NCBI GenBank assembly: GCA_903926465.1
Contig: CAIYJE010000196.1
Location: 1 to 64,000, forward strand
Direction of reading: 5' to 3'
Source: an uncultured Planctomycetales bacterium
GTDB lineage: Bacteria; Planctomycetota; Planctomycetia; Isosphaerales; Isosphaeraceae
Length of the DNA: 64,000 bases
Part shown: positions 1-64,000 of the stretch, one piece after another
Numbering within the stretch: the first letter of the stretch is position 1
Layout of the letters: each line of letters begins with the position of its first letter
The notes under the pieces: model-generated
Told to the model about the DNA's origin: nothing
The model's input: only the letters and a program-made list of their open reading frames with translations
The model's database searches: none
Made by a program: the position numbers and the translations under genes

Positions 1-41
1 CCGCGCGGCCCTCTTGAGATGTTTGGTCAAACCGTCTGCAA

Positions 42-3000
42 TCAGAACGTGACGTTCTGGATGGCAGGGATACCCAGTCGCTCTTCTTCCTCTTCGAGGA
101 TGATGATGCGGGGGGTAACCATTAGCATCAGGCTATCCGTAGTGCGGCCGATGCCGACGTTCCGGAAGAGGCGGTCAATGAGTGGTGTCTTCGAGAGGAT
201 CGGGACGCCGAACTCATTGCGTTCTTCGCGGAGCCGCTTCACACCGCCCAGCAGCACGGTACCGCCATCAGGCACAGTCACGGTGGTGTTCAACACCGTG
301 GTTTGGGTGATTGGCAGTTGAATCTGACCGTTGATCGTAGAAGACTGACCACCCACGCCACCACCACCGACCGCGGCCGGAACCACGAAGGTTGCAAAGC
401 CTTCGACTGTGGTGAAGTTGGGGGTGAGCGTCATACGAACATAGCGGCGGTCCGCCGACACGATGGGTGTGACCTGAAGGAACACACCGTCGTTGATGGC
501 AGCGGGCGTTGGTGCAAAGGCTACGGTTCCCACACCCACCACAGGGGTGAGCTGAGCTACGTAGTACTGTTGCTTACCGCTCATGATGAAGGCCGGGGCA
601 CCGTTGAAGCTGGTCACCTTCGGGGCTTGCACCACGTTGGTTCGCTGGTCGCCCTGGATGGCGGTCATGAAGAAGTACACTTCGAGATCGCTCAGGAACG
701 CCAGCCCGAAGCTGGAGTTTACACCTGTTGTGGCGTTGAACGGTGCCACGGCATCAAAGGTATTCTGCACGAACGGAATCATCAGGTTCGGGTTGAACGT
801 TGGCGAGTTGATGTCGGTGGTAGGACCACCCATACCAACCACCATCGGTTGCCGACCATAGGCGTGGTCACGGATCGGGTTGATCAGGTAAGGCGCGACC
901 GCCGTTGTACCGCCGGTGCCGCCGCCGCCGCCGTTTGGCAGTGCCGCGGGGTTGATGGTAGCAAACGAACTCTTCTTGCCAACCACGTCGGACTGAAGAG
1001 CCAGGTCGAAGTCGACACCAATCTGCTCGAAGAAGCTATCACCCACGGCGATGAACCGAACTTCGATTGAGACTTGCAGGTCCTGCAGCCGTCGTAGCTG
1101 ACGGAGCAGGTCAACGATCTCGTCGTGCACCTCAGAGGTCTGACGGATGATCAGACTGATGTTGAGGTAGAACGGCATGATCGAGCCCACACCTGCGGGA
1201 GCACCGCCAGCGCCACCGCCACCGCCGCCAGCACCCTGGCCATAGCCACCAGACAGATCCGCAGGCGAATGGTCATCGCTCCAGGTTCCCGGTGCGATCG
1301 AGTTCTTGATCAGCGAGATCAAGGGCTGGAAGTCTTCGTTCGAGATCGGCCGATCGAACGTGGTTTGTGGAGCCCCCTGAGCACCTGGGAAGGCCGGGTT
1401 CTGACCACCAATCTGAGACCCGCTCATTGCGGCGGCCTGGGCCTGCACGTTGGTTGGGTCGATCTGGCCGGTGACCGGGTTGAAGTTGGGCTGGCTGGCA
1501 CCCGTCCGGTTCCGGTTCAGTGGCGAGAGCACCAGGTCGGCCACGCTGTAGACAACCGGATACATCCGGGTCTTGTTGCTCTGCGGGCTGGTGATCACCA
1601 CCACCTCGTTTTCAGAGTCAACCGCGTAGCTGAGGTGGAGCGGGCTAAGCATGTACTTGAGCACGCTCTTGAGCTTCATGTTGCTCACGGCCGTGATGTT
1701 CACGGGCGAGTTGAGCGTAAGCCCTTCCTCGGCCAGTGCACCTTGGTCGGGCACAATGTTCAGTCCGGTGTACTCCGCGAGGTACTTGATGGCCTCACCC
1801 AGCGTCATCTGGTCAGAGTTGGGCAGGGTGACCGGCTTGTTCAGAGTGGACTCGATCTCCACCACCTTGGCGGTCTTCTTGGGAGCAAGTCGCTCGGCAA
1901 GACTACGTCGCTTGGCGGTGAGAGCTTCGAAACCCTTCTGGTAGCCGATACCACGGGTCATAACTTCGGGGGCGACGATTCCAGCTTCGCTCACGCCTTG
2001 CATGGCGTTGAGGAAGGTTTCCGAGGACTCGTCTTTCATGCGCTGATCAATTTCATAGTGCCGGCGGATCTTGGCGACGGTTGCCAGCGCGGTGGCTGCA
2101 ATCTCGTTCGGCTCAATTTCCGCGGCCAGCTTGGCGTACCGTTCAGCCTCAACCCAGTTGTTGTCAGACTGGGCCTGCTGGGCCTTATCCATGTACGCCT
2201 TGAAGCGTTCTTTCTTTTGCTTGTCGGCCTCGATCATCCGGAGTCGCTTGTTCTCGATCTCTGCACGATAGGTCTTGTCCTTCATCTTCTCGTCGAAGGA
2301 GACCTTGTCTTTCTTTGCAAGATCGACAGCCACTTCCAGGCGACGAACCATGGTCCGGGTCACAGCCTCGCTGAGGCCTGCGGCCTGAACCGAGGTCTTG
2401 GTCTTTTCCAGGATCTCGATGGCCTGCTGAGGGTCGGTTTCCAGCAGCCGACGAGCTTCGGCCACCTTGGTGCCAACCTCAGCGTTGAGCTGCTGGGCTT
2501 TCACGGCCTCGGCATCTTCAATGGACTTCAGCTTCTCATCGACCCGCCCAGAGTCGTCCTTGGGCAGCTTCATCATGAGATCTTGAACCCGCTGCTGCAT
2601 CGACTCGTCGAGATCGTTGGACGCGAGTTCGGAGAGCAGTAACCGTGAGCGCTGAACTTCACCCTTGCGGATTCCGTCCAGTGCTGCCTCGTACAAGCTA
2701 AGAGAGGCCTGTTGCTGAGTCTGAGCGATCTGAGCGATCAGGTTGTCGGCGGCCAGACCAGCGCCGGAAACACGAGCCTGTTCGGCCGCCTGACGAGCTG
2801 CACGGTAATTGCCGGACGTGAGCAGGGTTCGGGCCTGGGCCATGGCATCGTCAGCCGAAGAGCCAGACGCGGGGTTGATGCTGGCAACGCCTACAGGCTC
2901 GCCACCCTGGCCACCGAATGGATCGGCGGGAGTAGGGGCAGAGTCCATACTGACGGTACCGGCCGCGTTATCAAGCAAGGCAACCGGAGCGACATCGTCT

Positions 3001-4148
3001 GACTGTTCGGTTTCCTGAAGCCGCAGGGTGTCTGCCTCAACGAACTTGTCGCGGGCGGCATCGAATTGATTCTTGGCCAGCAGTTCGTCTGCAGCCTGCT
3101 CGGCGACGGAACTGGCAGATACCGTGGCAACGGCCGGGTCACGTGTAGAGTTCTTCCGCATCGCCAGGTCGTGGAGCACCGTTTCGGCCCGATCCGCCGT
3201 TGGCGACGGGACGACGTTCATCTGCTGAGCTTGCAGAGCACGTGCTTCCGCTTCTTCCAGCTTGCCGGCCTTGAGTAAGCCGCGAGACTCCTGCACGAGT
3301 GCCGTGTAAATATCCTCGCTTCGTGAAACGCCAGAAACCTGACCACGACGGGCCATGTCTTGTCGCTTCAGAGCGCGAGCTGCGGAAACAATCTTGTTCG
3401 GGTTGTCGTCAAACATTCCGAAGCTCGCACCCGAAGCCGCAACCTCAAGACCTATGGCCTCGGCTTTCTGGTAGTCTCCGGCTTCCAGAGCGGCGCGAGC
3501 CTCTCTGACGCGTGCCTTGGCGAGCTTCTTGTCGCTGGTGCGAGCGGTGTTGCCGGCACTCTTCTGGGCCACCTGAGGGCGGAACTTGGCGAGTTCCGCT
3601 TCAACCTTGGTCGGGGTCTCATCGAACATGGTCCACTTGACATCAAGGCTCTTGGCCTGACGCAAGAGTTCCGTGGCGGCGTCATAGTTCCCCTTCTGCA
3701 TTTGCTCGCGAGCCGACTTCAAGAGCCAGGCTGCTTGCTGCTTGGGGTTGCCGCTCATCACCCGGGAAACCGGAGCGACCGGCTGTCCCTGAAGGTCAGA
3801 GGAAGGGCTTGGGGTGGCCACGCTCGCCGGTACGGTTGCCGCATCACGAGGGGCTTTGGCTGCTGTTGGGGTGCCATTGATCTTGGCTGCGTAAAGATCG
3901 AGCGTTGATCGGTCGGCGTCACTGAGCTGGTCACGAAATTCGATTGCCGCCTTGAGGTAAGGGGCTGCCTGGTCCGCTTTGCCAGACTTGTACAGTTTGA
4001 CTACTGCGTTCACGTAGTCTGCCGGCTTGACGCCGGGCGGAAGCGATGGCCGTGCCTGAGTTGCTGCGTCGTCCAGCGTGGCACCATCTGCAATAGACCC
4101 CCAGATTCCAAGGGTCAGCAGGATTGTGAGCATCTTGAGCCTTCCCAA
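42..4148 (-). CDS. Giant secretin (PilQ/GspD-like) with long repeat-rich N-terminus
   Basis: Outer-membrane secretin, the gated ring through which type IV pili or type II secretion substrates pass. An export signal is visible at residues 1-22 (MLTILLTLGIWGSIADG core). Residues about 130-620 hold degenerate TPR-like repeats (for example EQMQKGNYDAATELL, LEAGDYQKAEAIGLEVA, LLTSGNYRAARQAAEQA). A short secretin N-domain begins near residue 773 (MTLGEAIKYLAEYTGLNI). A Gly-rich stretch precedes the secretin core at about 1160-1345, which contains VQAPKVTSFNGAPAFI, VPDGGTVLLGG and LMLMVTPRII. At 1368 residues it is far longer than usual PilQ or GspD. The start is a TTG with AGGAGG five bases upstream; an ATG five codons later is an alternative. 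It is last in the pilM-like cluster but separated from it by a terminator-like hairpin, so it probably has its own promoter. The secretin family is clear; PilQ versus GspD is not. Confidence 0.9.
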   Translation of the reverse strand: MGRLKMLTILLTLGIWGSIADGATLDDAATQARPSLPPGVKPADYVNAVVKLYKSGKADQAAPYLKAAIEFRDQLSDADRSTLDLYAAKINGTPTAAKAPRDAATVPASVATPSPSSDLQGQPVAPVSRVMSGNPKQQAAWLLKSAREQMQKGNYDAATELLRQAKSLDVKWTMFDETPTKVEAELAKFRPQVAQKSAGNTARTSDKKLAKARVREARAALEAGDYQKAEAIGLEVAASGASFGMFDDNPNKIVSAARALKRQDMARRGQVSGVSRSEDIYTALVQESRGLLKAGKLEEAEARALQAQQMNVVPSPTADRAETVLHDLAMRKNSTRDPAVATVSASSVAEQAADELLAKNQFDAARDKFVEADTLRLQETEQSDDVAPVALLDNAAGTVSMDSAPTPADPFGGQGGEPVGVASINPASGSSADDAMAQARTLLTSGNYRAARQAAEQARVSGAGLAADNLIAQIAQTQQQASLSLYEAALDGIRKGEVQRSRLLLSELASNDLDESMQQRVQDLMMKLPKDDSGRVDEKLKSIEDAEAVKAQQLNAEVGTKVAEARRLLETDPQQAIEILEKTKTSVQAAGLSEAVTRTMVRRLEVAVDLAKKDKVSFDEKMKDKTYRAEIENKRLRMIEADKQKKERFKAYMDKAQQAQSDNNWVEAERYAKLAAEIEPNEIAATALATVAKIRRHYEIDQRMKDESSETFLNAMQGVSEAGIVAPEVMTRGIGYQKGFEALTAKRRSLAERLAPKKTAKVVEIESTLNKPVTLPNSDQMTLGEAIKYLAEYTGLNIVPDQGALAEEGLTLNSPVNITAVSNMKLKSVLKYMLSPLHLSYAVDSENEVVVITSPQSNKTRMYPVVYSVADLVLSPLNRNRTGASQPNFNPVTGQIDPTNVQAQAAAMSGSQIGGQNPAFPGAQGAPQTTFDRPISNEDFQPLISLIKNSIAPGTWSDDHSPADLSGGYGQGAGGGGGGAGGAPAGVGSIMPFYLNISLIIRQTSEVHDEIVDLLRQLRRLQDLQVSIEVRFIAVGDSFFEQIGVDFDLALQSDVVGKKSSFATINPAALPNGGGGGTGGTTAVAPYLINPIRDHAYGRQPMVVGMGGPTTDINSPTFNPNLMIPFVQNTFDAVAPFNATTGVNSSFGLAFLSDLEVYFFMTAIQGDQRTNVVQAPKVTSFNGAPAFIMSGKQQYYVAQLTPVVGVGTVAFAPTPAAINDGVFLQVTPIVSADRRYVRMTLTPNFTTVEGFATFVVPAAVGGGGVGGQSSTINGQIQLPITQTTVLNTTVTVPDGGTVLLGGVKRLREERNEFGVPILSKTPLIDRLFRNVGIGRTTDSLMLMVTPRIIILEEEEERLGIPAIQNVTF

Positions 4149-4618
4149 TGCGACCTCCTTTCGCCGCTCCCGGGGCGATCGTCGCCATCCCTGCGACGAT
4201 CCAAAACTAGCTCCGGAGCGGGGACATGTCTCCTGATGGCTCGGCGGGGCGAGCCCGCCTGAGCGATGGCTCTCTTACCCGACTGACCAGGGCATCCTCG
4301 GATCGACAACCACGCGAACGTGGGAGTTCTTCTGGAGATGGGGGTGGACAGACTGGTTAACTACCCGTCACCGGTCTTTCCGTCAATATCGATCGGAGGG
4401 GTTAGACCGATTTCTCCAGTAAAACAACTTCCAAGGGGGGTGCTCAGACCTTTTTATTGAAGTTCTTACACCCGAACCCGCGAACAGGGGCTCTCATCCG
4501 GGTGGCTGAGGCCGTCTGGATCGCTTTTCCTGGCCTCCATCAAATCCAAGAACCCCCGATGGATCACATCGGGGGTTCTCAGGTTAAGTTCAACGGCTAT
4601 TGGCCAGGAATTGGTAGA
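4149..4618. other. Intergenic region upstream of the secretin gene
   Basis: No coding gene is supported in these 470 bases. It holds the hairpin at 4549-4579 that ends the upstream minus-strand gene, and by inference the promoter of the secretin gene. The only clear expression signal is the AAGGAGG ribosome-binding site immediately before position 4148. I could not identify convincing -35/-10 boxes. Confidence 0.5.
4549..4579 (-). terminator. Perfect 13-bp hairpin, likely intrinsic terminator
   Basis: Positions 4549-4561 and 4567-4579 are exact reverse complements (AGAACCCCCGATG) around a 5-base loop. It lies about 40 bases after the stop of the minus-strand gene ending at 4619. On the minus strand the stem is followed by TTGGATTTGATGG, only moderately U-rich. 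It would separate the secretin transcript from the upstream pilM-like genes. Confidence 0.7.
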
Positions 4619-6829
4619 TTACCGACCGCGTCCACGACCTCCACCGCCCATGCCGCCGCCCATCATGCCACCCATGCCACCGCCCATCATGCCACCCATG
4701 CCACCGCCCATACCGCCACCCATCATGCCACGGCCAGACATCTGAGAAGATTTCTTCTCTCCCTCGGCATCTTTGAGGGTTTGTTTGTAAATGTTCAGCA
4801 TCTCGTCCATCTCACCGGCCACTGCGTCAAAGGCCTCATCGCGAAGCTCAATCATGCCATCGGCACGCAGCAGCAAGGCGCTTGGGGTAGGGTTGAATGC
4901 TGATGTGTTGATGCCAATTCGATCGGTGGAAATAGTACCGTTGGTTGTATCAACCAGAAGTCGGTGACTGGTGAAGTCGACCGATTTGGATGTGGTCTTC
5001 ACCTTCCCCTTTTCTTCAATCGGCATCCGGACCGAGGCAGGTTCTCCCACCACGCTCCCTGGTCCATACATGAACGGCTTGACCAACGTCAGCCCATTTT
5101 CCGGGTTCCAGCGCACCACGTTGAACTCAATCAAATCGGGACGCTTGTTCCGAACGTCGGCAGGTGGCAGCCGGTAGACGTAGGTCTCTACGTCTGGTGG
5201 AACGGTTGCGGCCAGTGAAGCATCGCTCCAAGCCGTGAAGAACTCTTTGGAATCACGATCGACACCAGGCATCACGTCATTCGAGCCATAGTTCGGGTTC
5301 GCAATCACAAGTCGACCACGGTAGCGGTACGCGGTATCAGGCTTCACCGTGAAATCGAGCTGGCGGATCATCACCTTGTCCGCGTCGGACTTGGAGAACT
5401 TGCCATCGGCTCCCGATGCGGCACTACCGCCTCCTCCGCCAAAGAATTTCCCGAAACCTCCCATTCCTTCGTCTTCCATGCCACCCTTACCCATGCCACC
5501 AGCTTTTCCGGCTGGACCCCCCATGCCGCCAGCTTTCCCTGCTGGGCCACCCCCCTTGCCAGCTGGGCCACCCATCATGCCTCCAGGCCCCCCCATGCCA
5601 CCAGCTTTGCCTGCTGGGCCGCCTCCCATGCCACCCATGCCACCGGGGCCGCCCATCATGCCTCCAGGCCCCCCCATGCCGCCCATCATGCCACCCGCAG
5701 GTGCGGCTTTCTTGGGAGTTTCCAGGGCCTTGGGATTGATCAGTTCCGCATGGTGAACACCAACCCAGTAACCATTCTCCAGGAAGGGGAGCTTATCGAC
5801 CAGTTCCTCCAGACGCACGTCTTCTTCGGTGATCGGAACCCCTTGCTCGTTGGTCTCGGCCTCGATCTCGGTCAACAAATTGAAAACCTTGTCCTCGCTG
5901 AACCGTCGGTCGACCGGCTTCCAGGCCGTCCAAGAGCCATCGGCGTTGCGTTGCTGACGCTCAAGCTCGACCCGAATATAGTGCGGTTGAGCGGCCGATG
6001 GGTCAATTTTCAGAGCTTTTGCAAAGTTGTCTCGCAACTTCTTGTGGTCCACCCAGGCGGTGAAGGCCATCCAGCGGAAACCTTTCAAAGTCTCCTTGGG
6101 CTTGGAGCCGGGAGCAGGCTCCGCTTTTTCCTCGGCCTTGCTGGACTCTTCAGAGGCCTTCACGTTTCCTGCAATGCTCTTTTTCAGAGTGGCAGCCTGC
6201 TCACGCTCGGCTTTTTCCCGATCACGCTTCTGCTGAGGCGTTTCATTGGCACCGGCGGCACCACCCATCCCCATCATGCCGCCCATCCCGCCGCCAGCTG
6301 CGCCACCACGATTGTTTCGCCTGGTCCTGCGTCCGGACTTCTGCTTGGGCTGGCTGGTCTCTTCGCTTGCCGACTCGTAAACGATGTCTCCGGTGGCAGG
6401 ATCAAGTTCCAGAAGCTTGATAGCACCACGGCCAGGGTGAATTTCCAGCTTGGAGATCCCCACAAGCTCGGGGGCATCTCGCAGCAAGCCAGCGCCAGGC
6501 TCGGGCGTTACCATCAAGTTGGTCAGCTTGTAACGGCTGGCGTCGGCCATGCCCGGTTTTCGGGAATCGACCACCTCCACGAACTTGGGCTGAACAATGC
6601 CCTGGTCCGTGATCTTCTTGACGATCTCGTCTTTGGGCTGAACTTTGGAGAGGTTCTGCCGGGCCCTGGTCGTCGAGGAGTTGATCTGCTCGGCCGTGAC
6701 GTCGATCGACCCTCGATTGAATGCGTACAGCAGCATCACACCTGTCAGGGCCGAGACGATGGCCACTGCGACCTTCTCGCCGTGCCGAATTCCAAAAGTC
6801 TTGGCCTTCTCGAGAAATGCGTTGGCCAT
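4619..6829 (-). CDS. Membrane-anchored Met/Gly-rich protein of the pilM-secretin cluster
   Basis: Protein of 736 residues with no family I can name. It has one N-terminal membrane helix at about 19-38 (KVAVAIVSALTGVMLLYAF) and then an extracytoplasmic portion. Three low-complexity blocks built from GGMGGMMGG-type units lie at about 173-195, 375-473 and 698-736; the last runs to a GRGRGR end. The segments between them look folded (for example around YIRVELERQQRNADGSW and TAYRYRGRLVIANP). Its place between pilM and the secretin and its single-pass topology fit a PilP/PilO-like alignment-complex role; this is inference from gene order. The start has GGAGAG nine bases upstream. The Gly/Met blocks create long spurious antisense frames. 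Terminator-like hairpin downstream. Confidence 0.85.
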   Translation of the reverse strand: MANAFLEKAKTFGIRHGEKVAVAIVSALTGVMLLYAFNRGSIDVTAEQINSSTTRARQNLSKVQPKDEIVKKITDQGIVQPKFVEVVDSRKPGMADASRYKLTNLMVTPEPGAGLLRDAPELVGISKLEIHPGRGAIKLLELDPATGDIVYESASEETSQPKQKSGRRTRRNNRGGAAGGGMGGMMGMGGAAGANETPQQKRDREKAEREQAATLKKSIAGNVKASEESSKAEEKAEPAPGSKPKETLKGFRWMAFTAWVDHKKLRDNFAKALKIDPSAAQPHYIRVELERQQRNADGSWTAWKPVDRRFSEDKVFNLLTEIEAETNEQGVPITEEDVRLEELVDKLPFLENGYWVGVHHAELINPKALETPKKAAPAGGMMGGMGGPGGMMGGPGGMGGMGGGPAGKAGGMGGPGGMMGGPAGKGGGPAGKAGGMGGPAGKAGGMGKGGMEDEGMGGFGKFFGGGGGSAASGADGKFSKSDADKVMIRQLDFTVKPDTAYRYRGRLVIANPNYGSNDVMPGVDRDSKEFFTAWSDASLAATVPPDVETYVYRLPPADVRNKRPDLIEFNVVRWNPENGLTLVKPFMYGPGSVVGEPASVRMPIEEKGKVKTTSKSVDFTSHRLLVDTTNGTISTDRIGINTSAFNPTPSALLLRADGMIELRDEAFDAVAGEMDEMLNIYKQTLKDAEGEKKSSQMSGRGMMGGGMGGGMGGMMGGGMGGMMGGGMGGGGRGRGR

Positions 6830-6938
6830 GGTAATAACTCTCCAAGAGTCAAGTGAACGAGAGCAGGCGTAGGTAGCCGGTCAGATTGTTACAGAGACGA
6901 GACGCCGCCTCTGGTGGGTATTTGTAAGGGCCGTGAGC

Positions 6939-8915
6939 TCAGGAGTTTTGGCCCGGGCCATTCTCTGGCGCTGGGCTCGTTGCCGGTTTTTCTTCGGGCT
7001 GGTCCCCGCTCTTTGGCGGGTTCGCGGGTTCCCCAGGAGTAGAGTCAGGGTTGCCGGCTGGAGCGTTCTCTGCCTCAGGAGCTGCTGGTGCTGGGGCCGG
7101 CTCGCCAGCCGGGGTTTCCATCTCTTCCTTGGGGGTTGATGCAGCAGGCTCTTCCTCCGAAGCTGGCTCCTTGGTGGTTGCCTCCTCCGATGCAGGATCT
7201 TCAGCCTCGTTCATGCTCTCGGGAACCTCGGTCTCGTTGGCTGAGGGAGCTTCTACCTCAGCTTCCTGGGAAGCGGTGGCCTGCTCGTTGTCGGTTTCCT
7301 GAGATTCGGCCTCTTCAGATTCCGAAGTTGGAGTTTCTTCCTGAGGAGGCATCTTGAAGAACCGTGCATGGCCCCACAAGCGAACTTCAACCACGTCATA
7401 GAAAGGATCTGGGGCTGTGGAATCACTGTCCGATTCCTTCCCATCCTTCTTTTCTTCTTCCTTGGACTTCTCCTTGGCTTCCTGTCGCTTCTTCAAGGTC
7501 TCTTGGGTCACATCGACCCCTTGCTTCTTCGCGGGGGCGGCTTGACCGGTCATGCCACCAAACCCCCCGGTACCGTAACCGCCAGTCATCTTGCCTTGGC
7601 CGCCCTGGCTGTAGGCTGCGGACTGATCCATGCCATAGCCCTGAGCTCCTGCGCCGGCTCCGCCGCCACCCATCTTGCCCATCATGGATGCCATATCCAT
7701 CCCGCCGCCGTAGCCGCCAGACATCATGTCTCCCAGCATTCCCATGCCGCCACCGCTCATCCCCAGCACTTTGTCACCCTTTTGGGGGCGTTTCACACTA
7801 TTGGGGGCCGGTTTGTAGATGGCAACCTGCTTGATCTGAATGTTCATGGGAGAGTTCGAAAACTCGGTGATCAGGTTCGGAATGGCCTCCTGGGAGCAGT
7901 AAACCCGGAGGAAAATGGGGGCAATGTAAACCTGCTTGGCTCGTTCGTCGGTGATGTATTTCACCACGTCCGGCTCACTGGCAAGTGCCACTGTGCCGCT
8001 GGAACCACCCATACCCATGCCGCCACCCATCCCCATGCCACCGCCCATGCCGCCTTCCATCTTTCGCATGCCGCTGCCACCCGACTTACCCATCATTGAT
8101 GCCATGTCGCCGCCACCGCCCGCATCGGCAGACTCTTCGGCCTTGGGGGCCGCGTTGGGGTCAGCAATCTCTTCAAGCTCTGCGAAGGTGGTGCCCAGGG
8201 CCGAGGACTTTTCGTCGAGCGCCTTATCATTGGCCACCTCAAGCTCCAGAATTTGCTTCACGGTGGCAGAGAGCCAGTCTTTGGCACCCGCTTTTTCATT
8301 GACCTTGGCGATCACTTCCAGAACTGTTCTCTGAACCCAAAGCTTCTCTTGCGCGTTCCAAACCTTGCCCAGGGTCGGGGGCTTGTTCACGTCAAAACCT
8401 ACGGGCCGCAGCAGCGTCTCGGCCGGTGGCGAGGCCACAATCCCCTCACCAGTTTCCGGGTTAAACGGCTTGAAGACCTCATAAACCTCACGCCAGTAAG
8501 GTTCGTAGGTCTCGATGTAAGTCATAATCGTGTCACGGACCACGTTCGCAGCCATATCCTTGGGCCATTCACGACCCCAGGTGGTGAAGTCCTTGGCCAC
8601 ATCCACAGGCCACGTGAGCAACGGCGCCTGGCGGTCGTAAAGCTTTCTCCATGCCGTATTTACATCCTTTTGCAGGACGGTTGTCTCGGCCTTGACCAGC
8701 GGTTGGTAATCCTTATTCACAGGCAAAGAGTTCGACTCGAACTTCTTGACTGAATCGAAATCTGACTTGATGGACGCAGCCGCCTTGGCTTCCTCTGCAT
8801 CCATTGTGCCCGCGGTCAGAAAGTACCCAATGGTGGGTAATAGCGCCGCAACCGCAATGGCGATCCAGAACCGAAACTTCAGGGCGAGATTCAGAAATTC
8901 CTTGAGTTGATCCAT
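6939..8915 (-). CDS. Membrane-anchored Met/Gly-rich protein with acidic tail (PilN/O position)
   Basis: Protein of 658 residues, function not recognised. One N-terminal transmembrane helix at about 14-33 (FWIAIAVAALLPTIGYFL) is followed by a mainly helical region. Two Met/Gly-rich blocks lie at about 263-308 and 387-452; each contains the motif DMASMMGK, also present once in the PilM protein encoded just upstream. Residues about 525-658 form an acidic then Pro/Ala/Glu-rich tail, probably disordered. The gene follows pilM by 135 bases and precedes the 736-residue gene by 109, all on the minus strand, so it occupies the place of pilN/pilO in pilMNOPQ operons. The start is supported by a GAGG nine bases upstream. 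The PilN/O role is inferred from position and topology only. Confidence 0.85.
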   Translation of the reverse strand: MDQLKEFLNLALKFRFWIAIAVAALLPTIGYFLTAGTMDAEEAKAAASIKSDFDSVKKFESNSLPVNKDYQPLVKAETTVLQKDVNTAWRKLYDRQAPLLTWPVDVAKDFTTWGREWPKDMAANVVRDTIMTYIETYEPYWREVYEVFKPFNPETGEGIVASPPAETLLRPVGFDVNKPPTLGKVWNAQEKLWVQRTVLEVIAKVNEKAGAKDWLSATVKQILELEVANDKALDEKSSALGTTFAELEEIADPNAAPKAEESADAGGGGDMASMMGKSGGSGMRKMEGGMGGGMGMGGGMGMGGSSGTVALASEPDVVKYITDERAKQVYIAPIFLRVYCSQEAIPNLITEFSNSPMNIQIKQVAIYKPAPNSVKRPQKGDKVLGMSGGGMGMLGDMMSGGYGGGMDMASMMGKMGGGGAGAGAQGYGMDQSAAYSQGGQGKMTGGYGTGGFGGMTGQAAPAKKQGVDVTQETLKKRQEAKEKSKEEEKKDGKESDSDSTAPDPFYDVVEVRLWGHARFFKMPPQEETPTSESEEAESQETDNEQATASQEAEVEAPSANETEVPESMNEAEDPASEEATTKEPASEEEPAASTPKEEMETPAGEPAPAPAAPEAENAPAGNPDSTPGEPANPPKSGDQPEEKPATSPAPENGPGQNS

Positions 8916-9050
8916 GGGACCGGGCCTCGCGAGTGCAGACGACTGGAATTCAGAGAATGAGGAACCGAGGCGTTTTGAAGGGCCGGCGAGATTGTAGGCT
9001 CAGGCCGGCCGTGTCCAAATAGGTGAGCCTGTTGACAGACCCCTGCGGGA

Positions 9051-11504
9051 TTACGGTGTAGGCGCGGCGGCTGCGGCACCTTGATTGGAATCTGGTGTGG
9101 GGGTTCCGGCTGGCGGATTTACTCCTGCTGGCTGTTCACCGCTGGGAGCGTTCCCCTCGGCACCGATCTTCTGAATCGCTTTTTCCAAGGCCTTGGTGGA
9201 TTCCTCAAGGCTCAACTTTTCCAGAGCGGCTTCATCAACCTGACCCGCCTTGACCGAACCCTTCATCTTCTCTTCCGCGTCGGTCAGAGTTTTTTTGATT
9301 TCAACGAGCTTGGCACGATACTCTTCTTCGTCTTTGGGTGCCGCTGCTCGCTTGAGAGGCTGCCAGACAAACTCAATGGTGAAGTCGGTACGGGTCAGGT
9401 AGGACATGTCTTTTTCATTGGTCTTGGCGGATGCTCCACCCCCCATGCCACCCATCATGCCGCCCATACCACCTTTCATGGCTCCACCCATGCCGCCGCC
9501 CCCCATCATGCCGCCGGGGCCGCTCATGCCACCCCCCATTTTCTGCATGCCGGCGCCCCCCATCTTGCCCATCATGGAGGCCATGTCACCGCCGCCAGCA
9601 TCACCACCGCCCCCTTCGGTCTTGGCAACAGCTTTTTCACGCAGTGGCGGCGGAGCCACACCAGAGGCTCCTTTCTGAGTGGTCCACTGCGGGTCGGCGT
9701 GGTACCAGGTCAGCGTTGCGTGATTGATTCCGAACAGACGCATGGCGGGAGCGGAGAATCTTGGGAGTACCACGTCTCTCAGGTACTTGAGCGGGCCTTC
9801 CGCCCGTTCTTTTTGCCGTTGGGTCAGGTTTTTGGCATTCCTTGAAGGGTTGTAGTGGTGGCCTACAAGCTGAATGACCCACCCTGCGCCACTTGGACCT
9901 TTCTCGCGGTCCACGGGGTGCATGGTCTCTTTCCACTGGTTGTCGATGGTGTCGAACCACTCGGTGGCAAGGTCTTCACGGTAGACCGGAACCAGCTTGT
10001 CTACGTGCACCCTCAGCATGCCAATAATCGGGGCGTTGATGGGGGCCGCCGGATCAAAATCCGGGTCACTCTCTGCCAGTTCCTTGGCAGGGTTCGGCAG
10101 CGCACCAAGTGCGGTCTGAAGCAAGGCCGGCCAGCTATCGTTATCGCCGCTGTCATCAACGAGGGTTTCTCCACCCCCTTTGATCTTGGTGAATTCGGAC
10201 TTGGCGGTATCAAAATCCGTCTGGTACTTATTCCCCTCGTCGGCCACGGACTTGGCGTCTTTGGCAGGGGCTTCCAGCGGCTTGGTCTTCTGGAGTGCGC
10301 CCCAGGCGCTGGCGAAGAGGGCCGAGAAACCCACCATCAGCAGGGTAGAAGCTGCAAGCGCCCAGGGCTTCTTCCTTCGAATCATTCGAACCTGCTCAAC
10401 CTCAGGTGGAAGCAGGTTGGTCCGCATTCGGGCATCGCCCAGCCCTTGCAAGCCAAGGCCGTAGGCAACCGCAAACGACGAGAGGTTTTCCTGGAACTGA
10501 GGCGCGCTGATGACCTCTTCGCCGGTCAGCTTCTCAAACCGCTCAAGGCGGTTGACCTCATGGTTCACGTTTTGCTGCAGGAACTTCATCAGACCGGGGA
10601 GTTTGAATCCATTCCCCAGGCCAATGATCTGCGCAATTTTAGCGCCACGGTTCACGCTCGAATAGAAGCCGATCGAGCGATTCACTTCGTTGGCAAAGTC
10701 AGTGAATACGCCACGCATGGCGCTGAAGACAGCCCGAGGATCTTGGGCCTTGGTGGCATTTCGTTTGAGGTGTTCCGCCTTGGCGAATGTCTGCTTGAGT
10801 TCCTTCGTCAATGCCCTGGTGAAGTGGTTGCCGCCAATCGGCACGTTCCGCTGCCAAATTCGGGTTCCGTCGGTAATGATCAGGTCGGTGTTATCAACGC
10901 CAATGTCTAGCAGAACGTAAGACGTGGGGTCAGTAGCCCCGGGTTCCTGGGGTGGTGGGTTGTCAAACGCAATGTAGTTATAAAGCGCGATCGGCGCCAT
11001 CTGAATGAAATCGACCTCAACCCCGGCCATTTTCAGGGGGAGGATCGCCCGGTTGATCTGGTCTTTCTTCATGGCGAAAAGACCAACTTCGACCATCTCG
11101 AAGTCTTCTTCTTCAACTCCGTCGGCCGCCCCGATCTTCTGGTAGTCCCAGATCACTTCCTCAAGCGCAAACGGAATTTGCTGGCGGGCTTCGAATTTGA
11201 CAACGTCCGGAATCCGGCTCTTCTCAACGGGCGGCAGCTTGACGAACTTCACCAGTCCGGCCTGCCCGGAAACCGCAATTGCCACCTTGGAGCCTTTGAC
11301 CTCGTTACGGCCAAGGAAGGTGGTCAGTGCTTCACGAATCAGTTCTTCAGGCTCAGCGTCTGGCTGGCTGAGGATCTTGGGGTATTCGATGTAATCGAAC
11401 GCCTTGGCCAGCACTTTATCAGGCTCATCACCCGGGACGAGCTTCAGCGCCTTGAGTGCAGCCTGGCCAATATCAATGGCCCAAACGGACTGGATTTTGG
11501 CCAT
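9051..11504 (-). CDS. pilM: PilM-like actin-fold ATPase with long C-terminal extension
   Basis: Type IV pilus or type II secretion assembly protein. Residues 1 to about 355 are a PilM/actin-like domain: WAIDIGQAALKAL (phosphate 1), KFVKLPPVEKSRIPDVVKFE and FEARQQIPFALEEVIWDYQ are typical PilM signatures, and YVLLDIGVDNTDLII is the second phosphate loop. Ordinary PilM is cytoplasmic and about 350 residues long; this one has 817. A membrane helix follows at about 379-397 (LAASTLLMVGFSALFASAW), then a region of about 230 residues, a Met/Gly-rich block at about 630-690 with DMASMMGK, and an Ala/Pro-rich end. This looks like PilM fused to a PilN-like membrane partner, which is inference. The start has GGGAG about nine bases upstream. 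First gene of the cluster. Confidence 0.9.
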   Translation of the reverse strand: MAKIQSVWAIDIGQAALKALKLVPGDEPDKVLAKAFDYIEYPKILSQPDAEPEELIREALTTFLGRNEVKGSKVAIAVSGQAGLVKFVKLPPVEKSRIPDVVKFEARQQIPFALEEVIWDYQKIGAADGVEEEDFEMVEVGLFAMKKDQINRAILPLKMAGVEVDFIQMAPIALYNYIAFDNPPPQEPGATDPTSYVLLDIGVDNTDLIITDGTRIWQRNVPIGGNHFTRALTKELKQTFAKAEHLKRNATKAQDPRAVFSAMRGVFTDFANEVNRSIGFYSSVNRGAKIAQIIGLGNGFKLPGLMKFLQQNVNHEVNRLERFEKLTGEEVISAPQFQENLSSFAVAYGLGLQGLGDARMRTNLLPPEVEQVRMIRRKKPWALAASTLLMVGFSALFASAWGALQKTKPLEAPAKDAKSVADEGNKYQTDFDTAKSEFTKIKGGGETLVDDSGDNDSWPALLQTALGALPNPAKELAESDPDFDPAAPINAPIIGMLRVHVDKLVPVYREDLATEWFDTIDNQWKETMHPVDREKGPSGAGWVIQLVGHHYNPSRNAKNLTQRQKERAEGPLKYLRDVVLPRFSAPAMRLFGINHATLTWYHADPQWTTQKGASGVAPPPLREKAVAKTEGGGGDAGGGDMASMMGKMGGAGMQKMGGGMSGPGGMMGGGGMGGAMKGGMGGMMGGMGGGASAKTNEKDMSYLTRTDFTIEFVWQPLKRAAAPKDEEEYRAKLVEIKKTLTDAEEKMKGSVKAGQVDEAALEKLSLEESTKALEKAIQKIGAEGNAPSGEQPAGVNPPAGTPTPDSNQGAAAAAPTP

Positions 11505-11937
11505 GTCTGTAATCTCCCTGTCGAGTGGACAACGGCGGCAGCAGGGTCTGGCTGGGAGGCTCGATCTGGATCATGAAGACCCGACCGAAGTGGAAGCAGC
11601 AAACACGCTAGCAGCAGGGAATTGCATCGTCAACGGAATGGCCGTCGCAACGCCCAGGCGTGAACGCTTCGCGTCTCCCGGATGCCGGTTGTTTTGCCCT
11701 ATGTGTTTAGACGCCGGTAGGGCCCCGAAAGTTCCCAGATCACGCACAGTTCTCCCCGAGCGTTCGAATTTCTACGAACGCTAGACTCGGGTCGGTTCGA
11801 TCCAGGCGGCCCATTCAACCAAGTTTAGCACATGAAGGCACCTTATTGTGCCAACCTGCTCACACGTTCTCGGGCCCGGCACCACATCGTGCCGGTTAGG
11901 TAGGGCCGGTTATTCCCACGCGTCCGGTTATGCCGGT
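11505..11937. other. Intergenic region upstream of pilM
   Basis: No gene is supported in these 433 bases. Small hairpins are visible at 11837-11852 (GGCAC, 6-base loop, GTGCC) and 11876-11895 (CCGGCAC, 6-base loop, GTGCCGG); the second is just past the stop of the upstream minus-strand gene and may end its transcript, although no T-run follows. The pilM promoter should lie here but I cannot point to its boxes. Confidence 0.4.
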
Positions 11938-14900
11938 TCAACGACGAGTGGGCGATGCATCCATGGAGGGAGTGCCCGGATTGGGGAGCGGTAAGCGTCT
12001 GGCCAGCGGTTCATCGTCTGCGAACTCGGGAGGCAAACCGGGCGAGCCGGCCGGGTCGCCCAGAACTTCAACGCGGAAGTTGTCAAAATACACCTCTCCG
12101 GTTCCCGCAAGTCCCAGAGTGACATGGAACTCTCCGGCGGATGGGACCCGGCGGAAAAGGACCACTTCCCGCCACTGCGGCAACCCTTCACTGGTGCGAA
12201 ACTGGAGCAGTTCTCCGCCAAGGTTGTCTCGCACCACAAGGCCCGTACTGCCTGCTGTCTGGGAGCGTGGCATTTTCACAAATACCCGGATCCGGATGAA
12301 GTCTTTCTCTTTCACCTGGAGCGTTGGTGATCGCACGGCGGCAATTGGTAGCGTATGAATGGGGGCCAGGGCATCCACAGCAAGCTGACGTGCCTTTTCG
12401 TACAGCTTTCCGTCAGGCTGGCCGTCTGGCCGCTTGAAGTCGGCCCGATCTGGCAAGTTCGACGGAGTGACCGAGAGTTTCAGGGCCGACTTGGTTGGCC
12501 CCACCCCTTGGCGCTGGTCGATGCTGATGGTGGTCTTGAACCCTTCGGACGGGTGGCTGGCGTCTGACCAGCCCTCGCTCTTGAGTTCACCCGGGGTTGC
12601 ATCAAAGGTACCGGTGGGAATGCGATTGGAACCGAACTCTCCCTGGCTCCCCTTGATGAAAGTGAGCCAGTACGCGTAATGGGGCAAGGTTTCACGGGCG
12701 ACCAGCGGAGGGCAGGCTACCGGACTGAGCAGCAGCCGTGGGCGTTTCTGAGGTAGACCAGCCGCGGTATCGGCCGCATCAATTGCCGCGGCAACTTCTC
12801 GGTAAGCACGGTCGAAATAAGAACGGGTCACCATCCGCAGCGGTTGAGAAACCGAACGAGCCTCAATCCAGGCGCTGGGGTAATCCTGACGTTCCATGGC
12901 ATCGCGGGCAGACTGGATCATTCGACTGGCCTCGTCCAGCAGGTCCGAACTGTTTCGGACGGCAATTCCCTGCGACGCCATCTGGCCGTTCAGGGTGATC
13001 GTTTGCTGATACTCAAGCTCAGCCTGCTTGATTGCGATATCCACGGCACGGGGGCGAAGAGATTCCACCTTGGCTCGGAGCTGGTCGATGAGGGGCAGGT
13101 CGGTGGTCACTACCACGACCGAAGTTCCGTTGAAAACCGGGATCGTGATCCGGCGTCCCCCCGTATCTCGACGACTTTCCAGCGCCTGCACTTCACCCAG
13201 CGAAATCTCGAACGCCTGGGCACTTTCTGGCGCAGGTATCAGCAGATTCAGGTCTCGGTAGCCCATCTGGGTCGGCTGCCATTGGCCACCAGGCGCAAGG
13301 TCAGACACCAGCAACAGCTTGGTTCGGTGATCCTCACTATCAATACAGGCCACCTTGATTGTGGGGTATGCGTTCACTTCCTTGGGAGTGGGGGTTCGCG
13401 TGGTGCCACCACCGCCACCGATGGGGGCTGTGCCCGCCTTCGGGTTATACGTCAGTTTAACCTTGGGGTCTGGCGGATAGGCCGACCACTGACTGGGCGG
13501 CTCTGAGGCACGTGCCAGCAGCGGTTCCAGCAACTCGATTTCAGCGATCAGCAACGTGAGTTCGTAAAGTCTGGCGAGCCCGCCTGGCCGGCCGAGTTCT
13601 GCATCGCCCCGATACCCCACGCCTCGGTACCCAGCCATGAGCGCCGCATAGGTGAGCATCCGGATCTGGTCTGGCTGAACGGTAGGCCAGCCCCACCCAG
13701 GGGGAACATCTTCGCCCCACACGCTTTGACGAATAATGGAACTGGCCCCCGCAGGAATCCAGGCCCAGAAGAGTGCGTTGGGATTTTTGGTTGCGGTAGA
13801 CTGCCGAGCGTGGCGCAGGTCTCTGTAAAAGTCGAGTGGTTCCAGAGAGCCGCCAAAGCTTGAGAGTTCGATCCCGATCAGGTCGAGGTTGCGGCCGTAG
13901 AGGGCATACTGAGGAAGCTGGTCGATCACGGTGCCGAACGAGAGGTGCGATCGAACATTGCTTGACCGGCGGATGGCCAGCACCCTGCGCCTGGTTTGCT
14001 CTAGTTCGCTTTTGCGGAGGTCGCGATCATCAGGCCGACCGAGGTCATCGCCCTGATTCCAGAAGGCGATCGAATCTTTGCCAGGGAAGGCCGAGGCCGC
14101 CGCCATGACCTCTGTTTCATCTTCATTGCCGAGGTCAGACAGACGCGGCATGACCAGGAACCCGAGATCGGCCGCCTTGCGAATCTGATCGGCATCGCTG
14201 TTCACGGGTAATTCAATGACATCAAATCCAGCCCGACGGATAGACGCCAGATCGGCACCCGAGGCGGAGATTCCACGAGGGAACCACGGCTGCTTGTCCT
14301 TCAGCAGCACGGTCCCCTGAAGCTGAACCCGGTCTGCATCGCGCCTGGTGGGAGCGGTAGGAGCTGCCTGAGCAGGTTCCTCGTCTCGATCGTTCGCATC
14401 AATCTTCAGGTCTGCCAGCGCCTTCGGCACAGGCGACACGTTGAGATCATCGAGCAGAATTTCAGATGCTCCGGGACCACCATAGAGGTTGATCACTAGC
14501 CGATCGACGTAGGCTCCCGAAAGCCGAACAGGCCGGCTGGAGCCCGCGCGAAGAACTCGTGCTTGGCGATCAACGGCCAGCGGAAGACTGCTAATTTCCA
14601 CACGTTGCCAGCGGTCGGGTGTATCAACACTGGTTCCAGAGATCAGCAGGAAAGCCGGCTGACCGGTGTCTGGATCCTTATCGTCTGGCAAGACCACGCG
14701 AGCATAAAGCCGAACGCCGGTCCGGTTGGAACGGACGTACAGTGAGGCTTTAAGTGCGTCTGTTAACGGGATCCTGGGCAATCGATAACTATAGTAGAGA
14801 ACGCTTCCCGCACCAGCTTCAAAGACGAAGCGTTCAGACTGACGTCCATCATGGGCCGAGAGCGCCGACCGCTCGTGAGTTTTGAGCAGAAACGAGGTAT

Positions 14901-15081
14901 CCGTTTGCTCTTCACGCCAGGTGGGGACCGCCGATTCAAAGTCATCAACGATCGATGCCACGGGCGGTGGCTCATCCATCCCCAGATCGTCCTGAGCCCG
15001 CAGCGGGTTGAGCCCCATCAGAATCAGGACGGAACCGAAAATTCTTGAAAACCAGACGAAACCACGATTCATGAGTCTCAT
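11938..15081 (-). CDS. Large exported protein of unknown function, glycosidase-like central region
   Basis: I do not recognise a named family. From the chosen start the protein has 1047 residues and a clear signal peptide (VWFSRIFGSVLILMG, then NPLRAQDD). Residues about 30-200 resemble a carbohydrate-binding beta-sandwich (LYVRSNRTGVRLYARVVLPD). The next part (KDKQPWFPRGIS, RRAGFDVIELPV, IAFWNQGDDLG, YAALMAGYRGVGYRG) reads like a TIM-barrel glycoside hydrolase, but I see no proven catalytic pair. A helical stretch around LEYQQTITLNGQMASQG follows, then another beta-sandwich-like end (EVYFDNFRVEVLGDP). The ATG at 15081 has AGGAGG nine bases upstream; 34 further in-frame codons upstream lack such a site. 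It stands alone, 433 bases before pilM. Likely periplasmic or surface-bound; the substrate is unknown. Confidence 0.85.
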   Translation of the reverse strand: MRLMNRGFVWFSRIFGSVLILMGLNPLRAQDDLGMDEPPPVASIVDDFESAVPTWREEQTDTSFLLKTHERSALSAHDGRQSERFVFEAGAGSVLYYSYRLPRIPLTDALKASLYVRSNRTGVRLYARVVLPDDKDPDTGQPAFLLISGTSVDTPDRWQRVEISSLPLAVDRQARVLRAGSSRPVRLSGAYVDRLVINLYGGPGASEILLDDLNVSPVPKALADLKIDANDRDEEPAQAAPTAPTRRDADRVQLQGTVLLKDKQPWFPRGISASGADLASIRRAGFDVIELPVNSDADQIRKAADLGFLVMPRLSDLGNEDETEVMAAASAFPGKDSIAFWNQGDDLGRPDDRDLRKSELEQTRRRVLAIRRSSNVRSHLSFGTVIDQLPQYALYGRNLDLIGIELSSFGGSLEPLDFYRDLRHARQSTATKNPNALFWAWIPAGASSIIRQSVWGEDVPPGWGWPTVQPDQIRMLTYAALMAGYRGVGYRGDAELGRPGGLARLYELTLLIAEIELLEPLLARASEPPSQWSAYPPDPKVKLTYNPKAGTAPIGGGGGTTRTPTPKEVNAYPTIKVACIDSEDHRTKLLLVSDLAPGGQWQPTQMGYRDLNLLIPAPESAQAFEISLGEVQALESRRDTGGRRITIPVFNGTSVVVVTTDLPLIDQLRAKVESLRPRAVDIAIKQAELEYQQTITLNGQMASQGIAVRNSSDLLDEASRMIQSARDAMERQDYPSAWIEARSVSQPLRMVTRSYFDRAYREVAAAIDAADTAAGLPQKRPRLLLSPVACPPLVARETLPHYAYWLTFIKGSQGEFGSNRIPTGTFDATPGELKSEGWSDASHPSEGFKTTISIDQRQGVGPTKSALKLSVTPSNLPDRADFKRPDGQPDGKLYEKARQLAVDALAPIHTLPIAAVRSPTLQVKEKDFIRIRVFVKMPRSQTAGSTGLVVRDNLGGELLQFRTSEGLPQWREVVLFRRVPSAGEFHVTLGLAGTGEVYFDNFRVEVLGDPAGSPGLPPEFADDEPLARRLPLPNPGTPSMDASPTRR

Positions 15082-15436
15082 GGCGCAGGACCTCCTGTCC
15101 GGTCCAGAGCAAAACTGCCGCTTCATGCGGCAATAGGCGGCTGAATCTATCGACATGGAGAAGATCAGGGAAGGGCAATGCATGGCTATACACCGGTTGT
15201 ATCCGTTCGGCGGAATTCAACCACGCCTCGTCATCCAGGGAAACCGGTGCACCGTGGCATCCTTTGGATTTTGGGGGGGCCTCCTGAGCGTGAATCTGAC
15301 GGCGTTTGAGGACAGCCTAGCGGAAGCTCTGCTCTCAACCGGTGGTGAACCTACTCCTTTTCCACGGCATAGATGTTAGGTAGGCTGCTAATCCAGCAGG
15401 TATGTCTTCATTGCTGCCCGAACCTTGCCTTGCGGC
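15082..15436. other. Intergenic region, nothing recognised
   Basis: This region separates the start of the 1047-residue gene from the stop of the phospholipase D-like gene, both on the minus strand. Apart from the AGGAGG at about 15091-15096 serving the former, I see no gene, repeat or clear terminator. Confidence 0.4.
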
Positions 15437-16897
15437 TTAGTTGCCGACTGAAATGGCCCCTCTCCCTGAATACTGCCACATGAGGTTCCAGTACTCTTTC
15501 AGAATCGTCTCGCTCCATTCTCGACTCTCAACCACGTATCCGAATTCTTGTAGGTTATGAGGATAGATGTTGTCGGACCCGATATGGAACAGGGTGTCAT
15601 CAATCATCCAGAGCTTGGCGTGGTTGGTAATCTTCCACTCTTGCTCCTGGTGCACCCAGCGATCACCGATGTCAGAGATTCGTAAGGGGGCCACTTCGAA
15701 CGTGCCGGTCATCGTGCGGCCATTGAGTATCCCTTTGAATTCCCGAACAATTCCTTCAAGTGTCTCTCCAAATGAGTAAGGGCCGCCGCTTCCTGCCACA
15801 CCCCCGGGTTCACTAAGCACCATCTGTACTCGTAACTTGCGTTCGGGGTCGGTCAGGGAGTTGGCAAGTTCTGCCATCAGAGCACGCGGCCAGTAACTTT
15901 GGTTCTGATAATGAAAGGCCAGATCCATCTGGCTGATTTTAATTGTCTTCTGAGCCAAGCGACAGGCTGCGACCACCAGCCCCGAAGCTAGATTTGAGAG
16001 CTGAGACGAGGTCACAATCCCTGAGCCAAACCGGCTCACGGCAAGCGCGGGCACGGACGCAATGGGGGTTGCGGTAAGCGTGGGCACGCCAGGACCGGCG
16101 GCCACACCGGGCTCGATTTTCCCCTGGTACCAAGAGAACGAATAATTCAAAGGGCCTGGCGGAACGCTTTCGGGCGTGCTCGCGGTCCAATTCCAGAGGT
16201 GGTCCAGATAGCGATGAGCCTCGATCGCCCCTGGTCCCTTGAACAGGGCCGATAGATCATGGACGGGCGCAACACCCAGAATGTCTGGCGACCATAGGTT
16301 ATGCCCACCCACCAGCGCCACCCTGCCATCGGCCGCCACAATCTTGGCATGGTTCCAAGATGAAGCCAGCCCCTCGTTCGACGTACAGTGCCGGCACGCA
16401 AAAATTCGTAAATTGCACTGCTGCGTATCCAGTTCGCGCGTGACGCGCATCACAAAATCAGCCAGACCCTGGTTCGTATTTTGCGTGAACGGATGCACGC
16501 CGAAGAGAAAACGCACAGTCACGGGAAGCTCGGTGGCCGCCAACCGGGTAAGGCCGCGCTCGATGGCCTGCAGGAAGTGGCCTGTGGGAAAAGACTCCAA
16601 TGAGGATAAATCGACCAAAACGCGTGCTTCCGCGATGATGTTTTCAATTGCGTCCAGGAACCGCTGGCCAGCAGGGTGCAGTTGTTCGTGGGCCGACGTA
16701 GGATACTCGCCGCTATTCAGCGCCCTGGCACCAAGCCAATAGGAATTATCGCCCGGGTCATGCCCCCAGAGATCGGGGGTTTGCAGAAGCTGAAAATGAT
16801 CAATCGAGGTTTGCCTGTAGCAAAGTCCGTTGCCCGGGCCCAGTTCTCCACCCAAGGCCTCAAAGCAACGGTCGAGAAGCGAGGGCTGCGTGTTCAT
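15437..16897 (-). CDS. Phospholipase D-like protein with two HKD motifs
   Basis: Member of the phospholipase D superfamily, which cleaves or transfers phosphodiesters through a phospho-histidine intermediate. Both catalytic motifs are intact: HAKIVAADGRVALVGGHN in the N-terminal half and HAKLWMIDDTLFHIGSDN near the C-terminus, each fitting HxKx4D followed by G and N. It has 486 residues and no signal peptide or membrane helix, so it is probably cytoplasmic. The start has GAGGAA about nine bases upstream. It is third in a minus-strand operon after a P450 and a glycosyltransferase (42-base gap), suggesting action on a lipid made by them; that link is inference. Cardiolipin synthase-like, phosphatidyltransferase or nuclease activity cannot be separated from sequence alone. 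Confidence 0.88.
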   Translation of the reverse strand: MNTQPSLLDRCFEALGGELGPGNGLCYRQTSIDHFQLLQTPDLWGHDPGDNSYWLGARALNSGEYPTSAHEQLHPAGQRFLDAIENIIAEARVLVDLSSLESFPTGHFLQAIERGLTRLAATELPVTVRFLFGVHPFTQNTNQGLADFVMRVTRELDTQQCNLRIFACRHCTSNEGLASSWNHAKIVAADGRVALVGGHNLWSPDILGVAPVHDLSALFKGPGAIEAHRYLDHLWNWTASTPESVPPGPLNYSFSWYQGKIEPGVAAGPGVPTLTATPIASVPALAVSRFGSGIVTSSQLSNLASGLVVAACRLAQKTIKISQMDLAFHYQNQSYWPRALMAELANSLTDPERKLRVQMVLSEPGGVAGSGGPYSFGETLEGIVREFKGILNGRTMTGTFEVAPLRISDIGDRWVHQEQEWKITNHAKLWMIDDTLFHIGSDNIYPHNLQEFGYVVESREWSETILKEYWNLMWQYSGRGAISVGN

Positions 16898-16939
16898 AAA
16901 AAGAGTTCCTCGGCAAGAGGCGATCTATGGATCGGAATC

Positions 16940-18217
16940 TCAGTTTCTGGAAGTTACGCGTTTACGTGTGAACATGGCCTGTTCGATGATATCGGCGGCA
17001 ACTGCGCAACCATCAATAGCTGCGATTTCGGCCTGTAACGCTGCCGTTTTCTGGCGGAAGCTTGGTTGGCTCAAACAGCTCTGGATGGCCGAGCGTAACC
17101 GGTTTACCGTCAGCTTGGCCGGCAGCACAACCTGGGCAACTCCAAGCCATTCCAGACGTCTGGCCACTCCTGGCTGATCGTTCGTGATCGGAATTGCGAC
17201 CATGGGGACCCCTTGCGTGAGCGATTCCAGTGACGTGTTCAGCCCCGCATGGGTAATGGTCAGTGCCGCACGTTGCAGCAATTTTAACTGAGGTGCGTAC
17301 GAGACAACGATCGGATTGCCTGCAAATCGTGATGCAATCTCGGGCGCATTCTGATCGGCATTTCCCAGCGCGATCACGAGTTGGGCGTTCATACCGTCAA
17401 CGGCCTGCGAAATCTTCTCGAAGAGATCAAGCACCCGATTCTGCAATGTGCCAAGAGATGCATAAATCAGCGGTCGGCCGTCGATTTGGTCCCAGGGGAA
17501 ACCGTCGGAGTTTGGTTGGGAGAGGTGATGCCATGGGCCGGTATAGTGAAAGTAGTTCGGGCGTCGGGTACGTGGAAAATCAAAAAACTCTGGCTGCTGT
17601 GTGACCTCGGCTAAAAGCGTACCCTCACCCAGTCCCGCGCGCGGCGGTAGGCCATGAGAGGCTCGGTAACGGGTAATGAGGCCGGAGACCGGTTTCGCCA
17701 CCCATCGCAGCATTTCGTTCCCCAACGCATTGCGAAGCTGGCCCGCCAACCCAGGCTGGTATTTCCAAGGTAACATTGCCGGGGGACAGGCAGGGTCGAT
17801 GTTCATCGCCAGGGCGTTGCAGGCGTATACGTAGGGGAGTTGCAATCGTTCGGCAACGGCAGAGCCGGCCGGAACCAGTTGATCAATCACCAGGCCCTCA
17901 ATCTGGTGGTTTCGCGCGGCTTCAAGCCCATCTCGCAGAACGACCTCCGTGCCCATCTTGAGCACATTGACCGTGTATTTGAGGGCCTGGAACGCCTGCA
18001 ACTCGCCCAGGCGTCTGGTTTGCTCAGGAATGGAGCCGCGGGGAAACTCGTTTTTTCCCAGTGGGATGAATTCAAGGCCGCGGGCACGCACCTTGCCCTC
18101 GGCATCCAGCCGTGCTAACACGCTAACCCGGTGCCCACGCTGCTGAAGCGTTTGGCCGAGTGTGGTCATCGGGTTGAGATGGCCACTGAGTTCCGGACAA
18201 ATTAAACCTAGGTGCAT
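16940..18217 (-). CDS. Family-1 glycosyltransferase (CrtX/macrolide type)
   Basis: UDP- or dTDP-sugar-dependent GT-B glycosyltransferase acting on small hydrophobic acceptors. The N-terminal acceptor domain begins HLGLICPELSGHLNPMTTLG, and the nucleotide-sugar site near the C-terminus reads VSYAPQLKLLQRAALTITHAG and then LESLTQGVPMVAIPI, both classical for zeaxanthin glucosyltransferase CrtX and macrolide glycosyltransferases. The length of about 425 residues is normal. I chose the ATG at 18217, preceded by AGGT with a short A-rich spacer; a GTG five codons upstream (18232) is possible. It follows the P450 gene by about 30 bases and precedes the PLD gene by 42, so the three probably form one transcript. 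The acceptor could be a hydroxylated carotenoid or other terpenoid made by the P450; not proven. Confidence 0.9.
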   Translation of the reverse strand: MHLGLICPELSGHLNPMTTLGQTLQQRGHRVSVLARLDAEGKVRARGLEFIPLGKNEFPRGSIPEQTRRLGELQAFQALKYTVNVLKMGTEVVLRDGLEAARNHQIEGLVIDQLVPAGSAVAERLQLPYVYACNALAMNIDPACPPAMLPWKYQPGLAGQLRNALGNEMLRWVAKPVSGLITRYRASHGLPPRAGLGEGTLLAEVTQQPEFFDFPRTRRPNYFHYTGPWHHLSQPNSDGFPWDQIDGRPLIYASLGTLQNRVLDLFEKISQAVDGMNAQLVIALGNADQNAPEIASRFAGNPIVVSYAPQLKLLQRAALTITHAGLNTSLESLTQGVPMVAIPITNDQPGVARRLEWLGVAQVVLPAKLTVNRLRSAIQSCLSQPSFRQKTAALQAEIAAIDGCAVAADIIEQAMFTRKRVTSRN

Positions 18218-18249
18218 GCTTTTACCTATCACCGGCTTTCTGGCCGTGC

Positions 18250-19611
18250 TTACGCGTTCTTGAGTTCTAGCCGCAGGAGCAAGGGGGCCGAGGTCCGCAG
18301 CGTAACGACAGGCTTTGGTCTGATAGGGCTAGAGTCCCAACGGCTGGCCCGAAATTTTGTGAGCAGAGTGGCCATGATTAGCAGCGATTCCATCATGGCA
18401 AAGCTCTGACCCAGGCAAATTCTTGGGCCAGCGCCAAAGGGGAGAAACAGAAACTTGTTCTTCTGCTCCTCTTGGCCTGGTTCAAACCGCTCGGGTCGGA
18501 ATGTGTCCGGATCTGACCAGAACGCTGGATTGCGCTGAATAGCATAGGGGCTAATGATCACCAGGTCTCCAGGCGCAATCTTTGTGGTGCCCAGCGTGTC
18601 GGGCGCAATGGCCCGCCGGTCGAACGTCCACACCGGGGGGTACAGTCTCAGGGCCTCGGAGATCACCATTCTCAGTCGCTTGAGCCGGGGCAGGTCGGCT
18701 ACCGTGGGGGCACGGTTGCCAATCTCGACCTCCAGCTCTTGGTGTAATCGCTCCGCCTCATCGGGATATTGATCGAGCAGGTACCAGACCCAGGTTAGCG
18801 CATTGGCTGTGGTCTCATGGCCGGCAATCATCAGCGTCATGACCTCGTCGCGTAATTGCTGGTCAGACATCCGCTCGCCGGTTTCCTCGTCTTGCGCCAA
18901 CATCAAGGTGGAAAGCAGGTCACGCGCATCGGGTGCCATGGCTTCAATTTCGGTGAGCCGCTGCCTGCGTTTCAGGATCAGGCCGTCCACAATGCGGTTC
19001 AAGCTGTTAAGCGCTTCTCGGAACTCACGGTTGCGACGGGTTGGGATCCAATCTGGCCAGCGGATTGGCCGGGTAACACGGAAAGCCAGGTTTCTCAAGA
19101 TGATCGGAAAGACGCGGTTGATCTCGTTGGAACTTTCCGAAATATCCGCGCCGAAGAGGACTTCGGAGACTCCTTCGAGCGTGATCTTCATCATGTCTTC
19201 CGAGGCATCTACAGGCTCCCCTTGCCGGCATTGCCGTTCCCAATGCTCAGCAAACCGGCGTGAAATCCGCTCGAGGATTGGTCCGAAGCGCTGGACCCGG
19301 TGGCCATGAAAAGCGGGCTGCGCCAACCGGCGGTTCTTCTTCCAGAGCGGTCCGTGGCTCGTGAACATGCCACGCCCAAGCACCAGTTGCACGGCCTCGT
19401 AGGCCGGCGTTTCCTTGTCGTAGTTCTCAAATTGCTCCAGCAGCACATGCCTGATGTATGCGGGATCGCCGATCAGGTAGGCCTGCCGTCTTCCGAGCTT
19501 TAATGGCGAGATTCCCGCCGGGGTTCTGGCCCGTTCCTGGAAGCTACCCAGCGGGTCTTTGATCAACTCTGGAAGATCGCCGTAAATTGACCTGGCAACA
19601 GTCTTCAACAT
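18250..19611 (-). CDS. Cytochrome P450
   Basis: Haem-thiolate monooxygenase of about 453 residues. All landmarks are present: the I-helix oxygen-activation motif AGHETTANALTW near residue 265, the K-helix ExxR in ISEALRLYPPVW near 320, and the haem loop FLPFGAGPRICLGQ near 390 with the cysteine ligand. No N-terminal membrane anchor is seen, as usual for bacterial P450s. The sequence style (SPYAIQRNPAFW, HGPLWKKNRRLAQPAFH) is like CYP110/CYP120-type fatty acid or terpenoid hydroxylases; subfamily is uncertain. ATG at 19611 is preferred; a GTG one codon upstream exists. It is first in a three-gene operon with a glycosyltransferase and a PLD-like protein, so it likely installs the hydroxyl that is glycosylated (inference). 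No ferredoxin or reductase gene is nearby. Confidence 0.93.
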   Translation of the reverse strand: MLKTVARSIYGDLPELIKDPLGSFQERARTPAGISPLKLGRRQAYLIGDPAYIRHVLLEQFENYDKETPAYEAVQLVLGRGMFTSHGPLWKKNRRLAQPAFHGHRVQRFGPILERISRRFAEHWERQCRQGEPVDASEDMMKITLEGVSEVLFGADISESSNEINRVFPIILRNLAFRVTRPIRWPDWIPTRRNREFREALNSLNRIVDGLILKRRQRLTEIEAMAPDARDLLSTLMLAQDEETGERMSDQQLRDEVMTLMIAGHETTANALTWVWYLLDQYPDEAERLHQELEVEIGNRAPTVADLPRLKRLRMVISEALRLYPPVWTFDRRAIAPDTLGTTKIAPGDLVIISPYAIQRNPAFWSDPDTFRPERFEPGQEEQKNKFLFLPFGAGPRICLGQSFAMMESLLIMATLLTKFRASRWDSSPIRPKPVVTLRTSAPLLLRLELKNA

Positions 19612-19792
19612 CACGTAAGCAACCTGGCAGGAAGTCCATTCGAGTCAGGATTGGCCATCTGAACCATCAAGCGACACCTATATCGGTGGTCGCATCGCAA
19701 CTCGAACGCTACAGCCAGAGTATACTCAGAGCGAGCACTACGAGAAAGAGATGGCAGCAAAACCATAGCACAGCCCTTTCAATTTGGTACCT

Positions 19793-21196
19793 ATGTCGTT
19801 TTCCACTGAGCCCAGCCCAACTTCGGCTACCAGACAGATTGACCTGGATGCGCTCAGCGGTTTCGCGATGCTGCTGGGAATTTAGTATCACACTCTACTG
19901 GCCTTCACTGGGAACTGGTGGATTGTGCAAGATTCTCACCCTCACGGGCCTACGCCTGGCTTACCGATGCTATTCACGGATTTCGGATGCCGCTGTTCTT
20001 CCTGATCAGCGGTTATTTCTGCCAGATGATTGCCAAACGGCGCGGGCCTGCTGGCCTGCTGTCCAACCGAGTTCAACGCTTGATTCTTCCGCTTTTGCTT
20101 ACGCTCGTCACCATCTTGCCTGTCGTGAACTGGGTGTGGGACGGGGCCTGCAAGCGAACCCTCGAACAGAATGTTTGACTCCAGAGCACCAAACCCGCCG
20201 GGCTCCAACTGATGGAGGCCGCCCGCAAAAAATGACCTGGACCAGCTTCGTCAGTGACTTGTGTCTGGATATGACACGGAAGCCCCAGAGCCCGCGACCG
20301 GAGTGCGAGCGCTGGGGTGGGCTAGCATGCAAGGCAATGTAGAGGCCGTGGAGCTGCTGGTGGCACACGGCGCTCGCGTCAACAACCGCGATACCCGAGG
20401 CAACCGCCCGCTCCATGCCGCTGCCTTTCTGGGACACGATGCCGTTGTTTCCTTGAGTCTCTGGGTAAGGTGCATTTGATCAAACCCGTTTTTCAATCAC
20501 CTCTGGTTCCTGTGGTACCTATGGTGGTTGAGTGTTGCTCTGGCCATGGTGCTGTTCCTGGCGAACTGGTTTCCCCGGCTATGTATGGATAGCCTGCCGC
20601 AGATCGTTGGGCTTGGTGGATTATTCTGGATTTTGCTCGCCATGATTCCTCAAATGTTCATGGGCGTGTTTTGCCCAATCTTGGGTCCTGATATCCAGAC
20701 CGGGCTGATTCTCTTGCCACACTTGCTTCTGTATTACGGTGTGTTTTTTTGCTGTTGGGGTAAGGGTTTATGGAAGCAAGCACCCTCAGTCACGCGTATA
20801 TCGCTGGGGAGTTGCCTTGCCTGTGGCACTCTTGATCCTGTTGCCGCTCGTAAGCTTGTTACGCGGATTGCCGTTGTATGGCGGTGTTATCCAGGCGCTG
20901 TATGCCTGGCTGATGTCTTGGGGATTGATTGCCCTTTTTGCGCGACAACATCCATCAAAAAAAGATTCTGGCTTTCCTACCTCTCTGACGCCTCTTACTT
21001 TTTATACCTCATGCATTTTCCTTGGGTGCTCATCGGGCTCTCTTGGGTCCGGCCCTGGCAGGTGCTATCGCTATTCAAGATTTTCCTTGTTTGTGCACTC
21101 AGTACAGCCTATCTCTTGTTTATCTTTCAATGCCTGGTCAGGAACACCTGGCTGGGTCGACTTTGGAACGGCAGGCGTGGCGGCACACCGAGGTAA
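19793..21196 (+). pseudogene. Broken acyltransferase-3 family membrane protein with ankyrin insert
   Basis: Remains of a membrane acyltransferase of a type that carries ankyrin repeats between its transmembrane halves. The start region reads IDLDALSGFAMLLGI, then an in-frame TAG at 19883-19885, then YHTLLAFTGNWWIVQDS. Homology moves to another frame at about 19960 (WLTDAIHGFRMPLFFLISGY). Ankyrin-like pieces LMEAARKNDLDQLRQ and VEAVELLVAHGARVNNRD lie at about 20205-20450. Transmembrane pieces continue in shifted frames: WYLWWLSVALAMVLFLANWF, GVALPVALLILLPLVSLL and FWLSYLSDASYFLYLMHFPW. At least four frame changes plus the stop mean no full protein can be made. Usual role: transfer of acyl groups to surface sugars or lipids. 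The reading order is intact, so it decayed in place. Confidence 0.8.
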
Positions 21197-21252
21197 AACC
21201 GCTTGAAAAGGGGACGAGCACGGGTTTCAGGCCGCCGGATCAAACCTGAGGC

Positions 21253-23094
21253 CTACAACAGCGCGGCCAGATTTTCGAGTTGCGTCTTGAGATCGCTGGG
21301 CAGCTTGTCGGATTCAAGCACCTGGGCGGCCTGATTATGGAGAGCATCAATCCACTGCGCCAGGGTGGCGTTCTCGGGTAAGCCCGCAACATCAACGAGA
21401 TCTGCGTGAGAGTCTCCCTCCAGGTAACGCACAAGTTGAGCGAGTGACCTGAGTTGGGCCGAGTTGGTCTTCTGGCCCTCTTTCCAGAGCTGGTCGCCCA
21501 GTTTCTTACCAGACTGGGCCAGGCTTTTTTGAACTTCCGTAAGCGTTGCGGCCCGGAAGCCGTAATCATTCTTGAGGGTCTGGAACTGGTAGTAGTCGAT
21601 TGGGATATACGTAACAGTGGTGTGAACTCGGGCCAAGACACTGGTGTGCGCTTCCTCGTCGCGCCACATACCGATCGCACCCACAATGGCTGGTGCCTTG
21701 AGTTCACCGATGGTTTGGACGGCGTTGGTCCCTGGTAGTGTTTTGGTGATAACCAGCGGTTGGCTGCTGCGGAGCACAACAATTAACGCGGGTACGGGAG
21801 CACCCTGGCGAACGAGGTATTGGCCCGGTGCCAGATCTAGAGACAGAACATCGTATCGGCTAGACGGATCGTTGGGCTTCTGGAGGGAATTCAAAATCAT
21901 GGCACCGATCAGGCGACCAGCCGGTGAGTCGGCGCTGGCCGAAGCATAGCTCTCTCGGAGATCCTTGATTTCGGGTTTCGCCTCGAGATGTTTTCTCCGC
22001 TGATCGAGCTCCGTATCGTATTTCCCAAACTTCTTGGGCCACCGTGCTTTGTGCTCGCGGGCCTGACGTTCGAGTTCTGGTAACTCGGACCGGCCAGGGA
22101 AAAGGAAATCGGCCGTGATCGGGTCAAGATGTCGATCCAAGTGGGTCTTCACACTCACCCGGCAAGAGACCGCCGTGATCGGAATGGTTCGTCGTGCAAT
22201 ATCCTGCGCCATCATCTGAACACGTGCTGAGGGGCGCTCTTTAAGTAATTGGGAATCATAAGCCCGAACGAAGGCATCGTGAGCCGCCAGGTCGCGTGGG
22301 ACCCTGCGCAGGCCCACCGCACCGGCAAGCTGGTACAGAATAGTTGTGGCACTTTCAGCGATCTGCTTCCCTTTGGGGCTTTGTGGCCGCACGCCTTGGG
22401 CCGCATAACCGCGTCTCAGGCTTTCTATAAAAGCGGCGGCGACGTAGGCGAAATCAGCCTCGTAACCTTCAATCACGGAGACCTGGCCACGCTCGCTACG
22501 GACCACACCGGAGACGTGATGCCGCAGGTTTACGACCCGGACAATGCGTTGAAGAACATCTGAGTTTCTCGGCAGTATGAAGAGCGAAGCGAAAAATTCG
22601 CTGGTCCCCCGAATTCTGTCGAGCGCTCGAACTGGCCCCTCATTGCGATATGAGGTGGTGGTGATGGATGGCACCAGCAGGGTCCGATACATCCCAGCCC
22701 AGGCGAACCCGACAAAATCAAGATAAAAAGCGCCTCGGAGCGCAGTCAGATTTCGTAGTGTGCAAAAATACCAGAATAGCCGCTTCGACCCACGCCTTTT
22801 CATGGCATCCCATTCGCCGTCGGGGATGCTGGGTAGTGGGACGATCTCCTGGGGAGACAGGTAATTTTCGAGTGACCCAGTAATCACAAAGTCCTCATCA
22901 TCTACCGGAAGAGCATGGCCCGTATAGCGATACTCTGAAAAAATGCCAGTTCCCAAAATCAAACAGTTCAACCCAAAACAAACCGTCAGTAATTTATGGT
23001 TTACGCCTTTGACCGTCAAACCGAAGCCGGCTTTAAGCTCGGAGTCGGTCCGGCACTCGTGAGATACCACCCTGGCCTTATTGAAGAATTGCAT
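21253..23094 (-). CDS. Membrane-anchored protein with C-terminal cyclic-nucleotide-binding-like domain
   Basis: Protein of 613 residues. A hydrophobic segment lies at about 34-53 (KLLTVCFGLNCLILGTGIFS). The middle (residues about 100-330: IRGTSEFFASLFILPRN, VVNLRHHVSGVV, YEADFAYVAAAFIESLRRG) vaguely resembles the MpaB/DUF2236 oxygenase fold, including a possible haem-type histidine in HH; this is a weak call. Residues about 413-516 look like a CRP/cNMP-binding beta-roll (LDLAPGQYLVRQGAPVPALIVVL, IVGAIGMWRDEEAHTSVLA). No DNA-binding helix-turn-helix follows, so it is not a standard Crp regulator. The start at 23094 is the first ATG; no ribosome-binding site is obvious. It stands alone, convergent with the broken acyltransferase. 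Function unknown. Confidence 0.75.
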   Translation of the reverse strand: MQFFNKARVVSHECRTDSELKAGFGLTVKGVNHKLLTVCFGLNCLILGTGIFSEYRYTGHALPVDDEDFVITGSLENYLSPQEIVPLPSIPDGEWDAMKRRGSKRLFWYFCTLRNLTALRGAFYLDFVGFAWAGMYRTLLVPSITTTSYRNEGPVRALDRIRGTSEFFASLFILPRNSDVLQRIVRVVNLRHHVSGVVRSERGQVSVIEGYEADFAYVAAAFIESLRRGYAAQGVRPQSPKGKQIAESATTILYQLAGAVGLRRVPRDLAAHDAFVRAYDSQLLKERPSARVQMMAQDIARRTIPITAVSCRVSVKTHLDRHLDPITADFLFPGRSELPELERQAREHKARWPKKFGKYDTELDQRRKHLEAKPEIKDLRESYASASADSPAGRLIGAMILNSLQKPNDPSSRYDVLSLDLAPGQYLVRQGAPVPALIVVLRSSQPLVITKTLPGTNAVQTIGELKAPAIVGAIGMWRDEEAHTSVLARVHTTVTYIPIDYYQFQTLKNDYGFRAATLTEVQKSLAQSGKKLGDQLWKEGQKTNSAQLRSLAQLVRYLEGDSHADLVDVAGLPENATLAQWIDALHNQAAQVLESDKLPSDLKTQLENLAALL

Positions 23095-23219
23095 TCAGAG
23101 TAACCGCCCCAACCCCGAATTTCGGCAGAGTCGAGCAGGATTGTTCGTTTCATTTTGCCCAAGCCCGACATTTTCTCGGGAGCATGTTAGGTTTATGGTG
23201 CACCCCTGAGGAGACACCG

Positions 23220-23513
23220 ATGACCAACCAATCCGACGCGCTCGTCGTTGATGGCGCGTCTGCTTCTGCCGTTCCTGCAGAATTGCTCACGCTAGTCGCT
23301 AAAGTTCGTACGCTTCCCAACGACGTTCGCAACACGCTTGAGCCAGTTGTGACCGATGCCCTTGAGCAGGCCGCGTTCCGGTCCAGGGTGCTGGTGATTG
23401 CCCGCGAAGCCCTGGAGCGAATGCGGCATGATCTGGAACTGATCCGGTTCGACCTGGATCAGACCCGTCAAGAACGTGAAGATCTGCGCAGACGGTTGGC
23501 TAGCTTGGCCTGA
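23220..23513 (+). CDS. Small coiled-coil protein, hypothetical
   Basis: Protein of 97 residues, not recognised. An Ala-rich start (MTNQSDALVVDGASASAVPAE) is followed by a helical region, and residues about 60-97 have a strong coiled-coil pattern (LERMRHDLELIRFDLDQTRQ, then REDLRRRLASLA). No signal peptide or membrane helix. The ATG at 23220 is preceded by GAGGAG with eight bases between, better than the upstream in-frame start at 23184. It is convergent with the M28 peptidase gene, ending 30 bases from that gene's stop. Confidence 0.7.
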   Translation: MTNQSDALVVDGASASAVPAELLTLVAKVRTLPNDVRNTLEPVVTDALEQAAFRSRVLVIAREALERMRHDLELIRFDLDQTRQEREDLRRRLASLA

Positions 23514-23543
23514 GCTGGGTCCCGTCTGCAGCAGCTTCTTGGC

Positions 23544-24629
23544 TTACTTGGCAGCCGGCTCTGGAAGCGCCAGCCAGGCCGATACCACGCGGCCAACCTG
23601 GGCCAGGCTTTCGCCCGAGCACTGTTCGGGCAGGTCGGTGGCGCGATGCCAGTGCGTGTAGCTGAAGTCGATCAGGTCGGCAGTGGGTATTCCCACATCG
23701 TTCAGCGGAAGATGGTCATCCAGCACCTCGGGACCCCGCTGGTCCACAAAGGCCTTCGCCCCTAGCCGCTTGGCCACGGTCCAGAGTTCACGAACCAGGC
23801 GGCCTGCAAACTGGACGCTGTGCGGCTCTTTGGGGATCTCCAGATTTCGGTCCCCAATCATGTCCAGGACGATGCCGGCAACGTAGGTGTAAGCCGCCGT
23901 TTTTGAGCGGCGGGCTTGCTTGTACTGGCGGGCGAACTCCTTCGAGCCCAGAAAGTACTCTCCCTCGCGGTCGTACACCAGTTCTTCGCCGTCGAAGAGT
24001 ACGAGGTCAACTCCCCAGGGGGTTGTCGATTGCGCCAGGTGGTTGGCCATCTCCATCAGCAGAGCCACACCGGATGCGCCATCATTGGCGCCCAGGAACG
24101 GGAGTTTCCGGTCCTGTGGGTCAAATTCCCGGTCGGGAAACGGTCGGGTGTCATAGTGGGCCCCGATCACAATCCGCTTGGTGCGCTCGGGGAACCAGCT
24201 TCCAATCAGGTTGGCCATCCGGACCGGCTGACCAGAAAGCGGATCCGCCGCGACAAACGGTTGCTCCTTGACCACGCCCCCCGCTTTCTGGAAGTGGGCC
24301 GCTACCAGGTTTCGCTGGCGAGTGTTGGCCTCTGACCCGCTGGGCCGTGGCCCCAGATCACAGATTTGCTTCAGGTAGTCATAGGCACGCACGGGATCGA
24401 TCGGGGCGGGAGCCAGGTCGGCCGTCTGTGCTCGGGTGTCTTCTTTCACGGTGGGGTTTCTCTTGCGATCTTGCGCCAGTGCCAAAATCGCAACGGCGGT
24501 CAGGGAAAGGGTGCCAACGAGCAAGATGGCCCAGGGACGCAAGCCTGAGGAGCGTCTGGAGGGTTTCTCAACCGTGGAACTGCCAGCCAACGGCTGAGTT
24601 GCATCCGAGCTGGGACTGAGTTTTGCCAT
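23544..24629 (-). CDS. M28-family zinc peptidase / glutaminyl cyclase-like, membrane anchored
   Basis: Zinc-dependent aminopeptidase-fold enzyme of 361 residues. The metal site residues are visible in order: H in VIGAHYDTRPFP, D in LGANDGASGVAL, E-E in LVLFDGEELVYD, D in IVLDMIGDRN and a final H in FSYTHWHRATDLP. The region after the first motif (QDRKLPFLGAND) and the terminal THWHRATD pattern are closer to glutaminyl-peptide cyclotransferases than to broad aminopeptidases, so N-terminal pyroglutamate formation is an alternative to peptide hydrolysis. An N-terminal helix at about 32-52 (WAILLVGTLSLTAVAILAL) would anchor it on the periplasmic side. The start has AAGG about nine bases upstream. 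Next on the same strand, 130 bases downstream, is maf. Confidence 0.88.
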   Translation of the reverse strand: MAKLSPSSDATQPLAGSSTVEKPSRRSSGLRPWAILLVGTLSLTAVAILALAQDRKRNPTVKEDTRAQTADLAPAPIDPVRAYDYLKQICDLGPRPSGSEANTRQRNLVAAHFQKAGGVVKEQPFVAADPLSGQPVRMANLIGSWFPERTKRIVIGAHYDTRPFPDREFDPQDRKLPFLGANDGASGVALLMEMANHLAQSTTPWGVDLVLFDGEELVYDREGEYFLGSKEFARQYKQARRSKTAAYTYVAGIVLDMIGDRNLEIPKEPHSVQFAGRLVRELWTVAKRLGAKAFVDQRGPEVLDDHLPLNDVGIPTADLIDFSYTHWHRATDLPEQCSGESLAQVGRVVSAWLALPEPAAK

Positions 24630-24761
24630 CTTGCATTGCCTTCACGGGGAGGAAACCTGGACATCCTTGAATTTTACGCAGTCTTCAATCAACGTTCAGA
24701 ACCAAAAGCGATCAGCGGGGTGGGCTGCCCTCTGGCTGACGCCAGTTGCCAGGCCTGTTGC

Positions 24762-25343
24762 TCAGACCAAAAAATCTGGGTTGGAGGTGAGCAGGCTTTC
24801 CAATCGCTTCAGGGGCAGGCCCACGGCATTGTCAAAGCTTCCCCGCACCAGGGAAACAAACGGGTCTTTGTCTTGCAGGCCGTAGCCGCCCGCCTTTCCC
24901 TCCCAGTGGCCAGAATCTAGATAGGCCGTGCGTTCAGCATCGCTGAGCTTACGAACCAGCAAGGTTGTGGTTTCCACTCCCCCGAGCCAGGTCCCACGAT
25001 CTGGACGAAACAAGACGAGCCCGGTGACGACGTCGATCTCTCGCCCTTCCTGAAGCTCGATCATCCGGCGAGCGTCATCGCGATCGGTCGGCTTGTTGAG
25101 TATCTGGCCGCCCACTTCGCAGGCCGTGTCGGCAGCCAGGATCAGCCCGGAGCCTCGACGGTAGGCAACCTCCCAGGCTTTCCGGAACGCCAGTTCGGAA
25201 ACGTAGCGTCCAACATCGCATGGGCCAAGCGGTTCGGGCTCGTCGATCAGCGAGGGATCAACTTCGAACTGGAAGCCAGCATCGCGCAGCAACTGGCTGC
25301 GGCGAGGCGATGCGCTGGCGAGCACTAGCTGGACCGAGGTCAT
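24762..25343 (-). CDS. maf: Maf-like nucleotide pyrophosphatase
   Basis: House-cleaning nucleoside triphosphate pyrophosphatase of the Maf/HAM1-like fold, hydrolysing dTTP/UTP or modified nucleotides. The N-terminal signature LVLASASPRRSQLLRDAGF is complete, and the conserved middle elements GLILAADTACEVGG and GKAGGYGLQDKDPFV are present. At about 193 residues the length is normal. I chose ATG at 25343; a GTG five codons upstream (25358) could also serve and neither has a strong ribosome-binding site. In the family motif the aspartate of AADT acts as catalytic base. Cytoplasmic. Confidence 0.93.
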   Translation of the reverse strand: MTSVQLVLASASPRRSQLLRDAGFQFEVDPSLIDEPEPLGPCDVGRYVSELAFRKAWEVAYRRGSGLILAADTACEVGGQILNKPTDRDDARRMIELQEGREIDVVTGLVLFRPDRGTWLGGVETTTLLVRKLSDAERTAYLDSGHWEGKAGGYGLQDKDPFVSLVRGSFDNAVGLPLKRLESLLTSNPDFLV

Positions 25344-25537
25344 GTTAAAGGTCGCCACGGTCGGTGCTGCTTCCTCTTTGGAGACGGAACTTCGGGGTGA
25401 ATCCAGAACGAATCATACGCCAAATGTCAGACCTGTTCCACGGTGAAACGGGCGGGCGGTTGTCGGGGGATCGGCCGCTGGCTACTCTGAACAACTGCTA
25501 AAGCGATCCGCGTGAGTCCGACGGAGCTTTTCTGCCA

Positions 25538-26638
25538 ATGCGGGATGTGATCCAGGCGTTACTTGCAACCCTAGAGAGTGGTGGCGAGGCCCTGCTATGC
25601 CAGGTGGTTGAAACGCGGGGCTCTACGCCCCAAAAGGCTGGAGCCCTGATGCTGGTAGACCTATCCGGGGGCCAGGTGGGCACCCTGGGCGGCGGCTGCG
25701 TGGAAGCCGAGGTCAAGCAAAAAGCCGCCCGCTGTCTGGGACAGCCAGGCGCAGAGTTGCACAGCTTTCTGCTCGACCATGACTATGCCTGGGCCGACGG
25801 CCTGATTTGTGGCGGCCGGATGCAAATTCTGGCGCAATCGCTCCGAGGCGAACCTGCCATTGCCTACTACCGTGCCTACGAACGGCTGCTGACAGATGGT
25901 GCCGGCTTCACGGAATCCGTAGTCATTCAGGCTGGGCCTGGTTCAGGCTCGGTTGGAGATCGGCGACTCACCGATGCCGCTGGTGAGGCTGTTGCCCAGC
26001 TTTGCCTGTTGCCAGAGCCTACTGTCTTCCCTGCGCCGGCCTTGATTGATTCACGGCCCCGGCCCGCGGTCCAGCAAGGGGTTGCACTACTACCAGTTTT
26101 GCCCCGCGTGCAGGTGCTCATTGTGGGTGCGGGCCATATCGGTCAGGCCGTGGCCAGCCTGGCGGCCCAGGCCGACTTCGACGTCTGGGTGCTCGATGAT
26201 CGGGCCCAGTACGCGAACCCGGATCGGTTCCCGAGTGCCAGCCGGATCATGGTAGGAGCCATCGACGAGTCACTGGCTCGGCTGAACCTGACGCCACGAA
26301 CCTATGCCCTGATTGTGACCCGCGGCCATGGTCACGATCAGGAAGCCCTGGCGCGGCTGGCGCCCACGCCGGCTGGTTTTGTGGGGCTGATCGGCAGCCG
26401 CCGAAAAATCCGGATGATTTTTGACACGCTCAGGTCCGAAGGAATGAATGAGCAGAGCCTGGCCAGAGTTTCTTCCCCCGTGGGAATCCCCATTGGTTCC
26501 GAGTCGGTGGCGGAAATCGCGATCTCGATTGTTGCGGAATTAATTGCCCGAAGAAACCTCGGGCCTGATGCCGCAGTTCGCAATGCCATCACCCCGCGTG
26601 GGGCCTCTATCGCAGCCCCATGCGAGGTCAATGAATGA
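25538..26638 (+). CDS. XdhC/CoxI family molybdoenzyme maturation factor
   Basis: XdhC/CoxI proteins bind molybdenum cofactor, promote its sulfuration and hand it to xanthine dehydrogenase or CO dehydrogenase-type hydroxylases. The N-terminal XdhC domain shows VVETRGSTPQKAGALMLV and GTLGGGCVEAEV; the C-terminal Rossmann domain starts VLIVGAGHIGQAVASLA and includes ALIVTRGHGHDQEAL and FVGLIGSRRKIRMIF. Length 366, typical of two-domain XdhC. The ATG at 25538 is preceded by GGAG about eleven bases upstream. Its stop overlaps the next start by four bases, so it is translated together with a MocA-like cytidylyltransferase. No molybdenum hydroxylase gene is in the window; the client must be elsewhere. 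Confidence 0.93.
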   Translation: MRDVIQALLATLESGGEALLCQVVETRGSTPQKAGALMLVDLSGGQVGTLGGGCVEAEVKQKAARCLGQPGAELHSFLLDHDYAWADGLICGGRMQILAQSLRGEPAIAYYRAYERLLTDGAGFTESVVIQAGPGSGSVGDRRLTDAAGEAVAQLCLLPEPTVFPAPALIDSRPRPAVQQGVALLPVLPRVQVLIVGAGHIGQAVASLAAQADFDVWVLDDRAQYANPDRFPSASRIMVGAIDESLARLNLTPRTYALIVTRGHGHDQEALARLAPTPAGFVGLIGSRRKIRMIFDTLRSEGMNEQSLARVSSPVGIPIGSESVAEIAISIVAELIARRNLGPDAAVRNAITPRGASIAAPCEVNE

Positions 26639-27252
26639 TCGCTGCCATCGTTCCGGCGTGCGGGTTGAGCCAGCGCATGGGGAGACCCAAGCTGATCCTT
26701 TCCGTGGGCGGCACCCCGCAGATCGAACGGGTGGTCCGGGGCTTGGTTGCCGGAGGGGTGGCCAGGGTCATTTGCGTGGTTCCACCGGGCCATCAGCCGG
26801 GCGCACCGAAACTCGCGGAAACGGCCCAGCAAAGTGGTGCGGAGGTCGTGATTGCCGATCCCGCACCATCGCAGATGCGTGAGACCGTTGAAATGGGCCT
26901 CCATGAGCTTTCAAGAGTTCCTGGCTCACGTATTGATGCGGTTTTGCTCACACCCGGAGATGCGCTTGGGGTGACCGATGATCTGGTTCTTGAAATGATC
27001 AGCCGGTTCCAGAACGAGGAGCTGGACCTTGTGATTGCAACGTTCCAAGGGAAGTGGGGGCACCCGGTCATGATGCGATGGTCATTGGCGGAACAAATTC
27101 CGCAGATTCCCGAGGGCCAGGGAATCAACTCGCTGGTGAAGCGGCCCGGCTGGCGAATTGCCGAGGTCGCTTCAAAGAATCCCGCAGTGATTGCGGACCT
27201 GGATACTCCTGAAGATCTGGCACGCTGGTCGCCAAGGTTATCCGGCGGCTGA
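26635..27252 (+). CDS. MocA-like molybdenum cofactor nucleotidyltransferase
   Basis: MobA-like NTP transferase; in this pairing most likely converts molybdopterin to its cytosine dinucleotide (MCD) form. The N-terminal nucleotide-binding motif appears as PACGLSQRMGRPKL, a slight variant of AAGxSxRMGxxK. Further conserved pieces are MRETVEMGL, VLLTPGDALGVTDDLV (usually PxDxP) and WGHPVMM. Length 205, normal for MocA. The start codon overlaps the stop of XdhC by four bases (ATGA), a strong sign of coupled translation. The typical LxxDxP motif reads LLTPGDALG here, a modest departure. A related sugar or other nucleotidyltransferase is less likely given the XdhC partner. Confidence 0.88.
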   Translation: MIAAIVPACGLSQRMGRPKLILSVGGTPQIERVVRGLVAGGVARVICVVPPGHQPGAPKLAETAQQSGAEVVIADPAPSQMRETVEMGLHELSRVPGSRIDAVLLTPGDALGVTDDLVLEMISRFQNEELDLVIATFQGKWGHPVMMRWSLAEQIPQIPEGQGINSLVKRPGWRIAEVASKNPAVIADLDTPEDLARWSPRLSGG

Positions 27253-27387
27253 TCCTTGGGAACGAGATCTGGCGCGTGATCTTTGAGGTTGGTTGGGGTG
27301 CTACCTTTTCCTGGACTGCGCTGGGCAAGTAGACTTCAGAACACCTTTCGAATGACAAGCCCGGCCTGGTGGGTGGAGGATAACACG

Positions 27388-30033
27388 TTGAGCGGCAGGC
27401 TTGCCCCTGGATATCCGAGGCGTTGGAAACTTGCTGGAAGCTGGCTCATTGTCTGGTTTCTGCTAGCCGGTACGGTTATGGCCCAGCAACCGGTCGAGAG
27501 TGTGTCTGAGGATGCTGCCATGCCGGCCGAACCAACGGCACCGGCGCTAGACGAACTCGACAAGCTGGCCAATTCCCTTGAAAAAGCCAAGAAGAAGAAA
27601 AAAGAAACGCAGGCTCCGTTCGAGTTTTTCCTGTCTCAGGTTGCCCCGTTTGATGTTTTGCCGCTGGTGAAGCCATATCACTGGTTCACGATGTCGTTTC
27701 AGATTCAGGCCAACGGTGCCCCGTTTGATGGCTTACTTCAAACCACGGCCGAGCGGGCCGGGTTGCCTCAGATCTCCTTGCCAGAGACTCCACGCGCCAT
27801 GGTCTACTCCAGGCAGGCCCTCCTGCCTGCGGATAAGCGGGTCGAACGCTCGATCCAGATGATGCTGCCTCAGGTGCCGCCGTTGCCAGACACCCCTCGG
27901 CTGATCATGGAGGTGGCGCGGCCAGGCGCGTTTCGACCAGACGCTGGATTCGAATCGCCTATTCAAAAGCTAGAGACGCATCAGATGGTGGTGCTGGTGC
28001 TAAGTGCCGACCCGAACGCGTTCAACACCTGGGATCGGAAACAGGCCACGGTCCCCTCGTCGATTGATCGAGAACAGCGGGCCCTGGATAAGAACCGCTA
28101 CTATCGCCTGGTCTTGCCGCTGAACCCGAGCCGACCATTCTTGTCTCCCCACCCGTTGACATGGACCACCATGAGCCATGTGGTTTGGGAGGGGTTCTCG
28201 CCCGAGCTGCTGGGCCGGGGCGGGTTCAGTGTTCAGCAAGCCATGCTTGACTGGGTGCAATGGGGCGGGCAACTGGTGGTGCTTGCCAATGCGCCTAACG
28301 CCGGACTGATTGAAGACAGCACCCTTGGTCCTTACTTGCCAGCCAAGATCTCTGGGCAGGTGGAAACACTGACAGAGAAAGACCTGGACGATCTCTCTCA
28401 AAGTTTTCCCCCACCCGTGTGGGGCAAAGACCTGGAAGAGTATGAGATTCCACTGGGCTTGGTGGTGGGACCAGGCAATGAGATGCAGCCACAGGCACCA
28501 CCGATTCCGCCCCGGTTCAAGGCAATCGAGCCGATCCGGCCTGCGGATTCCAGGCCGATCACCGCCGCAGTGCTTGAGCCGATTGCGGACCGAGGCGCAG
28601 TGGTCATTCCATTCTCGGCCGAGAATCCCCGCGTCCTTGCCATCGAGCGGCGGGTTGGGCGTGGCCGGATCACGGTGGTTTCCATCAATCCCAATGATCC
28701 GACCCTCACCGCCTGGCCTGGGCTGGATACGCTGCTCCGCACCGTGGTGTTTCGCAGGGCCGAGGAAAAGTGGGACCGGATCGACACCAACCGCTACGCC
28801 TATACCCCGCTTGGGGCCAGAGACCTGAGCTGGGTTCGGTACACGGCGCGTGATCTGGGAACCACGCCCCCACCGGAACGATCTGACCCGTCTGCGGTTC
28901 CCGGATCGACGAGCGACCTGAGATTCTCCAAGCAGCCGGTAGCGGCCTGGATTGATACAACCTCAGAGATCCCCAACCTTTCTCGTGTCACGCTGGAGAA
29001 GTCGTCTGGCATCACAATCCCGAGTAACCGATTTGTACTGCGGGTAATGCTCGCCTATCTCCTGGCACTGTCTCCGCTGAACTGGTTACTCTGCCGCTTC
29101 ATCCTCAGGCGCAAGGAACTGGCCTGGGTGATCGCTCCCATCATTTCACTCGGTTTTGCGTACGGGGTAGAGCGAGCCGCCGCAGTGAATCTGGGTTACG
29201 CCGTGGCCTCTGACGAAATTGATCTGCTGGAGATCCAGGGGGGGTACTCACGCGGCCACCTCACGCGGATTGCATCGATTTATTCAACAGGTCGGCATGA
29301 TTACAGTATTAGCGAGGGGGATAACCCCACCTCACTGGTGTTGCCGATGAAGTCGTTTGACTCTCTGCGCAGAGAGGAAACCCGTTTCAGCCGGTTTGAG
29401 ACAACCCCAGAGCCTCGCATGCGGGAATTCACGGTTCAGCCGAGAAGCCTGGATATGTTCCGCGCCGAGGCCATTGTGGATCTGGGTGGTAGTATCGTGC
29501 TGGAGGGAACGCCCGAGTCTGGAACCGTGGTCAACGGTACCGATCTCGAACTGCTGGATGCGGTGCTGATCGATACCTCGACCGGACGCGAAGTTGTTTT
29601 GGGCCGAATTGGTCCGTGGCCGGGCAGTGGCAGCGCCTCGGAATCGAATGAACATAAGAAGCCGATCAGCGGTCTTGCCGAACTGACGGAAGAGACATCC
29701 CTTGGCGCAGACAGCGAATCGGAATGGGCCGATCTGCCGAGTTTTTTGGCTCGGTTGCGTGAGTATCGCTGGGAATCGCCATTTGACCGGGGCGAGGTTC
29801 GGCTGGTGGCTTGGGCCCGCAAGACCCAGCCTGGCCTGACCGTCACCCCCGCCCTCGATCGCCTGCGAGGGGTACGGTTGGTGGTGGCGCACCTGAGTTA
29901 TCCCAGGGTCGATGCGTTCGGCCCTCGTTATTTTTCCAGGCCCGTAGTTCAAGACGAGTCCCGTCCTACCGTTCTGAACAGCCGGTCTGATCTCAATTCC
30001 CAGGGTCCCTTCGTGGAGTCTTCTGCCCGATGA
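27388..30033 (+). CDS. Large membrane-anchored protein, partner of the ABC-2 exporter
   Basis: Not assigned to a named family. From the chosen start it has 881 residues. A signal or anchor helix lies at about 13-33 (LAGSWLIVWFLLAGTVMAQQ), followed by a Lys-rich stretch (KAKKKKKETQ), a long soluble region, and two membrane helices at about 550-573 and 576-600 (MLAYLLALSPLNWLLCRFIL; WVIAPIISLGFAYGVERAA). The TTG at 27388 has GGAGGA seven bases upstream; the ATG at 27352 lacks a ribosome-binding site. The last four bases overlap the ABC ATPase start, so it belongs with that transporter. The layout recalls GldG-like proteins that accompany ABC-2 exporters (a GATase-like soluble part plus helices), which is only an analogy. 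Confidence 0.8.
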   Translation: MSGRLAPGYPRRWKLAGSWLIVWFLLAGTVMAQQPVESVSEDAAMPAEPTAPALDELDKLANSLEKAKKKKKETQAPFEFFLSQVAPFDVLPLVKPYHWFTMSFQIQANGAPFDGLLQTTAERAGLPQISLPETPRAMVYSRQALLPADKRVERSIQMMLPQVPPLPDTPRLIMEVARPGAFRPDAGFESPIQKLETHQMVVLVLSADPNAFNTWDRKQATVPSSIDREQRALDKNRYYRLVLPLNPSRPFLSPHPLTWTTMSHVVWEGFSPELLGRGGFSVQQAMLDWVQWGGQLVVLANAPNAGLIEDSTLGPYLPAKISGQVETLTEKDLDDLSQSFPPPVWGKDLEEYEIPLGLVVGPGNEMQPQAPPIPPRFKAIEPIRPADSRPITAAVLEPIADRGAVVIPFSAENPRVLAIERRVGRGRITVVSINPNDPTLTAWPGLDTLLRTVVFRRAEEKWDRIDTNRYAYTPLGARDLSWVRYTARDLGTTPPPERSDPSAVPGSTSDLRFSKQPVAAWIDTTSEIPNLSRVTLEKSSGITIPSNRFVLRVMLAYLLALSPLNWLLCRFILRRKELAWVIAPIISLGFAYGVERAAAVNLGYAVASDEIDLLEIQGGYSRGHLTRIASIYSTGRHDYSISEGDNPTSLVLPMKSFDSLRREETRFSRFETTPEPRMREFTVQPRSLDMFRAEAIVDLGGSIVLEGTPESGTVVNGTDLELLDAVLIDTSTGREVVLGRIGPWPGSGSASESNEHKKPISGLAELTEETSLGADSESEWADLPSFLARLREYRWESPFDRGEVRLVAWARKTQPGLTVTPALDRLRGVRLVVAHLSYPRVDAFGPRYFSRPVVQDESRPTVLNSRSDLNSQGPFVESSAR

Positions 30034-30959
30034 TCGAGGTCAAGAACTTCACCAAGAAATATGGTGACTTCACGGCGGTTGATGATCTTTCGCTGTCGAT
30101 TGGGACCGGAGAGATCTTCGGATTCATCGGCCCCAACGGGGCCGGCAAAAGTACAACCATCCGCTTTCTGGCCACGCTGCTGCGTCCCACCTCGGGCGAG
30201 GGCCGCATTTGCGGCCACTCCGTGGTGCAAGATCCCATGGCCGTGAGGCGCGTGATTGGATTCATGCCCGACGATTTCGGTGTTTATGATGGCATGAAAG
30301 TCTGGGAGTTTCTTGACTTCTTCGCCGTTGCCTACGAAATTCCCAGGGTTCAGCGCAAGCAGATCATTGGGAAAGTCCTTGAACTACTGGATCTGACCAA
30401 GAAGCGAGATGACTACGTCAACGGTCTCTCCAAGGGGATGAAGCAGCGTCTTTGCTTGGCAAAGACCTTGGTTCATGACCCGCCAGTGCTCATCCTGGAC
30501 GAGCCGGCTTCGGGGCTCGATCCGCGTGCCCGGCTTGAAATGAAGGCCTTGCTCACCACGCTCGGTGAGATGGATAAGACGATTCTGGTTTCTAGCCATA
30601 TCCTTTCGGAACTGGCCGATTTCTGCACGATGATCGGAATCATCGAACGCGGGAAAATGCTGGCGTCTGGCACTATCAATGAAATTCAGAGAAAGATCCA
30701 GAGCCATCGTGTTCTCAAGATCGATATCGCGGGCGAAGATCTGGATTCAGCGGCCCAGTTGCTGCGGAGCAATCCACACGTTCGCTCGGTGGAGCGATTC
30801 GACCAGACGCTGACCTGCGAGTTCTCTGGAGAAGATTCCGACAAGTCTCGCTTGCTCGGGGCCTTGATTGCCCAGGGGGTACCGGTGAGTTCCTTCGCAG
30901 AGCAGGAACTGAGCCTGGAGGAAGTTTTCATGATGATCACCAACGGGGTTGTGAGTTAA
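30030..30959 (+). CDS. ABC-2 type exporter ATP-binding protein
   Basis: ATPase subunit of an ABC exporter of the CcmA/NodI/GldA class. Walker A GPNGAGKST, signature LSKGMKQRLCLAKTL, Walker B VLILDEPASGLDPR and the H-loop ILVSSHILSEL are all intact; the Q-loop region reads IGFMPDDFGVYDGMKVWEF with the less common MPDD form. Length 309, with a C-terminal regulatory part from about 220. It starts inside the last codons of the preceding membrane protein and is followed after 14 bases by the permease, so it is one operon. Substrate unknown; the absence of a periplasmic binding protein fits an exporter. Confidence 0.95.
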   Translation: MIEVKNFTKKYGDFTAVDDLSLSIGTGEIFGFIGPNGAGKSTTIRFLATLLRPTSGEGRICGHSVVQDPMAVRRVIGFMPDDFGVYDGMKVWEFLDFFAVAYEIPRVQRKQIIGKVLELLDLTKKRDDYVNGLSKGMKQRLCLAKTLVHDPPVLILDEPASGLDPRARLEMKALLTTLGEMDKTILVSSHILSELADFCTMIGIIERGKMLASGTINEIQRKIQSHRVLKIDIAGEDLDSAAQLLRSNPHVRSVERFDQTLTCEFSGEDSDKSRLLGALIAQGVPVSSFAEQELSLEEVFMMITNGVVS

Positions 30960-30973
30960 AGCGAGGCCCCGTG

Positions 30974-32632
30974 ATGTTGTTCCGCGATAATCCGGTTCTT
31001 GCTCGCGAGTTGCTGGTCAACCTGCGGGCCAATCGATCGTTCTGGCTCCAGTTTCTGTACGTACTGGGGCTGGGCACGCTCGTTTTCATGGCCTGGCCAA
31101 ACTCCGAGTCTGGCGGGAACCAGATTAGTTCTGGGGCCGCCCAGAGTTTGTTTGACCTGTTCTTTTTCGGGCAGTTCTTTCTGGTTGCGCTGGTCACACC
31201 GGCGTTTGCCGCCGGATCGATCAGCGGAGAGAAGGAACGAAAAACCTATGAACTTTTGCTGGCGAGCCCGCTCAAGCCTTCCACAATTCTTGTGGGCAAG
31301 CTGCTCAGCTCATTGACCTATCTGATTCTGCTGATCATTTCGACCTTGCCGTTGATGATCCTTTGCTTTTTGCTGGGCGGTATCTTACTATCCGAAATCG
31401 TGCGGGCCTATTTGATTTTGATCCTGGCGGCCGGCACGTTCGGTTTAATCAGCGTGGCCTGCTCCAGCTACTTTCGGCGCACCAGTTCTGCGCTCGTGGT
31501 GAGCTACCTGGTTATTCTGCCCATTGCGCTGGCCTGTGTGGCAATGGCGCGAACCCGCGATGCCCAGCTTCGCGATTTTGTTTCGATTGCTGTGCTGCCG
31601 CCCTGGTGTCTGGCCATCTGGTCGCTGGTAGTTGTGCTGGTGGGGCATCGACTTTTGCACCCGCCCGATGTTGGCAGTGAAGGCAAAGAGGTTGTGGACG
31701 AGGAAGAGGAGATGAAGCACGCCATTGGCGTGGTCATTGATCGTGACCTGTTTCCCGACAAACTGTTTGCCCCTGCCAAGCGAACGGATCTCATGCCCGA
31801 TGGAACCAACCCGGTTCTAGATAAAGAGCTTCGTTCCGAGATTTTCAGCCAGGGAACGTTGATGCTGCGCCTGGTGATTCAGGTCAGCATGTTCTTATCC
31901 ATTCCCTTGATGGCGGTGCAACTTTTTTTCAGGCCAGACTGGGCCGGCTATTACATGGCCTATGTCATTTTGTTCAACATGCTGGTGGGGCCCGTTTTCT
32001 CGTCTGGCAGCATTACCCTGGAGCGTGAACGCAAAACGCTCAGCCTGCTGCTGACCACCTTGCTGCAACCTGGTCAGATTGTGCTGGCCAAGTTACTGGC
32101 TGCGCTCAGGGTCTCTACGGCGCTCACGTTCTTGCTCACAGAGCAGATGCTGCTGGCGTACGTGCTGGTGGAGGAGCTGCGGGGTCGGTTCTGGACCCTG
32201 CTCGTGTTCCTGGCCATCTTGGTGGTAACCTGCCTGATGACCACGAGCGTCGGGTTGCTTTGCTCCGCGCTTTCGCGTCGAACCTCCACGGCCATGGTTC
32301 TGACGTACCTCAGCTTGCTGGTTCTCTTTGCCGCACCGGTGGCGGGAGGCCAGTTCCTGGCCAATTTTACAGGCACAACCGAGGACCAGCTCACGGCCTT
32401 GCAGATCACCAGCCCGTTCGCGGCGGCCTTCTCGGTTCCGTTACCTCAGCATACCGAGGCGCTTAGCTACCAGGTCGAGGTCAAAACTCAGGCCGTACCG
32501 ATCATCCCAGGTACCGGCTTACCTCTGTGGGCCGGGTATCTGATCTTCAACCCACTGCTGGCTCTGATCCTGTTCGGTCTGACTTATCTCTGTTTCCGCT
32601 GGCGATGGTGGCGGGCCGCCGAGGCCGTGTAG
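30974..32632 (+). CDS. ABC-2 type exporter permease, duplicated
   Basis: Integral membrane permease of 552 residues with two copies of an ABC-2-like half: the motif GSISGEKERKTYELLLASPL in the first and SGSITLERERKTLSLLLTTLL in the second are repeats of the same coupling region preceded by two helices each. Around ten or more membrane helices are visible (for example LLSSLTYLILLIISTLPLMI, YVILFNMLVGPVFSSG, LLVFLAILVVTCLMTTSVGL). The ATG at 30974 has GAGG seven bases upstream and is preferred over the GTG just before it. It forms the membrane channel for the ATPase encoded upstream. No terminator is obvious downstream. Confidence 0.92.
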   Translation: MLFRDNPVLARELLVNLRANRSFWLQFLYVLGLGTLVFMAWPNSESGGNQISSGAAQSLFDLFFFGQFFLVALVTPAFAAGSISGEKERKTYELLLASPLKPSTILVGKLLSSLTYLILLIISTLPLMILCFLLGGILLSEIVRAYLILILAAGTFGLISVACSSYFRRTSSALVVSYLVILPIALACVAMARTRDAQLRDFVSIAVLPPWCLAIWSLVVVLVGHRLLHPPDVGSEGKEVVDEEEEMKHAIGVVIDRDLFPDKLFAPAKRTDLMPDGTNPVLDKELRSEIFSQGTLMLRLVIQVSMFLSIPLMAVQLFFRPDWAGYYMAYVILFNMLVGPVFSSGSITLERERKTLSLLLTTLLQPGQIVLAKLLAALRVSTALTFLLTEQMLLAYVLVEELRGRFWTLLVFLAILVVTCLMTTSVGLLCSALSRRTSTAMVLTYLSLLVLFAAPVAGGQFLANFTGTTEDQLTALQITSPFAAAFSVPLPQHTEALSYQVEVKTQAVPIIPGTGLPLWAGYLIFNPLLALILFGLTYLCFRWRWWRAAEAV

Positions 32633-32830
32633 GGCAGGGCCGAAGATCACGGTTCTCAAGCGGGCGGTTCATAATCAAGTTGCAGATGTGAGACAGCCCC
32701 CCTCGGCTGACTCTTGGGATTGTTTGAATCGGCAATCCCAGATGCGCCTCAGGATTTCGAAGCCGCAACAGGCCTTCGTCTCTGTTCAAAGCGTGAATGT
32801 CTGGCACTCAAGCCACAAGCGAGGTTCGTG

Positions 32831-33226
32831 ATGGAGATCAGCAGAAACGGTTCCCGGCCATCCAACCAGGGGTCGTCCGATTACTTCACTGGCGCGGTCA
32901 GCATTGATCCCCTGTTTCAAGCTAGCCCACCCGCCCGCGCCTATGGGGCCAGTGTCTCGTTCCAGCCAGGCGCCCGCACGGCGTGGCACACGCACCCTCT
33001 GGGACAAACGCTGATCGTAACGTCCGGTTCTGGACGTGTGCAGCGCTGGGGCGGCGCGATCGAAGAAATTCAAACAGGAGACGTGATCTGGTTCCCACCC
33101 GGCGAAAAACACTGGCACGGCGCTTCCTCAACCTCGGCATTGACGCACATCGCCGTGCAGGAACAGCTCGACGGCAAGGTGGTGGAATGGCTGGAACATG
33201 TCAGCGACGAACAGTACGGCGCGTAA
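32831..33226 (+). CDS. Cupin-domain protein
   Basis: Single-domain cupin of 131 residues. Cupin motif 1 reads [23 protein letters not shown] with the two metal-binding histidines (WHTH), and motif 2 reads [17 protein letters not shown] with the third histidine. This arrangement is like the YhhW-independent small cupins annotated as hydroxynitrile lyase-like or carboxymuconolactone decarboxylase-associated proteins; activity cannot be told from sequence. The ATG at 32831 has GAGG six to seven bases upstream; longer in-frame extension upstream to 32714 has no such support. It is followed by an inverted repeat with a terminator-like core, and is convergent with the DUF1501 gene. Confidence 0.85.
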
Positions 33227-33334
33227 TTCCGGCGATAACCGGTGGTCAGGGTTCCCACGCGCGCACGATGGCAGTTCTACGGTTTGAACCCCTGTAGAGC
33301 CAAGCACACAATCAGTCCACGAGCCTCAGGATAG

Positions 33335-33428
33335 GAATGGACCCGATGGACGGGATGGACAGGAATGATGACCAAGAGACCACCGGTCGGGTCTCGTTTT
33401 GGTCCATCCCATCCATTGCCGTCCATTC
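33335..33428. repeat. Imperfect inverted repeat between convergent genes
   Basis: The ends GAATGGAC (33335-33342) and GTCCATTC (33421-33428) are exact inverted copies, and the arms continue imperfectly inward (GGGATGGAC against GTCCATCCC). The arms are 26-28 bases around a roughly 40-base middle. The arrangement resembles a small palindromic mobile or dispersed element built on a TGGACNNNATGGA pattern. The remainder of the 326-base gap 33227-33552 shows nothing else. Confidence 0.6.
33376..33400 (+). terminator. Terminator-like hairpin after the cupin gene
   Basis: GAGACC (33376-33381) and GGTCTC (33390-33395) pair around an 8-base loop and are followed by GTTTT. It sits in the middle of the larger inverted repeat and about 150 bases after the cupin stop. 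The stem is short, so strength is doubtful. Confidence 0.4.
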
Positions 33429-33552
33429 TTCACTTCCGCTCGTAAGCTTTGCGGTTTGATTCGGCCCTTGGCCACCGGTTTCAGCGTGCTAACGTTCATA
33501 CGTTCGCATGCACGATTGCGTATGCCAAAACAAGAGTCAGGGCTAACTTGCC

Positions 33553-34986
33553 TCAGGCAATGATGTCTCGCACAATCTTGCCCGCGACATCGGTCAGCCG
33601 TTGCTCACGACCGCCATGAAAATAGGTCAGCCGGGTATGATCGAATCCAAGTAAGTGCAAGATTGTGGCATGCAGGTCGTTCACGTGGACCGGCTTCTCA
33701 GCGGCAGCGTAACCGAGTTCGTCGGTGGTGCCGTACGTTGTGCCCCCCTTGGAGCCTCCGCCCGCCAGCCAGGCTGTAAACCCCTTGGGGTTATGGTCGC
33801 GCCCGGTCCCGTTCTGGCTGGTTGGCATCCGGCCAAACTCTCCACACCAAACCACCAGGGTGTCATCCAGCAAGCCTCGTCGTTTCAGGTCGATGAGCAG
33901 TCCGGCCATCGGCTTATCGGTCTCTGCGCAGTGGAGCCGGTGGTTCTTCTCGATACCGCCGTGGGCATCCCAGTTTTCGTCCAGGTGGCCGCCACCGGAA
34001 TAGACCTGTACGAACCGCACGCCACGTTCCACGAGCCGGCGTGCCATCAGGCACTTCCGGCCAAAGTCCGCGCATTTTTCGTCATCCAGTCCATAAAGCG
34101 ATTTGGTTTCGTCACTCTCGCTGGACGTATCCACGGCTTCGGGTGCGTGGGCCTGCATCCGGTAGGCAAGCTCATAGCTGGCAATTCGGGCAGCGAGTTC
34201 GGTCTCATGAGGGCGTGATGCCTGATGCTCGGCGTTAAGCTTGCCCAGATAATCAAGCTGGTGGCGCTGCTCGATGCGGGTTACCGGCTCCAGTGGCGAG
34301 AGGTTCAGAATGGGGTCGCCTGCAGTCCGGAACTGGGTGCCCTGAAACGTGGCCGGCATGTAGCCCGCGCCCCAGTTGGGCGGACCGCCAATCGGGCCGC
34401 CCCTGGGGTCGAGCATCACCACAAACGCGGGAAGATTCTGATTGGTGGTGCCAAGGCCATACGTTGCCCAGCTACCCAGGCATGGCTTCCCCTGGAAGAT
34501 GGACCCCGTGTTCATCTGGATCATTGCCGAGCCGTGAGCAAAGCTATCGGCATACATCGATCGGATGACGGTCAGGTCATCTGCACACCCACCCAGGTTT
34601 GCGTACAGCTCGCTAACGTCCAGGCCACTTTGGCCGTACTTCTTGAACGAGAAGGGAGAACCGAGCAGGGTTGCCTTGGAGACGGCCCCCTTGCGGACCT
34701 CCAGTTCGATTGTTTGGCCGTTCTTCTGGTTCAGGATTGGTTTCGGGTCAAAGAGATCAACCTGTGAAGGACCGCCGTACATGAACAGAAAAATGACGTT
34801 CTTGGCCTTGGGGGCGAAGTGCGGGGCCTTTGGAGCCAGCGGGTCTTCGAACGGAGCAGGTTCGTCGGCCCTTGCAATCTTGTTGAAGAATCCGTCTTCA
34901 GAGAGCAGGGCGGTGAGTGCCAGGCCGGTGAACCCCGCTCCAGTTTGCCAGAGGATTTCGCGCCGAGTGCGGCCACATGCGGTCAT
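33553..34986 (-). CDS. DUF1501 protein (Tat-exported sulfatase-like)
   Basis: DUF1501 proteins are alkaline-phosphatase-fold, sulfatase-like proteins very abundant in planctomycetes, nearly always beside DUF1549/DUF1553 proteins; activity is not established. The N-terminus carries a Tat signal (GRTRREILWQTGAGFTGLAL). Family motifs include NVIFLFMYGGPSQVDLFDPK, HGSAMIQMNTGS, GRKCLMARRLVERGVRFVQV and VVWCGEFGRMPTSQNGTGRD, with HNPKGFTAWLAGGG close behind. Length 477, normal. The ATG has GGAG seven bases upstream. It follows the DUF1549/1553 gene by 54 bases in the same operon. Probably periplasmic. Confidence 0.95.
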   Translation of the reverse strand: MTACGRTRREILWQTGAGFTGLALTALLSEDGFFNKIARADEPAPFEDPLAPKAPHFAPKAKNVIFLFMYGGPSQVDLFDPKPILNQKNGQTIELEVRKGAVSKATLLGSPFSFKKYGQSGLDVSELYANLGGCADDLTVIRSMYADSFAHGSAMIQMNTGSIFQGKPCLGSWATYGLGTTNQNLPAFVVMLDPRGGPIGGPPNWGAGYMPATFQGTQFRTAGDPILNLSPLEPVTRIEQRHQLDYLGKLNAEHQASRPHETELAARIASYELAYRMQAHAPEAVDTSSESDETKSLYGLDDEKCADFGRKCLMARRLVERGVRFVQVYSGGGHLDENWDAHGGIEKNHRLHCAETDKPMAGLLIDLKRRGLLDDTLVVWCGEFGRMPTSQNGTGRDHNPKGFTAWLAGGGSKGGTTYGTTDELGYAAAEKPVHVNDLHATILHLLGFDHTRLTYFHGGREQRLTDVAGKIVRDIIA

Positions 34987-35040
34987 CGGTTCGCTCCGTT
35001 CAGAGGGTGATCAGGTCGTGAACCAGGGGGCAGGGCAGGC

Positions 35041-37116
35041 CTAGTCCATTGAGACAAATTCGTTGGAGTTGAGCAGGACCAGGCAGAACGCCTCAAGGGC
35101 TTGGGCTGCGGGATCAGGTCGATCTTTGTCCTGGGAGCGCTTACGAACCAGTTCTTCATGGCTGGCCAGGAATTGCTTGGCGTCTGTCCGTTCGGTGACA
35201 GAGGGGGCCCGCGCCAGGGCAAGTTCAAAAGCCCGCTGAATCTGGGCGTCACGATCGGTGCTTCGCTCCTGGATCAATCGACTGGCGAAGTGTCGCGCCT
35301 GGTCGTGCATGAACTGGGCATTGATCATGGAGAGGGCCTGTGGGGCCGTGGTGGTTACAGGTCGGCGCGGGCAGGGGTCGTTGGGATCGGCCGCGTCGTT
35401 GACTTCCAGTTCCGGCAAGATCAAGGTTCGCTTGACGTGAACATAGACCGAGCGCCGTGCGGCCTGGTCGGGGGCGGAAACGGTCCAGCCGCTCCCGGGT
35501 CGAGACTGCCCGGCCAAAACTACCTTGGCGATGGGCGGCATGACGCTGGGCCCGCCCAGGCTCCGGTTCAGGTTACCGGCGACCGCAAGCACGGCATCAC
35601 GAATCGGTTCGGCCTCAAGCCGCTGAGGGGTGAATCTCCAGAGCAGCGTATTTTCAGGGTCTAACCGGGCAGCAGTTTCGTTCCACTGGCTACTGCGTCG
35701 GTAGGCGGCCGAGGTCACAATGAGCCGCTGGAGATTTTTCAGGCTCCAGCCGGAATCTCTGAGCTGATTGGCAAGATAGTCCAGCAGTTCCGGGTGGATG
35801 GGCGGCTCGCCCATCGCGCCAAAATCGCTGGGGGTTCCAACAATCCCCCGGCCGAAGTGGTAATGCCAGATCCGGTTGGCCATCACCCGCGCAGTGAGGG
35901 GATTTTCTGGCTGGGTGATCCAGCGCGCCAGGGTCAGGCGTCTGCCGGTAGTGGCCCCGTTCGCTGCGGGAATGATCTCTGGGCTTTTGCGGTCCAGGGC
36001 CCAAAGGTAGCCGGGCTGAACTTCCTCGCCCGGCTTGTGGGCATCGCCTCGAATCAAGACCTTGGTAGGCTCTGACATCGGTCCCTTGTCTGTGAGCCCG
36101 AGCGTTAGCGGCAATGTGGCCGGCCTTGTCGCTTCCAGCAGTCCAACCAGTTTCTCAAGCGGCTCGCGAGAGCCCTTTTCGGCTTCTGGAAACTTGCCGA
36201 TCCGATCCCGGACCTGAGCGATCTGGCGATCAATCGCCGCGTTCAGATCTTTGACCCGCTGAACTTCCGACTCGGAAGCAAGCGGCAAGCTGATGCTCTG
36301 GATCTTATCGCGTACAAACGGCTGGCTAGGCGTGAAGAATGAGATCAGCCGGTAATAGTCGGCCTGGGAGATGGGATCAAACTTGTGGTCGTGGCAGCGG
36401 GCGCAATGGATGGTGATGCCAAGGAAGGTGGTGCCAACCGTCTTGACCATGTCGTCGAGCTGGTCAAACCGATCCATGACTGGATCGGCCGGTTCATCAT
36501 CGATCAGCCCCAGCCTGTGTATTCCGGTGGCGGTTCGGGTTTCAACCGTATGATTGGGAAGCTCATCGCCGGCCAGTTGCTCCACCAGGAATTGGTCGTA
36601 CGGCTTGTCCTGGTTGACAGCTCGGATCACGTAGTCTCGATACTTCCAGGCATTCGGCTTGGCGTCGTCGCGCTCATATCCATTGGTCTCCGCAAACCGA
36701 ACCACGTCCAGCCAGTGGCGCCCCCAACGCTCTCCATGGTGAGGGCTTGCCAGCAGTCGATCCACCAGCCGCTCGTAAGCGCCGGGACGGGTATCTCCCA
36801 GGAACGCCTCGGTCTCTTCGATCGTTGGTGGCAGGCCGATCAGGTCGAATGTCAGCCTGCGGATCAGGGTTCGCCTGCTGGCCTCGCCCGCCGGGGTCAA
36901 CCCTTCGGCCGCCAGAGCATGCAAAAGGAATGAATCTATTGGGTTCCTGGCGATCTCTTCGGAGCCGCCTGGTGCCTGGGGAACGGTCGGGCGTAGAATC
37001 GGCTGGAAGGCCCAGGGACGGTCATCATCGGCGGCTGGAGCCTCAGCCGGTACGAAGCTCAGCGCCAGACAAATGGCCAGCAGTTTTCGCGACAAGCCAG
37101 GCGAGCAGGTAGGCAT
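35041..37116 (-). CDS. DUF1549/DUF1553 (PSCyt2/PSD1) protein
   Basis: Planctomycete secreted protein. A signal peptide is clear (SRKLLAICLALSFVPAEAPA). DUF1549 (PSCyt2) begins with RNPIDSFLLHALAAEGLTPA and includes LIRRLTFDLIGLPPT and GERWGRHWLDVVRFAETNG; a haem-like CARCHDHKFDP is present. DUF1553 (PSD1) covers TLARWITQPENPLTARVMAN to about LNSNEFVSMD. At 691 residues it lacks the N-terminal PSCyt1 cytochrome-type domain found in longer relatives. The ATG has GAGG nine bases upstream. Promoter probably in the 318-base divergent gap. Role thought to be extracellular or periplasmic degradation coupled to redox chemistry; not established. Confidence 0.95.
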   Translation of the reverse strand: MPTCSPGLSRKLLAICLALSFVPAEAPAADDDRPWAFQPILRPTVPQAPGGSEEIARNPIDSFLLHALAAEGLTPAGEASRRTLIRRLTFDLIGLPPTIEETEAFLGDTRPGAYERLVDRLLASPHHGERWGRHWLDVVRFAETNGYERDDAKPNAWKYRDYVIRAVNQDKPYDQFLVEQLAGDELPNHTVETRTATGIHRLGLIDDEPADPVMDRFDQLDDMVKTVGTTFLGITIHCARCHDHKFDPISQADYYRLISFFTPSQPFVRDKIQSISLPLASESEVQRVKDLNAAIDRQIAQVRDRIGKFPEAEKGSREPLEKLVGLLEATRPATLPLTLGLTDKGPMSEPTKVLIRGDAHKPGEEVQPGYLWALDRKSPEIIPAANGATTGRRLTLARWITQPENPLTARVMANRIWHYHFGRGIVGTPSDFGAMGEPPIHPELLDYLANQLRDSGWSLKNLQRLIVTSAAYRRSSQWNETAARLDPENTLLWRFTPQRLEAEPIRDAVLAVAGNLNRSLGGPSVMPPIAKVVLAGQSRPGSGWTVSAPDQAARRSVYVHVKRTLILPELEVNDAADPNDPCPRRPVTTTAPQALSMINAQFMHDQARHFASRLIQERSTDRDAQIQRAFELALARAPSVTERTDAKQFLASHEELVRKRSQDKDRPDPAAQALEAFCLVLLNSNEFVSMD

Positions 37117-37434
37117 GAGACCGGACCTCGGCAGGAATTGTCGGCAGGATGTTTAATTTTGGCCGGTCGACCTCCCGCGAGCAAGCGAGATTCCAGTCAC
37201 AGAGACTTTATTTGAAGCAACCGGGCGTACGCTTGCGGCCTTAGTAAACGGCGCTGAAGCAGAATTCCTGGTTTGGTTCTGAGGGGTTCACAGTTGGTTC
37301 AAGGTCGATCGCCCTTGTCCGGGGTGTCATCTCACGGGATGATGGCTGACTTCGCCTTTGGCGGAATTGAAGAGCTCGGCCCAAGGTTGGCCCGTCTCAA
37401 CTCCGCTCATTCCTAAATCAAGTTGACTGCGTGT
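37117..37434. other. Divergent promoter region
   Basis: This gap lies between the minus-strand DUF1549/DUF1501 operon and the plus-strand RecA-like ATPase gene, so promoters for both should be here. I see no coding sequence and no clear operator or strong promoter boxes. Confidence 0.4.
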
Positions 37435-38328
37435 ATGTCTCACACAACCGAGAAGCGACTTTCATTTGGCTTACCCTGGCTTGATGATGCCCTTGGGGGT
37501 GGTTTACGACCGGGAACTCTGACCGTGATTGCCGGCGCCACCGGGGCCGGCAAGACCCAGTTAGGTTTGCGCTGGGCGAATGAGGGGGCCGATCAGGAAG
37601 GGCGTCGGGGAGTCTTTTTTGATCTGACGTCCCGGGGCGACCCACAGCACCAGGAAGATTACGCTTCTCGCCAGTTCAACTGGTCGATCGAAGAGGCCAC
37701 GGAGCTATCTGCGCGGGTGGGGTCGATTCTGGCTGCGGACTTACCCCTGCCCGAACTGTACCGACCGTTTGCACACATTGGTCGCCGGGCAACCCGACCA
37801 GACGTTGATCCAGAGGCCTGGCACTCCTGGAAGACCGATATGGGGCGGGTCCTTCGCGAGGGGGCGACCTTTGCCTACGGTCAGCTTGCGCGTGGGGTTC
37901 GACGCCTGGTGTTTGACGGGGTTGAGCCAGCGGAACGGGCCTCGGACTCCATTCAGCTCGATTACTTTGAATACCTCTACGAAAAAGTGATCCGCCAAGA
38001 CTTTGACTGGGCGGCCCGCGAAGTGCTTCGAGAGCGATACCGAGCGCACGAAGCTGAGGTTCTGGCCCGGCCCTACAACTCTACCTCCATTGGTGGTCTG
38101 GTGCTTTACACTGCGCCCCAGGTGCTGCTGGATGATTTGATTGCAGAGCCGATCGGTAAAGGAGACCTGTTCGCCACGGCGAACACCGTGATTGTCATGG
38201 GCCGCACACGCAACGCGGGCTCGCTCGGTCGTGCCCTGTGCGTGATCAAGCATCGTGGCAGTGCCTGCGATGATCGAGTTCTGACGTACAACATCGGTGC
38301 CGAGGGGCTGATTCCCTTACCGGCCTGA
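37435..38328 (+). CDS. RecA/KaiC-like ATPase
   Basis: Single RecA-type ATPase domain of 297 residues. It opens like KaiC and RadA family proteins (FGLPWLDDALGGGLRPGTLTVI) with Walker A GATGAGKTQ, an adjacent acidic strand at RGVFFDLTSRG and a likely Walker B at RRLVFDGVEPAE. KaiC autophosphorylation residues and RadA zinc finger are absent. The C-terminus reads NTVIVMGRTRNAG and ALCVIKHRGSACDDRVLTYN, as in KaiC-like signalling ATPases (the sensor-like KHRG). ATG at 37435 follows a possible TTG at 37423; neither has a ribosome-binding site. A terminator-like hairpin follows. Partner unknown. Confidence 0.85.
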   Translation: MSHTTEKRLSFGLPWLDDALGGGLRPGTLTVIAGATGAGKTQLGLRWANEGADQEGRRGVFFDLTSRGDPQHQEDYASRQFNWSIEEATELSARVGSILAADLPLPELYRPFAHIGRRATRPDVDPEAWHSWKTDMGRVLREGATFAYGQLARGVRRLVFDGVEPAERASDSIQLDYFEYLYEKVIRQDFDWAAREVLRERYRAHEAEVLARPYNSTSIGGLVLYTAPQVLLDDLIAEPIGKGDLFATANTVIVMGRTRNAGSLGRALCVIKHRGSACDDRVLTYNIGAEGLIPLPA

Positions 38329-38361
38329 ACTCCCTGGTGCCAGTTCCAATAGATGCCTAAG

Positions 38362-38391
38362 CCATGCCCCAATACACGTCATGGGGCATGG
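38362..38391 (+). terminator. Terminator-like hairpin
   Basis: CCATGCCCC (38362-38370) and GGGGCATGG (38383-38391) are perfect 9-base arms around a 12-base loop, 34 bases after the RecA-like gene's stop. A loose T-run (ATTGATTTTCC) follows. Probably ends that transcript. Confidence 0.55.
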
Positions 38392-38512
38392 TCGAAATTG
38401 ATTTTCCTGTAAAGGGTCCAGGCTTATCACTCTGTTGAGCCTGGAACTCGTTTTGGCCTATTTCTTTCAAGATAGATAAGTCCATAACTCCATGCAAAGC
38501 GAGGATAAATTC

Positions 38513-40465
38513 GTGGATTCCAAGGATAAAAGAGTGATTAGCTGGGGGCATGGGACCAACCTGGCTCCGCTTGGTTTTGGTGCCAGCGCACAGGCCGTAA
38601 CCGTTCCTGGCTCTGTCCCAGCTTTACCAGACCTGATCGTGACCGCGCATTCGCGGAGCGGCGGGTGGGAAAGTCGGCTTTATCCAAGGAAACCCCTGGA
38701 GACTCCCTCGCCAAGTTCCCCGAACCCAACCCTCACGTTTGGCGCTTCGATCCGGGTGGACGCCCTGGACGGCTTGCGGTTCCTGGCACCATTGAACTGG
38801 AACGGTCGCGTTTTCCTGGTGGCGCTGGGGGATGAAGGGCTGGTCCTGCTGGAGTCTGCAGGTGGTTCTGGATCGCTCCAGCTTGGAAATCGGCAAGCGA
38901 TCGGCTGGAATCCGGACGGGCAAACGCCGGCCATGGAGGTGGCGGGGGTTTGGGCCATTGACTGGGAAGGTGAGGGGCGGCAGGGATTGGTGGTTGCCTG
39001 CCATTCGGTTGAGGGATACTGGCCAGACGACGGCGCGTTGCCCCGTGCGCAACAGGTTGGTTTTAATCAGGATGCCGGCAACCCTGCCTATGACCAGGTT
39101 GGCCGCTGGCGAGGCCAAAAGCCGCAACCCGTGTTTCTTTGGTTCGCACAAGTCGATTCGCATGAGTCGCTGGAATTCAAGCCACCCGTCAAGCTGGGGC
39201 TTGATCTGGTTGGGAGCCTGGGAGAACGGCCTGCGCTACTGGTGGCAAACTGGTCGAGCCCCGGAAGCGCAGAATTGGTGCTGAGCAATGCCACGGGAAT
39301 GGTTCGCGTCTTCCGTAATTTCGGCGGTCAGCGCCCACCGGTGATGATGGATCCACGCCCGCTCCGACTTGGAGAACGTCCCCTGGAGTTGCCAGACGCT
39401 CGAACCAGTCTGCTAGCCGCCGACATTGACGGCGATGGCCGCGACGAACTTCTGCTTGGCCTGGCGAGTGGTCGAGTGCTGGCGGTCCATGCTGGCCCTG
39501 GTCGAGATCAGGTCAAGCCTCCTTCGTTTCTGGTCGCGCAGTCAGACGAGATCTGGCTGGGGGCCGATGCCGTGGTGGCGGCATTGGACCTGGATGGCGA
39601 CGGCGACGCGGACCTGGTTGTGGGAGACCGTGCCGGCCAGCTTTGGCAGATTCAAGACGAAGGGCGTTCCGGCAGTCCGGTGTATGCGTCGTTTCAGGAG
39701 ATTCAGCCTGGCGGCGACCCATTCTGCCTTGAGCCGGATATTGATGGTGTTCTGGACGGTCCGCGATCGCCCAGGCTCGGTTTTGCATGCCCGGCGGTTG
39801 GTGATTGGTCGGGCCACCATCGTCCCGACCTGATTGTAAGTGGCGCGTCTGGCGAACTCTTGCACTTCCGCAACAACGGGTCGCCGAAACAGGCCAGGTT
39901 CGATAAGCCCCGGCCGATCCGTGATCTTGGCGGACCGCTTTTCACGCCACCCCGAACTCGGCCTGGCTTGGCGAACTGGTTTGGTTCCGGTGAGCTAGAC
40001 CTGATCACGCTTGATATGCAGGGATTTTTGGTGGTTTATCCCCGTACGGGGCCGCAGGATGTGGGGCAACCCGTTCGGCTAACCGATCGCCTGGGGCGCT
40101 GGGTTCGCCTGGATGGCGGGTTTGGGCTGGCCGGTGGATGCTCGCTTTGGGCCGGTCCGTTCCTGGGATCGGATCGCAACGATATTCTGGTCGGGCTCTC
40201 GCGAACCAACCGGTTCGTGATTCCGATGCTTTGTGGAGAAGCCCTGGCTCTTGACGATTGCCCAACCGTCTTGTTGCTGGAAAACCTGGGCGAAAACGTG
40301 CTCGTTCCACGCCTGCTGCGTGAGCGTGACGGCCAGCCGCTGGTTGCCGGAACGGCAGGTTGCAGCCCCAACGGCGTTTTGAGAGCCGATGGTCAGTACG
40401 ACCTCTTGATTGGCACCGCCGACGGGATGCTGTTTAACATCCCTCGTGAACAGTTGACCTGGTAA
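38513..40465 (+). CDS. FG-GAP/VCBS repeat protein
   Basis: Predicted beta-propeller of about 650 residues with calcium-binding FG-GAP repeats. Two clear examples are LLAADIDGDGRDELLLGLAS and AALDLDGDGDADLVVGDRAG, and weaker copies appear as CPAVGDWSGHHRPDLIVSG and ANWFGSGELDLITLD. Such propellers usually bind ligands at the cell surface, but no signal peptide is visible at this start (DSKDKRVISWGHGTNLAP), so export would need another route or it may be cytoplasmic. The GTG at 38513 has GAGGA seven bases upstream; an ATG at 38492 seven codons earlier lacks a ribosome-binding site. Convergent with the nitrilase gene and shares a hairpin terminator with it. Confidence 0.85.
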   Translation: MDSKDKRVISWGHGTNLAPLGFGASAQAVTVPGSVPALPDLIVTAHSRSGGWESRLYPRKPLETPSPSSPNPTLTFGASIRVDALDGLRFLAPLNWNGRVFLVALGDEGLVLLESAGGSGSLQLGNRQAIGWNPDGQTPAMEVAGVWAIDWEGEGRQGLVVACHSVEGYWPDDGALPRAQQVGFNQDAGNPAYDQVGRWRGQKPQPVFLWFAQVDSHESLEFKPPVKLGLDLVGSLGERPALLVANWSSPGSAELVLSNATGMVRVFRNFGGQRPPVMMDPRPLRLGERPLELPDARTSLLAADIDGDGRDELLLGLASGRVLAVHAGPGRDQVKPPSFLVAQSDEIWLGADAVVAALDLDGDGDADLVVGDRAGQLWQIQDEGRSGSPVYASFQEIQPGGDPFCLEPDIDGVLDGPRSPRLGFACPAVGDWSGHHRPDLIVSGASGELLHFRNNGSPKQARFDKPRPIRDLGGPLFTPPRTRPGLANWFGSGELDLITLDMQGFLVVYPRTGPQDVGQPVRLTDRLGRWVRLDGGFGLAGGCSLWAGPFLGSDRNDILVGLSRTNRFVIPMLCGEALALDDCPTVLLLENLGENVLVPRLLRERDGQPLVAGTAGCSPNGVLRADGQYDLLIGTADGMLFNIPREQLTW

Positions 40466-40477
40466 AGCGGTGCTCGC

Positions 40478-40520
40478 ATCACGGGGTGTTGAGTCAATAA
40501 CCGACTCAACGCCCTGTGAT
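40478..40520. terminator. Bidirectional hairpin terminator
   Basis: Arms 40478-40495 and 40503-40520 form an 18-pair stem with two G-T pairs around a 7-base loop, between a plus-strand gene ending at 40465 and a minus-strand gene ending at 40506. It overlaps the stop codon of the minus-strand gene, so it can serve both directions. Confidence 0.65.
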
Positions 40521-41345
40521 CGGCCCATAAAAATCGGGCCGTCGATCTGCGATCCGATTGAACTCCTGGCTTCCAGGCACGCGCACAATCCGCTTATTAC
40601 GCGCCCTGGCCGGCTCGATATCCGCCTGAAGAATGACGGTGCCCGTAGCACTCGCCTTGGCCAAGGCTCGACCCGCAGGGTCATAGATCCCACTGCGGCC
40701 AATAAACGTGGCTCCGGCTTCTTCACCCACCCGGTTGATGGCCGCCGTGTACACCACATTTTCAATGGCCCGGCACGCCATCACATGCTCGGCCAGCGGT
40801 TCTGCACCTGCTGGCCAGTTTGTGGGAAGCACAATCAGATCTGCACCCAAGAGCGCTTGCACGCGTGATGGTTCCGGAAACGCGCCATCGTAACAGATCT
40901 GGATCCCAATTTTGAGATCGAGATCGGGCAGGGTTACAACGGTAAACGGCTCACCGCCTGCGTCCAGAAACCGGTCGACCCCCATGGCTGGCAGGTGGAC
41001 CTTGCGGTAGCGCACCAAGAAGCCGCTCGGTCCAACCAGTGCGGCTGTGTTGTAAAGCTGGCTGCCGTCCTGTTCGATCAGGCCGAACAGGACATAAAGG
41101 ACCAGCCGTTCACAGACCTCCGACACCGCCTGGGTGGAAGGGCCTGGAACGGTTTCGGCCAGAGTGCCGGCCTGATCTCTGGAGTCAATCACGTAGCCGG
41201 TCAGGGCACACTCTGGAAATAGAACCAGCTTGGCCCCAATCTCGGCGGCAGTCTGACACCAGTTGATCAGGTCTTTTCGGTTGCCCGCAACATCACCCAG
41301 CTTGGGCGACATCTGGGCTGCTGCAATCTTGATCGTTTCACTCAT
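40506..41345 (-). CDS. Carbon-nitrogen hydrolase (nitrilase superfamily)
   Basis: Amidase-type hydrolase of 279 residues. The Glu-Lys-Cys triad is complete: E45 in LVLFPECALTGY, K115 in VRYRKVHLPAMG and C151 in IGIQICYDGAFPEPSR. Its style is that of the aliphatic amidase/N-carbamoyl or omega-amidase branches; substrate unknown. Start chosen at the ATG 41345 (MSETIKIAAAQMSP), which begins the conserved beta strand; the reading frame upstream runs 61 more codons into the SSS gene and is not family-like. It follows the symporter stop by 26 bases on the same strand, so they are probably co-transcribed and may act on an imported amide or nitrile. Cytoplasmic. Confidence 0.93.
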   Translation of the reverse strand: MSETIKIAAAQMSPKLGDVAGNRKDLINWCQTAAEIGAKLVLFPECALTGYVIDSRDQAGTLAETVPGPSTQAVSEVCERLVLYVLFGLIEQDGSQLYNTAALVGPSGFLVRYRKVHLPAMGVDRFLDAGGEPFTVVTLPDLDLKIGIQICYDGAFPEPSRVQALLGADLIVLPTNWPAGAEPLAEHVMACRAIENVVYTAAINRVGEEAGATFIGRSGIYDPAGRALAKASATGTVILQADIEPARARNKRIVRVPGSQEFNRIADRRPDFYGPITGR

Positions 41346-41371
41346 TGGATTCGGTTCCAAGCTCGCAGGGT

Positions 41372-43033
41372 TCACGCGTTTGCGTGCGCTGGGTGGAGCG
41401 CAAGCGTGGCGGGGGCCGGTGCGTTGTCTGGCTGAGGATCGAACAAAAGTGCAATCCGTTCGGCGTCTGGCGGGGTGGTCACCAGGCTGACCAAAATTCC
41501 GGCCACGGCCGAAGCGATTAACGCCCAAACGCAGGGGTCAAATCCAAGCAGATAGTACGGGCCAAACGCTGGCGGTTTGGGAACCGGCCCAATGCCAGGA
41601 TCAATCCCTTTCAAGCCCATCATCAGCCCCGTGGCGTAAAGCGCGATGGTTGTACCAACACCAGTGGCCATTGAGGCCAGTGCCCCCACCGCCGTGGCCC
41701 TGCGCCAGAAACATGCCATGAGTGCCGGCACCAGGAAGGCGGCCGCCATTCCGGTTCCTGAGAAGATGATGACGAGCTGGAGGTATTCCGGGGGCTTGAG
41801 GGCTGCAATCGTAACAATCACGCCCACCAATGCGGTGGCTGCGTAGCTGGCTTTTGCCAGTTCGCGGTCGTTTGCCAGCGGCCTGAAGAAGCGCTGATAG
41901 AAATCTCTGACCAGTCCAGAGGCCACCAGCAGCAAGAAACCACTGACTGTACTCATCACCGCCCCGTAGGGAGCGGCCAGAATGAGCCCGGCAACGTACG
42001 GGTTTGCAAGCTTGGTGCATAACCTGGGCATCACTTCATCGGTCAGTCGGGCCTCGGCCAGGCCCGGCAAGATCGATCTGGCGGCCACGAAGATGATGAT
42101 CAGTGGGATATAAATGATGGCGTTATAAATCGTCAGATACAAAATCGAATAGCGCAAGGTTCTTGAGTTGCGGAAGGCCATGAGCCTGACCAGCGTGGAG
42201 GGTTGGCCCATCCCCATCACGGCCCACATCACAAAGAATGAAAAGGCCAGGCTCAACGGCAAGAAGTCTCGTCCTGCGCCTGGCAGGGTGGCAAAACCAG
42301 GTCCGGCCGCTTCCACGCCTCGCGTGGTGGCAGCTTCCAGGCCGCCAGACGCCTGAAGCGCCAGCGGCAACAGAATCAGCACCCCAATGGCCATGATGAC
42401 GCTCTGGAAAACGTCGGTCCAGATTGCCGCCAGGAACCCACCATACGTGGTATAGGCCACCACGGTTGTGGTAAAGAGCAGCAGGCCCACCAGGTATCCC
42501 TGGTCCCAGCCCGCTCCACCGGGAACCGCCGCGGCCACCCAGCCTTCCGGGAGCACCGTCTTGATAATCAAGGCCCCGGCTTTGAATTGGGGAATCAGGT
42601 TGACGGTCAGGAAGACCATGATCAGCATGCTGGCCGAGAGGGCCAAGGCCGGGCTCCCGAACCGTTCACGATAGAGGTCGGGCAGGGTAATTGCACCGGT
42701 CCGACGTGCAATCTGACCGATTCGTTTCCCCATGATCCCGAGGATGGTGACCGGGGCCACCATGTAAGCGCAGATCCAGAGCCCGACCGACCACCCGTAG
42801 GTGTAGATGTAAGACGGAACACCCATGAAGGTACCGCCACTCATAACGGCGGCCGTGAGTGCAACCGCAACGGCACCCAGAGAGCGGTTGCCCAGGAAAT
42901 ACTGCTTCAGAAACCCAGACTTGCGGTTGACCACCATGTTGGCAACCACACCAAGCCCCAGCGAGACCATCGTAAAGAGCACAAGCACCAGGAATGTGGC
43001 GGGGTGCCGCTCTGGGATATAGATCTCATCCAT
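41372..43033 (-). CDS. Sodium/solute symporter (SSS family)
   Basis: Integral membrane transporter of 553 residues with about 13 helices. SSS features: the N-terminal FLGNRSLGAVAVALTAAVMS, GGTFMGVPSYIYTYGW, and the substrate and sodium site region VVAYTTYGGFLAAIWTDVFQ. The pairing with a small YhdT-like membrane protein is typical of PanF (pantothenate) and related acid transporters, so an organic acid is likely, but the specificity is not readable. The ATG has AGGAGG six bases upstream, which lies inside the end of the YhdT-like gene: the two overlap by 8 bases, indicating translational coupling. Followed after 26 bases by a nitrilase-type hydrolase. Confidence 0.93.
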   Translation of the reverse strand: MDEIYIPERHPATFLVLVLFTMVSLGLGVVANMVVNRKSGFLKQYFLGNRSLGAVAVALTAAVMSGGTFMGVPSYIYTYGWSVGLWICAYMVAPVTILGIMGKRIGQIARRTGAITLPDLYRERFGSPALALSASMLIMVFLTVNLIPQFKAGALIIKTVLPEGWVAAAVPGGAGWDQGYLVGLLLFTTTVVAYTTYGGFLAAIWTDVFQSVIMAIGVLILLPLALQASGGLEAATTRGVEAAGPGFATLPGAGRDFLPLSLAFSFFVMWAVMGMGQPSTLVRLMAFRNSRTLRYSILYLTIYNAIIYIPLIIIFVAARSILPGLAEARLTDEVMPRLCTKLANPYVAGLILAAPYGAVMSTVSGFLLLVASGLVRDFYQRFFRPLANDRELAKASYAATALVGVIVTIAALKPPEYLQLVIIFSGTGMAAAFLVPALMACFWRRATAVGALASMATGVGTTIALYATGLMMGLKGIDPGIGPVPKPPAFGPYYLLGFDPCVWALIASAVAGILVSLVTTPPDAERIALLFDPQPDNAPAPATLALHPAHANA

Positions 43034-43400
43034 GGGTTGCCTCCTCTCGAATATCGCTCTCTAGTTCACCAGCGTGGTCACTGCCAAGATCATCTTCGGT
43101 CATGAAGAGGCCGGCGAACCACCAGGTGAGAACGAAGCAGCAGCCCCAGGGCAGAAACACCCCCCATACGAACCAGCTCGGAATGCCCCCAATCATGGGG
43201 ATTGGCGGGATGGAGCCATCCTTGCTGGCCGGCTGGAAGCCCAGATATCCGGAGATCCCGCAGCACGCAAAGGTGGCAAAGCACCAGATGAGCAAGATGA
43301 CCCAGGCTTCACGCCTGGAGTTGCGAAGGACCGGATCGTCCTGGGAAGGCGGATGCATCACCTGGAACGTCACTTTCGTGGAGCCAGAGGGAATCCTCAC
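43026..43400 (-). CDS. YhdT/DUF997-like small membrane protein
   Basis: Protein of up to 124 residues with two membrane helices (WVILLIWCFATFACCGISGY and WGVFLPWGCCFVLTWWFAG) separated by a loop with IPSWFVWG. This fits the YhdT (DUF997) family, whose genes precede panF-type symporters; length is in the usual range of about 80-120. The start is uncertain: GTG at 43400 or ATG at 43358 (MHPPSQDD); the latter begins the conserved part. It overlaps the symporter gene by 8 bases. Probably an accessory subunit of the symporter. A run of 11 G residues lies 22 bases upstream of the GTG. Confidence 0.8.
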   Translation of the reverse strand: MRIPSGSTKVTFQVMHPPSQDDPVLRNSRREAWVILLIWCFATFACCGISGYLGFQPASKDGSIPPIPMIGGIPSWFVWGVFLPWGCCFVLTWWFAGLFMTEDDLGSDHAGELESDIREEATHG

Positions 43401-43421
43401 CCGTAGATCCGCGCCCGCTTT

Positions 43422-43432
43422 GGGGGGGGGGG
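43422..43432. repeat. Run of 11 G residues
   Basis: Eleven consecutive G on the plus strand, in the 5-prime region of the minus-strand YhdT-symporter-nitrilase operon and 22-32 bases from its first possible start. Homopolymers of this length slip during replication and also during sequencing. Confidence 0.9.
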
Positions 43433-43664
43433 ATGGAGGGTGAGCTGAAATGCGGAGGGGGGCGATGTGAACCGAACGAGTGAGAGACCAGTCGCCGCAA
43501 GTCTGCGACCTTGGCGGGTTCGGCGCGGTTCTGAAAGCGTATCGTCCGTGGGTTTTGAGCTCCTGTCAACAGCCTGGCAGCCCAAGTGCATAACCATGTT
43601 GTCGCCAATCAGATTCGGCCACGCAAACTAGCGACCGCTTGAACAGCACGCGTAATGGCTTTCC

Positions 43665-44558
43665 TCAGAGCAAAGGCCGCAAGATTTCTGGTGCTGGTGA
43701 GGTGAGGTCCAGCCGAACGCCCGTGACGGGATGCTCAAAGACCAGTTGCCAGGCATGTAGCCAGTAGCCGGAATCGCCAGGCAAACCAGGTTGATCCAGC
43801 CTTGGCAGCCCACCCGCGGCATACAGCGGATCGCCCTCAAGCGGATGCCCGATGAAAGCCAGGTGAATCCGAATTTGATGAGGACGACCCGTCAGCAGAT
43901 CCACTTCAAAAACCGTGCTATCCAGCCGGCGTTCCACAGGCCGGGCAATGCTTCTCGCCACCTTGCCATTGAGGCTGGCCGCATGAACCTTCCCTAATCG
44001 CGGATGGTCTTCCAGGCCGATACTGGCCCTGATGTCATAACTGGGACTTAACGCCAGGCCAGACCCCAGGGCCAGGTACTGCTTGTGGACCCGTGGCCAG
44101 TTCTGGCTGAGCGCAGACGCCGTACTTGCATCACGAGCGAACAGGACCAGGCCGGAGGTTGCGCGGCCCAAACGATGCAGTGGTCTTGCCTCCGGGAACT
44201 CCAATTGCACCAGGCTCAGCAGCGTATTCTCATAAAAACCCGCGCCAGGGAGCGTGGGTAGGCCGCTCGGTTTGCTCACCACCAGAATGTGAGCGTCTTG
44301 AAAGATCAGATCGAACGATTGCGGGGTCGCTTCCTCGATCCAGCCCGGTCGATTCCAGACCAGCACGCTGCCCGGTTTCAGCCGTTCATGCCCATGAGCC
44401 GGTTGGTTGTCCAGCAGCACTTCGCCGGCTTCCAGGCGAGCTTGCCATTCTGGTTCCGTGGAATGTGCAAAGTTTCTGACCAGGTAGCCAAGCGTTGTCT
44501 GCCCCAATGAGGTTTGGTCCAGCACATGCCGATAGCTGTAACCACGGTTGATTGCCAT
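43665..44558 (-). CDS. RluA-family pseudouridine synthase-like protein lacking the catalytic Asp
   Basis: RluA-type fold of 297 residues, with an S4-like N-terminal part (EWQARLEAGEVLLDNQPAH) and the pseudouridine synthase core: ILVVSKPSGLPTLPGAG, ARPLHRLGRATSGLVLFAR, VHKQYLALGSG and LLTGRPHQIRIHLAFIGHPL. In active enzymes the second motif is HRLDxxTSG and its Asp attacks the uridine. Here residue 131 is Gly (codon GGC at 44166-44168), one base from Asp GAC. The other motifs are kept, including the GRPHQIR segment. It may be an inactive RNA-binding paralogue or a subfamily with altered chemistry. The ATG has GAGAAG upstream. It lies 178 bases after hpnE, same strand, perhaps a separate transcript. 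Confidence 0.88.
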   Translation of the reverse strand: MAINRGYSYRHVLDQTSLGQTTLGYLVRNFAHSTEPEWQARLEAGEVLLDNQPAHGHERLKPGSVLVWNRPGWIEEATPQSFDLIFQDAHILVVSKPSGLPTLPGAGFYENTLLSLVQLEFPEARPLHRLGRATSGLVLFARDASTASALSQNWPRVHKQYLALGSGLALSPSYDIRASIGLEDHPRLGKVHAASLNGKVARSIARPVERRLDSTVFEVDLLTGRPHQIRIHLAFIGHPLEGDPLYAAGGLPRLDQPGLPGDSGYWLHAWQLVFEHPVTGVRLDLTSPAPEILRPLL

Positions 44559-44736
44559 CGAAAGCTTCTCTGGGCCGGAACACGCTTGACTTGCGTCTGA
44601 GCCACGTTCGCCATTGGGCTGGAATATCAGGCAGCCAAAGAGCGGAAGTGGATTGGCGTGACTTTGTGAGCCTGACCCAAGATCCCTGGGAATGATTATG
44701 GACTGGCCCCCAGCGCGCTGCTTGCAAGGCTTCGGG

Positions 44737-46284
44737 TCAGGGATTGACGCGGGTGGGGCCTTCGGGCCTGAGCCTCGTCGAGGCTTTGGGCCGACCGAAA
44801 ATCAGGCCGCCAATGGTCTCTGTGGGTAAGTCTTTGCGGACCAAACGCGTGGGCCGGCCCAGGGAATGAAGAACCGTTTCGGCCGCCTTGTAGCCCGATC
44901 GTACGGCCCCTTCCATGGTGGCCGGCCAGCCGGTGGCCGTCCAGTCGCCCGCCAGCACCAACCCTTCTACGCCAGATTGAGATTCTGGCCGAAGCTGCTC
45001 GATACCGGGCCGGGCCGAAAAGGTGGCGCCATGCTCGGTAACCACCCACCACCGTACGAGAGTTGCATCTTTGGTTGCGGGCCAGAGGGCCGCCAGGTCG
45101 GCCAGGACCAGGTCCCGCACCTGGGTCTTCTCCATGGTGGCCAGTTCATAGGCTGCACTCACCACGAGTTGGAGGTACTGACCACCGCCATCGGCAGGGG
45201 TCCGGCCCTGAATGGCCGTGTGGTTGAACACCCACTGGATGGTCTTATCCAGCACCACAGCGTGCTCTACCGGGCAGACCTCGCGGTCAAACCAGAGGTG
45301 AATTCCGGTGATCGGCGTGGATTTAATCTGTGCTGCCCCCTGAAGTCCTGGCAGCCGGGCTCTCATTGGTTCCGGAACCAGGTCGGTCACTCGGTCAAAG
45401 GGAACGGTAAGCACCACGAAATCGGCGGTAAGCTGCTGACCGTTGCGCAAGGTTACTCCGGTGCAGGTGCCGGATTCATCAAAATCCAGGCGTTTGACTC
45501 CGGTGGTCAGGCGAACGTCCACGCCCTGTTCGGCCAGCCAAGATTCCAGGCGTGTGCCGTAGATTTCACCCAGCGGTGCCGCTGGAATTTCAACCACGTG
45601 GCCTTCGCGGTTTCTCATGAAACCATCAAGCATGACTTTGCGGGCAAGGCTGATATCCATCCGGTCCAGCCGCTCATTGAGTGCCGAAACCAGAATGGTG
45701 GCCCAGAAGCGGGACAGAATTCGCGGCGTTTGGCCGTGCGCGATGAGCCATTCCTCAAAGCTGCGAGGATCATCGTCCTTTGCGTACCGGAGCGCAGCCA
45801 CGGCTCGGCCAATCCGTAGCTTTTCCGCAAAACTGAGGAACTTGGAGCCCAGAAAGCTTCGGGTCAGGTGAAACGGGGCCGGCAGGGGATCGGCCGCCCA
45901 GATCGATCGGCCCCCTTCGGGATCAAAAAACTCCAGCCGTTCAACTCTGCGGAACAGGTGACGTACCCCAACGCGTTCGCAAAAATCAGTGAGATTGGTG
46001 CAACAGGCCATACTGACATGCTGGCAATTGTCTACCAGTTCGCCGGTGACCGGGTCGGTGAAAGAGCTGGCCCGGCCGCCGAGCCTGGGACGGCTTTCCA
46101 GCAGGGTAATTTTTACGTCTCGGCTGGAGAGACCCACGGCGGTGCCCAATCCGGCCAGCCCGCCGCCCACAATCAGGATATGAGGAGGCCCAGGCTTACC
46201 CGGCACCAGCACATTCAACTGCGAGTTTGCTTGCGCCAGTGCGCCAGCCCAGGCAGAGATCGGCTTTTCGTCCAGTTCGCTCAT
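44737..46284 (-). CDS. hpnE: Hydroxysqualene dehydroxylase HpnE
   Basis: FAD-dependent enzyme that reduces hydroxysqualene to squalene, the last step of the HpnC-D-E route. The FAD site ILIVGGGLAGLGTAVGL and the following ESRPRLGGRASSF are of the amine oxidase/phytoene desaturase type, and the HpnE-like LVDNCQHVSMACCTNL is present. C-terminal FAD contact: GLVLAGDWTATGWPATMEGA. Length 515, with an N-terminal extension of about 30 residues before the FAD motif. Its start overlaps the hpnD stop by four bases. With hpnC and hpnD in the same order it gives squalene for hopanoids or C30 carotenoids. Confidence 0.93.
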   Translation of the reverse strand: MSELDEKPISAWAGALAQANSQLNVLVPGKPGPPHILIVGGGLAGLGTAVGLSSRDVKITLLESRPRLGGRASSFTDPVTGELVDNCQHVSMACCTNLTDFCERVGVRHLFRRVERLEFFDPEGGRSIWAADPLPAPFHLTRSFLGSKFLSFAEKLRIGRAVAALRYAKDDDPRSFEEWLIAHGQTPRILSRFWATILVSALNERLDRMDISLARKVMLDGFMRNREGHVVEIPAAPLGEIYGTRLESWLAEQGVDVRLTTGVKRLDFDESGTCTGVTLRNGQQLTADFVVLTVPFDRVTDLVPEPMRARLPGLQGAAQIKSTPITGIHLWFDREVCPVEHAVVLDKTIQWVFNHTAIQGRTPADGGGQYLQLVVSAAYELATMEKTQVRDLVLADLAALWPATKDATLVRWWVVTEHGATFSARPGIEQLRPESQSGVEGLVLAGDWTATGWPATMEGAVRSGYKAAETVLHSLGRPTRLVRKDLPTETIGGLIFGRPKASTRLRPEGPTRVNP

Positions 46285-47162
46285 CGGGAACTCCCCCAGA
46301 GTGATCGTGCCATGATGGCCACCTTTCGGGCGGGCGAGAGGGCCACTCGCTCGCTCATCACGTCATAGTTGCGCCGCACGATCTCGTCGAGCAGGTTTCG
46401 GTAAATTCCCACAATGGCGCGGAGCACCGGCCGGCCAACCGGCTGAACTTGCCGCTCAAGCGGCCGGGCCTCCTGGTAAAACTCTCGGGCCCGTTGCGCG
46501 ATATGGGTGAACAGGGCCCGCAGCTTTGAGTCGGTCTCGGGTGCCGTCAACTGCTCGGGTTTGATGTCAAAGCGTTCAAGATCTTCCAGCGGAAGATAAA
46601 TTCGGCCCTGCATCGCGTCTTCCCGCACATCTCTTAAAATGTTGGTCAACTGCAGTGCCAGGCCGCAGGAAACCGCCAGCTTCTCTGCCCGGCCGTGGTC
46701 GGACTTGAATCCCCAGATGTGGATGCAGCAAAGGCCGACCGCTGAGGCAACCCGATAACAGTAACCGTGAAGCTCTTCAAACGTCCGGAAGTGCTGAGGC
46801 TCCACGTCCATGCCTACGCCGTCGAGAACTTCCAGCAGGTACTGGGTTGGAATGCCGTAGCGATGAACCGTATCCACGAGCGCAGGAAGCGTGGGATTGC
46901 GTTGGAACGACTGTTCGGCCGGCTCCTGGAGCGAAGCCAGCAGATCACTTCTCCACTGAAGCAAAGCCTGGTGCTTGTCGGCCACCAGGCCAGGTTCATC
47001 GGCAATATCGTCTGAGTGACGCATGAACGCATAAAGCGCACACATTGCCCGCCGACGGGCCGGAGGAAGCAGCAGGAAGCCGTAATAGAAATTCTTGGCG
47101 GTTGTGCGTGAAATCTCAACACAACGCTTGTAGCTTTCAGCAAGCGGGTCTGGGCCGGTCAT
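46281..47162 (-). CDS. hpnD: Presqualene diphosphate synthase HpnD
   Basis: Squalene/phytoene synthase fold enzyme that condenses two farnesyl diphosphates to presqualene diphosphate. The first aspartate-rich motif is FMRHSDDIADEPG and the second is NILRDVREDAMQGRIYLPLED; the N-terminal AKNFYYGFLLLPPARRRAM is typical of HpnD. Length 293, normal. Start ATG overlaps the hpnC stop by four bases, and its own stop overlaps hpnE. HpnD in this order with hpnC and hpnE makes the assignment safer than for an isolated phytoene synthase-like gene. Cytoplasmic or peripheral on the membrane. Confidence 0.94.
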   Translation of the reverse strand: MTGPDPLAESYKRCVEISRTTAKNFYYGFLLLPPARRRAMCALYAFMRHSDDIADEPGLVADKHQALLQWRSDLLASLQEPAEQSFQRNPTLPALVDTVHRYGIPTQYLLEVLDGVGMDVEPQHFRTFEELHGYCYRVASAVGLCCIHIWGFKSDHGRAEKLAVSCGLALQLTNILRDVREDAMQGRIYLPLEDLERFDIKPEQLTAPETDSKLRALFTHIAQRAREFYQEARPLERQVQPVGRPVLRAIVGIYRNLLDEIVRRNYDVMSERVALSPARKVAIMARSLWGSSR

Positions 47163-48109
47163 CGTGAACTCCCGGCTGGAGCAGGGGCCGCAGCCTGGAG
47201 CCCTGAACCGGGCAAGAACCGATCTTTCAGGGCCCGGCCGATCAGGCGAACTTTGTCAAACTTGGACAGAGCAGGACGGCTGGTCAGAACATCAAAATTC
47301 ACTTGCTCGATCCGGTCCAGAATCGCAAGCCCTCCACGCGTGAACAGGTCAACATCCACCGCGATGTGGTGGGGAACCTGCTTCACCAGTGGGCGGCCCG
47401 CATCGAACAGTTTTCTGGTCCGCTCAACCTCAAACTTGAGGAGGGCCCGAAACTCAGGGGTTATCCTTCTCGCCTGAATGTCAGACTCCGTCACGTTGAA
47501 CCGTTCTCGATCTTCCCTGGGAAGGTAAATTCGGCCGATCTCCAGGTCTCGTGAGACGTCTTGCCAGAAGTTGGCCAGTTGAAGCGCAGTGCAGGTGGAG
47601 TCTGAGAGGGCTGCGCGTGGCTCGTCATAGCTGCGTGCCAGATACAGGACTAGCCGGCCGACGGGGTTGGCCGACCGAGTGCAGTAATCCAGCAGTTGTG
47701 CGTAGGTCTGGTAGTTGGTCAGAGACTGGTCTTGTTCGAAGGCGTCAATGAGATCGTGGAACGGCTCGGGCGGAATTCCGTATTCCTTGACCACCGGCTC
47801 AAGCGCCACGTAAACAGGGTGAGTGACCCGCCCTTGGTACATGGCGTCCAGTTCTTGCCGCCACCAGGCCAGCATCTGGCGGGATCGCTCGGGATCTCCC
47901 AGCTCATCTCCAAGATCGTCTGACCAGCGGCAAAAGCTGTAAACCGCCTGAAACGCGGGCCGCAGCGGGCGTGGCGTTAACCAGGTCACCACGCTGAAGT
48001 TCTCGTAATGGTCGGCAGTCAGCTTTGCGCAGTATTCTCGTGCTTCGGTCATGCTCACGGCTTTGGTGGCATTCGGTCCGAAACGTTCGAGGTCGGGGAC
48101 GATATTCAT
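47159..48109 (-). CDS. hpnC: Hydroxysqualene synthase HpnC
   Basis: Squalene/phytoene synthase fold enzyme, converting presqualene diphosphate to hydroxysqualene. Motifs: YSFCRWSDDLGDELGDPE (first Asp-rich region) and NFWQDVSRDLEIGRIYLPRED (second); the opening AKLTADHYENFSVVTWLTP is characteristic of HpnC. I chose the ATG at 48109, giving 316 residues; upstream in-frame codons to 48316 are not like the family. It is the first gene of hpnC-hpnD-hpnE. The order of the two synthases relative to HpnE and the 4-base overlaps point to a single transcript. The gap 48110-48399 to the next gene holds no recognised feature. Confidence 0.93.
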   Translation of the reverse strand: MNIVPDLERFGPNATKAVSMTEAREYCAKLTADHYENFSVVTWLTPRPLRPAFQAVYSFCRWSDDLGDELGDPERSRQMLAWWRQELDAMYQGRVTHPVYVALEPVVKEYGIPPEPFHDLIDAFEQDQSLTNYQTYAQLLDYCTRSANPVGRLVLYLARSYDEPRAALSDSTCTALQLANFWQDVSRDLEIGRIYLPREDRERFNVTESDIQARRITPEFRALLKFEVERTRKLFDAGRPLVKQVPHHIAVDVDLFTRGGLAILDRIEQVNFDVLTSRPALSKFDKVRLIGRALKDRFLPGSGLQAAAPAPAGSSR

Positions 48110-48399
48110 GAGCTGTTTGGTGAGGAGTCCTTTCTGGGGAAAAACGCTGGCGTATCTTACCTGACCCAGGACGGCATGGCACCCCTCTTCACGGTTCACG
48201 GCCCCTGAATTAGCAATTCTAGCACTTGATCGCATGCGTTGACCCGAAGCCGTGGGCACGTTAAAAGGGCAGGGAATGGCTCCCGGTTTCTCGCACGCTT
48301 CCAGGGAAAGTTCCAAACCTGGAACGGGTACCAGCCGGACTTAAAGCCAAATTTCGGTCTTGAGACGCACCAAGGTTACGAAAAGGCGAGGGGCAAGCC

Positions 48400-49668
48400 A
48401 TGGGCGAACACCAGAACCGCATGGGTGGATTTTCAGGTCATCGCTTGAGCCGGCGAGCCGCAATTCAAGCGCTCGGGGCTGCTGGAATGGCGGCGGTCTC
48501 TTGCGGGACGTTGCGAGCTTCGGCCCTGGAGGAGTTAAGTCGGCACCGGATCCAGCAGGTGATTGGTTTTCATGTGGCTGCCCCGCGGCCCAAATTTGTG
48601 GGCAAGAACTCGCATCTGGGGGATCATGGCGACCAGACTCACGACGACGTCTTGATTCTGACCACCGATCAGGGGGCACGTGGATTTGGGTCGGGCAGGC
48701 TGGAACCCGACTCGGCCAAGAAGTTACTCGGCCAACCTGTGAGTTCACTCTGGACCGACGGCGCCGGATCAACCGGGCTGCTCGGCCGATCTGACCATCC
48801 CCTGTTTGATTTGGTTGGGAAGATTCTGGGCAAACCGGCCTGGTCGCTGATTGGAGACCAGGGAACCCGTGCAGTTCCCGTTTATGACGGCAGTATTTAC
48901 TTCAATGACTTGATCCCCGGGCGTGAAAAGAACGGGGTTGCCGGGTTGGTGGCCGAGGTGGAGCAGGGGATTGAACGCGGTTTCCGGGCATTCAAAATCA
49001 AGGTTGGCCGCGGCCATAAATGGATGCCCAAAGCTGAGGGATTCGCCCGTGACATCGAGGTCGTGTCGGCAATCCGGAAGCACGTCGGACCAGGAATCCG
49101 ATTGATGGTTGACGGTAATAACGGATTTACCCTGGAAGAGGCCACTCGCTGGCTGAATGCCGTGGGCGAGAATGACCTCTTCTTCGTTGAGGAGATGTTC
49201 CCCGAATCCATAGCCGACGATACCGCCTTTCGTACGTACATCCGAAGCAAGGGCTGGAAGACCCTTGTGGCAGACGGCGAATCGGCCGGCGATGTCGAGT
49301 ATTTCGACCCTTATCTTCGTGCAGGTTGCATCGATGTGGTTCAGCCAGACGTAAGAGCGCTCGGGCTCTCACTCGAATGGGCCATGTCCAGGCGCATTGC
49401 CGAACTTCAGCCTTCTGCCCGGCTGGCACCTCATAACTGGGGCTCGCACCTGGGCGGGTTCATGCAACTGCTGCTGGGGCGGGCCCTGCCAAACTTCCTG
49501 ATGGCCGAAATCGATTGGAGCCGGTGCGATCTTTTTGATTCTTCCACGTTCCAATGGGCCGATGGCAAAGTGACTGTGCCAGACACCCCCGGCTGTGGCC
49601 TGGTCCTGAACGAGGACCTGTTTCAGTCCAAGTATGCGGAAAAGGCCATGAAATTCCAGGCGTCGTGA
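48400..49668 (+). CDS. Tat-exported enolase-superfamily protein (mandelate racemase/muconate lactonizing type)
   Basis: Enolase-superfamily enzyme of 422 residues. A Tat signal is at the start (HRLSRRAAIQALGAAGMAAV). The barrel holds KxK (AFKIKVGRG), metal ligand Asp in LMVDGNNGF, Glu in FFVEEMFPES and the third ligand near VADGES, followed by VVQPDVRALGLSL and the acid-base APHNWGSHLGG. This pattern is seen in sugar-acid dehydratases and mandelate racemases; substrate unknown. Export makes it unusual because most family members are cytoplasmic. Start ATG has GAGG about nine bases upstream. Divergent from hpnC. Downstream begins a stretch of mobile-element debris. Confidence 0.9.
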   Translation: MGEHQNRMGGFSGHRLSRRAAIQALGAAGMAAVSCGTLRASALEELSRHRIQQVIGFHVAAPRPKFVGKNSHLGDHGDQTHDDVLILTTDQGARGFGSGRLEPDSAKKLLGQPVSSLWTDGAGSTGLLGRSDHPLFDLVGKILGKPAWSLIGDQGTRAVPVYDGSIYFNDLIPGREKNGVAGLVAEVEQGIERGFRAFKIKVGRGHKWMPKAEGFARDIEVVSAIRKHVGPGIRLMVDGNNGFTLEEATRWLNAVGENDLFFVEEMFPESIADDTAFRTYIRSKGWKTLVADGESAGDVEYFDPYLRAGCIDVVQPDVRALGLSLEWAMSRRIAELQPSARLAPHNWGSHLGGFMQLLLGRALPNFLMAEIDWSRCDLFDSSTFQWADGKVTVPDTPGCGLVLNEDLFQSKYAEKAMKFQAS

Positions 49669-49991
49669 ACCTGGTTGCTCTGGCCCAACACCCTGGGCAG
49701 TGAGGGATTCTTCTCCGAATACGAGCCTAAAGCGTCAGCTTGGAAGTTGCGTTTTCCGGGAGCCAGAGTCTATAAGAAAGCTGTGGACGCCGTGTTCCTA
49801 CTAGCCCAACGCGTGAGTTTTGCTGTTGCGCTTTGTGGGTGGAAATCAAAAACAAGAGGCGGAAAAAACGCAAGGCATTCCAGGGAAAACCGTGGTTTCC
49901 ATCAGACCGAGCTCGCCAAAAGTGACCCCTTCGGTTTCATAAAAAAATCGGAACTGGCCTCCGAGTTTAGCCCACCATCGTGCAGATGCCT
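49669..49991. other. Intergenic region, nothing recognised
   Basis: Non-coding stretch between the mandelate-racemase-like gene and the transposase remnant. I see no gene. One ORF of about 126 codons runs through it but has no family-like features. Confidence 0.35.
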
Positions 49992-50713
49992 CAGATTTCT
50001 CGGGCTCGGGTGGAAGGCAAATCAGGCATTCTGGCAACCAAAACGATTGGCCTGACGCAGACACCCAAACGCTGTGCCCGAACAGCCACTGTGGAAATTC
50101 GCGTCATTCAAGTAACAATCAGGCCACCCAAGGGACGGACCAGGCTTGGACTTCAAGTACAGAACGTCGTGTACGTACGAGAAGTCGGTGGTCCCGATGA
50201 CGGCACAGATGTTTCATGGATTCTCGTAACATCCTTGCTCATCGAGACGAGACGATGGAGCAGATTTTGAAGCTAATCGAATACTATTAGGCACGCTGGA
50301 CGATCGAAACGTTTTTTCGCAATTTGAAGTCCGGTTGTCGGGTCGAAAACATCAAACTGGCGACTGCGGACCGCATCTACAGGGCCGTAACCATGTACAT
50401 GATCGTTGCATGGCGTGTGCAATACCTGACTATGATGAATCGAACAATGCCCAATACTCCATGCACCTCATTCTTTACGAATAGCGAGTGGAAGGCAGTG
50501 TGGACTGCTGTGGCCAAGAAAAAGCTTCCCAAGAAAGCTCCTCGGCTGGAAGAAATGATGGATCTTATAGCCCGGCTCGGAGGTCACAACAATCGAGACG
50601 GGGATAAACCTCCAGGAGCGGAATGCATATGGAGAGGCATGCGAAGGGTCGATGACCTTGCATTCGCCTGGGATGCCTTTGGCCCAGAGGCAAACCGAGA
50701 TGTGGGTAATTGA
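49992..50713 (+). pseudogene. IS4-family (Tn5-like) transposase remnant, C-terminal half
   Basis: The C-terminal half of an IS4-type DDE transposase is readable in two frames. The first part (RARVEGKSGILATKTIGLT to DDGTDVSWILVTSLLIET) breaks by frameshift at about 50250; the second (ETMEQILKLIEYY, stop TAG at 50288-50290, ARWTIETFFRNLKSG then CRVENIKLATADRIYRA) continues to DDLAFAWDAFGPEANRDVGN. YxxRWxIExFFRxLKSGC carries the catalytic Glu of this family. The N-terminal part with the first catalytic Asp is missing. The 22-base sequence AGATGTGGGTAATTGACAGG at its 3-prime end is the element's likely right terminal repeat. Not active. Confidence 0.85.
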
Positions 50714-50719
50714 CAGGGT
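50698..50719 (+). repeat. IS50-like end, copy 1
   Basis: The 22 bases beginning AGATGTGGGTAATTGACAGG are identical to those at 51015-51036. Read outward from the element the end is CTGTCAATTACCCACATCT, close in layout to the 19-base ends of IS50 (which begin CTGWCTCTT). It overlaps the stop of the transposase remnant, as expected for the right end. Confidence 0.65.
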
Positions 50720-50765
50720 TCCACCCGAGCCAGAGAAAACAGAGGCATCCGCGCCCATCTGAGGA

Positions 50766-50820
50766 GGAAAAAGGGGTCAGGACTCTTTTCGACGCGAAAA
50801 GAGTCTTGACCCCTTTTTCC
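50766..50820. repeat. 55-base near-perfect hairpin
   Basis: Two 26-base arms (50766-50791, 50795-50820) flank a 3-base loop ACG and differ at one position (a G-T pair in the RNA). Core GGGGTCAGGACTCTTTTCG. The arms end in runs of A and T, so the hairpin could act as a terminator, or be a REP-like or miniature inverted-repeat element. The rest of the 618-base gap (50714-51331) apart from the two repeats shows no gene. Confidence 0.75.
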
Positions 50821-51014
50821 GCACGGGACCGCAAGCGACCGATCGGCTCAGGAGGACCATTCAGGACCAAGAACACCAGGTTGTTGGGCACTAATTCGAA
50901 AGAATAAAATGCGAATGCGCTGAACCTTGTGTTCCTGGCCCCGATCACGCATTGAGAGTTGGTCGCTTGCGCTTCCGGCTCGGATCGAAGTGTACCTGCC
51001 CGCGTTATGCCCAA

Positions 51015-51036
51015 AGATGTGGGTAATTGACAGGGT
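51015..51036 (+). repeat. IS50-like end, copy 2
   Basis: Exact second copy, same orientation, 317 bases away from the first. It implies that either a second element ended here or that the intervening segment was copied with the element end. No transposase frame leads into this copy. Confidence 0.6.
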
Positions 51037-51331
51037 GGAACCTCGCCTCACCGCAAGCATGAATCCTGAGGTGAAACCAGCGTGGTGACGAGTTGGTGTA
51101 TTACCTCGCGATCTCAGAACAAGCTCGTGTCCAAAGACATCCAGAGCCTGCTTTGCGCCTCTCTGCATTCCAAGAAGCGCAACTTCAAAACGCGTGAGCG
51201 GGGGAGTGTTTGTCTGTCTGTTTGTCAGGAGTTTCAGTCCAATCAGGGGTCACCTCACGAAACGGAATTTAAAGCACGTTAAGTCCGCGGGATGACACCC
51301 CGGTCGGGCGGTAACAAGCCTTTGCTTTCGC

Positions 51332-52555
51332 TCAAGATCGCTCGGCTTCCTGGAAGAGCCGATCATTGAATTTGTTCAGCTCGATGTCAGACCTGTTGAT
51401 GAAGACGATCGCACCCACTCCGTCCGACGGGCGAAATGACATGTTCGTGCGTATCCCCGGGTCGCTGCCATTGTGAAACCAATGCGGTTGGCCCGCACGC
51501 TGCAACCTGACCCAGCACAGCCCTTGATAGGCCGGCGTTGCATGCTGTCGTGTGAGCATCAATCGGACGGTATCGGCCTCGAGGATCCGCACCTCGCCGA
51601 GAACACCCTGATTGATGTAAGCGGTCAGGAATCGGGCTAACTGGTTCACACTCGTGCGAAATGCTCCGTCCGGATAATTCGGGAAGCTCTACAGGCAGAG
51701 CGGTTGATATCCGACCTTGGATGCATTGCCCTCGACTTCGCCCCCGAGAATTCCGAATTTCTTGTATGCCTCGACGTCCTCGTTGACCTGCCCTTGGATC
51801 ACCGGGACATACGGCACGGCATGCGACTCGCGCGGGATGCCCGACAGCATCCAACCCGATGTCTTCATCCCTAATGGATCAAAAATCCGCTCTTTCGTGA
51901 ATGCGTCGAAAGATTTGCCGGACAATCGCTCCACCAGAAAGCCGAGCAAGCCGAACCCCACGTTGGAATACTGGTACTTCTCCCCCGGCTTCCAGGGATG
52001 GAAATTCTTCTCCTTGACGTAATACCGTCCCCCGATCGTGAAATAGCCTTTGATCCATGTCGCCAGGTCGATGCCCGGATCGCCGCAGGCGTAGCTAGAG
52101 CCGTAGGCCGAGCTGTCCGCGATGCTCGACCGATGGGTCAAGAGTGAACGAAACGAGATGAGCTTATCAGGATGCGATGGGTTCCTCACCGGAAAGGGAA
52201 GATACAGATTGATATCATCGTCGAGATCGAACTTGCCCTTCTGCCAGAGCTGCATGACGGCCGTGGCCGTCACGGTCTTCGAGATGGAGCCGATATTCTG
52301 GATCGTGCGCTCGGGGTCCATCGCCACACGTCGCTTGATATCGGCCCAACCATACCCTTTCGACCAGGTGATCTTGCCCGACTTGACAATGCAGGCCGCC
52401 AGACCCGGGATCTTCTGGGCTTGCATCTCGGCTTCGATGAATCTATCGAGCTCGGCGCTTGGGGCGGCGGCTTGAAATGTTCCTGCCCCGATGGCAACCG
52501 ACATCGCACCACAGCCCATCCTCGTAACGAAGTCGCGGCGGGAATGCCGTTCCAT
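51332..52555 (-). pseudogene. Class C beta-lactamase-like serine hydrolase interrupted by an amber codon
   Basis: Penicillin-binding protein/AmpC-fold serine hydrolase (esterase or peptidase-like). Residue numbering starts at ATG 52555, which has GGGAGG about six bases upstream. A Tat signal (MERHSRRDFVTRMGCG) is followed by SISK (S90, K93), the Y-S-N motif at 196-198 (KYQYSNVGFG) and the third box HNGSDPG in the C-terminal part. At codon 289 a TAG (51689-51691) sits in YQPLCL*SFPNYPDG; the reading frame is unchanged and stays open for about 118 codons to 51332, making 407 codons in all. It is therefore broken by one nonsense mutation, not by shifts; the upstream 288 residues hold the SISK and YSN boxes but lack the third one. 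Confidence 0.8.
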
Positions 52556-52679
52556 GTGCAACCTCCCGGAATACGGCGATGACATGGGCGTGGGGTCGGT
52601 GGCATTGGCCTGCCGATTTTGGTGCCATTTGCCAGCCAACGGTCATTGCTTGTCAAGTTGCCCGTCAGTCTAACGTATA

Positions 52680-52703
52680 CCTCAACCTGACGTCAGGTTG
52701 AGG
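52680..52703. promoter_or_regulatory. Perfect 24-base palindrome (operator-like)
   Basis: CCTCAACCTGACGTCAGG plus TTGAGG reads identically on both strands. The size and the GC-rich dyad with AACCT half-sites recall operators of MerR/SoxR-type regulators or a resolvase binding site. It lies 125 bases upstream of the beta-lactamase-like gene and about 100 bases before the Tn3-type resolvase fragment. Nearby are TTGACAGCGTATGTCAA and AACCTGACAG, smaller relatives. Confidence 0.5.
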
Positions 52704-52806
52704 CCATGCTCTCTGTCAGAATAGGGTCGAAATCCGAATTGATTGACAGCGTATGTCAAGGGACATAGAGTTCAACCTGACAGAATTCTATGAGGATCAT
52801 GAGTAG

Positions 52807-53145
52807 GACGGGCAACGCATCGAATATCTTCGGGTCAGCAGCTTTGACCAGCACCAGGAACGTCAACTGGAGCAAGTCCAGGTGGCTCGGATCTTCACCG
52901 TCTAAGGCATCGGGCAAGGACATCCATCGTCCCCAACTGGAATCGTTGCTGGCTTTGGTACACCAGGGCAAGGTCAACGCCAAGCCCATCCGGGCTCACT
53001 GGGACGAAATCCTTCGGTCTAGCCACCTCAATCCGAGAGGGCACGGTGACTGCCTCGCTGATGCTCAGGAAGCTCGGCAACTACCCGTGTCAGAACAGCC
53101 TGGCAGTCGGGTTACGCGAACTGAGACGGATTGAACGGACCCTGT
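52807..53145 (+). pseudogene. Tn3-family remnant: resolvase start joined to transposase end
   Basis: Two decayed pieces abut. First, a serine recombinase N-terminus ([20 protein letters not shown] and, after a frameshift at about 52905, [18 protein letters not shown]), including the IRVSSxDQxxxRQ motif of TnpR-type resolvases. Second, the C-terminal part of a Tn3 transposase ([12 protein letters not shown], frame change at about 53025, then [19 protein letters not shown] and [17 protein letters not shown]). In real Tn3 elements the two genes are separate, so this junction arose by deletion. Neither piece can work. Confidence 0.8.
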
Positions 53146-53175
53146 TTACTTGCGATTCGGGCACGAACAGAATCA

Positions 53176-53193
53176 GAATCCCTCGCTAACGCG
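53176..53193 (+). repeat. Dispersed repeat copy 1 (GAATCCCTCGCTAACGCG)
   Basis: 18-base unit identical to 53257-53274; the shared core GCTAACGCG also occurs at 53342-53350. Successive cores are 81 and 76 bases apart. Confidence 0.6.
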
Positions 53194-53256
53194 CTTTGAA
53201 AGTGCGTTTTTTGAGTATGTTTCGCGAAACGCCCCTGATAATAAGATAGAAGCGAA

Positions 53257-53274
53257 GAATCCCTCGCTAACGCG
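53257..53274 (+). repeat. Dispersed repeat copy 2
   Basis: Identical to the unit at 53176-53193; followed by GCGGGCTAATAGGG. Its continuation GCGGGC is almost the same as TCGGGC after the third core at 53342. Confidence 0.6.
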
Positions 53275-53341
53275 GCGGGCTAATAGGGAAACGACGTCAA
53301 CGGCTTTTCCAGGGATTCTGGTTCAAAAACCCAACTTCAAA

Positions 53342-53350
53342 GCTAACGCG
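53342..53350 (+). repeat. Dispersed repeat core, copy 3
   Basis: GCTAACGCG followed by TCGGGCTGTG, matching the end of copies 1 and 2 but without the GAATCCCTC part. Short, so the call rests on the spacing and on the matching flank. Confidence 0.4.
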
Positions 53351-54254
53351 TCGGGCTGTGTGGAGTGCGGTGCCTACGGCGACTAGGACGGTCTTTAGCT
53401 CTCCCGCCGCACCTTCCGATGTTCGGCCTCGGGTTGGTCCGGTCCCTACCCTCGACCCGGAATTCCGGGCCTCAACCAGGCTCCTGATGGTCAGGCGGGC
53501 GTTACAGGCTTGGCAGTGACGGCGGCTGGCCGCCCGGTACGTTAAAGAAAGAATGACTGCAATCATGTGTAATGCTTTTGAATGGCCGCTATATGGCCTT
53601 GAAAAGCTCTACTGTTTGGCCATTTGACCACGATAGAGTTGTTTTGAATGGCATTTTGAAAGATTTGCCGGAAAAGTCGAAGTTAAGTCACCGAAATTAC
53701 CGAGAAATGATCTGGTACATCGAATCAACACCGAGTAGATAGAGTCCCACTGCGGTGAACGCCACGACGACCTCCACGGAATTGAATCGCCGACTGAGGC
53801 GGGACATCCGGCCGACACGGAGCAGTCTGGTTGTTGACGTAGAGATTTCTGCGCTGGCGAGCTTGTTGGGTGATCGAACGACTTTCAGTTCGGTTGCCTC
53901 TCAAAGCGCGGTGCAGAGGTTGGCTTCCCAGGACGGGGAGCTGTCGGGTCAGAGTTTTAAGGTTAGCCCAAGGAAGGGTCGGGACCATTACCCGCCCAAG
54001 ATTCGCAACTCGCTGCTCACACCACTTCATACGGCTTTGGCTTTCAGGCTGCTGGATCGGCACGCCGTTTCCAGCGCCAGGGGATTGAACTTCCCTGGAT
54101 TTTGCCTGAGGCAGCCCCTTGAACTCGTAGGCCCGCGCCTTGTGCCGGTCTCTCTGCCTTTGCTGCAGGGAAGATCGAAACAAGACGGAGGTCCAGCCGC
54201 GCCTGCTTCTAAGAGCGGTCGCGGGATGCCACCCGGGAAAGGAGTCTGAGCGGC
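53351..54254. other. Non-coding or decayed region
   Basis: No gene is supported. Long antisense-overlapping frames exist on both strands (for example 53755-54249) but they show no family features, and no ribosome-binding site. Probably further remnants of inserted elements, given the Tn3 and IS4 scraps nearby. The ribosome-binding AAGGAG for the next gene lies at its end. Confidence 0.4.
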
Positions 54255-55820
54255 ATGACTATCGCCTCTTTGATCGTCGCCCTGCTGATCACGGTCGGAT
54301 CTGATCCGGCTCAATCCCGGTCCGCGCCCATCCTCCTGGACTTCAGCGCAACCTGGTGTGGACCTTGCCAGGCGACCCGCCCCGAGGTTGATCGCCTCAA
54401 GGCCGACGGTTACCCGGTCCGCGTGGTGGATATCGATAAATCGCCCGACCTCAAGTCACGCTACAAGATCGAGCAAATTCCGACGTTCGTGATTGTCGAT
54501 CCCGACGGCCAAGAACTCGATCGGCTTCCCTCGGGGGCCACAAACGCCAAGGCCCTGGCCCGTTTCTACAACGAAACCAAGAAGAAGTGGCAAGACGAGC
54601 AATCTGACGACGCAGAGCCAACCACCGACCGACCCGATTCTCAGGATCCAGGCTCAGACAGCCTTCACCGACCCTGGGAAACGGTGGTCCGTATCAAGGT
54701 TTATAACAACCTGCCCAAAAATCGTCCGTCGATCGGCTACGGGTCGGGAACCGTCATTCATAGCACCGAAGACGAGTCCATCATCCTGACCTGTGCTCAC
54801 ATTTTTCACATTGAAGAACTGCGTGAAACGCCGCCTCCCTCAAAGTTCCCGCTGAAGGTGAAGGTCGACCTGTTTGATGGTCGCCTCTCCGGTGGCAAGA
54901 CACCCCAGGTTCATACGTCCGAAGTTGATATTCCGGCCGAGGTCATTGATTACAACTTCTCCGGCGATGTTGGTCTGATCCGGATCCGGCCCGGTCGAAA
55001 GCTGGCCAGTTCTCAGGTAGTGCCGCCCGGCTGGACCCCAAGAGAGAACCAGAAGCTCACCACGCTTGGCTGCTCTCAGGGGCACGATGCCACCGCCTGG
55101 TCAACCTATGTCACACGCACCGCAATCAAGCTTCAGACCCAAAATGGAATCTACGAGGGAACCGAGTGCGCCTTCCCACCCTTACAGGGACGCTCCGGCG
55201 GCGGGCTGTTCACGTTGGATGGCGTGCTGGCCGGTGTTTGCGATTTCAATGACGGCCCACGCGGTGAGCATGGCCTGTACGCCTCTCCCCGAACAATTCA
55301 CCGGATGCTCGATAAGCATAAGCTTCAGGTTTGCTACTCAGGAAAATCGGGTGATCGGGCTCGTGAGCAACTGCTTGTCGATGGATCAAAGAAGCCGCAG
55401 CGCGGCCCCTCTTTGGCTGCTCGAGACTCAGCAGCACCGGAATTCAGGCTCCAAAGCCCCAGTAACGACAGCGGGGGCGAGTTGCCCATGCCATCGCCTG
55501 AACTCCTGGGAATTTCGATTCCCAAGGATGAAGTTGCTCAGCTGAAGCGGAAGTCTCGATCTCGAGTCAGCCAATCTAGCCGCACCGATAGCTGGCAAGG
55601 CCGAGATGACAGCCGAGACGTGGAACGCCCGATCGTTTCTGGTGGTATGGCGTTCAACGGCGATGACCAGCCTGAATCGAAAGATTTCACCACCGGCCTG
55701 CGGATGTCTCCCTCGGCAACCGGTGACCTTTTTGAAGCCGCTCCAGACGACCTGACATCCGTTGATAGTTCTGCCCAGCCCTCGTATTCCGCCTCAGATC
55801 AGCCCTGGCATCAGAAGTAA
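54255..55820 (+). CDS. Thioredoxin-like plus trypsin-like protease fusion protein
   Basis: Two-domain exported protein of 521 residues. After a signal-like start (MTIASLIVALLITVGSDPAQ) a thioredoxin domain holds WCGPC at 34-38 and the cis-Pro site IPTF near 75-78. A linker of about 30 acidic residues follows, then a trypsin-like serine protease (about 140-360) with His182 in ILTCAHIFH, Asp238 in FSGDVGLIRIRP and Ser314 in LQGRSGGGLFTLDG. The C-terminal 160 residues are Ser/Pro-rich and lack a recognised domain. This could reduce disulfides and cleave misfolded periplasmic proteins, or be a redox-regulated protease; both ideas are inference. Start ATG has AAGGAG about eleven bases upstream. 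Convergent with the kinase gene. Confidence 0.85.
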   Translation: MTIASLIVALLITVGSDPAQSRSAPILLDFSATWCGPCQATRPEVDRLKADGYPVRVVDIDKSPDLKSRYKIEQIPTFVIVDPDGQELDRLPSGATNAKALARFYNETKKKWQDEQSDDAEPTTDRPDSQDPGSDSLHRPWETVVRIKVYNNLPKNRPSIGYGSGTVIHSTEDESIILTCAHIFHIEELRETPPPSKFPLKVKVDLFDGRLSGGKTPQVHTSEVDIPAEVIDYNFSGDVGLIRIRPGRKLASSQVVPPGWTPRENQKLTTLGCSQGHDATAWSTYVTRTAIKLQTQNGIYEGTECAFPPLQGRSGGGLFTLDGVLAGVCDFNDGPRGEHGLYASPRTIHRMLDKHKLQVCYSGKSGDRAREQLLVDGSKKPQRGPSLAARDSAAPEFRLQSPSNDSGGELPMPSPELLGISIPKDEVAQLKRKSRSRVSQSSRTDSWQGRDDSRDVERPIVSGGMAFNGDDQPESKDFTTGLRMSPSATGDLFEAAPDDLTSVDSSAQPSYSASDQPWHQK

Positions 55821-55900
55821 GGGATTTGCATCTGACGAAATCTGAACGAGCTAACCAATTCCGGGTTTTGGCTGGTCAGTGCACCTGCGGCTCTGGTCTA

Positions 55901-56770
55901 TCAGAATTCCGCCGAGTCGCCCGATCCCTGAATGTCCTCGGTATCCAGCCCCATGTGTCGCGCCACGGCCAGTAACTGACTCTTGATGGCGTAGAAGCTT
56001 GCCGGCCGCTGATCGGGCTTTTCTTCCAGGCATGCCATAATTGCCTCGTTCAGGGTGCCCGGGATCTCTGAACGGATCTCAATTGGCGATTTGCGCATCC
56101 GGCGGCCGAGTGAACCAAGATTCATGCCTGGTATATCAAGATTGGCGTACTGACCAGTCAGAATCCGGTAAAGCGTTGCGCCGAAGTTGTAGATGTCGGT
56201 TCGCTCATCCACCGTTCGCTCGTTGACCTGTTCAGGAGCCATGTACTGCACGGTTCCCTGGATCCGGTTTTTCGGCTCGCCCTTGATCCAGGCGGTCCCC
56301 AGGTCAATCAGTTTGACTTCGCCCTTGTGAGAGAGCATCAGGTTGCTGGGCTTCACGTCTCCGTGATAAACGCCTCGCTTGTGCATGTGTTCCAGGGCCA
56401 GTGCAATCTGACTGAAAATCAGGACGATCTGACCAATATCCTTCAACTGGACGTGATCTAGGTCTTTCCCGTCGATGTATTCCATCAAGACTTCGACCGA
56501 ATCGATCCGGAACCACCGTTTGATAACCCGTGCGTCATAAATCTTGATGATGCTGGGATGGCTCAGCCTTTGAGCCACCGCAAACTCATGTTGCGCCTGC
56601 TTCACATAAATGTCGTCATCGGCGGAGACCCGCTTCACCACTTTGAGAGCGTATTGTTTTCTGGTCTCTGAATCTTGGATCAAAAGAATGGAGCTACCCG
56701 CGCCGGCACCCAGAGCCTTCACAACTCGATAGTCAAGCGACGCAAGTTTTCGGTCAGCGGTATCGTTCAT
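55901..56770 (-). CDS. Serine/threonine protein kinase
   Basis: Hanks-type kinase of 289 residues, one domain only. Gly-rich loop GAGAGSSILL, lysine K43 in YALKVVKRV, glutamate E62 of helix C, catalytic loop HGDVKPSN at 136-143 (H-G-D in place of H-R-D), DLG at 156-158 in place of DFG, and the activation-loop end MAPEQV. All catalytic residues are there. No membrane helix or sensor domain follows; the C-terminus ends ARHMGLDTEDIQGSGD. The ATG at 56770 is chosen because it starts just before the kinase fold; in-frame codons run on to 56935. Planctomycetes carry many such kinases. Its target is unknown; the convergent neighbour is the thioredoxin-protease. Confidence 0.9.
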   Translation of the reverse strand: MNDTADRKLASLDYRVVKALGAGAGSSILLIQDSETRKQYALKVVKRVSADDDIYVKQAQHEFAVAQRLSHPSIIKIYDARVIKRWFRIDSVEVLMEYIDGKDLDHVQLKDIGQIVLIFSQIALALEHMHKRGVYHGDVKPSNLMLSHKGEVKLIDLGTAWIKGEPKNRIQGTVQYMAPEQVNERTVDERTDIYNFGATLYRILTGQYANLDIPGMNLGSLGRRMRKSPIEIRSEIPGTLNEAIMACLEEKPDQRPASFYAIKSQLLAVARHMGLDTEDIQGSGDSAEF

Positions 56771-57155
56771 AACACAATTCAAACGGTGAAGGCGGGCTGG
56801 CCATGAAGGGATTTCGAAGAGAATCCGCCGAGATACGCGGATCCATGACTGTTCGTGACACTGGATTCGAAGAAGAAGGACCGCGTAGTTGTGTTCTCGA
56901 TTGATCTGCAAACCGATAAATCTATCCAAGAGCACAGGTTGCTTTCAAGCCTTAGACTCGGATCCCCGATGCTCAGCAGACCTGTTGAGGCGTATAGGGG
57001 CGGTGTGAATCGAAGCGGTCGGTAGCAGAGCGAGTCAATTTGCGGTGGGTTTGAACTGCCTGATAGCCTTCAAACTCTGGATCGTTGATATTCAGCTTCA
57101 CTTGAAGAGCCGAGCCCAGGCTGACGTCTTTCACCTTGAGACGGTTCCCCGCAAG
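56771..57155. other. Intergenic region upstream of the kinase gene
   Basis: It includes the in-frame 5-prime extension of the kinase frame (56771-56935) and the space before the P-type ATPase remnant. I see no other gene, repeat or terminator. Confidence 0.35.
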
Positions 57156-58370
57156 TCAGGCTACGGCTGTGGGAACCAGTCGCTGCATCAGGGCGACCTT
57201 CAGGACGTCGTTCACAATGAGGCAAGAAACCAGCGCATACCCAAAGATGGTGGACATCTGCCACCAAGGCAGCGGCGCAAGACCAGGAAGCCCCAAAATT
57301 GCCAAGATCGTGCCTACAACCGCATTGGCCATGAGCGCCGTAATTACACTTTTGCTGGGCATGGTCGCCCAGAACAAGCGTCTTTCACGCGCAGACAGAA
57401 CTGAGAATACCGCAAAATAGAGCAACACCAGGAAGCTAAAGGTGTGGAGTGGCTTGTCTTTGATGTTAGCGATTGGTGCCAGGCCAAAACGTGACCAGCA
57501 AACATACAACAAGGGTAGCGCCTCGGCGACCATCGCCACGCCCAAGACGGCCGACACCGTGATGAAGCCGCCAATATTCCAGGTCTCCGGCCTTCGGGAC
57601 GGCCGAACATGATCGGTGGCAAGCGTGATTTTGGAGAAGTTGGTCATAAACGTAAGTAGAAGCATCGCAAAGGCCGAGACTACAAACTGACCGGTCACTA
57701 CAAACGCGATGGCCACGAACGCCGACTTCAGGATTGCGCGGCTGATCTTGTTGATAATCCATGTCTGCACCCGCTGGTAGATGATCCGCCCTTGCTCGAC
57801 TAACGCCACGATGTCTGTCAGCCCCTGGTCGGTCAAAACAACGCTCGCGGACCCTTTGGCAACGTCGGTGGCGCTACTCACGGCAATTCCAACTTCGGCC
57901 TGACGCAACGCCGGCGCATCATTGACGCCGTTGCCCGTCATCCCCACCACATGTCCGGCAGCTTGCAAGTGCTGGACGACTAAGTATTTGTCCTCTGGAT
58001 AGACCTCGGCAAGCCCATTGGCACCTGCCAGAAGATCTGTCGCTTGACGACCCGGCTGTGCGCTTGCCGCCTTTAAATCGGAGGCACGCCGAATATTCGT
58101 TAAGCCGACTCCCTTGCCAATCTCGCAGGCCACGGCCAGTGCATCGCCGGTCAGCATCTTGACCGAAACGCTCAAATTGCGAAGTTCCAGAATGAGTTGC
58201 TGCGCATCTGGCCGGGGTAGATCGTACAAAGTGACCAGCCCAACCAGTGCGGGAGTGCCTGTTTCTGAGCCCTGCGCCACCGCGGGAGAAGGTGGCCGGA
58301 ACGGCCGGATGAGGGAGACCGGGCCGATCCAAAACGCGTTGGTAATATCAAAACATGGGCTTGCACGCAC
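57156..58370 (-). pseudogene. C-terminal part of a P-type (plasma-membrane H+-ATPase-like) ATPase
   Basis: Remnant of a P3A-type proton ATPase. It begins in the phosphorylation/nucleotide domain (SETGTPALVGLVTLYDLPRP, ELRNLSVSVKMLTGDALAVA) and includes IRRASDLK, the hinge motif MTGNGVNDAPALRQAEVG, and six C-terminal helices (for example SAFAMLLLTFMTNFSKITLA). The actuator domain, first helices and the DKTGT phosphorylation site are missing, so it cannot pump. The hinge should read TGDGVNDAP; here the first Asp is Asn (codon AAC, 57930-57932), also damaging for Mg binding. The reading frame otherwise stays open for 404 codons, so decay is recent. The upstream part was removed by a deletion or a rearrangement. 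Confidence 0.85.
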
Positions 58371-58685
58371 TAGCGTTGAATTGATCAGACGTCGGGATGG
58401 TTATATGAAAGCTGCAGATGGTCGATTGTGTGGTTTCATTTCGCCACCGTTTCTAAAAAGACTCGGGGCAACAGGACACTGTTAGAACTTTTTCTGGCCG
58501 ATGTCGCAGCTTGGGAGCCTCACTTGGTGAGGCTGGTTCAGGCAGCGTAGACGATTTATGGGCACCGATCGCATGCCTGCAAAAAGCCGCAGCTTCAGCA
58601 GCACTGCCCCATCGACTGTTTCGGTCGTTACCTGACGAGTAACCGTGAACGATGAATTCGAAGGTCGAGATTCCATGCCTCGGCA
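58371..58685. other. Intergenic region with small hairpin
   Basis: No gene is supported. A perfect 8-bp hairpin (AGCCTCAC, 3-base loop, GTGAGGCT) lies at 58516-58534 between the ATPase remnant and the next minus-strand gene, without a T-run. The missing N-terminal part of the ATPase is not found here. Confidence 0.4.
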
Positions 58686-59204
58686 TTATTTTCGCCGAGT
58701 ACATTTGCCCTCACCGTCGTAAAACACTTTACCTTGGGCATCTTTCACGACCGCCGTCCATTTGTGGTTGTCTTCGTCGATGAATTTGATTGTTGACGTA
58801 TTCTTCAACCCGTTTAGATCCGAGGTAAACGTGAAGGTCTTGGTGCTTTCGTCCCATTGCCCTTGCGTCTCCGACGTATTGCCGTCTGAATGGAAGAGCC
58901 ACGAACGATACGCCTTCTTTTCGACATCGAACGAGAACATTACGATGGAGTCACCATCCGAATGTTTACCTTTCTCCTGCAGAAACCGGCCATCGAGCAC
59001 CCATTCTCTGGTCAGAGCACCTTTCGCACAGGCTTCAACAGGCGTCCATTCAGCCACCCTACTGACTGACTCGGAATTCCAAGTGCCGACGAGGCGTTCG
59101 AGAACTTTCAACTCGGGCGGCTTGGATTTGGCTTGCTCGGCGGCTACGGCGGCAAAGGAGATCACTGAAACACAAACGATTGCCAGAAAGGTAAACCACC
59201 TCAT
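58686..59204 (-). CDS. Small exported DUF1579-like protein
   Basis: Secreted protein of 172 residues. Signal peptide MRWFTFLAIVCVSVISFAAVAAE, then a beta-rich domain with LERLVGTWNSESVSRVAEW, REWVLDGRFLQEKG and YRSWLFHSDGNTSETQGQWD. This style fits the DUF1579 / lipocalin-like family in planctomycetes; its role is unknown. I chose the ATG at 59204; an in-frame ATG at 59255 adds 17 residues before the signal peptide and makes it implausible. It stands apart: 364 bases before the defence-like operon. Confidence 0.75.
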   Translation of the reverse strand: MRWFTFLAIVCVSVISFAAVAAEQAKSKPPELKVLERLVGTWNSESVSRVAEWTPVEACAKGALTREWVLDGRFLQEKGKHSDGDSIVMFSFDVEKKAYRSWLFHSDGNTSETQGQWDESTKTFTFTSDLNGLKNTSTIKFIDEDNHKWTAVVKDAQGKVFYDGEGKCTRRK

Positions 59205-59568
59205 TTTGGGGTCATTTCCGTTTCCTCGCTTCAGTGTGTACGGGTTTGGGACCAATCCATTTTAATGCAACCGACTTCGGAAATCATCAGGAAGCCCCGT
59301 TTGAACTTCGATTGTCTTTGGTACGCAAACGACTTGCAGCAATCTTGCTCCGGCAACCCTGCCAGAACAGGACCCCGTTTGAACTCGGCTTACCGGGTGA
59401 AAAGCCCGTGATTCCAAGCATAAAGCCCACCGCCGAGAACGACGATAGGCTCGTGTGGAAAGATAGTCGGGACGACAGGACGGCTATTGAACTTTTTCTC
59501 CGGGAAATTCGGGAGTGGGATGGAGGCTTTCGGCGGCTTTTCTCAGGGAATTCTGTGACCTGAGAATC
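59205..59568. other. Intergenic region at the end of the defence-like operon
   Basis: I see no gene in this stretch. A plus-strand frame of about 109 codons has no family features. It separates the GIY-YIG-like gene's stop from the DUF1579-like gene, and no clear terminator is visible. Confidence 0.35.
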
Positions 59569-60300
59569 CTATAGCGGGTTAGTCGAGGCGACATACTTTT
59601 CCAGAAGCGTGAGGAATTCTTGATCGTAGCTCTCATCGACATGATTGTTATTCCACAAGCCAGATGTGCGGACTCGCTCACGCCCGCATTTGATACCCAG
59701 CCAACCGGCAGATGGTGGGTTCAGAGGATTCTTCGCATAGTTGCTCAGAAGGGCAATGCTATTTCGCTCAATGACGCCTCGATCACTCTGTGGACCAGGT
59801 TCATCCTCGATCTTGATCCAAAGGAATGGCATACTGCGGATGTGTTGGCTTACGGCAATCTCCAAATGTTTTTCGCAATGCCCTACTTCCTCACGGGAAA
59901 TGCCAAGCTGGATTGCCGCTTTTGATGCATCATTCCCGATGTCCCACGAAACGGCGTCTTGAAACAGGCCACAACCTTTGAGCGACTCGCCGACAAGAAG
60001 GCGAAAAATTGATCCTCGGTGATTTCCGCCGCCCGAACTCGTACCACGATGCTGAGAAAGTCGTTGCCATAAAGAACTTTGGGAGCCAGCTTTTAATGCG
60101 TGCGTCCCAACTCGGACAATGCGAAGACGATTGCTCCCATCAGAACACGTTTCTCCAGGTTCGAAGAAGAAATAAACGCCGCGATTCGGCCATCTCATTC
60201 GGCCATTACAAGGTTCCAATGTGTGTAAACCGTACAGGCGCACCTTGAGCGAATCAAGAATGCCATAGAACCGATTAAGATCAGAAGTTCTATCCCCCAT
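59569..60300 (-). CDS. GIY-YIG nuclease-like protein
   Basis: Protein of 243 residues with a probable GIY-YIG nuclease fold. The two half-motifs appear as RGVYFFFEPGE (Y43) and RIVRVGTHALKA (62-66), with the conserved Arg in SLWQRLSQH (R80) and a Glu in GVIERNSIALLSNY (E178, N180), matching the order Y-Y/V, R, E, N of the family; the second tyrosine is replaced by Val-Arg. The C-terminus has WLGIKCGRERVRTSGLWNNN. Nuclease activity is plausible but unproven. Its ATG lies inside the last codons of the DUF6884-like gene (11-base overlap), so it is the last gene of the four-gene operon. Homologues next to DUF6884 genes are known to me as hypothetical proteins. Confidence 0.75.
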   Translation of the reverse strand: MGDRTSDLNRFYGILDSLKVRLYGLHTLEPCNGRMRWPNRGVYFFFEPGETCSDGSNRLRIVRVGTHALKAGSQSSLWQRLSQHRGTSSGGGNHRGSIFRLLVGESLKGCGLFQDAVSWDIGNDASKAAIQLGISREEVGHCEKHLEIAVSQHIRSMPFLWIKIEDEPGPQSDRGVIERNSIALLSNYAKNPLNPPSAGWLGIKCGRERVRTSGLWNNNHVDESYDQEFLTLLEKYVASTNPL

Positions 60301-60730
60301 TTTTTCCCAGCCAGCTCAGTTGCTCACCAATCTTGAGACCTTCCATTGGTACTTCAATGGCTACCTTTCGCTTCTGAAGATGGCCAATTAGAAATTCGCG
60401 GTACCTTTGTCCGGCAAGAAAAACAGCCGTCTCGAATTGGGGTATTACGGCTTGGATCTGCGAATTCACCCTATCAGCCCATTTTCGCCTGTCGGCGATT
60501 GGCATGTTGTTCAATGTTTTTTCGTAAGGTTCAATGATCTGATCGGGACTCACCAAACCATATTCTGCGGACAAAATAAACCACGGACAACCTCTGGATT
60601 CAGCAAAGCGACGCGCCTTCTTGAACCAAGACGATGCATATAAGTCTTTAGCTGTCGCGGGACGAGGAAGTTTTTCCCCGACACACGAAACAAAATACAC
60701 GGTGTTATCAACTTTGGTAATTTGCTTCAT
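60290..60730 (-). CDS. DUF6884-like protein
   Basis: Protein of 146 residues. Motifs typical of DUF6884: an N-terminal strand YFVSCVGEKLPRPATAKDLY, then WFILSAEYGLVSPDQIIEPY and ADRRKWADRV. The sequence is distantly like YaaA/DUF328-type proteins and has no catalytic motif I can certify. It overlaps the DUF262 gene's stop by four bases (ATGA) and the following gene by 11, so all are translated together. DUF6884 genes occur in phages and in defence-type neighbourhoods; a link to nucleic-acid modification or sensing is only a guess. Confidence 0.85.
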   Translation of the reverse strand: MKQITKVDNTVYFVSCVGEKLPRPATAKDLYASSWFKKARRFAESRGCPWFILSAEYGLVSPDQIIEPYEKTLNNMPIADRRKWADRVNSQIQAVIPQFETAVFLAGQRYREFLIGHLQKRKVAIEVPMEGLKIGEQLSWLGKNGG

Positions 60731-62637
60731 CCAGCCCTCGCAATCGTCTGCTGAGCTTGGGTTGTATCCTCATCGGCCTCTACATCTTCGCCTTCTTCTT
60801 GAACATCGCCGGTGTATGCCACCCTACCGGTCGCTCGCTCGATCAGTGACAGCAGCTTCTTTTGCCGATCAACCATGAATTTATCAAAACTATCCGCTCG
60901 AAGCAGCAACGGGTCGATCAGATGCGATTTCAGAAAGCCATCGAGGTTCACAGAATTAATCTTCGGTGTAGTCGAATTGCCTGATTCTAATTTGGAAAGG
61001 TACTCGGATGGAGCAACACCGCCGATGATCCGATTGGTTCGATAGGAAAGCGGTGTCTTGTTGATAATTGAGTCATACACGCTCGGCTTTATGCCCTGCT
61101 TCTTGCACCAGTCCTGTGGGAAGATGTGATGTATGTCTACATTCTCACCGAAAAAGATCGTGTGATCGAACTTCTGACCAGAACGAAAATCCTGTGCGCC
61201 TTCCTTCATCAGCAATGCGTTCATGCCTTTGTAGGCTGCTGATAGTCGCATACGCATGGTCTTTAGTCGGTCGGCTCGGAACATCGTTTCACTGACCGTT
61301 GACGGTTCGGGGCCTCCTTTCAACCACACGGGCACTTCCATGAAGTCGCGAGCTATCCGCGTCTCAACCGCAGAGCCATAAAGCTCGCCGAAGACACCGT
61401 TCCAATACCAGCGAACGAGTTTTGCTCGATTCGCTTCATGCTCCCAGGCATCTCCAATATCTGCAAGAATTGCTGCCAAGGGGACAATCTGAGACTGATA
61501 AGGCAAGTCAAAGATGCGGTAGATATGCAGCATGTGCAAGAACTTCGCTGCCTGCTCAAATCCCCGTTCCACCTGCGTTTCAAATCGCTTGTATTCCTCA
61601 AGAGGAAGGTTCAGCAATGCTTGTCGGTTGCCAGATACGGCTGGCAACTCCTTGCCTTGCTTCCCGGCAGCCTCTGCCGCCCTGCGCCGTTCACGGGTGT
61701 GGAAAAGTGAGATGGCCTGAAGGAAGTCAGTGTTAGAAACCCCGGCGATAATACCGGTCTCTGCACCATCGGGTCGGAGCTTTTCGGCCAGTCGGCGATG
61801 CCGCCCCTTAGTGCCGTCGTCCCCGTACCAGTCCTTTCGCAATTCATGGCCGGAAGCCGCGTACATCGCGGTAACCAGCTCAAACGCATCCAGAGCCTTT
61901 CCCCCAGTGTTTACCTTCTCGAATACGACGCAAACGGCTTCTTTAGACGTTGATCGATCAAGAGTGATGACAGGGACTCGGTAATACTTGAAATTCTCAA
62001 GAACCTGTCGTTTGAACGCTCGAAACTCTTCGCGAACGGCCTCGTACTGGTCGCCACGCCAATGTTTATCGAATCCGTCTTGCCACTTGTCCCAATCAAA
62101 GACTTGGGAGACTGGGTACATAAGGGCAGCGTATTCGTTTTCGGCGGTGGAAAGATCCAGAACTGCTTCCCTTCCGAAGTCGGTACGAATGACGCGATCT
62201 TCGGGAACACCGACAATCGCTTCTTCGCGATCAGCCGATTGGTCCAATGCCTTGCGGATATCGACGTAGAACCATCGCTTTACCTTCTTGTTCTTCGGCG
62301 TGACCGTTTCGACAACCTTCCCCCGTAAAGTAACTTGGTAAAGCGAAGTCATTCGCTGCTGGCCATCGAGCAGTAGCGACTGAGGGGCGACTTGTTTCGA
62401 TTCTGGCGGTGCGCCTTCAACCGTTCGAGGTTTGAAATTGACAGGGCCGCCGGTATCAAGCGACATTAAGGCACCAACTGGAAAAGCTCGCGACACCGAA
62501 GCGATCAGGCTCTTAATGCGATCCTCATCCCAAACCCAACTACGTTGAAAATCAGGCAACTGAATAATGCCACGATGACAGTCTTCAAGAAGCTTGTGAA
62601 GATCGAAAGGATTCGTCTGAAAAGTTGATGCAGCCAT
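60727..62637 (-). CDS. GmrSD-like DUF262/HNH protein
   Basis: Type IV restriction or BrxU/SspE-like protein of 636 residues. The N-terminal DUF262 domain has the opening LEDCHRGIIQLPDFQRSWVW, SLIASVSRAFPVGALMSLD and the nucleotide-binding LLLDGQQRMTSLYQ (DGQQR near residue 87). Helical middle with VCVVFEKVNTGGKALDAFEL. The C-terminus has the HNH-like DIHHIFPQDWCKKQG and INKTPLSYRTNRIIGG near residue 500. Both parts are in one chain, as in GmrSD fusions. The ATG at 62637 has AAAGGA eight bases upstream; the frame continues to 62748. It follows the AAA gene by 35 bases and overlaps the next by four. Known GmrSD cuts DNA with sugar-modified cytosine; other DUF262 proteins sense phosphorothioate. 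Confidence 0.9.
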   Translation of the reverse strand: MAASTFQTNPFDLHKLLEDCHRGIIQLPDFQRSWVWDEDRIKSLIASVSRAFPVGALMSLDTGGPVNFKPRTVEGAPPESKQVAPQSLLLDGQQRMTSLYQVTLRGKVVETVTPKNKKVKRWFYVDIRKALDQSADREEAIVGVPEDRVIRTDFGREAVLDLSTAENEYAALMYPVSQVFDWDKWQDGFDKHWRGDQYEAVREEFRAFKRQVLENFKYYRVPVITLDRSTSKEAVCVVFEKVNTGGKALDAFELVTAMYAASGHELRKDWYGDDGTKGRHRRLAEKLRPDGAETGIIAGVSNTDFLQAISLFHTRERRRAAEAAGKQGKELPAVSGNRQALLNLPLEEYKRFETQVERGFEQAAKFLHMLHIYRIFDLPYQSQIVPLAAILADIGDAWEHEANRAKLVRWYWNGVFGELYGSAVETRIARDFMEVPVWLKGGPEPSTVSETMFRADRLKTMRMRLSAAYKGMNALLMKEGAQDFRSGQKFDHTIFFGENVDIHHIFPQDWCKKQGIKPSVYDSIINKTPLSYRTNRIIGGVAPSEYLSKLESGNSTTPKINSVNLDGFLKSHLIDPLLLRADSFDKFMVDRQKKLLSLIERATGRVAYTGDVQEEGEDVEADEDTTQAQQTIARAG

Positions 62638-62672
62638 GGAGGTGATCCTTTCGTTTTTGGGGCCAATGTTCT

Positions 62673-64000
62673 TTATCGACGAGTAAAAGCAAGCGCGCGT
62701 TGTACATAACTTAGCAATTCCGCGTCGTTTATTGTTTCCGTCTCCCACGCGGGGTTCGTGTCATGATGAAAGCGGTTCGCGAACTCAACGAGTTCACGAA
62801 GTTCCTGCGTGTGATGCTGATTGAGAATTTCTTGTGGTGTTCCGACTCGTTGGTCACAAATACCACGGAATGGCCCAAGTAGACTGCCGGGCGGAAAGTG
62901 TTCAGGGCAAGCCACACGAAAGAATGCCTCGATTATTGGCCTAATCGATTTGGCCACTTCGCGATCGTTTCCATTGCTCCTAACCGCATATTCTCTGAGC
63001 CGCGCGTGACGACGATCATGCTCAGTAATGCAGTCTTGGTTGACATCCCATGAAGAGAGAGTTGATCCGGCACCGTCTCGCGTAACTTGGATAGCGGTAA
63101 CGATGGTGCGGTCCGGGTGTTCGGATAAGCGGCACAGAAATGGCTTGCTGTGCGATAAAACGATTACTTGAGCAGTCCGCTGCACGAGACGACGAATCTC
63201 CTGGACGGTTGTTAATGCGCGATGGTCATCCAGGCTTGTAATTGGATCGTCGATGACGACAATCTTGTTCGACAGATTTGGATCCCGATCGACTGAGGCA
63301 AAAAAGAATGCCAGGGCGAGGGTGTTGCGGTCTCCGGCACTCAGCGCCGTTCGGAAGGAGGGAGTTCCGGGAGTTGTTGTGGTTCCGGCAATTGTAATAG
63401 GGTTCTCGTTGATTACGACGCTGTAATTGCAAGTCGGTCCACCACGCGTATCAGCCGCTTCCACGCTACCCAAACGGAAGCTTGCATTAAAGCGGCGTAG
63501 ATAATCGGTGATAGCTGTCTGATACAGAGGAAAGACGGATTGGCGATACTGACTCAAAGCCTCTTTAGCTTGATCCCGAAGGCCCTCAGTGGCCGTCTTC
63601 GCAGCCTTCTCATTGAGATATTCGGTGCAACTCGTCGTAATCACCGACGAATGTCGTGCCTGAACGGATTTGAGCCGGGTGAGGTCCGATTCAATCGCCG
63701 CTACATTACCAGCAGCGGCCTGCTCCTTAACCAAATTGATTGCCTCGCTCGCATCCTGAAGCTGTTGATTTAACTGTACGATGCTAGCTCGATGCTGTTC
63801 ATAGGTTGCAATCGCTGCCAGGGTAATCGCCGACAGTTGTCTCGGTTCAAGTGGCGCGGCCTGTTTTGCATGAAGCTCACCGAGTACGGCTTCACGCGCG
63901 GCACGCCACGCGCGAGCAATATCAGCGGTATCAACTGCAACTTGTGGAAGTTCACAGAACCTAGACCAAAAATGACGTCGCTCTCCACAGACTCGCATTG
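62673..64000 (-). CDS. AAA_13-type ATPase, partial at window edge
   Basis: C-terminal 442 residues of a larger ATPase; the start and Walker A lie beyond position 64000. After a coiled-coil part (IVQLNQQLQDASEAINLVKE and similar) come the ABC-type signature FRTALSAGDRNTLALAFFF, the Walker B KIVVIDDPITSLDDH and the switch His in VIVLSHSKPFL. This layout fits AAA_13 proteins such as RloC/PrrC-like anticodon nucleases and other defence ATPases. The visible C-terminal tail (AVRSNGNDREVAKSIRPIIE, ELRELVEFANRFHHDT) is like those families, but the PrrC-type catalytic residues cannot be verified. It is the first visible gene of the operon. Confidence 0.85.
   Translation of the reverse strand, partial: MRVCGERRHFWSRFCELPQVAVDTADIARAWRAAREAVLGELHAKQAAPLEPRQLSAITLAAIATYEQHRASIVQLNQQLQDASEAINLVKEQAAAGNVAAIESDLTRLKSVQARHSSVITTSCTEYLNEKAAKTATEGLRDQAKEALSQYRQSVFPLYQTAITDYLRRFNASFRLGSVEAADTRGGPTCNYSVVINENPITIAGTTTTPGTPSFRTALSAGDRNTLALAFFFASVDRDPNLSNKIVVIDDPITSLDDHRALTTVQEIRRLVQRTAQVIVLSHSKPFLCRLSEHPDRTIVTAIQVTRDGAGSTLSSWDVNQDCITEHDRRHARLREYAVRSNGNDREVAKSIRPIIEAFFRVACPEHFPPGSLLGPFRGICDQRVGTPQEILNQHHTQELRELVEFANRFHHDTNPAWETETINDAELLSYVQRALAFTRR

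Follow-up and report, generated by a model that had tools for sequence, protein, structure and literature searches.

DpdA puts 7-deazaguanine into phage DNA, shielding that DNA from restriction, and phages in which guanine is replaced by 7-deazaguanines resist many restriction enzymes (PMC6884629). Where that paper touches on DpdC, it cites the protein as a bacterial amidohydrolase of the pathway. In the superfamily that holds DpdC, YaaA, and DUF6884 proteins, the Pfam authors' model of YfjM (DUF6884) flips a nucleotide and YfjM is among the interactors of DNA lesions (PMC11701544); YaaA co-purified with double-stranded DNA, and its loss leads to a higher mutation rate (PMC4834066). On the side of the host, type IV restriction enzymes such as GmrSD and McrBC, as well as Brig glycosylases, sense a modified base and destroy the DNA. 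No host module dedicated to countering 7-deazaguanine phages is known to us. The literature searched yielded nothing on DpdC together with YaaA or on DpdL, and no description of the PADLOC candidate PDC-M57, for which PADLOC states no mechanism.

The window, a 64,000-nucleotide stretch at the start of contig C196 of an uncultured Planctomycetales genome, ends in four minus-strand open reading frames whose positions and spacings (35, −4, and −11 bases) we confirmed. The last two genes of the series, at 59569..60300 and 60290..60730, overlap by 11 bases and encode, respectively, a 243-aa GIY-YIG-like probable nuclease (M57B; PADLOC PDC-M57B, 2.3e-79) and a 146-aa DUF6884 protein of the YaaA/DpdC superfamily (M57A; Pfam, 1e-50; PADLOC PDC-M57A, 1.5e-42). 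For both proteins the match to the model spans nearly the full length, and in this and in its adjacency the pair shows no essential difference from PDC-M57. Upstream are a 636-aa DUF262/HNH gene (60727..62637; Pfam GmrSD_N/DUF262, 1e-27; partial matches to the PADLOC models PDC-M55C and HEC-05), which is accessory and outside the conserved pair, and the C-terminal part of a PDC-S06-like AAA_13 ATPase (62673..64000, coding on to contig position 64415; Pfam AAA_13, 1e-17; PADLOC PDC-S06). The first-pass annotation had named the families AAA_13, DUF262, and DUF6884, and Pfam agrees for these three of the four proteins. The defense setting that it proposed is well supported by the PDC-M57A/B and PDC-S06 matches and by adjoining type III Mod and Res genes and a DrmD-like helicase. 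It knew of no described system with this exact quartet; the last two genes are, however, already PADLOC's uncharacterized PDC-M57. A 404-aa open reading frame at 57156-58370 on the minus strand, which by eye resembles the C-terminal portion of a P-type cation ATPase and lacks a start, is a probable remnant adjoining the island.

Contig C196 stops at position 64666, 666 bp beyond the window and inside an IS66-type element. Its final 243 bases are a repeat with which the transposase begins and which recurs, at 95 to 99% identity, in pieces of three other contigs; the IS66-type label appears apt, judging from our reading of the protein and from an 8-bp duplication. The ATPase reading frame of the window has no Walker A motif. 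Searching the same genome with the N terminus of an intact homologue (L128, genome G002), we found the missing N-terminal part, with Walker A, at C160:204740-205288, the end of contig C160. The 8-bp sequence TCGAAACA is present at both broken ends of the gene, beside the inverted ends GTAACACTTTAGCCG and GTAAGACTTTAGCCG, and joining the halves with one copy of this repeat gives an in-frame, colinear protein of 763 aa that is 50% identical to the intact homologue over its full length. Because of the matching 8-bp duplications and the in-frame join, we conclude that, in this assembly, a transposon has divided the ATPase gene and the locus continues on C160. Extension past 64 kb by way of C160 supplied the start of the ATPase and further genes, and the gene that the first-pass annotation had cast as an NTP-driven switch is interrupted in this genome.

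The genes upstream on C160 encode, in order, an ArdC-like protein, a DrmD-like SNF2 helicase, a type III methyltransferase (Mod; 1e-187), and a type III restriction subunit (Res; 1e-298). The Mod reading frame ends where the Res reading frame starts, and the ResIII and RE_endonuc domains are present. Because C160 carries Res, Mod, and the helicase upstream, the locus is a type III restriction system to which candidate defense genes, one of them broken, have been added. Mod and Res are what it has in common with type III restriction-modification; the genes for the helicase, the ATPase, DUF262, and M57 have been added and are not components of type III systems.

Neighborhoods in other genomes bear directly on the claim that the four genes form one NTP-driven, four-component defense system. 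With the GIY-YIG-like protein as the query, we collected 80 other loci from many phyla (81 with the window), none of which has the same four genes and none of which has an ATPase homologue. A close DUF262 homologue (82% identity) occurs in only three of the 80 (L048, L064, and L066), where it follows the GIY-YIG-like gene instead of preceding the DUF6884 gene. Besides this genome, a survey of 298 genomes of the class found 13 with DUF262 relatives and 2 with ATPase relatives, but none with homologues of both. The tight spacing and shared strand in the window would suit a single system, as would the fact that DUF262 also borders the M57 pair in those three loci. Given the absence of the quartet elsewhere, the split in the ATPase gene, and the run of genes onward into the type III locus, we reject the quartet as a single system and regard such a model as very improbable. 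Rarity of the four genes together elsewhere was the outcome that the first-pass annotation had itself named as refuting its proposal.

The DUF262 gene has ties of its own. Three relatives lie directly 3′ of a type III Res gene (L121, L122, and L127), which makes the gene look accessory to type III loci. Its copy in this Planctomycete-type genome shares 82% identity with those in the Alphaproteobacteria of the three loci above (Brucella and Brevundimonas), whereas the neighboring M57B is only about 50% identical to its counterparts there. Because of this disparity, the DUF262 gene may well have been acquired by a separate, recent transfer.

What is conserved is the last two genes, M57A and M57B, which are a mobile two-gene module. 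A DUF6884/YaaA-superfamily partner is adjacent or fused to the GIY-YIG-like gene in 67 of the 81 loci, a count unbiased toward DUF6884 because the search used the GIY-YIG-like protein only; a YaaA-type partner is absent in 12, in at least 2 of which the GIY-YIG-like gene is cut by a contig end. The pairing is kept in divergent relatives from two other genomes of the phylum (L190 and L191). Eight loci of the set, and one more from this class (L132), carry fusions; DUF6884 comes first in all but L094, so both orders occur. Compact fusions, such as L085, L027, and L065, measure 387 to 407 aa, and other variants have extra wHTH, DUF7662, or HEPN-like domains. Across 34 loci the distance matrices of the two proteins correlate (r = 0.68; maximum of 5,000 permutations, 0.30), a value to which shared ancestry of the hosts contributes. 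The module is patchy (5 of 343 genomes of the phylum) and is found also on plasmids and on contigs classed as viral. On haloarchaeal plasmids an HNH gene was considered as another possible partner, but it lies on the opposite strand and is not operonic. An HhH-glycosylase-like reading of the N terminus of the L021 fusion was dropped because Pfam gave no match and none of the loci held a relative. Three methanogen loci (L051:9902-12139, L078:2223-3677, and L088:10585-12876) lack the DUF6884 partner; their GIY-YIG-like genes adjoin, or are fused with, a related protein of nitrilase-like appearance (by eye).

The label GIY-YIG, given to M57B in the first-pass annotation, stood as regards motif order and predicted secondary structure and found no counterpart in Pfam or Foldseek matches. 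Residues Y43, G65, R80, and H84 are invariant and E178 is near-invariant among 59 relatives. In the predicted model (pLDDT, 95.9), strands and helices follow in GIY-YIG order, and the motifs GVY (41 to 43), VG (64 to 65), R80/H84, and E178 fall on strand, strand, helix, and helix, as in relatives of Eco29kI; R63 takes the place of the second Tyr of the classical motif. M57B shares with Eco29kI-type enzymes the order and spacing of the GxY, VG, R-x3-H, and E motifs but differs from them in having a long insertion, no significant profile match, and no methyltransferase partner. Pfam gave no match for M57B and GIY-YIG in none of the 59 relatives, which leaves the order of the motifs and the predicted secondary structure as the basis of the assignment. 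Foldseek gave no convincing match for the M57B model (PDB and BFVD) or for a fused DUF6884-GIY model (PDB); a match to AF0587 (2q07; probability, 0.75; E, 0.29) was not relied on. PDB sequence searches with a divergent M57B and with viral DpdA/TGT proteins returned nothing useful. Against two GIY-YIG profiles, the M57B profile scored above 199 of 200 column shuffles, though with an hhalign probability of 3 to 7%; this comparison is insensitive because the same method fails, equally weakly, between two true GIY-YIG families. On its motifs and predicted secondary structure, M57B is likely a GIY-YIG protein and a probable nuclease.

M57A has an invariant C16 and K20 and an LSA (LSAxxG) motif. It matches PADLOC models of DpdC (1e-6 and 4e-5), of which it has half the length, and, weakly, YaaA, for which we know of no link to deazaguanine. 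By these model matches and its CxxxK motif (C16 and K20), M57A is related in sequence to DpdC. Profile and homology searches found no DpdA or other Dpd gene beside the pair in the window.

A link to deazaguanine chemistry comes instead from relatives. In the virus HRTV-29, a DUF6884 gene overlaps dpdA (L208:4986-6111), and in the phage phiFN37, a DUF6884 gene lies between genes for a TGT and a queuosine-precursor transporter (L207:6134-8015). These viruses are unrelated, and their DUF6884 proteins have the same compact size as M57A. TGT-type enzymes in their best-known form act on tRNA; among other phages, 146 records hold relatives of the phiFN37 TGT, and the annotation of several names a queuosine or queuine transferase. 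DUF6884 is fused to a TGT in L008, and L013, which has the TGT part in common with it, matches the DUF6884 family at its N terminus. The CxxxK and LSAxxG motifs are common to M57A and the DpdA-associated viral DUF6884 proteins in an alignment. Most of the viral DUF6884 neighborhoods inspected, however, have no annotated deazaguanine genes. Stand-alone viral DUF6884 proteins such as those of phiFN37 and HRTV-29 are candidates for an uncharacterized step of viral 7-deazaguanine DNA modification.

A QueC-type gene lies directly upstream of one M57 fusion (L065), but among other defense-like genes, and in the same search that gene is close to a QueC-like CBASS protein (Cap9). The Planctomycete island in question (L065:8242-14797) holds a type III Mod remnant, the QueC-type gene, the M57 fusion, a Res fragment, a SIR2-like plus P-loop protein (by eye), and a nucleoside deoxyribosyltransferase-like gene, placing M57 beside possible deazaguanine chemistry.

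The explanation that fits best as a whole, which we hold tentatively and at somewhat less than even confidence, is that the M57 module at the 3′ end of a type III locus couples recognition of a modified base to cutting. We infer that M57A would bind the DNA of an invader and flip or recognize a noncanonical base through its invariant Cys-x3-Lys pocket; that this base would most plausibly be a 7-deazaguanine derivative, as in DpdA-encoding phages; and that M57B, encoded by the overlapping gene or as part of a fusion, would nick or cut the DNA nearby. Next to the type III enzymes, the pair would then serve against viruses as a type IV-like, modification-dependent restriction system. The proposed logic is that of GmrSD, McrBC, and the Brig glycosylases, but the protein families differ, and GmrSD domains occur in the neighboring DUF262 gene, not in M57. 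The least certain step is the substrate, and that it is 7-deazaguanine is doubtful; it is likelier, and on balance probable, that M57 is some kind of cutting unit directed at modifications or lesions, an excise-and-nick unit included.

Under that last variant, M57A would remove or edit the modified base in foreign DNA and M57B would cut the resulting site, as in Brig-type defense but with a dedicated nuclease. The invariant Cys and Lys point to an enzyme more than to a protein that just reads the base, the DUF6884-TGT fusion ties the family to base exchange, and both base-excising and modification-stripping defenses exist (Brig1 and Brig3/BapA). Brig proteins, however, belong to the uracil-DNA-glycosylase superfamily, so Brig1 and Brig3 were rejected as relatives of M57; no glycosylase similarity of M57A was found, and PMC6884629, where it mentions DpdC, describes an amidohydrolase rather than a base remover. 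We consider this variant unlikely. A DNA-repair pair, M57A recognizing a damaged base and M57B incising, with no antiviral role, would accord with YfjM as a lesion interactor (PMC11701544) and with the mutator effect of YaaA loss (PMC4834066); its patchy occurrence, its place beside type III restriction-modification and PADLOC candidates, and its presence on plasmids and viral-classed contigs make such a role improbable.

The L008 fusion to a TGT, an enzyme best known for acting on tRNA, could also point to an RNA-directed effector, in which the pair would recognize a modified tRNA and the GIY-YIG-like protein would cut it, stopping growth. Yet the motifs of M57B resemble those of the DNA-cutting Eco29kI-type enzymes, and the viral DUF6884 partner DpdA acts on DNA (PMC6884629); we give this explanation little credence.

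Because the M57 module was already listed by PADLOC, what is new here is its proposed function and the corrected anatomy of the locus, in which the quartet resolves into a type III locus and separable modules. It is possible, if rather doubtful, that M57 is the first defense module in which a sensor of the DpdC/YaaA kind for 7-deazaguanine phage DNA is coupled directly to a GIY-YIG nuclease. The compact fusions (L085, L027, and L065) make a single-gene test possible. If M57 does target 7-deazaguanine phages, an uncharacterized PADLOC candidate gains a testable substrate, and the module would be a countermeasure to phages that encode DpdA.
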